The position numbers and the translations under genes are program-made. DNA of 28,775 nucleotides, from IMG/VR virus record IMGVR_UViG_3300037086_000311, positions 1-28,775 of that record. The stretch is one strand, 5' to 3'. The notes under the pieces are model-generated. The model was not told the DNA's origin. It searched no databases and was given only the letters and a program-made list of their open reading frames with translations. How positions within the stretch are numbered: the first letter of the stretch is position 1; each line of letters opens with the position of its first letter. The stretch comes from a virus. Of the stretch, positions 1-28,775 are shown piece by piece.

Positions 1-301
1 CAATTACTACTGAAAAAATTTTATATCCAAAACATTTAGCATATTCAATATATGTTTCAATTTCTTTTTCTGTTGTGTTTGTATTAGCAATAATAATAGG
101 AGAAATATCTTTTTGCATAAATCTCCAACATTTTCTTTGACACCACGCATGAGCAGTACCAACGTTTTGAGGTAACCAATTGTATTTACCTTTATGTGTA
201 TGCCAATCATCAGCACAGCAAATAGCTCTTCCAAGTAATTCTGCGAAAGAATTTTTACCCGCACCGGGTAATCCACGTACTATCACTAATGTCTTTTTCA
301 T
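1..301 (-). CDS. P-loop kinase-like protein (N4BP2/PNK-like AAA_33), 3' end outside window
   Basis: The start codon is at 301 and the gene runs off the left edge, so about 100 N-terminal residues are visible. They begin MKKTLVIVRGLPGAGKNSF, a nucleoside/polynucleotide-kinase type P-loop at the extreme N-terminus. It is followed by ADDW (family: S-x-DD-x-F/W), by an AHAWCQR segment and by PIIIANTNTT, which matches the conserved NTN strand of NEDD4-binding-protein-2-like ATPases. Such phage proteins are predicted polynucleotide or nucleoside kinases. The Walker A motif is unusual: the residue after the lysine is Asn instead of Ser/Thr, with a Ser directly after it. A phage-class promoter lies only 7 bases upstream. 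Family assignment is good; substrate is unknown. Confidence 0.75.
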   Translation of the reverse strand, partial: MKKTLVIVRGLPGAGKNSFAELLGRAICCADDWHTHKGKYNWLPQNVGTAHAWCQRKCWRFMQKDISPIIIANTNTTEKEIETYIEYAKCFGYKIFSVVI

Positions 302-308
302 AATACAA

Positions 309-340
309 TTATACGAATAATGTTTTGAATTAGTTACAAT
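309..340 (-). promoter_or_regulatory. phage-class promoter P1
   Basis: On the minus strand: ATTGTAAC at the -33 position, 19 bases between ATTG and the -7 box, then TTCGTATAA (plus 309-317). It differs by one base in each box from the consensus TTTGTAAC / TACGTATAA seen six more times in this window. The -7 box ends 7 bases before the kinase-like gene's ATG at 301, so the mRNA would be leaderless or nearly so. Confidence 0.6.
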
Positions 341-712
341 TTACCACCACAAAGTAAGAAATATTTTTGGAAATGCATCTAAACCTTCTGTCAGTTGCTT
401 TTCTTCTTCTTCAGAAAGTATTAATGACCCTTCGTCTCGTGCTGTTAATTTCATTGCAATTAAAAACTTTTCAATATCTTTTATAAGTTCTTCATCCCGT
501 ATTAAAAATTCTTTTAAGATTTCTTCATATCTTTCTAAACGTGGAATAATGAAATTGGCAATTGTATCCCTTAAACTCCATGTTTCTGAATCATCAAATC
601 CAAATTCAATTCGTTGTTTAGAATATTCTTTTTCTCTGTCATCATCTTTATCGGTTAAAGAAAAACAGATATTAGGCACACCAATATATTTATGATCTAT
701 TATTTTTTTCAT
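341..712 (-). CDS. conserved phage protein of unknown function (123 aa)
   Basis: The 123-residue acidic protein has an N-terminal segment FGFDDSETWSLRDTIANF (about residues 37-54), then PRLERYEEILKEF, and ends FLTLWW. I recognise this layout from uncharacterised proteins in many tailed phages (FGFDD-x-TW-x-L followed by a helical region and a Trp-rich end), but no function is known to me. No signal peptide, membrane segment or catalytic motif is visible. A host-like -7 box (TATCTTTG, minus strand 724-717) lies 4 bases before the start, but I found no -33 partner at a usable distance. Confidence 0.8.
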   Translation of the reverse strand: MKKIIDHKYIGVPNICFSLTDKDDDREKEYSKQRIEFGFDDSETWSLRDTIANFIIPRLERYEEILKEFLIRDEELIKDIEKFLIAMKLTARDEGSLILSEEEEKQLTEGLDAFPKIFLTLWW

Positions 713-728
713 TGTACAAAGATATTAA

Positions 729-980
729 TTAATTTTCATTAATTATAATAAATTGTTTTACAAAATATTTTTTATTAAGAATTGATTCCAATGATTCGTA
801 AATTTCGGGGTGTTTTTCCCAAAATATTACTGTATCAATTAATTCTTCAGTTGCTTCTTGTCCACAATAATCTCTTATATCAAATTTTTCTCTCAATAAA
901 GGTATTAATTTTGGATAATCATTTACTTCTAAATTATTTGTCATACTATAACTACAAATAAAATCAATTATTCTTTTCAT
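729..980 (-). CDS. hypothetical protein (83 aa)
   Basis: Small acidic protein with no family I recognise. It starts MKRIIDFICSY and continues with a mostly helical, Glu-rich centre (EATEELIDTVIFWEKHPEIY) and a hydrophobic tail KQFIIINEN. It lies 16 bases upstream of the 341-712 gene on the same strand and is probably co-transcribed. The coding call rests on the open frame, strand agreement and tight packing. Met13 is a possible alternative start. Confidence 0.6.
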   Translation of the reverse strand: MKRIIDFICSYSMTNNLEVNDYPKLIPLLREKFDIRDYCGQEATEELIDTVIFWEKHPEIYESLESILNKKYFVKQFIIINEN

Positions 981-1005
981 CTGTTCTGTCTTTTAAAATT
1001 TCAAG

Positions 1006-1110
1006 TTATTTAATTATTCCTTTGCTTGCCAATATTCCATATATAATAAAATATATCACACATAAAATTGGAAACCAAAAGAATTTAAGTATTTCTATAA
1101 ACTTTTTCAT
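1006..1110 (-). CDS. single-pass membrane micropeptide (34 aa)
   Basis: The frame is open further upstream, but the ATG at 1110 is the likely start. A phage-class promoter ends 7 bases before it, and the upstream extension would run through that promoter. The peptide begins MKKFIEILKFFWFPILC and has one hydrophobic segment (about residues 7-29) between a Lys-rich start and the end ASKGIIK, so it is probably an inner-membrane protein. Function unknown. Having its own promoter argues that it is a real gene. Confidence 0.6.
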   Translation of the reverse strand: MKKFIEILKFFWFPILCVIYFIIYGILASKGIIK

Positions 1111-1117
1111 AATATAA

Positions 1118-1148
1118 TTATACGTATAATATTTAAATAAGTTACAAA
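1118..1148 (-). promoter_or_regulatory. phage-class promoter P2
   Basis: Minus strand: TTTGTAAC (TTTG at plus 1145-1148), 18 bases between TTTG and the -7 box, then TACGTATAA (plus 1118-1126). Only 7 bases separate the -7 box from the ATG at 1110. The -7 region is palindromic (TTATACGTATAA). Confidence 0.7.
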
Positions 1149-1223
1149 TATAATAATATTTATTTAAAATAACTTGTTTTTTCAAAAAATTATTTGTATT
1201 TATGTACATATAATGTTAATACA

Positions 1224-1379
1224 ATGAAAAAAGAAAAGAAAAAATTATATTCTATTAGAATATATCCCGATCAGTTAAATTATTTACGACTTATGGCAGA
1301 TAAAAACTTTACGACCGTAACACAATATGTTTTGGATTTAATATATAATGACATGAAAAATAATTCAATAAAATTGTGA
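1224..1379 (+). CDS. small ribbon-helix-helix-like protein coupled to the endonuclease
   Basis: The 51-residue protein starts MKKEKKKLYSIRIYPDQ. An upstream in-frame TTG at 1194 exists, but the ATG at 1224 in the context ACAATGAAAA is preferred. The layout suggests a ribbon-helix-helix fold: a basic start, a beta strand (KLYSIRIYP), a helix (LNYLRLMAD) and a second helix (TVTQYVLDLIYNDM). Such proteins are usually DNA-binding repressors. Its TGA overlaps the GTG start of the GIY-YIG gene, which implies translational coupling, so it may control or assist that endonuclease. Both genes oppose the flanking minus-strand genes. Fold assignment is by pattern only. Confidence 0.6.
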   Translation: MKKEKKKLYSIRIYPDQLNYLRLMADKNFTTVTQYVLDLIYNDMKNNSIKL

Positions 1380-2230
1380 ATAAAATTTGTGGTATATATA
1401 AAATAACATCACCAACAGGTAAAATTTATATTGGTCAATCGGCAAATATAAAATCAAGAATTACTAATTATAAAAACGCTAGATGTAAATGTCAACAAAA
1501 ATTATACCATTCTATTATTAAATATGGTTGGGATATACATATATTTGAATTAATTCATGAATGTCAAGAATCCGAACTTAATGATTTAGAAGCATATTAT
1601 ATTAAACTTTATGATACATTTAATACCGAACATGGATTAAATTTAACAACTGGTGGTGATCATTATAAAATGTCTGACGAAACAAAATTAAAAATCGGAG
1701 CAGCAAGTAAACTTAGAGTATGTTCCGAAGAAACAAGAAAAAAATTAAGTGAAAATTCTAGTAGGTCGTTTTTAGGCAAACATCATTCTGAAGAATCTAA
1801 AGAAAAGTTAAGAATAACACATATTGGTAAAAAACTTACGAAAGAACATAGACAAAAATTAAGTGATTCTCATAAAGGATATAAAGCAACTGAAGAGCAA
1901 AAACGAAAAATAGGCGAAGCACATTTAGGAAATAAAAATTGTTTAGGACGGAAATTAACCAAGGAACATATTGAAAAAATGATAGAAAGTCGTAAATGGT
2001 ATAAACATTCTGAAGAAACTATTAATAAAATTATTGAATCAAATAAATATCGTTTTAATATTAAATGTTATGAAATATATGATGAAAATAATAATTTAAA
2101 ATATAAATTTGAATGCATTAATCTTCAAGCCGAATTAAAAAAAATGAATTTATCTTCAATATTTCAAAAATCATATACTAATAAGAGAAAAATAAAAAGT
2201 GGAGCATTTAAAGGTTGGTACATAATTTAA
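1376..2230 (+). CDS. GIY-YIG homing endonuclease with NUMOD3-type repeats
   Basis: 284 residues from a GTG that overlaps the previous stop. The N-terminal catalytic domain shows GIYKITSPTGKIYIGQS (residues 6-22), then SRI with the expected Arg and a later LEAYYIKLYD with the metal-binding Glu. After TTGGDHYKMSDETK comes a string of NUMOD3-like DNA-contact motifs (GKHHSEESKEKLR, GKKLTKEHRQKLS, ATEEQKRKIGEAHLG, GRKLTKEHIEKM, KHSEETINKI). The end IKSGAFKGWYII resembles the NUMOD1-type tails of such enzymes. It would nick or cut a specific DNA site and promote its own spread. It stands alone in opposite orientation to its neighbours and its stop abuts the stop of the helicase gene, with no intron visible. 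Confidence 0.9.
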   Translation: MNKICGIYKITSPTGKIYIGQSANIKSRITNYKNARCKCQQKLYHSIIKYGWDIHIFELIHECQESELNDLEAYYIKLYDTFNTEHGLNLTTGGDHYKMSDETKLKIGAASKLRVCSEETRKKLSENSSRSFLGKHHSEESKEKLRITHIGKKLTKEHRQKLSDSHKGYKATEEQKRKIGEAHLGNKNCLGRKLTKEHIEKMIESRKWYKHSEETINKIIESNKYRFNIKCYEIYDENNNLKYKFECINLQAELKKMNLSSIFQKSYTNKRKIKSGAFKGWYII

Positions 2231-3748
2231 TTATAAATCAATTCTATTAGAAAGTACTGTAGCTAATGTGGTTGGTCTTGAAACCGCTACATAAAAAATT
2301 TGATTTCGTTCTTTAATAACCCAATTTTTTCGAATATCGTTTTCAATAACAAAAACCTTATTGTACGTTGAACCTTGGCTTCGATGTCCAGTTATACAAT
2401 AGCCGAAATCAAGGTCTTTGGAAATAACCTCTCCTGTATTGCGAAACATTTCGTTGCGAAATTTATCAATATTGACCATAATTAAATTATTACGTCTAAA
2501 CTCGTAATATTTTTTCCAAAGTTTTTTATTATCCTTTGCCATATCTTTAAAAAAATCATGCATTTCGGCATAATGATGTAAATTATTGTGGTCGTTACTA
2601 TTTACAATAAAAACATCATCATATTTAAATTTACCTTTTGGTAAATCTTCACGAAGTTTCACTTGAAATCCCTTTATATCATATTTATTTTCTTCGAGAC
2701 TTGACTTTTCTACAACGTGGTAGTCTGTGGAGTTTTCAATTATAATATAGTTTTGTTTTTCATTTAGTATTGATCGATAGCCACTGATTAAATCACCGAT
2801 CTCAATGACATCTTTATTTTTTCCAATTAATTCATCTCTTATTATTTTATTTGATTGCATAACAGTAATATTTCGCCATGCAATTGTTTTTACATAATCA
2901 CTATTTTTTTGAAATTCTTCAGTCTTATATTCTTTGAATATTGATTCTCTAAATTCTTGTTTATTTGTGGTGAATATTATTCCCTCTCCTTTACTATTTA
3001 CATTAGATTTTCTTAAAAATCCACCATCTAATGAATCTAAATTGTTTCTTAAATCATTATATAAAAATAATAATGGATTATCATCAGTTTGCCTTTCAAC
3101 TTTGGTAAGTGTGTGTATTTCAATATCGTCTTGAAAAAATACTACACTCATCTTTTCTCCAACAGGCGGAATTTGACATGGATCCCCAATAAACAATATT
3201 TTTGTTCTATGTCCCATTGTTTTTTCTTTAATCATTTCAAATAATGGCTTATTCACCATCGATGATTCGTCTGAAACAATCCAATTATGATCATTTATTT
3301 TTGGCGGTACTATTGGATTAAAAATTGGGTTATTGGGGTCAAACGAATCGATGGATACGTCAGGTCTTAATCCAAGTAAAGAATGAGTGGTGACCCCTTT
3401 ACATCCAGTTAAATTCTCAATGACTCCAAGTGCTTTATGAGTAGGTGCTGACACAACAACACCATAACGGTATTCATCAATCATTTTCTTTACAATACTA
3501 CTTTTTCCCGTACCCGCATGTCCAGCTAAACAAAAGAATGTCTTATCACTTTTTAGCCAAGCACGAATTTTATTAATACCTTCATATTGTTGGTCATTAA
3601 ACGTTATAATTTTGCCAGACAGGGTAAGTAATTGATTATCTGCAAGTTTATTATTAACAATAATAGTTTTATCACCAAGTGATGTATTCAACTTATTGAA
3701 GTCATAATTCTTTGAAATACCTTTATATGGCGTTCTACGTTTGCTCAT
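2231..3748 (-). CDS. dda: Dda-like 5'-3' DNA helicase (SF1, RecD-like)
   Basis: 505 residues (T4 Dda has 439). Walker A GHAGTGKS is at 76-83, followed by SAPTHKALGVI (motif Ia, about 100-110) and THSLLG. Walker B is DESSM at 160-164 and motif III is GDPCQIPPVG at 189-197. Near the end are TGHRSQGSTYNKVFV (motif V) and YVAVSRPT (motif VI). This order is that of the Dda/RecD2 branch of superfamily 1, which unwinds DNA 5'-3' and in T4 acts at replication initiation and in recombination. The extra length lies mostly between motifs III and V (about residues 200-430). It is transcribed with the 85-aa and MmcB-like genes upstream; starts and stops overlap by one base. Confidence 0.92.
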   Translation of the reverse strand: MSKRRTPYKGISKNYDFNKLNTSLGDKTIIVNNKLADNQLLTLSGKIITFNDQQYEGINKIRAWLKSDKTFFCLAGHAGTGKSSIVKKMIDEYRYGVVVSAPTHKALGVIENLTGCKGVTTHSLLGLRPDVSIDSFDPNNPIFNPIVPPKINDHNWIVSDESSMVNKPLFEMIKEKTMGHRTKILFIGDPCQIPPVGEKMSVVFFQDDIEIHTLTKVERQTDDNPLLFLYNDLRNNLDSLDGGFLRKSNVNSKGEGIIFTTNKQEFRESIFKEYKTEEFQKNSDYVKTIAWRNITVMQSNKIIRDELIGKNKDVIEIGDLISGYRSILNEKQNYIIIENSTDYHVVEKSSLEENKYDIKGFQVKLREDLPKGKFKYDDVFIVNSNDHNNLHHYAEMHDFFKDMAKDNKKLWKKYYEFRRNNLIMVNIDKFRNEMFRNTGEVISKDLDFGYCITGHRSQGSTYNKVFVIENDIRKNWVIKERNQIFYVAVSRPTTLATVLSNRIDL

Positions 3749-4005
3749 TAAACTTTATTTGACTTAAGAATTTTGATAAGATTTGTAAGTATTTTAATAT
3801 CAGTGAAACATACCGAATCAACATAGTCATAAAATTCAATATCGTATTTGCCATCAACACATTCATCATTTGAATTACTGATAAGACATAACTTATCTAT
3901 TTCATATGTGAAGTAATAATATGGTTTATCACCAGATTCTTCTTCGCTAACATCTTGTCTTTTAAAGCCAAGATTTAATAAATTTTTTTCTGTAATATTT
4001 TTCAT
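3748..4005 (-). CDS. conserved phage hypothetical protein (85 aa)
   Basis: Acidic small protein with the pattern LGFKRQDVSEEESGDKPYYYF, then a strand ending in CLISNSNDE and YDIEFYD, and a C-terminal helix LTNLIKILKSNK. I recognise this pattern from unnamed proteins of large phages, but no function is known. It overlaps its neighbours by single bases on both sides (4005 and 3748), so it belongs to the helicase operon. Confidence 0.75.
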   Translation of the reverse strand: MKNITEKNLLNLGFKRQDVSEEESGDKPYYYFTYEIDKLCLISNSNDECVDGKYDIEFYDYVDSVCFTDIKILTNLIKILKSNKV

Positions 4006-4706
4006 TATCTTCTATTTTTACTTGAGTATGTTAAATTTTTCCATTCGTCTTTTATTCTTTTTCTTTCCTCATCAGATACATTCAACGATTCGGTATATTC
4101 GTACAATAGATTTCTAAATCTAAGTTCAAGATCATTATAATTTAATATCATGTCCTGAATCTTTTTACCAAACCCCTTTAACTGACTTCTTTGTAATGCA
4201 TGTACTCCATAATAATTATTTGATAATTCAATTCTTCTGCTATTGTAAATTCTGCCTTTGAAAAAAAGCATTGATAATAGTGCTTCCTGTGGAATATCAA
4301 TAACTCTTTTCTTCGCTGCTTTAACTGTTTTCCATCCATTTTCACCCTTCACCATCAACCCAACATCTGGTGGCATTTCTTCTGCAGTTGTAATACCTGC
4401 TAAACAAGCATAATAAAATCTGTTACAATATGGTAAATATTTTTCATATTTTTTTGACTTCAAGTCTTGTATAAAATCAGATCGGGTTACTTTACATTCA
4501 AAAATATTCATAATAAATTTAACATAAGAATAATCAATTGATATTACATCTGCCACGCCCAACCCATCTTTACTTAACCACACACTACCTAAAGGTACTT
4601 CAATAAAATTAGTACCTTTCGCTTCAGCCAGAGAAAAGCATAAATCACGATGCGTCTCAATCGGTTTTATTATCTTTAACGCTTCTCTTTTTCCTCTTAC
4701 TGCCAT
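4005..4706 (-). CDS. MmcB-like PD-(D/E)XK nuclease family protein
   Basis: 233 residues. The core ADVISIDYS (Asp53), NIFECKV (Glu70-x-Lys72), DFIQDLKSKKYEKYLPYCNRF (about 78-98) and MPPDVGLMV follows the DNA-repair MmcB family of the PD-(D/E)XK superfamily: ADVI, then E-x-K, then a D-x-KW-x-EY-like segment, then YCDRF and P-x-DAGLI. The Asp and E-x-K are the expected metal and catalytic residues, so nuclease activity is plausible. The last 100 residues, ending in a basic tail, have no match I recognise. It lies directly upstream of the helicase genes, which suggests a role in DNA processing. Confidence 0.7.
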   Translation of the reverse strand: MAVRGKREALKIIKPIETHRDLCFSLAEAKGTNFIEVPLGSVWLSKDGLGVADVISIDYSYVKFIMNIFECKVTRSDFIQDLKSKKYEKYLPYCNRFYYACLAGITTAEEMPPDVGLMVKGENGWKTVKAAKKRVIDIPQEALLSMLFFKGRIYNSRRIELSNNYYGVHALQRSQLKGFGKKIQDMILNYNDLELRFRNLLYEYTESLNVSDEERKRIKDEWKNLTYSSKNRR

Positions 4707-4708
4707 TA

Positions 4709-4783
4709 TTAAAATATAAATATGTGGATTAAGACATATAAAATCAGGATTAAAAATAATATGTTACCTATTTTTTTAAACAT
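4709..4783 (-). CDS. membrane micropeptide (24 aa)
   Basis: A 24-codon frame fills the gap between the Pth2-like gene and the MmcB-like gene. It starts MFKKIGN and continues as one uninterrupted hydrophobic helix rich in Ile, Leu and Phe to its TAA. Both junctions have the same form, a TAA followed by TA and ATG (TAATAATG), with only two bases between genes. Exact fit into the operon and the typical charge-then-helix layout support it; length alone would not. It could be a phage membrane-disturbing or regulatory peptide, but function is unknown. Confidence 0.5.
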   Translation of the reverse strand: MFKKIGNILFLILILYVLIHIFIF

Positions 4784-4785
4784 TA

Positions 4786-5355
4786 TTATGCTAATTTTTT
4801 ATCTTTCAATAATTCACGAAGAAATACATTTTTTAGTCCACCAACAAAACGTACCCATTCTTTATAATATTCGGGAAACATTTCTTGCAGGTGTTCAGGT
4901 GTTTGTGTTTTAAGCATTACAATGTTTTCTGCAGGTGTTTCTTCTTTTGCATTTGGATACATTTTAATATTTAATATATAGTCCACAAAATCTGGATAGT
5001 CTTTTCTATTAAAAACTCTTTCATCACAGATGAAACATAATGCAGTAAGTGCATCATTTAAATCTGGTTCTTGAAAGTATGAAAACTGTATATCATTCTT
5101 GAGCAAATCATCACCGATTTGATTAAGACTTCCCATTGCAACACCGTCAAAATCTCTATGTTCATTGGTTGTGCCACCATTAAGAATTACCCAAGTTTTC
5201 CACTCTCTGACAAAGATAATATAGTTTTCATCACTCCCGTATTTATCTGCATATTCAAGAGCAGCATGTCCTGCTTGGATTGCTTGTTGTATAGGACTTA
5301 TATTATAAGGTACAAAGAAGTACATTCTAAGTTCTAATTGTTTTTCTTCTTCCAT
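4786..5355 (-). CDS. Pth2-like (peptidyl-tRNA hydrolase II fold) protein
   Basis: 189 residues. The segment MYFFVPYNISPIQQAIQAGHAALEY (about 11-35) resembles the Pth2 start, where a strand is followed by GK-x-AAQ-x-xHA. Later WKTWVILNGGTT and IQFSYFQEPDLNDALTALCFI match the central strand and the D-x-G-x-T-x-I region of that fold. The roughly 60-residue C-terminal extension (from about 125) is not part of Pth2. Pth2 enzymes free tRNA from stalled peptidyl-tRNA; whether this relative is active is uncertain because the catalytic Lys region is not clear. It is a member of the small-gene operon. Confidence 0.5.
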   Translation of the reverse strand: MEEEKQLELRMYFFVPYNISPIQQAIQAGHAALEYADKYGSDENYIIFVREWKTWVILNGGTTNEHRDFDGVAMGSLNQIGDDLLKNDIQFSYFQEPDLNDALTALCFICDERVFNRKDYPDFVDYILNIKMYPNAKEETPAENIVMLKTQTPEHLQEMFPEYYKEWVRFVGGLKNVFLRELLKDKKLA

Positions 5356-5356
5356 A

Positions 5357-5596
5357 TTATTCAGGTTTTAAAAAATATTTTAATTGTTGTTTTTGACGTT
5401 CTTTAACAATAATGTCATTTTGTAGTTCATTTATTTTTAACAACTCTTCAATAATTTCGTATTCATTAACCCCTTGCAATAGCATTTCATATACTGCATT
5501 ATATGTTGGATTTGTTAATAAATTCTCTTTAAAATTTAGAGAAAACTTACTTAAAATAAATGAAATATCGAGTGACCCTTTATGCGCTGTTTCCAT
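5357..5596 (-). CDS. hypothetical protein (79 aa)
   Basis: Helical protein with no recognised family. It has a central YNAVYEMLLQGVNEYEIIEELLKINELQ and a basic, Gln-rich end (KERQKQQLKYFLKPE). It sits one base from the Pth2-like start and two bases from the next gene upstream, which supports a real member of the operon. Confidence 0.6.
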   Translation of the reverse strand: METAHKGSLDISFILSKFSLNFKENLLTNPTYNAVYEMLLQGVNEYEIIEELLKINELQNDIIVKERQKQQLKYFLKPE

Positions 5597-5598
5597 AA

Positions 5599-5802
5599 TT
5601 AATTATCAATTAATTTTCTTTCAATAAGTAATTCATCAAATAAATTATCGTCAATTATCCATGAGGTATAACAACGATTATAAATATCGTTACGATAAAG
5701 TATACGATGTATTGTGCCTATTAATGGCAATTTTATTGTTTTAATTAAAATGGCTTTAAAAAGCACTCCGGGGCAATAAACGTAATACATTAATTTTTTC
5801 AT
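5599..5802 (-). CDS. hypothetical protein (67 aa)
   Basis: Small basic, aromatic protein with an N-terminal hydrophobic stretch (YYVYCPGVLFKAILI) and a C-terminal acidic helix (DDNLFDELLIERKLIDN). No family recognised. Its ATG overlaps the stop of the upstream gene by four bases (ATGA type), which implies translational coupling. Confidence 0.6.
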   Translation of the reverse strand: MKKLMYYVYCPGVLFKAILIKTIKLPLIGTIHRILYRNDIYNRCYTSWIIDDNLFDELLIERKLIDN

Positions 5803-6005
5803 AGTTCGTGAAGTTTTCCGCAGTTAATACATTTCATCATCTTTGTCGAAATGTCAAAAATTCTTACATTACACTGACAAATTTGTTTTTTTTCTTTTCT
5901 TTTTTCATTTTTATCTTGTTTATCATGTTTATATAAAAATATTATAAATCCTATACAAAGAGATATTGCGGTAAGTGTAAGTGCCAACAAAAAACTATTA
6001 ACCAT
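5799..6005 (-). CDS. membrane protein with short zinc-ribbon-like tail (68 aa)
   Basis: One N-terminal membrane helix (about residues 4-24, LLALTLTAISLCIGFIIFLY) is followed by a Lys-rich linker (KHDKQDKNEKRKEKK). The cytoplasmic tail has CQC, then 15 residues later CINCGKLHEL, which could bind one zinc. The topology is probably N-out/C-in because of the positive linker. Function unknown. Coupled to the gene downstream by a four-base overlap. Confidence 0.65.
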   Translation of the reverse strand: MVNSFLLALTLTAISLCIGFIIFLYKHDKQDKNEKRKEKKQICQCNVRIFDISTKMMKCINCGKLHEL

Positions 6006-6015
6006 ACATTCATCA

Positions 6016-6243
6016 TTATCTTATTATTCTTGGATATATACACAATTCATTTTGCACTTCTTCTTCACTAACTGGTTTAAAATACCAATCTATATTAGCA
6101 ATACCCCATTGAAGATCATTTTTATGAAATTCAATTGCTTCAATAGTAACACTGTTTTTATATTTACCATATATAATTGATATATCTTCTTTTGGTAAAT
6201 CATCAACTGTTTTAACTTCAATCTTTTCAAATAATGGTTTCAT
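6016..6243 (-). CDS. hypothetical protein (75 aa)
   Basis: A small mixed alpha/beta protein that ends ELCIYPRIIR. No family recognised. It has its own phage-class promoter, which ends 8 bases before its ATG and lies within the 3' part of the upstream gene. It therefore probably starts a transcription unit that feeds the downstream small genes. Confidence 0.65.
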   Translation of the reverse strand: MKPLFEKIEVKTVDDLPKEDISIIYGKYKNSVTIEAIEFHKNDLQWGIANIDWYFKPVSEEEVQNELCIYPRIIR

Positions 6244-6478
6244 TATTATCTTTATACGTATTAATATTAAAAAAGTTACATAATTTTATGAATTCTTTTG
6301 AATCGAAATTTTTACTATTAAGTCGTTGATTACATTTTTTACAAGAATTACCTAATGGTACGTTGATTGACATTCGATAATTATCGAATTTTCTCCCACA
6401 AATAGGTTGTGTTAAACTATTTTCAACTTCAAATACTAAATGAAGTTTTTGTCCTGATTTATGCTGAATATATCTCAT
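6227..6478 (-). CDS. small zinc-binding-like hypothetical protein (83 aa)
   Basis: Starts MRYIQHKSGQKLHLV. It contains QPICGRKFDNY and, 16 residues after the first Cys, GNSCKKCNQRLN, a possible zinc-knuckle arrangement (C, then C-x-x-C, with a later LCNF Cys or an early His as fourth ligand). This resembles small phage proteins with a H...C...C-x-x-C pattern. It overlaps the next gene by 17 bases. Function unknown. Confidence 0.65.
   Translation of the reverse strand: MRYIQHKSGQKLHLVFEVENSLTQPICGRKFDNYRMSINVPLGNSCKKCNQRLNSKNFDSKEFIKLCNFFNINTYKDNNETII
6252..6282 (-). promoter_or_regulatory. phage-class promoter P3
   Basis: Minus strand: TATGTAAC (one mismatch to TTTGTAAC, at plus 6275-6282), 18 bases between TATG and the -7 box, then TACGTATAA (plus 6252-6260). 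It lies within the coding sequence of the 6227-6478 gene and ends 8 bases before the ATG at 6243. Confidence 0.65.
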
Positions 6479-6504
6479 AATTAAATTGTTTTTAAAGATT
6501 AGAA

Positions 6505-8439
6505 TTATTGCTTCAAAAATTTATCAACCATTTTGTCATAGGAATATTTTAGTTTATCGTTAATTCCTGTTTGTTTCAAATTTAAGCCATTCGTATTACA
6601 AATTTCAAGAAAATTTTCAACACTAATCTTATTCTTTTCAATTGCATATTTTATAAGTGCTTTATAAGTACCCATATTTTTATTCAACAAATCTTTTGCC
6701 CTTTTCTTTTCTTCGCCTAATATGCCTTCAATAATTTCATCTGTTTTATCAGTATTATAGTTTAGTTCTAATCCTTGTGGTGCTTCTTTTTTTATCACCC
6801 TTGAAATAGTCCCATCCATTGCATATTTTCTAACATAACAACCTGCAGTATCTGTTGCATTTGCTATGTCTGCAGATGCACCAATTGATTTGAATTCTTC
6901 ACCAAATACAAGTTCTTCTGCAACAATACCGCCCAGATAAACCGCAATACGATTTCTTATAAATGTTTTATTTTCAATCGAACTATGATTAATGACAAAA
7001 CCTTCTGAGAAACCAGAACTGTTTATATTAATTTGCCTTGGTGGAGTTTTATATAATATTGCATATAATAAAGCATGACCAATTTCATGAACCTTTACCA
7101 TAATTTTTTCATCAATTGTTTTACCGTCACGAATAAGATCAATATCGAGAACAACTTCTTTATCATATATTTTGCTGTTAATAACAGTAAATAAAAGATT
7201 ATTTTTAATATCAAGAGACATTTCATTTAAATCATTCACAAGACAGAGATACAAGAAATATGGCAAATTACTACCAAGCAAATTATAAACCGTTGAAATT
7301 GCTGGTCTTACACCCTGCGCTGGAAACACTCCATTTCTGTAAATTGCATCATATATGTTATCAGATAAAGAAATTTTAATATGATGTTCAGTTTCAACCC
7401 TATCAAGAATTACTGTACAGTTCTTTTTGATGATTTCGTAATAACTTTTTTTATCCAAGCATGGATAAATAACATGATTATTTCCAAATCTGGCAATCTG
7501 CTCTGGTTTAAACTGTTTTGAAAGTGCATGTTTAATATGAATAATGTTGATTCTTTTGCTAAGTTCATGATAAATATCAGCATCTCTTTCACTGTCTTCA
7601 ACTTCATCAGCCATTGTAAATGCTTCATCAAGATTGCCCGAAATAAATATTAATAATTTTTCATATGACTTGCCTTCATTAACATTACCTAATTTAAGAT
7701 TATTTTCCATAATCTCCACACGTTGATCAAGACTCATTCTCATAATTTCTTCGGCAGAAATTTTTAAATTAAGCATTTTTTTAAAGCGACTTGCTGTCCA
7801 ATAAGATGTTTTATATTTGTAAATTTTTGGTTTTTTTGGTTTTGTTTTATTTTTACCTTTATTTTTTGGTGATGCTGTTTCATCTTTTTGGTCTTCGTCA
7901 GGTTCATCATCAGACATTCTATCAGAATAATACATTTCTTCATATAATAAATCCAATATTTCAACTCTACGTTGTGAATTATTTTGAAATCTACCATCTG
8001 AAAGTAACATCCAAACATCATTAAAATATTTATTATCAATCATTTCACCTTGTTCATTTAGAGTACGATACCTCTGAATTTCATCAAGAAGCAATATTGC
8101 TGGTTCTGCTGAATCAATACCACTACTCTCAAGAAAATTTTCAACACTTTTTGAATATTCATTCTTCATATCCATTTGAATTTCAATGAATTTATCGGTA
8201 AAATTTAATAATTTAACCAAAGTGCGAACCAAATCAGTTTTGCCCACACCAGTAATTCCCCATAATGAAACAATAAGTGGTCTGAATTGAAGTTCAGGTG
8301 TCAGATACCAGAGAGAAATACTATCAATTATCTTATCAATAGCGTCATCAATACCAATAAATTTATCTTTTAATGCAAGTTTAACTTCTTCAAGTTTTTC
8401 TCTTTTCGACTTAATGCGTTCAAGAAATTCTGTATTCAT
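6505..8439 (-). CDS. Clp/HSP100-type AAA+ ATPase fused to FtsH-type M41 metallopeptidase
   Basis: 644 residues, no membrane segment. Residues about 25-395 follow the second ATPase domain of ClpB/ClpC proteins: DKFIGIDDAIDKI, Walker A GITGVGKT (61-68), DMKNEY, Walker B ILLLDE (115-120), KPEQIARFGNNHVIYP (311-326, the Clp 'PE-x-x-R-x-D-x-x-V-x-F' region) and QGVRPAIS (375-382, sensor-2). A Lys/Asp-rich low-complexity insert lies at about 175-208. Residues about 440-640 form an M41 domain: zinc motif HEIGH (451-455), GGIVAEELVFGE (503-514) and GASADIANAT with the third-ligand Asp524. It should unfold and digest proteins in the cytoplasm. Real FtsH has an N-terminal membrane anchor and a different AAA domain, so this looks like a chimera. 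Confidence 0.85.
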   Translation of the reverse strand: MNTEFLERIKSKREKLEEVKLALKDKFIGIDDAIDKIIDSISLWYLTPELQFRPLIVSLWGITGVGKTDLVRTLVKLLNFTDKFIEIQMDMKNEYSKSVENFLESSGIDSAEPAILLLDEIQRYRTLNEQGEMIDNKYFNDVWMLLSDGRFQNNSQRRVEILDLLYEEMYYSDRMSDDEPDEDQKDETASPKNKGKNKTKPKKPKIYKYKTSYWTASRFKKMLNLKISAEEIMRMSLDQRVEIMENNLKLGNVNEGKSYEKLLIFISGNLDEAFTMADEVEDSERDADIYHELSKRINIIHIKHALSKQFKPEQIARFGNNHVIYPCLDKKSYYEIIKKNCTVILDRVETEHHIKISLSDNIYDAIYRNGVFPAQGVRPAISTVYNLLGSNLPYFLYLCLVNDLNEMSLDIKNNLLFTVINSKIYDKEVVLDIDLIRDGKTIDEKIMVKVHEIGHALLYAILYKTPPRQININSSGFSEGFVINHSSIENKTFIRNRIAVYLGGIVAEELVFGEEFKSIGASADIANATDTAGCYVRKYAMDGTISRVIKKEAPQGLELNYNTDKTDEIIEGILGEEKKRAKDLLNKNMGTYKALIKYAIEKNKISVENFLEICNTNGLNLKQTGINDKLKYSYDKMVDKFLKQ

Positions 8440-8469
8440 ATCATTTTATGTTTTAAATAAATTTAATTA

Positions 8470-8600
8470 TATCTTTACGTGAATAGCGTCCGTTATGTAA
8501 AACTTATGCAACATTGCTGTTTACTTCCTGATTCATTGTACCACCAGATACCAAAGTATCAAGTTGTTTAGGCACTCCACAGGCTGATTCGATGTAACTC
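8470..8600 (-). ncRNA. candidate omega-RNA/reRNA at the 3' end of tnpB
   Basis: TnpB systems encode their guide-RNA scaffold across the 3' end of tnpB and the element's right end. Here that stretch can form two hairpins on the minus strand: GATAC-TTTG-GTATC (plus 8547-8560), and GTAAAC (8524-8519) with GTTTTAC (8503-8497), with an inner GCA/TGC pair, spanning the tnpB stop. The segment up to about 8470 (AACGGACGCTATTCACG) would be the right end, and the guide would follow. Borders are estimates. Confidence 0.35.
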
Positions 8601-9670
8601 ACCGACTTATTTCTTAAATTAATTGCAGCATTTAAATCTCTGTCAATTATAATATCACAAATATCACAAATATCACAAATATAGGTTCTATCGCTTAGTT
8701 TTAATTCTTTTTTAATATTACCACAATTTGAACATGTTTTACTGCTTGGATAAAATCTATCAATAATTGTAAGTGTTGAACTATACCATTGACATTTATA
8801 CTCCAATTGTCTTCTGAACTCTGAAAAGCCACCATCCAGTATAGCACTTGCAAGTTTATGATTTTTACTCATGCCCTTTACATTTAAATCTTCAATACAT
8901 ATCTCGCTGTGGTTTTTGGCTAAATATGTTGTCAATTTATGTAATGCATCTTTACGAATGTTTGCTATTTTATAATGTAGTTTTGCTACTTTTATACATG
9001 CTTTTTTACAATTATTGCTATCTTTTTGTTTCTTACTATATCTTCTTTGTAATATTTTTAATTTTCTCTTATTCTTTTTATATGGTTTAACTGCCTCAAA
9101 TATTTTTCCGTTTGATAATGTAGCAAGTGTCTTTATACCTAAATCTACACCGATAGTACCATTAATTTTATTAATTATTTGCAATTTGAAAGGTACTTTG
9201 AAGGCAATAAACCATTGATTTGCAGTCTTGCTAATAACAACATTTTTAATTTCACATTGAGGTAATATTTCCGAACATTTCAACCAACCGAATATTGGTA
9301 CTTTAATTTTATTACCATTCACATGAATGTTGGCTTCTAAATAAAAACTATCGTGTTGACCCTTCTTTTTAAACTTAGGATATTTAATATCTTTAACTTT
9401 AAACATTTTTTTATATGCTTCATCCAAATTTCTCAAACCTTGCTGAGAAGACCATTTACTAACTTCATACAACCAAGACTTAACACTTTTTTCTTCTGCC
9501 ACAAATTTCTTATGTAAATCAATTGCTGTTGGTCTTTTTTCTTTATTTTGTATTGCTAAGTCACAGACAGATTTGCCCCAATTATAAGCATAACGTTGAA
9601 CCCCTGCATGTTTATTTGCAAGGGTTGTTTGCTTATTATTTAATTCCAATCTTGTCTTAAATGATTTCAT
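8504..9670 (-). CDS. tnpB: TnpB RNA-guided endonuclease (IS605 OrfB family)
   Basis: 388 residues from the ATG at 9670 (an upstream TTG at 9682 overlaps the ligase stop). The N-terminal OrfB helix-turn-helix region (KSFKTRLELNNKQTTLANKHAG) is followed by the RuvC-like nuclease with all three catalytic acids: GVDLGIKTLATLS (Asp176), ICIEDLNVKGM (Glu260) and IIDRDLNAAINL (Asp345). The zinc finger begins CSNCGN and continues YICDICDICD, where a 9-base tandem repeat adds an extra Cys-x-x-Cys unit compared with the usual single C-x-x-C. Length is normal for TnpB. It would cut DNA next to a short motif using the RNA from its 3' end, and so help the element persist. The modified finger may affect function. 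Confidence 0.92.
   Translation of the reverse strand: MKSFKTRLELNNKQTTLANKHAGVQRYAYNWGKSVCDLAIQNKEKRPTAIDLHKKFVAEEKSVKSWLYEVSKWSSQQGLRNLDEAYKKMFKVKDIKYPKFKKKGQHDSFYLEANIHVNGNKIKVPIFGWLKCSEILPQCEIKNVVISKTANQWFIAFKVPFKLQIINKINGTIGVDLGIKTLATLSNGKIFEAVKPYKKNKRKLKILQRRYSKKQKDSNNCKKACIKVAKLHYKIANIRKDALHKLTTYLAKNHSEICIEDLNVKGMSKNHKLASAILDGGFSEFRRQLEYKCQWYSSTLTIIDRFYPSSKTCSNCGNIKKELKLSDRTYICDICDICDIIIDRDLNAAINLRNKSVSYIESACGVPKQLDTLVSGGTMNQEVNSNVA
8652..8682 (-). repeat. 9-base tandem repeat within tnpB zinc finger
   Basis: ATATCACAA occurs three times head to tail (8652-8660, 8661-8669, 8670-8678), followed by a partial fourth (ATAT). In frame it encodes Cys-Asp-Ile repeats in the second half of the TnpB zinc finger. 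Replication slippage is the likely cause. Confidence 0.85.
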
Positions 9671-9671
9671 T

Positions 9672-10688
9672 TTATGTCCCAAAGTTAGAATTTAAATAAT
9701 TTAACCAAAATATTCTGGCTTTTGCAGATATTGCGCTACCAATTTTCTTTTGATCAATACCGTTTGCAATCATTGTATCTGTTTCTTCCTTAACTACATC
9801 ATTATATACCCATCTAAGGTATTCACCAGTAGTTTTTGGTTCGATTGGCAGACCTAATTCTTTCATTTTATCAATACCTTGCAATAATCTATTTTCAGTA
9901 ACTGCATATTCAATAAACGTATTAATATTTTCAACAGCCTCTACATCAACAGTAGTAAGAGTTTTAACTTTTGAGTTCTGGTGTTTTTCACCTTTAACTT
10001 TGAAGATGTATCGCTCTTCACCATTAATATACTCCCAAACAATACCTTCACCAACACCACTTATACCAAAATATTTAGCAACAGGGCATTCTTTTTCAAC
10101 ACTTGTAGTTAATTCAATTAATTTATTCTGCATTAATTCTGGAGAATTAAAATCAATATCAATTGAAAAATTAGGAAATTGCATGATATTATAAATTTGT
10201 TCATCTTCAATTTTTAAATGTGCAAAGTTCTTCATATCCATATATATATCATCAATTTTAACGGCAAATATTACAAACATTTTAGGAAGTTGATTAATTG
10301 CAACTGACTTCTGAATGCCCTGACCGCACCATTCACCATAGATTGCACAAAACTGATCGAATTTAATGCCATCAAATAGTTTACGATAATTCTTAGTTTG
10401 CATAGTCTTCATGAATCCAGCATTATCTTGTTCAAGACTCAATACGTTTTCTCTTGATTGAAATTCAAAATGATATTGATCACCATCAACAAAATCAGAC
10501 TGTTTATATAATACAATTGCTGAGTTAGTACCATGTAATTTTACTGTACCTCTGAATGTAAATACAGGATATGGTGCTGAATGCTGATAAATAGCATCAC
10601 CATTAACATCCCTGCCTTGATAGTCACAATGACTTCTGACTTCTCTTACCACATTTCTAAACTGACCAATTTCTGTAAATGTTTTCAT
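9672..10688 (-). CDS. Rnl2-type RNA ligase
   Basis: 338 residues. The nucleotidyl-transferase motif I is VKLHGTNSAIV with Lys50 as the AMP-accepting residue. Further motifs: FEFQSRENVLSL (motif Ia region), FCAIYGEWCGQGIQ (motif III), GEGIVWEYING (motif IV) and YIFKVKGEKH (motif V), all in the order of T4 Rnl2 and trypanosome editing ligases. The C-terminal helical region (about 250-338) resembles the Rnl2 C-terminal domain. It would seal nicks in RNA duplexes or repair broken RNA such as tRNA. A long structured leader precedes it, and tnpB begins one base after its stop. No second ligase motif or kinase domain is fused to it. Confidence 0.88.
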   Translation of the reverse strand: MKTFTEIGQFRNVVREVRSHCDYQGRDVNGDAIYQHSAPYPVFTFRGTVKLHGTNSAIVLYKQSDFVDGDQYHFEFQSRENVLSLEQDNAGFMKTMQTKNYRKLFDGIKFDQFCAIYGEWCGQGIQKSVAINQLPKMFVIFAVKIDDIYMDMKNFAHLKIEDEQIYNIMQFPNFSIDIDFNSPELMQNKLIELTTSVEKECPVAKYFGISGVGEGIVWEYINGEERYIFKVKGEKHQNSKVKTLTTVDVEAVENINTFIEYAVTENRLLQGIDKMKELGLPIEPKTTGEYLRWVYNDVVKEETDTMIANGIDQKKIGSAISAKARIFWLNYLNSNFGT

Positions 10689-11060
10689 AAATTAATAATT
10701 TAATTAAAAACAAGTTTTATTTGAAAAATCTTTTTGTCCGTTTCCAAGTCGGAATAGTTTTTCAGACCGCTTTGGGTCTGTGTGTCCCACATAATGCGCA
10801 TTATAAAGAGGCGTGAGTCCCTACTACTATCTGATAACAAACAACATCCTTTAGAATAGGATTGTTTTTCATAGTGTAGGCTCTTATGAACACTCCTACG
10901 ACTTATAACGCAGAACTTACTATTTACTTTTCAACAGAAAGACTTAATCTTCAAAGAACTTTTTTGCAAATATATATAAATTATAATAGATTAGCTATAT
11001 ATTTTATGTTTATTTTATTTTTTTTCATTTCTTTTTATTTTAAATTAATATTAAAATTTT
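10689..11060 (-). ncRNA. structured, G+C-richer leader or small RNA upstream of RNA ligase (core 10725-10920)
   Basis: This 372-base gap has no convincing gene. Its core is clearly richer in G+C than the flanks and holds several hairpins: CAGACC/GGTCTG (10763-10768 with 10775-10780), the perfect palindrome ATAATGCGCATTAT (10791-10804), ATCCT/AGGAT (10846-10850 with 10858-10862) and GTAGG/CCTAC near 10875-10899. The minus strand carries a repeated element (GGGACTCACG and GGGACACACA). The part at 10960-11060 is nearly pure A+T. If read on the minus strand it would be a long 5' leader of the ligase gene; it could equally be an independent RNA. I do not recognise a known riboswitch or intron. Confidence 0.5.
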
Positions 11061-11480
11061 TCATTTGCAAATATAAAGTAGATTTGCAACATATTCAATG
11101 TTTTTTTTATTTTCTTTCATTTCTTTTTTAATTAGATTAGCTAATCTACTTCTTTCTTCAGAAGCATGTATAACATTCACACTAAAATATTCTTCAAGTA
11201 AAGATATAAGAGTTTTACATGAATTGAATTCATTATGAATATTTACATCAATACTATTAACTTCATACATTTCAAATTCGACCATTTCCATATCATCAAA
11301 AGACATCTGATCAGGAAGCGAAATGCAATCTTTATAATAATCTTTTGTTAATTCCAGTGTTGCTGTCAATGGTTGAGGCTTGGGAAATTCACAGGTATAT
11401 ATAATCATTGTTTTTTCAACAACATCAATATAAATGAATTCCTTCGGTTCTCTTTTAGTTCTTAATGTTTTGAATTTCAT
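11061..11480 (-). CDS. hypothetical protein (139 aa)
   Basis: Begins MKFKTLRTKREPKEFIYIDV; the rest looks alpha/beta, with an acidic middle (SFDDMEMVEFEMYEV) and a C-terminal helical region rich in Lys and Glu. No family recognised. It overlaps the upstream gene by 26 bases in another frame, so the two are co-transcribed. Cys residues are few and no membrane or signal segment is present. Confidence 0.65.
   Translation of the reverse strand: MKFKTLRTKREPKEFIYIDVVEKTMIIYTCEFPKPQPLTATLELTKDYYKDCISLPDQMSFDDMEMVEFEMYEVNSIDVNIHNEFNSCKTLISLLEEYFSVNVIHASEERSRLANLIKKEMKENKKNIEYVANLLYICK
11068..11099 (-). promoter_or_regulatory. possible host-type promoter for leader and RNA ligase
   Basis: Minus strand: ATTG (plus 11096-11099), 20 bases, then TATATTTG (plus 11068-11075), close to the Bacteroidota TTTG-N19-TAnnTTTG. 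It lies in the last codons of the 11061-11480 gene and would start a transcript of about 370 bases before the ligase ATG. A second TATATTTG at 10967-10974 has no -33 partner. Confidence 0.35.
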
Positions 11481-11814
11481 ATTTTTCTTTTGCTAAATTT
11501 AAACTTATTTTACATGCCATTAATTGGCTATCCAGTATTCCAATTCGTTTTTCTGTTCGTTTGATAAAATTTATCAATGCTTCTTCTTCAGTTGGATAAG
11601 CGAATCTCTTTTTTGTTGTTTTAGAAACCCATTTTTTCCAATTATATTGACTATAACCTAAACTACCATAGCCAATCCAATATCCTTTGGGAGTTTCTTT
11701 GAGCAAATCATAAGTCCTCAATTCCAATTTTGGATTAGGGAAATGCGAATCTGTATATTCACCATCGTCACCCATAACAGCATATTGAACTGCTTCGTAT
11801 CTATAAAATTTCAT
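11455..11814 (-). CDS. conserved phage protein of unknown function (119 aa)
   Basis: Pattern: MKFYRYEAVQYAV, then LRTYDLLKETPKGYWIGYG, then KKWVSKTTKKRFAYPTEEEAL and a C-terminal helix (FIKRTEKRIGILDSQLMACK). I have seen this layout (ETPKGYWI ... WV-x-K-x-x-KKRFAYPT-x-EEAL) in uncharacterised phage proteins. No enzymatic motif is evident. It begins 2 bases after the HicB-like gene's stop. Confidence 0.75.
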   Translation of the reverse strand: MKFYRYEAVQYAVMGDDGEYTDSHFPNPKLELRTYDLLKETPKGYWIGYGSLGYSQYNWKKWVSKTTKKRFAYPTEEEALINFIKRTEKRIGILDSQLMACKISLNLAKEKYEIQNIKN

Positions 11815-11816
11815 AA

Positions 11817-12026
11817 TTAAAATTTATCTAATTCTTCTACCGACAATGTGTTTTTATAATGAAAAACATCATGGACTGTTCTCGTTAAATTATCTAAGGC
11901 ATCCTCTTTTGTTTCACCTTCTGATATTATATTGGGAAATTCTTTAAAAAAAATGGTATAACCACCTATTTTTTCATCTTCCACATAAATGGGAGTTACA
12001 GGTATTGTTATTAATACTATGCTCAT
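11817..12026 (-). CDS. HicB-like antitoxin-fold protein, without HicA
   Basis: 69 residues. IGGYTIFFKEFPNIISEGETKEDALDNLTRTVHDVF matches the HicB N-terminal fold (Y-x-x-x-x-PE/FP-x-x-x-x-G-x-T-x-EEA-x-x-x-L); the residues are split here around FPNIISEGETKEDAL. HicB normally neutralises the mRNA-cutting toxin HicA and has a C-terminal DNA-binding domain. That domain is missing here, and neither neighbour looks like HicA. It may be a phage anti-toxin decoy that protects against a host HicA, which is inference. Its start overlaps the upstream stop by four bases. Confidence 0.65.
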   Translation of the reverse strand: MSIVLITIPVTPIYVEDEKIGGYTIFFKEFPNIISEGETKEDALDNLTRTVHDVFHYKNTLSVEELDKF

Positions 12027-12313
12027 TTTATTACCTCCTTTTTAACTCTAAAATTATGTCCAGCTTTTTGAGCATCTTCTTTTAATTTTAATTTCATTTG
12101 TTTACCTATACGCTCTGCAGCAAGACGTGCGTTCACACACCAACGTAAGTCTTCTTTGGTATATGGTTGACCATCAAGTGTTGCAATACCCTCCCAAACA
12201 TTTTGTCCGGGTTTCATCAAACCATCAATCATTTTAAGTCCAATAATTAAGATTAAATCTTTTGGTTCTCTATCGAAAGTATATGATAATTTGTAAGTTC
12301 CTTTAATTTCCAT
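12023..12313 (-). CDS. hypothetical protein (96 aa)
   Basis: No family recognised. It starts MEIKGTYKLSYTFDREPKD, continues with GLKMIDGLMKPGQNVWEG, and has a basic C-terminal helical half (CVNARLAAERIGKQMKLKLKE) suggestive of nucleic-acid or protein contact. It is coupled to the HicB-like gene by a four-base overlap, but it does not show the HicA double-stranded-RNA-binding-like fold. Confidence 0.65.
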   Translation of the reverse strand: MEIKGTYKLSYTFDREPKDLILIIGLKMIDGLMKPGQNVWEGIATLDGQPYTKEDLRWCVNARLAAERIGKQMKLKLKEDAQKAGHNFRVKKEVIK

Positions 12314-12354
12314 ATTATTTTTGATAAAATAAATTAAATTTTAATTATTATACA

Positions 12355-14283
12355 TTAATTACTATCTGCTTCTTCTTTAACTATGTCATTAAAATCTTCA
12401 TAAGTTACAATTTCTATTCCCTTTTTCTCAGCAGTTTTCATTTTACTGCTCGTTGAGTCATAACTGTCTGTTATTAGATATTGACAGTTTTTATCGGTGA
12501 TTGAAACTTCAACAATGTTTGAAAATTTATTAATGAATTCTTCTTTTGTTTTATAACCGAATTCCTTTGGACTTCCAGTTAAACATGCGTAATGATTTGT
12601 TTTCATATTATTTAAAATTAATTTAGGTTTATCAATTGTTATTCCAAATGATTCAAGTGTACTTACAGCAGTTTTAATATATGCTTCAACATATTTATCA
12701 TGTAACATAGTTACAAGTGCTCTCTCCAATCCCGTATAATCAGGAATAAGTCCACAATGTTCTTTGGCTATTTGTGTTGATAGTTTTTTACCAACATTGT
12801 CATAACCAAGCATTATTATAACTTGTTCATATGTTAAAGATTTAATATTTTTAAATGCGTTAACAAATATTTCATGTGACCGTGAACCGTATTTTATACC
12901 AAAACTTTCAATATTTTTACTATCACTGTGAACGAGTACCCATTTCATAAGTTCATACATATTTTTAAAATCTTTTGCAAATGGTTCAAGTGTTTTACCC
13001 CCAACATTTTTAAGATCAAGGACAGTTGAAGCACTTGCTAATTTCTTAGCAATTTTGCCAACACAATCTTCATTTGGACAGATTAAATGTATACCGTCAA
13101 ATTCAAGAGTTGAATTACAATGAGAACAGATAGTAGGAAGTTCAAATGTTACTTCACTTTCAATTGTAACTGATTGAATTTCAGGTATTATGTCTCCAGC
13201 TTTAATTATTGCAACAAACGTATCAGAACCAATTTTATTATTAACAATATAACCAGCATTATAACCCGATGCTCTTTTAACTATACTTCCAGCAAGTTCA
13301 ACAGGATTTAATAATACAACGGGATTAAGTTCTCCCGTTTTACTGATATTCCATTCAATACCTGTAACTCTTGTGACTACTTCATCAGGCACAAATTTAC
13401 ATGCAAGACTCCAATCAGGGTCGTGATCATTTTCGCCAATTAATTTTCTATATTCATAAGGAGCAGAAATAACAACCCCATCAAGAGGAATAGTAAACGT
13501 TTTTCTTAATTCTTCCATTTCTTTGATACACTTAACATAATCAGTTGGATTCATGATGGTCTGAAATGTATTTCCAAACATATTTTCAGGTAAAATATCG
13601 AGATCGGTTTGAATTCCATTAATTAACATTGCAACGGGAATAAGTGTTAAATCAGCGACTTTTTCAAGTGAATAATCATCTTTACCAAGAACACCTGCTA
13701 CAAAATTTCTTGCATTTGCATATAAGCCATCTTCTTTTTTACCGAGATATTTTTTGTCGAAAAGTTTCTGGTCAATAACGCACTCACAACGAATTTCAAT
13801 TAGAGGAACAGAATCTCTTGCATCAAGGTGTATTGGTAAATATACATGAAAACGATCAGTAACGTCTTTTCCAGATTTTCCATCTCCACGAGTAAGAACA
13901 CTTTGTAATACACCATTAATATATATAATATTAATTGCATTGCCATCGAACTTAGGTGAACTTAAAAGACTGGTAATATGATTGCCTGTTGCTCTAAAAA
14001 CAACAGTATTTATTTTATTAAACCATTTTTGAAACGATTCTATTTGATAATTAGTTATACCCTTAGTACTTTCAGTTTGTATTTTTGCTAATGATAACAT
14101 TGGATTAGGATGTGGAAAGTCAAAATCTTTACGCTTTGACCCTACTTGTTCAATTACTTTAGAACCAACAGCTTTAAGTTCTTTTTCAAGAATATCAAAC
14201 GCTACATCAGACATTAGGGGATTACCTTCATAATAAGCAATTTTTGCTTTTAAATATTGAATTTCGAGATTTTGAGTATTCAT
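12355..14283 (-). CDS. ligA: NAD+-dependent DNA ligase
   Basis: 642 residues, close to bacterial LigA length (about 670). Visible parts: HPNPMLSLAKI (58-68); adenylation motif SPKFDGNAI with Lys111; TRGDGKSGKDVT (131-142); LDGVVIS (268-274); CKFVPDE (295-301); an OB region ending KAGDIIPEI (361-369); a zinc finger with Cys386, 389, 402 and 407; helix-hairpin-helix repeats at about 420-520; and a C-terminal BRCT domain at about 560-635. It seals nicks in DNA during phage replication. In the adenylation motif the usual K-x-DG core is kept. Driven by phage-class promoter P4, with a 21-base gap between the -7 box and the ATG. Confidence 0.95.
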   Translation of the reverse strand: MNTQNLEIQYLKAKIAYYEGNPLMSDVAFDILEKELKAVGSKVIEQVGSKRKDFDFPHPNPMLSLAKIQTESTKGITNYQIESFQKWFNKINTVVFRATGNHITSLLSSPKFDGNAINIIYINGVLQSVLTRGDGKSGKDVTDRFHVYLPIHLDARDSVPLIEIRCECVIDQKLFDKKYLGKKEDGLYANARNFVAGVLGKDDYSLEKVADLTLIPVAMLINGIQTDLDILPENMFGNTFQTIMNPTDYVKCIKEMEELRKTFTIPLDGVVISAPYEYRKLIGENDHDPDWSLACKFVPDEVVTRVTGIEWNISKTGELNPVVLLNPVELAGSIVKRASGYNAGYIVNNKIGSDTFVAIIKAGDIIPEIQSVTIESEVTFELPTICSHCNSTLEFDGIHLICPNEDCVGKIAKKLASASTVLDLKNVGGKTLEPFAKDFKNMYELMKWVLVHSDSKNIESFGIKYGSRSHEIFVNAFKNIKSLTYEQVIIMLGYDNVGKKLSTQIAKEHCGLIPDYTGLERALVTMLHDKYVEAYIKTAVSTLESFGITIDKPKLILNNMKTNHYACLTGSPKEFGYKTKEEFINKFSNIVEVSITDKNCQYLITDSYDSTSSKMKTAEKKGIEIVTYEDFNDIVKEEADSN

Positions 14284-14304
14284 AATTATAAGTTATTTTT
14301 TATA

Positions 14305-14336
14305 TTATACGTAAATATAATTGAAAAGGTTACAAA
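14305..14336 (-). promoter_or_regulatory. phage-class promoter P4 (DNA ligase)
   Basis: Minus strand: TTTGTAACC (TTTG at plus 14333-14336), 19 bases between TTTG and the -7 box, then TACGTATAA (plus 14305-14313). It overlaps the last codons of the upstream ATP-grasp gene and points at the ligase ATG at 14283. Confidence 0.75.
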
Positions 14337-15079
14337 CTATTAGTATATTCTTTAAAACATTTATAAAACATATGAGGCAAAATAGTATGATCTGACATAC
14401 CATAGAGACCAACTGAACAAAATAAATGACATTCGATTACGAATGTAGTACCTTCATTATTTATACCAACATCAAGAGTATAAGCAATAGGTGCTGATTT
14501 ATATGCTGCAATCATTCTCTTAATCATATATACATCAGGAAACATTGTAAATTCACCACAATAATTCTGTAACCCAATCAATTTACCTTGATACACAAAT
14601 GCTCGCCATTCACTATCAATACTAATAACTTCAGAAATTTGATAATTACCTATTGACAATTCATAATCATCTTCAATAATTTCTGCAAATTTTTTTATTT
14701 TATCATTGCTTTTTACAAATGACTTACCATGACCTTTAAGGTTTTTTTCAGTACCATTAAATATATGTCTATTGGTATATGAAAATAATTCTTCAGGTAC
14801 ATTAATAGGTTTTAATGTATGATTATAAAAATGCATTAGAAAATCATTTACAAATTCTACACTGCCAACAGGTACGTAAGAGCTATGAAACGATTTGAAT
14901 TCTATTGGCGGATAAATATCGTCAGGTTCGAGCAATTCAGGAGTGTTGATATACTTAACTTTAATTTGTTCTTTCTTATCATTACGTGTCAGCCAATTCT
15001 TAAATCTTATAGACTCAAGTAAGGTAAAAGAGAAGTCATGTCTGATTTCTCCGTTTATTTTTTGTATAAGAAATTTCAT
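14330..15079 (-). CDS. ATP-grasp domain protein (R2K / CDC123-like clade)
   Basis: 249 residues. The C-terminal half shows the ATP-grasp core as found in the R2K clade: FVKSNDKIKKF (a possible nucleotide-binding Lys), SEVISIDSEWRAFVYQGKLIG (about 149-169) with Glu-Trp-Arg, YTLDVGIN, and VIECHLFCSVGLYG with the metal-binding acid near the end. Phage members of this clade are predicted to join amino groups to carboxylates and to modify proteins or peptides. The N-terminal 100 residues form the usual pre-ATP-grasp region. Substrate unknown. The gene is read together with the 15086-15676 gene (6-base gap). Confidence 0.7.
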   Translation of the reverse strand: MKFLIQKINGEIRHDFSFTLLESIRFKNWLTRNDKKEQIKVKYINTPELLEPDDIYPPIEFKSFHSSYVPVGSVEFVNDFLMHFYNHTLKPINVPEELFSYTNRHIFNGTEKNLKGHGKSFVKSNDKIKKFAEIIEDDYELSIGNYQISEVISIDSEWRAFVYQGKLIGLQNYCGEFTMFPDVYMIKRMIAAYKSAPIAYTLDVGINNEGTTFVIECHLFCSVGLYGMSDHTILPHMFYKCFKEYTNSL

Positions 15080-15085
15080 GATTGA

Positions 15086-15676
15086 TTATTTTCTAATTTT
15101 AAGTCCAAAATTAAGTTCTCTATTAATAATATTTAAGTTTAATTTTGCGTTTTTCAAACGATATTCTTCATCACGAATTTCATTTTCAAGACGTTCTGCA
15201 GCTTTAAGTAAAATTCTTTTATACATTGGGTCAGTTGACTTGATAACTTCATATTCAGCATCGCCTTTTTCTGGAATCCATTTAGGAAGTTCAATGTGAA
15301 TTGCAGTACCTACTGCACTTGCATATGAGGCACAACAATCAGCTTGTCTAAATGTATCACGATCATCGTCTTTATCACGAATAAGATATCTAACGGGAAA
15401 TTCTGCAAAATATTCAAGGTCTTCGGCATCAATTTGTTTTTGATACTCTTCATATGTTTCAATGAATGATATTTCGCCACAATAATTTGTAAATAATTCT
15501 TTTAATTGATTTTTGAATTCTTCAAGTTCTTCTTGATTATCAAAATAAAAATCTTCTTCGAGTTTCCATGTTGCAGGATTGATGCCAACAGACGGGTCGC
15601 CCTGTGCCGAGATAATAAAACCAGTTACTTTCATAATTTTCGATATATTTTTTAAGAGTTTATCTGTAATTTTCAT
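15086..15676 (-). CDS. hypothetical protein (196 aa)
   Basis: Starts MKITDKLLKNISKIMKV. Contains GDPSVGINPATWKLEEDFYF, a middle with RYLIRDKDDDRDTFRQADCC, and a basic C-terminal helical region from about 150 (ERLENEIRDEEYRLKNAK). Acidic clusters (KDDDRD) could bind a metal, but no known active site is evident. It is the first gene after promoter P5 and the terminator at 15750-15796, and leads the unit that includes the ATP-grasp gene, so the two may act together. Confidence 0.7.
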   Translation of the reverse strand: MKITDKLLKNISKIMKVTGFIISAQGDPSVGINPATWKLEEDFYFDNQEELEEFKNQLKELFTNYCGEISFIETYEEYQKQIDAEDLEYFAEFPVRYLIRDKDDDRDTFRQADCCASYASAVGTAIHIELPKWIPEKGDAEYEVIKSTDPMYKRILLKAAERLENEIRDEEYRLKNAKLNLNIINRELNFGLKIRK

Positions 15677-15681
15677 ATCCT

Positions 15682-15713
15682 TTATACGTATATGTTCAAT
15701 TAAAGGTTACAAA
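15682..15713 (-). promoter_or_regulatory. phage-class promoter P5
   Basis: Minus strand: TTTGTAACC (TTTG at plus 15710-15713), 19 bases between TTTG and the -7 box, then TACGTATAA (plus 15682-15690). The -7 box ends 5 bases before the ATG at 15676, the shortest distance of the seven copies, so the transcript should be leaderless. The -33 box is itself part of a TATCTTTG host-like -7 box. Confidence 0.75.
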
Positions 15714-15749
15714 GATATTAAAATAAATTAATAAAAAGCAAATATAAAT

Positions 15750-15796
15750 AAAAAAATGAGTGAGGTGACATATTTCTACGTCAAGAACTCACTCAT
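15750..15796 (-). terminator. intrinsic terminator of the membrane/lipoprotein cassette
   Basis: On the minus strand ATGAGTGAG (plus 15796-15788) pairs with CTCACTCAT (15764-15756), with an inner TGAC/GTCA pair (66-69 with 80-83), and is followed by a run of T (plus 15750-15756). It ends the three-gene unit 15821-16627 just before phage promoter P5 starts the next one. A smaller AAAACAA/TTGTTTT hairpin lies at about 15804-15822. Confidence 0.8.
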
Positions 15797-15820
15797 CCAA
15801 TTGAAAACAAAAAAATTGTT

Positions 15821-16006
15821 TTAAATGTGTACGCTTCCAAGATAGGCAAAAACTCCAAATACTTTGAGAAGCCAAAATATTGTAAGACCTACTATTACAA
15901 CATTGAGAATATTTTTGATTTTGGCATCCATTGGAACATATTTGTTGACTGCCCATAGAATAACACCTATAGCAATTAATACTAATAAAATTGTGAGAAT
16001 TGGCAT
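15821..16006 (-). CDS. small two-helix membrane protein (Thivi_2564-like)
   Basis: 61 residues with two membrane helices (about 3-19 and 33-52) separated by NKYVPMDAKIKNILNVV, a pattern (WAVN-x-Y-x-PMD-x-KIK-x-ILN) shared with a small bacterial family annotated as Thivi_2564 membrane proteins. Function is unknown in that family. It ends the cassette with the two envelope genes upstream and is followed by the terminator at 15750-15796. More typical of a bacterial than a phage gene. Confidence 0.75.
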   Translation of the reverse strand: MPILTILLVLIAIGVILWAVNKYVPMDAKIKNILNVVIVGLTIFWLLKVFGVFAYLGSVHI

Positions 16007-16043
16007 GACGTTAAAGTTTTAAATTATAATATTATTTTTATGT

Positions 16044-16355
16044 TTATAACAATATGATTAACAAAATTATTATAAGAATTATAGTACCTGCTGAAACGTA
16101 AACAACATCATAATCACGATATTGATGTTTGATTGCTTTTACTTCTTTGCGTAAGTTTTTCTTTTCTGAAGCACTTAATTTTGATTTATCCATTGATTTG
16201 ATTTCATTCAATCTTAAATCTAATGCTTTAACTTCTGCGGGTTTTGGTGCAGTTACTGATGTGCTTGGCTTCACAGTTTCTTTTGCTTGAATTGGAATAA
16301 ATGTTAATGACAGACATACTGCCATAATACAGATAACGAGTTTTTTCATTTTCAT
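16044..16355 (-). CDS. signal-peptide protein with C-terminal membrane anchor (Bacteroidota-type)
   Basis: 103 residues: signal peptide MKMKKLVICIMAVCLSLTF through PIQAKE (cleavage likely after about residue 24), a Thr/Pro/Ala-rich linker, a charged helix (RLNEIKSMDKSKLSASEKK, NLRKEVKAIKHQ) and a C-terminal membrane helix (AGTIILIIILLIILL). This exact layout (signal, EIK-x-MDKS-x-LS-x-x-EKK-x-LRKEVK, Ile/Leu tail) is common in Bacteroidota genomes, unnamed. It is probably a host-derived gene carried by the phage, for envelope attachment. Confidence 0.8.
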   Translation of the reverse strand: MKMKKLVICIMAVCLSLTFIPIQAKETVKPSTSVTAPKPAEVKALDLRLNEIKSMDKSKLSASEKKNLRKEVKAIKHQYRDYDVVYVSAGTIILIIILLIILL

Positions 16356-16381
16356 TTTTTTTAATTTATTAAATATTTATA

Positions 16382-16627
16382 TTATTTTCTACGATTTCTA
16401 CCCCTTTGTGGTTCATTACGATTAACATGTTGTTTCTGATAATAAGATGAATGTCTATCATAATAATAATCAACATAATAATGACGATGATGATAATAAG
16501 GTGATGTTTCGATATAATACGAATCATTCGGGTCATATGTGCCAGATACATTAAATAAAGGAGTGCATGATGTTGCTGCAAATATCGTTGCTATTGCAAA
16601 GATAAATAAAATAATTAATTTTTTCAT
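16382..16627 (-). CDS. His/Tyr-rich small lipoprotein
   Basis: 81 residues with a lipoprotein signal: MKKLIILFIFAIATIFAATSC, lipobox AATSC and Cys21 as the lipidation site. The mature part is rich in Tyr and His (YYHHRHYYVDYYYDRHSSYY) and ends basic (RGRNRRK). It is probably exposed at the envelope; His clusters could bind metal, but no function is known. It is the first gene of the cassette and has a host-type promoter (16658-16689). Confidence 0.78.
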   Translation of the reverse strand: MKKLIILFIFAIATIFAATSCTPLFNVSGTYDPNDSYYIETSPYYHHRHYYVDYYYDRHSSYYQKQHVNRNEPQRGRNRRK

Positions 16628-16657
16628 TGTTATTTTTTAGTTTGTTTATAATTTTTT

Positions 16658-16689
16658 CAAAGGTAAATATTAATATTTAATAATGCAAG
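16658..16689 (-). promoter_or_regulatory. host-type (Bacteroidota) promoter of lipoprotein cassette
   Basis: Minus strand: CTTG (plus 16686-16689), 20 bases, then TACCTTTG (plus 16658-16665). Compared with the Bacteroidota consensus TTTG-N19-TAnnTTTG it has one mismatch and one extra spacer base. The same arrangement occurs at 24240-24271. Confidence 0.65.
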
Positions 16690-16844
16690 AACTTTTTTAT
16701 TATTTTATGTATAATACAGTACTTAATAGTGGATTAAATACAACATATATATTAAATAGTAAAAAACTTTTAAAAATTATTACAAAAAGCCAATTAAATG
16801 TTACATGATTTACAGATTATAAAATTTAATAAATATTTAAAAAA
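16690..16844. other. AT-rich divergent intergenic core
   Basis: Very A+T-rich stretch between the divergent promoters at 16658-16689 and 16845-16875. I see no open frame of note, no tRNA and no strong hairpin. It is the switch point between the minus-strand and plus-strand blocks, and could hold operator or replication sites, but nothing specific is visible. Confidence 0.5.
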
Positions 16845-16875
16845 TTTGTTAATTAAATAAATTGTTATATCTTTG
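16845..16875 (+). promoter_or_regulatory. host-type (Bacteroidota) promoter, perfect consensus
   Basis: TTTG at 16845-16848, exactly 19 bases, then TATCTTTG at 16868-16875: a full match to TTTG-N19-TAnnTTTG recognised by the primary sigma factor of Bacteroidota. The ATG of the coiled-coil gene follows 19 bases later. Confidence 0.85.
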
Positions 16876-16894
16876 CACCATAAATTATAATGCA

Positions 16895-17110
16895 ATGGAA
16901 AAAATAAAAAAGCATTTGGAGTATGAATTTAATCGTGCAGATAATGCATGGTGGCAATCATTAAGTAATCTTGAATCTAAAGAAAAGGAATTAAAAAACC
17001 TTCAAAATGAAGTTAAATTTTTAGAAGAAGATGTTAAAAAATATGAAAAAGAAAAAGACTATTTCAATAAATTATTGACTGAATTAAACGAAAATGAAGA
17101 AAATTTGTAA
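16895..17110 (+). CDS. coiled-coil protein (71 aa)
   Basis: An upstream TTG at 16862 would run through the promoter, so the ATG at 16895 is chosen. The protein starts MEKIKKHLEYEFNRADNAWWQ and is then one long charged helix with heptad-like spacing (about 25-68; KEKELKNLQNEVKFLEE, DVKKYEKEKDYF). Function unknown; probably an oligomer. Served by the best host-type promoter in the window, so it may be expressed early. Its TAA is part of the downstream phage promoter P6. Confidence 0.75.
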   Translation: MEKIKKHLEYEFNRADNAWWQSLSNLESKEKELKNLQNEVKFLEEDVKKYEKEKDYFNKLLTELNENEENL

Positions 17111-17135
17111 CCTTTTCAAAAAGAATTACGTATAA
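17104..17135 (+). promoter_or_regulatory. phage-class promoter P6
   Basis: TTTGTAACC at 17104-17112, 19 bases between TTTG and the -7 box, then TACGTATAA at 17127-17135. It overlaps the stop codon of the coiled-coil gene. It probably drives the 16-codon frame, the homing endonuclease and the HAD phosphatase. Confidence 0.78.
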
Positions 17136-17152
17136 TATAATAAAATTATTAA

Positions 17153-17203
17153 ATGAAAGAAAATAAAAGATATACATTTTTTGATTCAGAGAAGTATTTA
17201 TAA
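17153..17203 (+). CDS. 16-codon frame, possible leader peptide or gene remnant
   Basis: ATG at 17153, 17 bases after promoter P6, encodes MKENKRYTFFDSEKYL and stops with TAA at 17201-17203. It ends 12 bases before the homing-endonuclease ATG. It may be a leader peptide, or the start of a gene cut off when the endonuclease gene inserted. The evidence is only its position after a strong promoter. Confidence 0.3.
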   Translation: MKENKRYTFFDSEKYL

Positions 17204-17215
17204 TAAAATATTATT

Positions 17216-18202
17216 ATGGGAACGAAATGTGCATCAAAAGAATTAGAAATGGAAATTATTGAAATACATAAAACTAAATCAGAAAAAGAAGTTGCCACTA
17301 TTTTTAAAAGATCATTAGGTGGTATTCGATTAATTTTAAAAAGAAATAATATTCAGGGATTAAAAAAAAGTAGAGTAAATATGAGTCATCTTGCACTCAA
17401 TATCGATTATTTTAAAGAAATTAACTCTCCCGATAAAGCATATTGGCTTGGCTATATTTGTGCAGATGGTTGCATTAAGAAAAGTAATAATAAGGTTAGT
17501 TTGGTATCAAAAGATTTAGAAGTTATTGAGGGTTTTAAAGAAGCAATTGGTGCTGGACATGCTATAACTAAATCAGAAACATTTGATAAACGAACTAATA
17601 AAACATATACTGGATATTCAATTCAAATTGGAAATGAACTTTTTGTTGCTAATCTAATTAATTTGGGTGTGACATCAAATAAAACGGATGTTCTTAATTT
17701 TCCAAATATCGAAGAAAAATATTATTCATATTTTATTGCGGGAATGTTCGATGGCGATGGGTCAGTTAGTTTGAAGGGAAAAACACTTAGAATGAATTTA
17801 ATTGGCACAAAAGAGGTGCTAAATTTTATTAAAGATTATATTTTAATTAATTATGGTATAAAATTAAAATATTTTGATAGGGTTACTAAAAATAAATCAA
17901 ATGTTTGGAGAATGTATCTTTATGCCGATACATATAAATTTTTAAGTTTCATATATTCAGATAACACTTTTAAATATTATTTAAAAAGAAAATATGACAT
18001 ATATTTAAATAATCTTGATTATATGAAACGAGTGTGTCGTTTTAGAAAAGTATCACAATATGATATTAATATGAATTTTATTAAATTTTGGGATACAATT
18101 CGTGAAGTAAGTAATGAATTATTATGTCCTTATACAACATTACGATGGCATTTAGAACACGAAGATATTTATAAAAACAATATTTGGAAATATGAAAAAT
18201 AA
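17216..18202 (+). CDS. LAGLIDADG homing endonuclease
   Basis: 328 residues with two LAGLIDADG motifs, YWLGYICADGCI (76-87) and YFIAGMFDGDGSV (172-184), spaced as in single-chain enzymes; their Asp residues are the catalytic, metal-binding acids. The N-terminal 50 residues look like a helix-turn-helix (EIIEIHKTKSEKEVATIF), and the C-terminal 50 like a NUMOD1-type DNA-contact tail (SQYDINMNFIKFWDTIREVS). It would cut one long DNA site to spread its own gene. Free-standing, no intron or intein seen. Its end overlaps the HAD gene by 11 bases, so the insertion may have reshaped that gene's start. Confidence 0.92.
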   Translation: MGTKCASKELEMEIIEIHKTKSEKEVATIFKRSLGGIRLILKRNNIQGLKKSRVNMSHLALNIDYFKEINSPDKAYWLGYICADGCIKKSNNKVSLVSKDLEVIEGFKEAIGAGHAITKSETFDKRTNKTYTGYSIQIGNELFVANLINLGVTSNKTDVLNFPNIEEKYYSYFIAGMFDGDGSVSLKGKTLRMNLIGTKEVLNFIKDYILINYGIKLKYFDRVTKNKSNVWRMYLYADTYKFLSFIYSDNTFKYYLKRKYDIYLNNLDYMKRVCRFRKVSQYDINMNFIKFWDTIREVSNELLCPYTTLRWHLEHEDIYKNNIWKYEK

Positions 18203-18686
18203 TATAAATCAACAACCAGTTATCTTTCTGGATATTGACGATGTACTCGTATGTTCAAGACAACATTTCGCAAAAAAATTGCATCCAAAATATATGACAT
18301 CACCTTTTGATTCTAAATGTGTTAAGGTACTGAATGAAATTCTTGAAACTGCAAAACCACTTATAATACTCTCCAGCGACTGGAAACTCAGATTTACTCT
18401 TGACATATTAAATGAAATCTTTAAAGATAATGGTGTTAATTCAATAATTACTAATGTAACTCCAGATTTTTGGGGAACACAATTCAAAAGTCTTCAAGAA
18501 CTTGATACATGTCGTGGATTTGAAATTCTTAAATATGTTCATCAATATCAAATTGAAAAATATGTTGCAGTGGATGATCTTGATCTCAGACCTTGGTTAA
18601 GTGATCATTTTGTACGATGCACACGCTCAACTGAAGGAATTAAACAAAGTAACGTAAAAGAAAAAATATTAAAAATTTTAATGTAA
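18192..18686 (+). CDS. HAD phosphatase of the RNA-repair (SAK-HAD) type
   Basis: 164 residues. HAD motif I is IFLDIDDVLV with Asp14 and Asp16 (nucleophile and acid/base); motif II is ILSSDWK (about 59-65); motif IV is VAVDDLDL (about 135-142). It matches the 'HAD domain in Swiss-army-knife RNA repair' family, predicted to remove 3' phosphates from damaged RNA. With the Rnl2-type ligase and the kinase-like gene at the left edge it could complete an RNA end-healing and sealing set, as in T4. The cap domain is minimal. The start overlaps the homing-endonuclease stop by 11 bases. Confidence 0.8.
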   Translation: MKNNINQQPVIFLDIDDVLVCSRQHFAKKLHPKYMTSPFDSKCVKVLNEILETAKPLIILSSDWKLRFTLDILNEIFKDNGVNSIITNVTPDFWGTQFKSLQELDTCRGFEILKYVHQYQIEKYVAVDDLDLRPWLSDHFVRCTRSTEGIKQSNVKEKILKILM

Positions 18687-18690
18687 AACA

Positions 18691-20127
18691 ATGTATAACT
18701 TTATTTTTATGAAAAACGAAAAATTGGAATTATTACTGAACAAGGTTGTTGAATTCAACAAACCTGATGCTGTTAATTTTAAAGGTTTCCTTTATAAAGA
18801 CAGTAAAGGCTACTATATTAAAGTAGTTGAAGCTATAAGCGGTACAGATGTTGCCGAAAAAGACATTCTTTATCTTAAAGATGGTGAAGAACAGTATGTG
18901 ATACATGCTGATAAACCAAAACTCATGAGAGTTGATAAAAAATCATGGCACTATCAATTGATGCAATATGTTCTTGGTAGTAAAACACCTACCCCTCAAA
19001 ACATGCAGAATGGTTGTCCATATTTTTGGCTTCTTGTATTTTCGTTGTTTGCAAGCATATTTGTTACGATTGGGAAAACTGTCAAATTTGTATTTTTGTT
19101 AATTCCCAAAGGATTTGTCTGGTGTCTACAGAAATCAGTTGATGCTTGGCTTGCAAGTATTGATGATGTGACAGCATATGATTTATATACCTCTCAATAT
19201 GGTCAATATAATTACAGAAGTGATGCTCAAAAATTACCAATAACCGCAAAAATATTTTTTGATACAAATGACGATACTTTTTTTAATTATTTTCTCAAGA
19301 AAAAATATGGCGAAGGTGCAAATTTTGATGGTGAAAAAAAGAAAGAAATTGAAGCAAAGTGGCAAGAATGGCGTAAAGAAGTACGTAAAGCTCGTGATTT
19401 AAAAAATAGTGCAGAAGCATTAAAAAGAGAAGAACAAGAAAGACGTGAATACGCTCGTGAACAAAAAAGAATTGCCAATCAAGAAATTTGGGATGCTCGT
19501 ATGAAACCACTTGTGGATGCTTTTAAGAAGTTTTTTGCTTCAATCAAACAGGCATTTACATTTAAAATCGATACAAAATCTCTTATTAAAAGAACCAAAC
19601 AAGTTGTAGGTGTAATCATTACACTCCTTCTATTAACTGCAGCATTTTTCTTTGTTGAATATTTTGCATTAGCTTTAATGATAGCTATTGATGCATGTAT
19701 TAAACATTGGTATATATTAGTAGGTGTTATTTGTGGCGTTGCAGTTGTAGGTCTTTTATATTTTGTTGGTGTATTTGTTGGCGGATGGTTGCAAAACATT
19801 ATTAACATTTATAAGAAAGGTAAAAAGATATGGTATATCGAACCTTTAATTTATCTGATCTGGTATCCAGTAAAATATATCGGACTTGCTATTGGTTATA
19901 CAATACTTTATGTACTCTGGAAACCATTATTCTTCGTAATCTATACTTTTCTTTTTAAGATCGTCATTGTTAATCTCGGTAACTTAATATGGAAAGCATT
20001 ATCTGCAATTGGTCGTGGATTGGCTAACAGTACTGGTGTGTTCGGTGAATACTTTCATGCTGACTATACAGGTCTGTGCCCGGGTCTGGAATGGACTGGC
20101 TTTGACGAAGAAGAAAAAAAGAAATAA
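18691..20127 (+). CDS. large multi-span membrane protein with cytoplasmic-type coiled coil
   Basis: 478 residues (472 if the ATG at 18709, MKNEKLELLL, is used; the first ATG lies in the same ACAATG context as other genes here). Residues 1-105 are soluble and mixed alpha/beta, then come one or two membrane helices (about 110-150). A soluble region ends in a long charged coiled coil (about 212-285, EIEAKWQEWRKEVRKA, EALKREEQERREYAREQK). Four or five further membrane helices follow (about 305-440), and the tail (LCPGLEWTGFDEEEKKK) is acidic. No family recognised. Its size and layout suggest a phage protein that remodels the host inner membrane. Four bases from the HAD gene. Confidence 0.8.
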   Translation: MYNFIFMKNEKLELLLNKVVEFNKPDAVNFKGFLYKDSKGYYIKVVEAISGTDVAEKDILYLKDGEEQYVIHADKPKLMRVDKKSWHYQLMQYVLGSKTPTPQNMQNGCPYFWLLVFSLFASIFVTIGKTVKFVFLLIPKGFVWCLQKSVDAWLASIDDVTAYDLYTSQYGQYNYRSDAQKLPITAKIFFDTNDDTFFNYFLKKKYGEGANFDGEKKKEIEAKWQEWRKEVRKARDLKNSAEALKREEQERREYAREQKRIANQEIWDARMKPLVDAFKKFFASIKQAFTFKIDTKSLIKRTKQVVGVIITLLLLTAAFFFVEYFALALMIAIDACIKHWYILVGVICGVAVVGLLYFVGVFVGGWLQNIINIYKKGKKIWYIEPLIYLIWYPVKYIGLAIGYTILYVLWKPLFFVIYTFLFKIVIVNLGNLIWKALSAIGRGLANSTGVFGEYFHADYTGLCPGLEWTGFDEEEKKK

Positions 20128-20157
20128 TTTTATTGTCTAACCTAAAAATTTAAAATT

Positions 20158-20772
20158 ATGTTAACATTTACATTATCATTCATCGCAACAGTAATAATTT
20201 CTTATTGTTTTTTCAAAAGCAAATTTTGGGAAAATAGATATTTAGTTTTATTAATTGGTACAGGAGTGGCACTTGTTGCCACCCTTGTACTTAATTATTC
20301 TGTTCGTGGACATTTACAAACCAAAACAGAAATTCTGTGGGACAAACCAATGGCTATATATTATCTTCCTGATTCTATACATAATATTGAATTAAAAAAT
20401 ACTTATGTAGAAAATTGGGATTATTATAACAAGTATAATGCAAAAGATTTCTATAAAGATACCACAAAAAAACAAGTTCCTGTCACAATAGCATTATATA
20501 CCATGACAAAAAAAAATAGATCAATATATATTGGTACTATGAAAAAGAATGGTAATCAGGACTGGTGGTTACTTAACGATGTTTATCTTACTAAAAGTTC
20601 TGCAGATAGTGTTGCTTATGTAAGTAAGAAAAAACTCTCTTATGATATTAAACCTAATAATTGGATTAGTGGCATTAGTATTCCACGTATTAATACAATT
20701 ACTATCCTGCATATTCCACCAAAGGAATTTGCATTGATTCCCGATTCATTAATTCGTAAAATACCATTTTAA
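20158..20772 (+). CDS. membrane-anchored hypothetical protein (204 aa)
   Basis: Two N-terminal membrane helices (about 2-20 and 28-47) followed by a 150-residue domain rich in Tyr, Asn and Lys (TKTEILWDKPMAIYY, QVPVTIALYTM, IYIGTMKKNGNQDWWL) that looks mostly beta and could face the periplasm. No family recognised. It lies 30 bases downstream of the large membrane protein and is probably expressed with it. Confidence 0.7.
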   Translation: MLTFTLSFIATVIISYCFFKSKFWENRYLVLLIGTGVALVATLVLNYSVRGHLQTKTEILWDKPMAIYYLPDSIHNIELKNTYVENWDYYNKYNAKDFYKDTTKKQVPVTIALYTMTKKNRSIYIGTMKKNGNQDWWLLNDVYLTKSSADSVAYVSKKKLSYDIKPNNWISGISIPRINTITILHIPPKEFALIPDSLIRKIPF

Positions 20773-20774
20773 TT

Positions 20775-20993
20775 ATGGAAACTATTGTACTTAATTTTTG
20801 CGACCCTGCTGATGGTAATAAAATTCTTACCACTATTGTTCTTGATTCTCGAACTAAATACCTGCCAAGAGAAGGGGAACATGTGACTGCAAGAGAACAA
20901 AATGAAAAGGCAACAAGTCATACTGGAGTAATATTTTGTATTAAACATTTTATTGACGATCAGCAAATTGATGTGTTTATACACGAAATTTAA
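20775..20993 (+). CDS. hypothetical protein (72 aa)
   Basis: METIVLNFCDPADGNKI..., a small beta-rich protein with a REGEHVTAREQ segment and the end IDVFIHEI; no family recognised. The strand-turn layout recalls small phage proteins with an SH3-like barrel, but that is a guess. It begins two bases after the previous stop. Confidence 0.6.
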   Translation: METIVLNFCDPADGNKILTTIVLDSRTKYLPREGEHVTAREQNEKATSHTGVIFCIKHFIDDQQIDVFIHEI

Positions 20994-21002
20994 AAATTTA
21001 AT

Positions 21003-21248
21003 ATGAAAACGACACTTTTAGAAATTCTTTGGAAAAAAGAAAAAATTCATTGGAAACGCATTAAACAAGCGTTTAGCAAATTCAATGGTTGGACAAATAA
21101 ACTAACTTTTGGTGTCATTGTTGCAATATCATTAATTCTTACACATTATGCAATGACATTTATGCATACTTTATATGAGATATTTCTTTTCATATTTGCC
21201 CGTGACATGTTTAAATCAAATTTACAAAAATTAGCATTAAAAGTATAA
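21003..21248 (+). CDS. small membrane protein (81 aa)
   Basis: A basic N-terminus (LWKKEKIHWKRIKQAFSK) is followed by one or two membrane helices (about 36-65: LTFGVIVAISLILTHYAM, then YEIFLFIFARDMF) and a basic end. Function unknown. Tight packing with its neighbours supports the call. Confidence 0.6.
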   Translation: MKTTLLEILWKKEKIHWKRIKQAFSKFNGWTNKLTFGVIVAISLILTHYAMTFMHTLYEIFLFIFARDMFKSNLQKLALKV

Positions 21249-21255
21249 TATAATC

Positions 21256-21774
21256 ATGAGTTTATTTGTAACAGATGTAGAGTCAGACGGACAGATCATT
21301 GGTAGACACAGTATAGTATGTTTTGGCGTGGTTAAATTAACACCTGCGTTAGATACAACTTTCTATGGTCAAGTGAAACCAATTTCTGATGAATATGTTC
21401 CAGAAGCACTTGAAGTAAGTGGCTTCAGTAGGGAAGAACATCTAAAATTTGATGAACCAGAAGACGTTATGAAAATATTTGCAGAGTGGCTAAACAGGCA
21501 TTCGGTGGGCAGACCAATATTAATTTCTGATAATAACGGCTATGATGCAAGCTGGATAAATTATTATTTTCATGTATATTGTGGTAAAAATCCATTTGGC
21601 TGGTCTTCAAGACGCATTGGTGACCTTTATTGTGGTATGATGAAAGATACTTGGGCAAGTTGGAAACATTTGAGAAAAACTATTCATAGTCATCATCCGG
21701 TAGATGATGCTATGGGCAATGCTGAAGCACTACTTAAAATGAAAGAAATGGGATTAAGAATTGACACTAAATAA
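21256..21774 (+). CDS. DEDDh 3'-5' exonuclease (DnaQ/RNase T-like)
   Basis: 172 residues. Exo I is FVTDVESDG (Asp7, Glu9); Exo II is ISDNNGYDASWI (Asp97); Exo III is HHPVDDAMGNAEAL with His146 and Asp151 in the H-x4-D arrangement of the DEDDh group. All four acids and the His are present, so it should be active on DNA or RNA 3' ends. The length is that of a bare exonuclease domain, so it could work in proofreading, recombination or RNA trimming. It lies between small unknown genes. Confidence 0.85.
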   Translation: MSLFVTDVESDGQIIGRHSIVCFGVVKLTPALDTTFYGQVKPISDEYVPEALEVSGFSREEHLKFDEPEDVMKIFAEWLNRHSVGRPILISDNNGYDASWINYYFHVYCGKNPFGWSSRRIGDLYCGMMKDTWASWKHLRKTIHSHHPVDDAMGNAEALLKMKEMGLRIDTK

Positions 21775-21782
21775 AATTTATT

Positions 21783-22007
21783 ATGGCAAATTATAAAAAA
21801 GACGCACCAAGACTTACAGTTAAGTTCATAGATGCTGATACTGAAAAAACTATTCTTGAATTGAAAGATAAAACATGGATGGATGTTGGTGAATTATTTT
21901 GTGATTCAACCACAAACGGAATACTTATGAGTGAATTAAAAAACAAATCATTACCTTTGAATGTTATGGTGATTGCAATAGGAGAATATACTTTACATAC
22001 AGATTAG
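21783..22007 (+). CDS. hypothetical protein (74 aa)
   Basis: MANYKKDAPRLTVKFIDAD..., a small alpha/beta protein with DKTWMDVGELFCDS and the end VIAIGEYTLHTD; no family recognised. It ends with TAG, one of the genes that show TAG is a stop here. It begins 8 bases after the exonuclease. Confidence 0.6.
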   Translation: MANYKKDAPRLTVKFIDADTEKTILELKDKTWMDVGELFCDSTTNGILMSELKNKSLPLNVMVIAIGEYTLHTD

Positions 22008-22047
22008 TTTTTTGTAAATTTATTGTATTTATGTTAAAAATAAAACA

Positions 22048-22956
22048 ATGAAAAAATTAGACTATTCAAAGGAATTTTGTAAAAATGAAGCATTAAAATA
22101 TGAAAGAAGAATTGATTTTCAAATAAATTCAACAAGCATATATAATTTTGCTCGAAAAAACAAATGGCTTGAGGATATCTGTTCTCATATGCGAGCAATT
22201 AAACCAAATAATTATTGGAGTTTAAAAAGGTGTCAAGAAGAAGCATTAAAATATAATAAAAAAAAAGATTTTAATGAGAATTCAAGAGGTGCGTATAGTG
22301 CTGCAAGACTTAATGGTTGGTTAAACCAAATTTGTTCTCATATGATTATTTATAGTAAACCACATGGATATTGGACTAAAGAAAAATGTCATTTTTTTGC
22401 GTTAAAATATAAAACAAAAAAAGATTTTTTAGAAAATGACAAAACAGCATATAAAATGGCACACAAAAAAGGTTGGTTTGATGAAATATGTATTCACATG
22501 GAGATATTGGGAAATAGATATAATAGATGCATTTATTCCTATGAATTTTCTGACAATCATGTTTATGTTGGATTAACATGTAATATCTTTCAAAGAGATA
22601 TAAATAGAAGATTTAATGAACATGATCAAGTAACTAAACACATAAAAAAAACTGATCTAATGCCAGTAAGAAAAAAATTAACAAAATACATACCAGTAAA
22701 AGAAGCATCAATTTTAGAAAAATATTATGTTGAAAAATATAAAAATGAAGGTTGGATAATTTTAAATAAAATTAAAACAGGAGGTATTGGTGGTGGTTAT
22801 ATTATTTGGACGCATGAAAAAGTTGAAGAAGTTGCTTTAAAATACAATAAAAGAACTGATTTTAGAAAAAACAATGCTGGTGCTTATGATGCTGCGTGGA
22901 GAAATAATTGGCTTGATGATGTTTGCTCACACATGATTAATTATAATCAACCATAA
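22048..22956 (+). CDS. GIY-YIG endonuclease embedded in 43-residue DNA-binding-like repeats
   Basis: 302 residues. Four repeats of about 43 residues share the pattern W-(S/T)-x-E-x-C-x-x-x-ALKY-x-x-(K/R)-x-DF-x-x-N-x-x-x-AY-x-x-A-x-x-x-x-W-L/F-x-x-(I/V)C-x-HM: three precede the nuclease domain and one follows it. Between them lies IYSYEFSDNHVYVGLTCNIFQRD (about 172-194), a GIY-YIG core with its Arg nearby, and later ASILEKYYVEKYKNEGW with the metal-binding Glu. I know such repeats from other phage endonucleases, where they probably read DNA. It would be a homing endonuclease or a site-specific nickase. Expressed alone, with an ACAATG start. Confidence 0.85.
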   Translation: MKKLDYSKEFCKNEALKYERRIDFQINSTSIYNFARKNKWLEDICSHMRAIKPNNYWSLKRCQEEALKYNKKKDFNENSRGAYSAARLNGWLNQICSHMIIYSKPHGYWTKEKCHFFALKYKTKKDFLENDKTAYKMAHKKGWFDEICIHMEILGNRYNRCIYSYEFSDNHVYVGLTCNIFQRDINRRFNEHDQVTKHIKKTDLMPVRKKLTKYIPVKEASILEKYYVEKYKNEGWIILNKIKTGGIGGGYIIWTHEKVEEVALKYNKRTDFRKNNAGAYDAAWRNNWLDDVCSHMINYNQP

Positions 22957-22990
22957 AATATTCTGCTTTTGGTGTAAAATATTGCATTTT

Positions 22991-23022
22991 TTTGTAACCT
23001 TTTTAATGTTATTTACGTATAA
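22991..23022 (+). promoter_or_regulatory. phage-class promoter P7
   Basis: TTTGTAACC from 22991, 19 bases between TTTG and the -7 box, then TACGTATAA at 23014-23022. It points to the ATG at 23048 (25-base gap). A TTG start at 22982 for the same frame would run through this promoter, which argues for the later ATG. Confidence 0.78.
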
Positions 23023-23047
23023 GACTCATAACATTAAATTTAAAATT

Positions 23048-23758
23048 ATGAAAAAATTGATTTTTATTATCGCAATCGTTCTTACTGCAAACGCAGTATC
23101 TGCTCAATTATGTGGTGCACTTGGATACATTAAAGAAAGACCAGCATATACATTTTTTGAATGCCCTTTCGCAGTTGAAATTGGTACAGGTGGTCGATTT
23201 GTTTATACTTTAACACCACAGAAATTTCAGCAAATGATCAATGAAACCACATGGATGAAAGATTATTTGAGCACAAAAACGTATTCATTTTTCAAAGATG
23301 ATAAGTTTTATATGCTTTCATATGATACTTGTAGTAACTGTAGTAGAAACCCTTCAGTAAATAAACCAATTGAAAGAGGATTATATTTATTCTGTCTGGA
23401 TAACGGTAACTGGACTAAAGCATGTTTTGAACCAGTGCAGACTGATTATTTTAGTATGGATTCAAGTATATTTATACCAAATAAAGGTCAATACAGTATT
23501 TGGTCAGCTTATTGCTATTTTCCTTGGAGAACTGCAGGTGATTTACCTAAAGATAAAGGACAGTTTGGCTACGGAGTAAAGGATGGTAGTGTAACCGTAT
23601 CTGCTAATGGTGAAATTACTATAGTACTTGTAAATCATAAATATTATTCCAATAATCATAGTAAACGTCCTAATGAATTTTCTTTTGAAAACAGAACAGT
23701 TGTTCTTGTACCATATAATTCAGATAATAAAATAATGTATTCAATAGCAGTCAGATAA
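23048..23758 (+). CDS. secreted Cys-containing protein (236 aa)
   Basis: Signal peptide MKKLIFIIAIVLTANAVSAQ with likely cleavage after about residue 18-20. The mature part has seven or more Cys (LCGALGY, FFECPF, DTCSNCS, LFCLDN, KACFEP, AYCYF), which suggests disulfides in the periplasm or outside the cell. The fold is likely beta-rich (FVYTLTPQKFQQM, YSFFKDDKFYML). No family recognised. It has a dedicated phage promoter, so the product is probably needed in quantity; possible roles are superinfection exclusion, envelope change or adhesion, all inferred. Confidence 0.75.
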   Translation: MKKLIFIIAIVLTANAVSAQLCGALGYIKERPAYTFFECPFAVEIGTGGRFVYTLTPQKFQQMINETTWMKDYLSTKTYSFFKDDKFYMLSYDTCSNCSRNPSVNKPIERGLYLFCLDNGNWTKACFEPVQTDYFSMDSSIFIPNKGQYSIWSAYCYFPWRTAGDLPKDKGQFGYGVKDGSVTVSANGEITIVLVNHKYYSNNHSKRPNEFSFENRTVVLVPYNSDNKIMYSIAVR

Positions 23759-23787
23759 ATTTCATACAGGTCTGAAAACAAGAAATA

Positions 23788-24237
23788 ATGATAAAGGTTG
23801 TACCGTATATCCAGACAATAGGAAGTGAGAAATTCCGAGAATTTCTCACTCAACCTTTTAAACTTGATATGCTTGCTCAAATATTCTCACCGATTGTATC
23901 ACTGGTACTTTTTGAAGGTTGGCGTGGTAAGGATATGAATAACTGGTACAGATTTACTAATGAAGAAAAATATGTTCTGGAATTCTATTCGAATAATTAC
24001 ATAATAACAAAAGAAGCAAAGTCCTTTAAAGCAAATGATATTGTAAAATATCAGCTATTATTACCTCAAACCATTAACGATTTTATCAACGATATGGAGA
24101 GATTTAAAGTTCAACTTTACTGGACAGAATGGATTGATCAAAACTTTGAACCAAAAGATTATTTGGAAATTAATAAGATTGAAGAATACTTTACGCACTT
24201 ATTGATTAGGATGGGCAAAGAACAGGATTTGGACTAA
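23788..24237 (+). CDS. hypothetical protein (149 aa)
   Basis: MIKVVPYIQTIGSEKFREF..., with two Trp-rich helices (EGWRGKDMNNWYRFTNEEKY and QLYWTEWIDQNF) and an acidic C-terminal helix. No family recognised. A perfect 12-base inverted repeat lies within codons 13-21 and may affect translation. It starts 30 bases after the secreted protein. Confidence 0.65.
   Translation: MIKVVPYIQTIGSEKFREFLTQPFKLDMLAQIFSPIVSLVLFEGWRGKDMNNWYRFTNEEKYVLEFYSNNYIITKEAKSFKANDIVKYQLLLPQTINDFINDMERFKVQLYWTEWIDQNFEPKDYLEINKIEEYFTHLLIRMGKEQDLD
23824..23850 (+). repeat. perfect inverted repeat at the start of a gene
   Basis: AGTGAGAAATTC (23824-23835) and its exact complement GAATTTCTCACT (23839-23850), separated by CGA. 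As RNA this makes a 12-pair hairpin with a 3-base loop, 36 bases after the ATG at 23788. No U run follows, so it is not a standard terminator. It could be a protein-binding operator or a translation-control hairpin. Confidence 0.85.
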
Positions 24238-24239
24238 TC

Positions 24240-24271
24240 CTTGCAAATTCAAAATATTTTATTTACCTTTG
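24240..24271 (+). promoter_or_regulatory. host-type (Bacteroidota) promoter of GNAT-like gene
   Basis: CTTG at 24240-24243, 20 bases, then TACCTTTG at 24264-24271: the same form as the lipoprotein promoter at 16658-16689. The ATG at 24283 follows 11 bases later, so the leader would be very short. Confidence 0.65.
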
Positions 24272-24282
24272 ACTTTTACAAT

Positions 24283-25029
24283 ATGAATATAGAAAAGAAA
24301 TATTGGGATATTTGGGATAATATAACCTTCAAGACTATCAGTTATCATAAAAATTTTGATTTGGTGAATGATGATGAAAGTCTTATTACAGAATATTGTG
24401 GAACAATATCTCTTATAAGATTAGCTGAATATAAACCACCACTTCTTATGGGTGAATTTGAACTTTCAACATGGAATATTGAATTGGGGAATAAATTTAA
24501 TGCTAATTTTAATAAATTGATTAAAAGCCACAAAATTGAAGTTATTTACACCGAATTGATGAAGGTTATTGAAAAGGGAGATATTGATGTTAATAAATTC
24601 AATAAAATAGTTTTTATTAATAATATTGTTCTCCGTCCAGAATTCAGAAAGTTTGGTTTAACCGAAGAATTGGTTGAATTGTTATATAGAGAACATTATG
24701 TTAATAGAGGTACGATTATTGCACTGGTAATGCCTCTTCAAAACAATCCAACCGATAAAGAATATTATTTTAAAGAAAAAATTGTTGAACTTAGACCTTC
24801 GCTTCAAAATTATAACGAAATTGAACTCATTCCATCTGTTGAATATTATTGTTTAAATGATTTACTCGAAAAAAAAGATACTGAAACAAATGAATATAAA
24901 TTATTTTCAGTTGCAGCAAGATGTGGATTTACACGTATTGGCGAATCATATTTGTTTCAATATTCACCAGAGAAAACAATTCAAAGAATGATTGAAAAAA
25001 GAAATTATAAATTAAAATTAAATTCTTAA
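24283..25029 (+). CDS. GNAT-like acetyltransferase-fold protein
   Basis: 248 residues from the ATG at 24283; an upstream TTG at 24241 would lie inside the promoter. The middle (FINNIVLRPEFRKFGLTEELVELL) matches GNAT motif A: a strand, then V-x-P-x-x-R-x-x-G-x-(T/G)-x-x-L. It is followed by TIIALVMPLQNN like motif B, and near the end ARCGFTRIGESYLFQ matches the GNAT 'GF-x-x-x-x' strand. The first 110 residues and an insert (about 165-205) are extra. It may acetylate a protein or small molecule. The acetyl-CoA loop reads RKFGLT instead of R/Q-x-x-G-x-G/A, so activity is uncertain. Confidence 0.6.
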   Translation: MNIEKKYWDIWDNITFKTISYHKNFDLVNDDESLITEYCGTISLIRLAEYKPPLLMGEFELSTWNIELGNKFNANFNKLIKSHKIEVIYTELMKVIEKGDIDVNKFNKIVFINNIVLRPEFRKFGLTEELVELLYREHYVNRGTIIALVMPLQNNPTDKEYYFKEKIVELRPSLQNYNEIELIPSVEYYCLNDLLEKKDTETNEYKLFSVAARCGFTRIGESYLFQYSPEKTIQRMIEKRNYKLKLNS

Positions 25030-25034
25030 AGATT

Positions 25035-25280
25035 ATGTCAAAAAAGAAGAACTCAAAAAAGATCGGAAAACTTGATGCAGGTTATTATCATGAGGCACTC
25101 GATAGGGCATATATTGTCGCTAATATGATCGAAGATGTGCTGGTTGAGCACTCTGTTTTTATGAAGTATAAAAAACTACGTAAAAGAATTAAAAAAGCAC
25201 AAAGATTAATTTTGGAAGCATATCAAATCGTGGGCGGTTTAGATGTGAAACTATTTCCAGATAAACATGATGGTAAATAG
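25035..25280 (+). CDS. conserved phage helical protein (81 aa)
   Basis: A basic start (MSKKKNSKKIGKLDAGYYHEALDRAYIVANMIED) is followed by VLVEHSVFMKYKKLRKRIKKAQRLILEAYQ. The pattern A-x-x-RA-x-x-x-x-x-x-x-E ... EH-x-x-x-x-x-x-x-LR-x-x-I-x-x-A-x-x-x-L-x-x-x-Y is one I know from small uncharacterised phage proteins. Function unknown. Ends with TAG. Confidence 0.75.
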   Translation: MSKKKNSKKIGKLDAGYYHEALDRAYIVANMIEDVLVEHSVFMKYKKLRKRIKKAQRLILEAYQIVGGLDVKLFPDKHDGK

Positions 25281-25323
25281 CTTTTAATTTATTTAAATTT
25301 ATAAGTATTTATAAAAAATAAAA

Positions 25324-25521
25324 ATGATAAACAATAAGAATATATCAGCAAATTTTAATTATACTCATTGGAACATTAATTCTCGAAAGGTTGATACTGT
25401 TCAAAATTTAGACGTACTAAGCTCTCCAATACCCAGAAAAACACACATTTCTGGGCATTTTCATTTAATACAAGTTAAATTTATTAAAAATAAGGTTTGT
25501 AAACAACTGATTTTCAATTAA
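25324..25521 (+). CDS. doubtful small ORF (65 aa)
   Basis: MINNKNISANFNYTHWNINS... ends in a basic tail (FIKNKVCKQLIFN). No family recognised; the amino-acid content is not clearly protein-like, and a perfect hairpin (25432-25455) lies inside. In favour: the ATG context is A-rich and the GTATTTATA motif found before three endonuclease units lies 19 bases upstream. Alternatively this 265-base gap (25281-25545) is non-coding. Confidence 0.35.
   Translation: MINNKNISANFNYTHWNINSRKVDTVQNLDVLSSPIPRKTHISGHFHLIQVKFIKNKVCKQLIFN
25432..25455 (+). repeat. hairpin between GNAT-side genes and the transglycosylase
   Basis: CCCAGAAA (25432-25439) pairs fully with TTTCTGGG (25448-25455) around an 8-base loop AACACACA. 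It is followed by CATTTTCATTT, a weak T-rich stretch. It could end transcription before the lytic transglycosylase gene, or be part of a small RNA. Confidence 0.6.
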
Positions 25522-25545
25522 ATAATATTATTAAAAACTAAATTC

Positions 25546-26187
25546 ATGAAAAAATTTATCCAATTATTAATATTTCTACTCTGTTGGTTTTGTATTGATG
25601 GGTCTTTTGGTGGTGTTGATAACAATACCATTAAAAATTATGAAATAAAAAGAATTAAAAGAGAAATGTATCTTAAAAATTTAATTCAACAGATCGAAGC
25701 TGAATCTGAAGTAACAATTCCAGATTATGTTGACATTAAATATGTTGAATATATGTATGATCTTTCGAAAAAACTTAATTTACCAACAAGAATGGTTTTC
25801 AGACTGGTATATAGAGAATCAGCTTTTATTGATACAATTGTATCACGTGAGGGTGCAGAAGGATTTTTTCAAGTAATGCCAGACACACATGAATTGTATA
25901 GAAAGGCACTTCAAGTTGATACGCTTAAACTTGATGATAATCAGAAGAATATTTATATTGGTATGCACATGCTAAAAGATTTATATGATTATTGGATTAG
26001 TAAAGGTAAACCTAATAGTTATTCATGGAAACTAAGTCTTGCTTGTTATAATGCTGGTATAGGTAAAGTACTTTATTATCATGGAATTCCGCCATATAAC
26101 GAAACAATTAGTTATATTAGATTTGTCTTAAAAGAACATTCAATTACTACCGATTTGTCTTCAAATGATTTTTTAACGGATAAATAA
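25546..26187 (+). CDS. lytic transglycosylase (SLT domain) with signal peptide
   Basis: 213 residues. N-terminal signal/anchor MKKFIQLLIFLLCWFCIDGS, then a helical linker (30-60), then the SLT lysozyme-like domain: RLVYRESAF with catalytic Glu91, EGFFQVMP (105-112, the 'G-x-MQ-x-MP' motif), NIYIGMHMLKDLY (135-147) and LACYNAGIGKV (165-175, 'AYNAG' motif). It would cleave peptidoglycan after export. In phages such enzymes serve host lysis or local wall opening; the signal peptide fits export by the host Sec path. No holin is visible next to it. It has no obvious promoter of its own. Confidence 0.88.
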   Translation: MKKFIQLLIFLLCWFCIDGSFGGVDNNTIKNYEIKRIKREMYLKNLIQQIEAESEVTIPDYVDIKYVEYMYDLSKKLNLPTRMVFRLVYRESAFIDTIVSREGAEGFFQVMPDTHELYRKALQVDTLKLDDNQKNIYIGMHMLKDLYDYWISKGKPNSYSWKLSLACYNAGIGKVLYYHGIPPYNETISYIRFVLKEHSITTDLSSNDFLTDK

Positions 26188-26188
26188 C

Positions 26189-26494
26189 ATGAAAACATAT
26201 CTTAAAACAGTACATGCAGAAGAATATTCTGACGGTAGCAAAACATTAGGTATTCTTTTAAATTATGATGATGATGGATTTCAAGAAAGTTTTCCATATA
26301 TTTACAATCAAAAAAATACCATGTATATCTTTTTCAACACAATAATTGATATGATGGATTATCTTCTATATGGAGAAATGCATGGCGAAAGCAAAATGAA
26401 AAGAGCATATATGGAAGAAATCGAATTTGATAAATTATATGATATCGATTTTCTAAACGGCATATTTAAAGAAAATTTAAGTTGGGTTGAATAA
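26189..26494 (+). CDS. hypothetical protein (101 aa)
   Basis: Acidic protein; MKTYLKTVHAEEYSDGSKTL, LNYDDDGFQESFPYIYN, and a Met-rich middle (IIDMMDYLLYGEMHGESKM). No family recognised. It begins one base after the transglycosylase stop, so it is almost certainly co-translated; it could be a lysis accessory, but nothing in the sequence shows this. Confidence 0.65.
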   Translation: MKTYLKTVHAEEYSDGSKTLGILLNYDDDGFQESFPYIYNQKNTMYIFFNTIIDMMDYLLYGEMHGESKMKRAYMEEIEFDKLYDIDFLNGIFKENLSWVE

Positions 26495-26527
26495 TATCCG
26501 ATCTAAAATATTCCACTATTTATCTCT

Positions 26528-26704
26528 ATGCATACCGAAAGAGATTTATTGGAATTCAACTACTGGAATAAGTTATCTACAGACGATAGACTCAAATTAT
26601 TGCAAGATAATAGCTTTTGGAATGGATTTAAGAACTATCTCTGGAAGTATTTACCAGAACATCTAAAAGCAATAGTAGTGCTTAAAATCGATAAAAACGA
26701 GTAA
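26528..26704 (+). CDS. small hypothetical protein (58 aa)
   Basis: ATG at 26528, TAA at 26702-26704. It starts MHTERDLLEFNYWNKLST and contains DRLKLLQDNSFWNGFKNYLW and LPEHLKAIVVLKIDKNE. The even amphipathic character, a TATTTAT element just upstream and the bidirectional terminator 18 bases after its stop support it as the last gene of the plus-strand block. No function recognised. Confidence 0.6.
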   Translation: MHTERDLLEFNYWNKLSTDDRLKLLQDNSFWNGFKNYLWKYLPEHLKAIVVLKIDKNE

Positions 26705-26721
26705 AATTAGCAAATCCCCAA

Positions 26722-26758
26722 AAAAATAAAGTAAATCGTTATGATTTACTTTATTTTT
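26722..26758. terminator. bidirectional intrinsic terminator
   Basis: AAAAATAAAGTAAATC (26722-26737) pairs perfectly over 16 bases with GATTTACTTTATTTTT (26743-26758) around the loop GTTAT. A-rich and T-rich ends make it work on both strands. It separates the convergent units ending at 26704 (+) and 26782 (-). Confidence 0.9.
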
Positions 26759-26781
26759 CAAAATAACAATAAAATAAAACT

Positions 26782-27585
26782 TTATACTTGTCTTAATTCA
26801 TTTATGAGTTGAATAACCAGATTTGTTTGTGTTGCTGATTGCAATGCTACAAATTCTAAGGTTTCAACGGGTTTTTCGCTAAAGTTTTCCCAATAATACT
26901 TACTAAGCTCGTTATTCGGTAATATATCAACTGTTTTTTTCAAACCAAGAAATTCTGCAATTAACATTAATGGAGAATAATCAAAACCATTAAATTTCCA
27001 AACATTAACTGTGTCTATAATACCAGACTCCCAAGGTTTAACATTAAATGCTCTTTTTAATAAGTATGGCAAATGTTTAACTGTTTGAAATTCTTTTTTA
27101 TGAAACATATATCTTTTCATTAAAAGAGGGATATCATAACTAATTATATTATGACCACATAATATAGAGAATATTTGTGGTGATGATTTTGAATCATCCT
27201 TTGATATTTCATCTAATAAGTACATGAATTGCTCAATAACAACGGCTTCATTTTCATTTGCAATCCTTTTTAATTGCCTTTTAAGATCACCCTTTTCGCT
27301 ATATGCAGTAGCATATGTAATTGCAACAATTTTACTGAATTCAGGACATTGAATTGCATTATCTTCATATATTTTTTGTTCATATTCATAAATTTCATTA
27401 CCAATCATCTCATGATTTGGATTAATCAATTTTTTCGCTTGTACTAAATACTCCCATCGTTCATACATTTTGAGATTCTTTGATTTAAGTTCTTCAAGGG
27501 TAGGATAAATCAAAACTGCTTTAACGTTAAAAAAAAGCATATTAAAAATGCTTTGCGGGTTAAATACATCATCAAATAGTGCCAT
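26782..27585 (-). CDS. PolB-exonuclease-like protein, probably catalytically dead
   Basis: 267 residues that follow the predicted 3'-5' exonuclease family related to DNA polymerase B (DNA_pol_B_exo2): a YERWE segment, EFSKIVAITYA, ILCGHNIISYDIPLLMKRYM (Exo II, Asp151), PWESGIIDTVNVWKF, LMLIAEFLGLKK. But where the family has F-D-I-E-T-V (Exo I) this protein has FNVKAV (Asn20, Lys22), and the C-terminal Y-C-x-x-D-V-x-AT position reads VALQSATQT, without the Asp. Three of the four metal-binding acids are thus missing. It may bind DNA ends or a partner protein without cutting. A host-like promoter lies just upstream. Confidence 0.72.
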   Translation of the reverse strand: MALFDDVFNPQSIFNMLFFNVKAVLIYPTLEELKSKNLKMYERWEYLVQAKKLINPNHEMIGNEIYEYEQKIYEDNAIQCPEFSKIVAITYATAYSEKGDLKRQLKRIANENEAVVIEQFMYLLDEISKDDSKSSPQIFSILCGHNIISYDIPLLMKRYMFHKKEFQTVKHLPYLLKRAFNVKPWESGIIDTVNVWKFNGFDYSPLMLIAEFLGLKKTVDILPNNELSKYYWENFSEKPVETLEFVALQSATQTNLVIQLINELRQV

Positions 27586-27619
27586 AAATTATTTTTTTAT
27601 TTAAAGGGTTAATACTATG

Positions 27620-27649
27620 CAAATATACTCAAATTATTTTACTTCCAAA
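27620..27649 (-). promoter_or_regulatory. possible host-type promoter of the exonuclease-like gene
   Basis: Minus strand: TTTG (plus 27646-27649), 18 bases, then TATATTTG (plus 27620-27627). Fits TTTG-N19-TAnnTTTG with one base less in the spacer. The ATG at 27585 lies 34 bases downstream. Confidence 0.5.
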
Positions 27650-27999
27650 GGAATATTAAAAATAAAACGAAGAAAATTTCTAATAGGTGATTGTTTTTTG
27701 GATTTAATTTCATTGTAAATATCCTGTACATCATTATAACTATAATCCATTAATTCTTTTTTGGTATACTTCTCGTCACAATGTCTCAATATGTAAGGAA
27801 TTAATTTCTGACTTTTAAGTGCCTGATTTCTTTTTTTTCTTTCAATTTCTTCGACAAGAATATCAGCAATTTCTTGAATTTCATGAGCAGTTAAATTTTT
27901 TTTTCTTGTAGTGTCCTCTTTTAAATATTCAGAAAATGCTTCATAATCTTTGCTATCATCTTCAGAATCGATTGATAATATTTTCTTATCAAAAGCCAT
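27634..27999 (-). CDS. hypothetical protein (121 aa)
   Basis: Acidic start (MAFDKKILSIDSEDDSKDYEAF), a helical middle (AHEIQEIADILVEEIERKKR) and a basic end (SPIRNFLRFIFNIPLEVK). The EIQEIADILVEEI helix followed by KELMDYSYNDVQDIY may be a DNA- or protein-binding helix bundle. No family recognised. It lies 5 bases from the 28005-28553 gene, so the two are co-transcribed. Confidence 0.65.
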   Translation of the reverse strand: MAFDKKILSIDSEDDSKDYEAFSEYLKEDTTRKKNLTAHEIQEIADILVEEIERKKRNQALKSQKLIPYILRHCDEKYTKKELMDYSYNDVQDIYNEIKSKKQSPIRNFLRFIFNIPLEVK

Positions 28000-28004
28000 A
28001 AAAG

Positions 28005-28553
28005 TTATTTTACAATAGGTTCTTTGATTGAACTATTAACTGTTTCAGTTGCACCACCAGTATTTGTTGTGGTAATATTTGCAAGTCTTTTAGCTTCCAT
28101 CTCAGCTTTAGTGCTTCTGTGTCTTTTCGTTTCTTCACCTTCGGGACGCAAACTCTTTTCAAATTCTGCATTAAGATTTTTAAATGAATTTTCTTTGATT
28201 TCGTCAAGTTCTTCATAAAATTCTTTAACTTCTTTCTCCAGAGTATTTCTCATTACTGCCATCTTATCGGTAAATTGTTTTTCTTTATCAGCAATTTTTT
28301 TATTGGTTGCTATTATGACCACAATAAATGCAACTAAATCATCAATAACAATATCTGGATTTTTTGGAGATATTTTTATTAATTTTCCAGTTTCTTTCTC
28401 ACTGAGAATCTCACATTTAATTTCTTTGTTTTCATCAAAAACCCAGCCTTTTGGTATACCGATTTCCATTTCATACCAGCCTTCCATTGGATTTCTTGTG
28501 ATGGAAATTAAATAACCACTAATTGGGTCTAATATTGATTCAATTGTTTTCAT
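28005..28553 (-). CDS. hypothetical protein with coiled coil (182 aa)
   Basis: A beta-rich N-terminal domain (about 1-70: GYLISITRNPMEGWYEMEIG, then IPKGWVFDENKEIKCE), a hydrophobic segment (DDLVAFIVVIIATNKKI, about 71-87) and a long charged coiled coil (about 88-140, KEKQFTDKMAVMRNTLEKE, VKEFYEELDEIKE). The tail is Thr/Asn-rich, which suggests disorder. The order resembles uncharacterised proteins of Bacteroidota phages; the function is unknown to me. Confidence 0.7.
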   Translation of the reverse strand: MKTIESILDPISGYLISITRNPMEGWYEMEIGIPKGWVFDENKEIKCEILSEKETGKLIKISPKNPDIVIDDLVAFIVVIIATNKKIADKEKQFTDKMAVMRNTLEKEVKEFYEELDEIKENSFKNLNAEFEKSLRPEGEETKRHRSTKAEMEAKRLANITTTNTGGATETVNSSIKEPIVK

Positions 28554-28557
28554 TAGC

Positions 28558-28758
28558 TCATAGTATATATGTAAAAAACATTGCTATTGATACCCAAAGC
28601 ATCATTTTTTCTGCATTGGTTAATACAAAAGTTACATTTTCTTGTTTTAAAGCAAATCTTCCATATATTTTTATAATCAAATCACCCAAGATATAAATTA
28701 TAAAAATAATGGAAGAAATAAATAAGAACTGACATGTTTTTTCAACTAATATTGTCAT
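28558..28758 (-). CDS. small two-helix membrane protein (66 aa)
   Basis: Two hydrophobic segments (about 10-30, FLFISSIIFIIYILGDL, and 50-65, MMLWVSIAMFFTYIL) joined by a charged loop. No family recognised. It is one of the few genes here with a Shine-Dalgarno-like sequence (AGAAGGA, just before its ATG at 28758). It lies 4 bases upstream of the coiled-coil gene and is probably co-expressed. Confidence 0.6.
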   Translation of the reverse strand: MTILVEKTCQFLFISSIIFIIYILGDLIIKIYGRFALKQENVTFVLTNAEKMMLWVSIAMFFTYIL

Positions 28759-28775
28759 GTTTTATCCTTCTCCAT

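Follow-up and report, generated by a model that had tools for sequence, protein, structure and literature searches.

The lytic phages phiEco32 and 7-11 encode a sigma factor of the ECF family (gp36 in phiEco32), whose gene is first transcribed by a host factor and whose product then sends the host polymerase to middle and late promoters (PMC4281155, PMC4331800, PMC8948821). The promoters of phiEco32, an enterobacterial podovirus, consist of a single extended −10 element, tAATGTATA, with no defined −35 element, and occur at about 6-10 sites, late genes included (PMC4281155, PMC4331800). Among flavobacteria, a study of F. psychrophilum gives TAnnTTTG as the sigma-A box and takes a CGT in the −10 box as the sign of an ECF promoter; one motif with such a box, SM6, is reported there for T9SS genes and an ECF/anti-sigma pair (PMC9723704). 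Sigma factors have also been found in all “group 2” jumbo phages, where they were proposed to recruit the host polymerase (PMC7824862).

Here we describe a promoter class of large phages of Bacteroidota that has an ECF layout, that co-occurs with a phage-encoded ECF sigma factor, and that is found also in front of the gene for the primary sigma factor, rpoD, of flavobacteria.

The window and its relatives

The DNA analyzed (the window) is a viral contig record of 28,775 bases. Three related contigs (G021, G026 and G027) match its two halves, with protein identities of up to 98-100%, and a 328-kb relative (G029) is largely 40-65% identical to it and collinear in its right half. The genes of G029 include those for terminase, portal, contractile tail sheath, rIIA and rIIB, which marks the window as part of a large T4-like phage, a piece of a genome of ~300 kb from a phage of Flavobacteriia-type hosts. 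That these hosts are Bacteroidota is indicated by the sigma-A promoters in use and by the flavobacterial kinship of the sigma factor and promoter described below. A search of the viral contig collection with the window's DNA ligase returned no close relative; the nearest named isolates by this protein, PAU, pT24 and MA9V-1, are ~27-30% identical and lack the motif.

Two other genes of the window may be mentioned. A TnpB-like (OrfB_IS605) gene at 8504-9682, with a sigma-A-like promoter at 9680-9709, has an 80% identical copy in G038 and no match in G021, and positions 6505-8439 encode a protein that combines an AAA ATPase domain with a Peptidase_M41 (FtsH-like) domain.

Seven two-box sites in the window

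A first-pass annotation of the window had listed seven sites as a phage-specific promoter class that keeps the host −33 TTTG box and its spacing and replaces the −7 box. Aligned independently of that frame, the sites have in common an exact core, TGTAAC-N16/17-CGTATAA (Table 1), with a spacer of 16 at two sites and of 17 at five. The core matches the window seven times over both strands, where none is expected and none occurs in any of 100 dinucleotide shuffles, and the reversed pattern has no match in the window. All seven listed sites exist where they had been placed, but the full TTTG and TACG ascribed to them are not universal, since the sequence is ATTGTAAC...TTCGTATAA at the 309 site and TATGTAAC at the 6252 site. 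Their placement before genes and in the right orientation was borne out: a same-strand ATG follows at 5-25 bp in six cases and at 81 bp in the seventh, where a 16-codon ORF begins between the site and the ATG. The earlier proposal of a distinct promoter class is supported, with a controlled gene set to which the DNA ligase, the endonuclease/HAD unit and the kinase-like gene belong.

Every one of the seven sites has an AAC core in the −35 box and a CGT core in the −10 box, 16-17 bp apart, and this spacing holds in relatives; the strict pattern itself fixes it, while the dyad counts described below scanned gaps of 8-24. Such an arrangement is the layout of an ECF (group IV) promoter; a CGT box in the −10 element was taken as an ECF sign in F. 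psychrophilum (PMC9723704). The Bacteroidota sigma-A promoter, TTTG-N19-TAnnTTTG, does not describe the sites, in which the −10 box is CGTATAA and TTTG is unconserved. Judged by sequence, the seven sites are real, non-random promoters of ECF type and not modified sigma-A promoters.

Table 1. Predicted promoters and promoter-like elements of the window, with distances to the following start codon
Element	Pattern	Positions	Strand	Context
ECF-type middle promoter (predicted)	TGTAAC-N17-CGTATAA	309-338	-	7 bp 5' of ATG 301, P-loop kinase-like AAA_33; kept in G021
ECF-type middle promoter (predicted)	TGTAAC-N16-CGTATAA	1118-1146	-	7 bp 5' of ATG 1110, 34-aa membrane-like ORF; kept in G021
ECF-type middle promoter (predicted)	TGTAAC-N16-CGTATAA	6252-6280	-	8 bp 5' of ATG 6243 (75 aa)
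ECF-type middle promoter (predicted)	TGTAAC-N17-CGTATAA	14305-14334	-	21 bp 5' of ATG 14283, NAD-dependent DNA ligase
ECF-type middle promoter (predicted)	TGTAAC-N17-CGTATAA	15682-15711	-	5 bp 5' of ATG 15676 (196 aa, no Pfam match)
ECF-type middle promoter (predicted)	TGTAAC-N17-CGTATAA	17106-17135	+	81 bp 5' of ATG 17216, LAGLIDADG-type protein, then HAD_SAK_2
ECF-type middle promoter (predicted)	TGTAAC-N17-CGTATAA	22993-23022	+	25 bp 5' of ATG 23048 (236 aa, signal-peptide-like N-terminus)
Second-class (late-type) element	AGTATTTAT	17193-17201	+	14 bp 5' of ATG 17216
Late-type element	TGTATTTAT	22024-22032	+	15 bp 5' of ATG 22048
Late-type element	AGTATTTAT	25304-25312	+	11 bp 5' of ATG 25324
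Possible late-type element	TGTATTTAT	1195-1203	+	20 bp 5' of ATG 1224
Host sigma-A promoter (early-type)	TTTG-N19-TATCTTTG	16845-16875	+	19 bp 5' of ATG 16895
Host sigma-A-like promoter	TTTG-N18-TATATTTG	27620-27649	-	5' of ATG 27585

Sites before orthologous genes persist in related phages despite changes in the spacer sequence. The 15682 site is unchanged in position before the orthologues of its gene, which share 85% amino acid identity in G026 and 46% in G007, although the spacer has diverged in the latter; the 17106 site has a counterpart with a different spacer in G026; and the 22993 site is kept in G027, G026 and G007. No site was found before the G021 orthologue of the 75-aa gene. A longer, TTG-started ORF from 22982 overlaps the 22993 promoter, and its true start probably lies elsewhere.

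The motif across related phages

A scan of the collection for the motif returned at least 118 stretches. Strict sites number 38 in G004, 38 in G029, 29 in G012, 19 in G001, 18 in G041, 17 in G013 and 13 in G005, and the larger relatives overall hold 10-52 copies, usually as an array just 3' of the gene for the class A sigma factor introduced below. Where a first-order Markov expectation was computed, it came to 0.006-0.022 sites against the 10-38 strict sites seen. The first-pass annotation had named enrichment before genes elsewhere as a check on its proposal, and such enrichment was found: most strict sites in related contigs lie within 100 bp 5' of a start codon, compared with 5-12% of random positions.

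The same element was recovered de novo. A count of all 4-mer dyads with gaps of 8-24 upstream of genes, made without any motif as input, ranked TAAC-N16/17-CGTA or an overlapping word first in G029, G041, G012, G004, G001 and G005; the dyad was absent from the controls G036, which has only the class B sigma described below, and G031, which has only an RpoD-like sigma. Beyond the core, a T or A precedes CGTATAA and C/A-T-T-T comes after TGTAAC.

Composites such as TTTGCAGATATTGTAACATTTACTAACTTTGTTACGTATTTAG, in which a sigma-A promoter (TTTG-N19-TAnnTTTG) and an ECF promoter (TGTAAC-N17-CGTA) overlap and GTATTTA is in register, precede tRNA arrays in G012 (49484+, 51489+, 71946+), G004 (85472-, 60695-) and G029 (59037-, 39083-). 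The arrays are large, and the first detected tRNA lies 250-500 bp 3' of the composite promoters, an arrangement that fits a continuous supply of tRNA through the cascade. The tRNA region of G012 contains a predicted tmRNA gene (L160:16414-16777), and a tRNA with a CUA anticodon (called tRNA-Pyl) is predicted in G029 (L178:13976-14047).

A phage-encoded ECF sigma factor

A phage sigma-like factor, predicted in the first-pass annotation, was sought and is present in the relatives: 27 of 47 motif-bearing records encode sigma region 2. Their sigma factors comprise an ECF group (class A), a separate clade (class B; support 100/100) and RpoD homologues, the last of these in another phage clade. A class B query against phage isolates gave no match. 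Class A proteins score above the cut-off of the sigma70-ECF model TIGR02937 (E 1e-21 to 5e-27) and match only the region 2 and region 4 models of Pfam, weak sub-threshold matches aside, the composition of an ECF factor without regions 1 and 3. The nearest PDB entry by sequence is SigW (8.5e-18), which class A also matches in fold (Z 11.9 over region 2), and the structural model has the two ECF domains with the fold of SigW/sigmaE. The class A proteins at L177:10693-11481 and L162:13418-14110 are extended at the N-terminus by a domain that matches PHROG 8305 (unknown function) and was not seen in those of G004 and G038.

Class A and the motif occur together when the search is run in reverse. 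A single-sequence class A query retrieved only itself, and an alignment query found further phage records; those fetched only through the protein hold 45, 15, 52, 15 and 23 strict sites. G194 is close to a copy of G038, and G196 and G197 overlap, which leaves about three new lineages among the five. Six phages without class A have 0 sites in 1.87 Mb; they are PAU, pT24, MA9V-1, a crAss-like phage that encodes a sigma factor of its own, and two uncultured huge phages. In most cases, the site array begins 60-900 bp past the class A stop codon; this adjacency is unusual for a gene of the same genome in G004 and G029, weaker in G041, G012 and G005, and not significant in G001, where the array starts 6.8 kb away.

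The class A gene itself appears to be read by the host. A TAnnTTTG box lies within 150 bp upstream of 7 of 10 class A genes, compared with 16.6% of genes (p 2.6e-4), and the 1.5 kb upstream of each class A gene contain no strict site, which together argue that class A is an early gene under host sigma-A. Autoregulation of class A through the motif was considered and is rejected by the same scan.

No sigma gene was detected in the window, either by PF04542 over the 28.8-kb record or among 30 Pfam-scanned proteins. The window, G026, G027 and G021, together part of a genome, show class B only, class A not being seen; the phage of the window would carry class A outside the sequenced fragment. G013, with its 17 sites, likewise has class B only in its 246-kb record.

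A second, late-type motif

After removal of the TAAC sites, a second strand-specific motif emerges, AGTATTTATA, most often 10-20 bp 5' of start codons. Observed and expected counts of GTATTTAT are 75 and 2.7 in G029, 59 and 3.5 in G041, and 12 and 0.5 in G026. The promoter-like form AGTATTTATAnnAAA is seen in G029, G041, G012, G004, G026 and G036 and at the three late-type elements of the window between 17193 and 25312 (Table 1).

The two motifs divide the map of G029: genes with ECF sites are found mostly at 266-327 kb and 0-10 kb, and in the region of 19-263 kb the second motif prevails. Products encoded after ECF sites include rIIA, rIIB, a DNA polymerase-family protein and an endonuclease; those after the second motif include terminase, portal and tail sheath and, exceptionally, ribonucleotide reductase. 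Since G036, which has class B only, contains the second motif and not the first, class B is likely the late sigma factor that reads the second motif.

The host rpoD promoter and its candidate reader

When 84,980 species of bacteria and archaea were scanned for TGTAACCTTTT-N12/13-CGTATAA, at least 117 stretches matched, mostly from Flavobacteriia among the matches listed, and about 90 of the matches listed sit 18-48 bp 5' of the gene for a primary sigma factor of 287-288 aa (rpoD; L260-L376, L506-L513). Three sites of the window (14305, 17106 and 22993) match TGTAACCTTTT-N12-CGTATAA exactly. As in the phage promoter, CTTTT follows TGTAAC in the host rpoD promoter, where the spacer is N17; the class is therefore not phage-specific, as had been supposed. 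The strict motif occurs once per 1.6-6.4 Mb in 29 rpoD-motif genomes (twice in two of them), and when 13 host genomes were searched with a looser pattern for a wider host regulon, rpoD was recovered and all other matches were at control level.

Class A finds its best match among host proteins in a single orthologous ECF factor (host X; L475-L486), with a clear gap to the next. In a phylogenetic tree, class A (94/94) is sister to host X (100/97), the two being joined at 94/88 apart from other host ECF factors, and most members of both have a P-L-N/G-x-V-K pattern in the region 4 recognition helix. All seven verified rpoD-motif genomes of a phylum-wide draw belong to the 13, out of 118, that have a strong host X match, an association confounded by shared ancestry; G073, an apparently incomplete genome, has the motif and no host X match. 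Flavobacterial rpoD stands under a conserved, essentially single-copy ECF-type promoter with host X as its candidate reader, and host X may transcribe rpoD. The promoter shared with host rpoD suggests that the phage has borrowed a host control circuit.

In a different phage clade (L119-L131, records of up to 318 kb), an RpoD homologue belongs to an apparent operon, the first ORF of which begins 3 bp past a conserved TGTAAC-N17-CGTATAA. Exactly one site is found per record, and no class A was found.

A model for middle transcription

We consider it highly probable that the sites are ECF middle promoters read by class A within a cascade and that they are promoters of the rpoD type. The middle promoter would consist of a −35 box, TGTAAC followed by C/A-T-T-T, and a −10 box, CGTATAA, 16-17 bp apart, and its reader would be the host RNA polymerase core with class A, in T4-like phages of ~170-340 kb that infect Flavobacteriia-type bacteria. 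Transcribed early from host sigma-A promoters with a TAnnTTTG box, class A would bind these sites and turn on replication, nucleic-acid and rII-type genes, and class B would probably take over at AGTATTTATA for the structural genes. Class A itself is a diverged relative of the one conserved flavobacterial ECF whose likely target is host rpoD. Because host rpoD has the same promoter, the middle regulon of the phage would be written in the promoter language of host rpoD.

The identity of the promoter before host rpoD also allows for a reading in which host X, normally transcribing rpoD, reads the phage sites itself, so that the phage parasitises host X and class A does something else; the phage clade with one site per record, for which no class A was found, would likewise need a host factor if its site is active. 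We regard this as unlikely. Sites occur by the dozen in phages with class A and not at all in the phages without it, the arrays begin beside class A, and the spacer length, constant inside some phages and unlike between phages, is N17 at 38 of 38 sites in G029 and N16 at 52 of 52 in G195, whereas host rpoD promoters use N17. Uniform spacers within a phage and different ones between phages argue that each phage's own sigma factor reads its sites.

Middle promoters of phage T4, which depend on MotA and AsiA, are of the type in which sigma-A is joined by a phage co-activator, and a co-activator was among the phage factors that the first-pass annotation proposed, the host polymerase being redirected to promoters in which the −33 TTTG is kept and the −7 box replaced. 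TTTG does stand at five of the seven sites, and across the relatives a mild preference for T precedes TGTAAC, but TT is found there in only 65 of 187 upstream sites, the top dyad is TAAC-N16/17-CGTA, and CGTATAA is unrelated to TAnnTTTG. Moreover, genuine TTTG-N19-TAnnTTTG promoters occur separately in the same phages and, where they nest around TGTAAC sites, do so with an offset of ~10 bp. Retention of the host box and spacing is contradicted by these counts, and a co-activated sigma-A promoter is very improbable. That the motif is a repressor or activator binding site or a DNA processing signal is hardly credible at all, given its strict strand orientation, its fixed short distance to the start codon, its two boxes spaced 16-17, its nesting with sigma-A promoters before tRNA arrays and its sequence being that of the rpoD promoter, which is placed 18-48 bp ahead of the start codon.

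Reading of the sites by class A has a possible extension, which we put forward tentatively and hold to be somewhat doubtful: flavobacterial rpoD would be served by one ECF factor, a phage lineage would have captured that factor and multiplied its promoter 10-50 fold, infection would disturb the supply of rpoD, and a second lineage would drive its own rpoD homologue from the same promoter. If so, the phage promoters and phage sigma share the control channel of rpoD and would interfere with its supply in the host, either through titration of host X or through the phage sigma taking over rpoD. The analysis also provides early, middle and late promoter classes, with a candidate sigma factor for each, for very large and poorly studied phages of Bacteroidota, by which whole genomes can be read for timing, and it points to a host feature not found in the literature searched, flavobacterial rpoD under a conserved single-copy ECF-type promoter that a specific candidate ECF factor may read. 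This makes a direct and testable link between phage takeover and the master transcription factor of the host.

Comparison with known systems

Promoters of the SigW/SigX type in B. subtilis, such as TGAAAC-N16-CGTA and TGTAAC-N17-CGAC, resemble the phage sites in the AAC of the −35 box, the CG of the −10 box and the spacing of 16-17, and SigW is the nearest solved structure to class A. The homology between the sigma factors is only remote, however, and the hosts and regulons are unrelated. SM6 of F. psychrophilum likewise has a CGT in the −10 region and was assigned to ECF sigma factors, but rpoD is not named in the main text of that study (PMC9723704). The survey of group 2 jumbo phages, in the part considered here, names no cognate promoters for their sigma factors and does not use the word ECF (PMC7824862).

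Phage ECF sigma factors with middle promoters are already known from phiEco32 and 7-11, and as in those phages, a sigma factor of the ECF family is proposed here for the middle promoters. Unlike the phiEco32 system, the one described here has two boxes, with a −10 element other than the extended tAATGTATA of gp36 promoters, 10-52 sites, a separate late motif, T4-like jumbo phages of Bacteroidota as its carriers and a promoter shared with host rpoD. This use of the host rpoD promoter class appears to be new in the literature searched.
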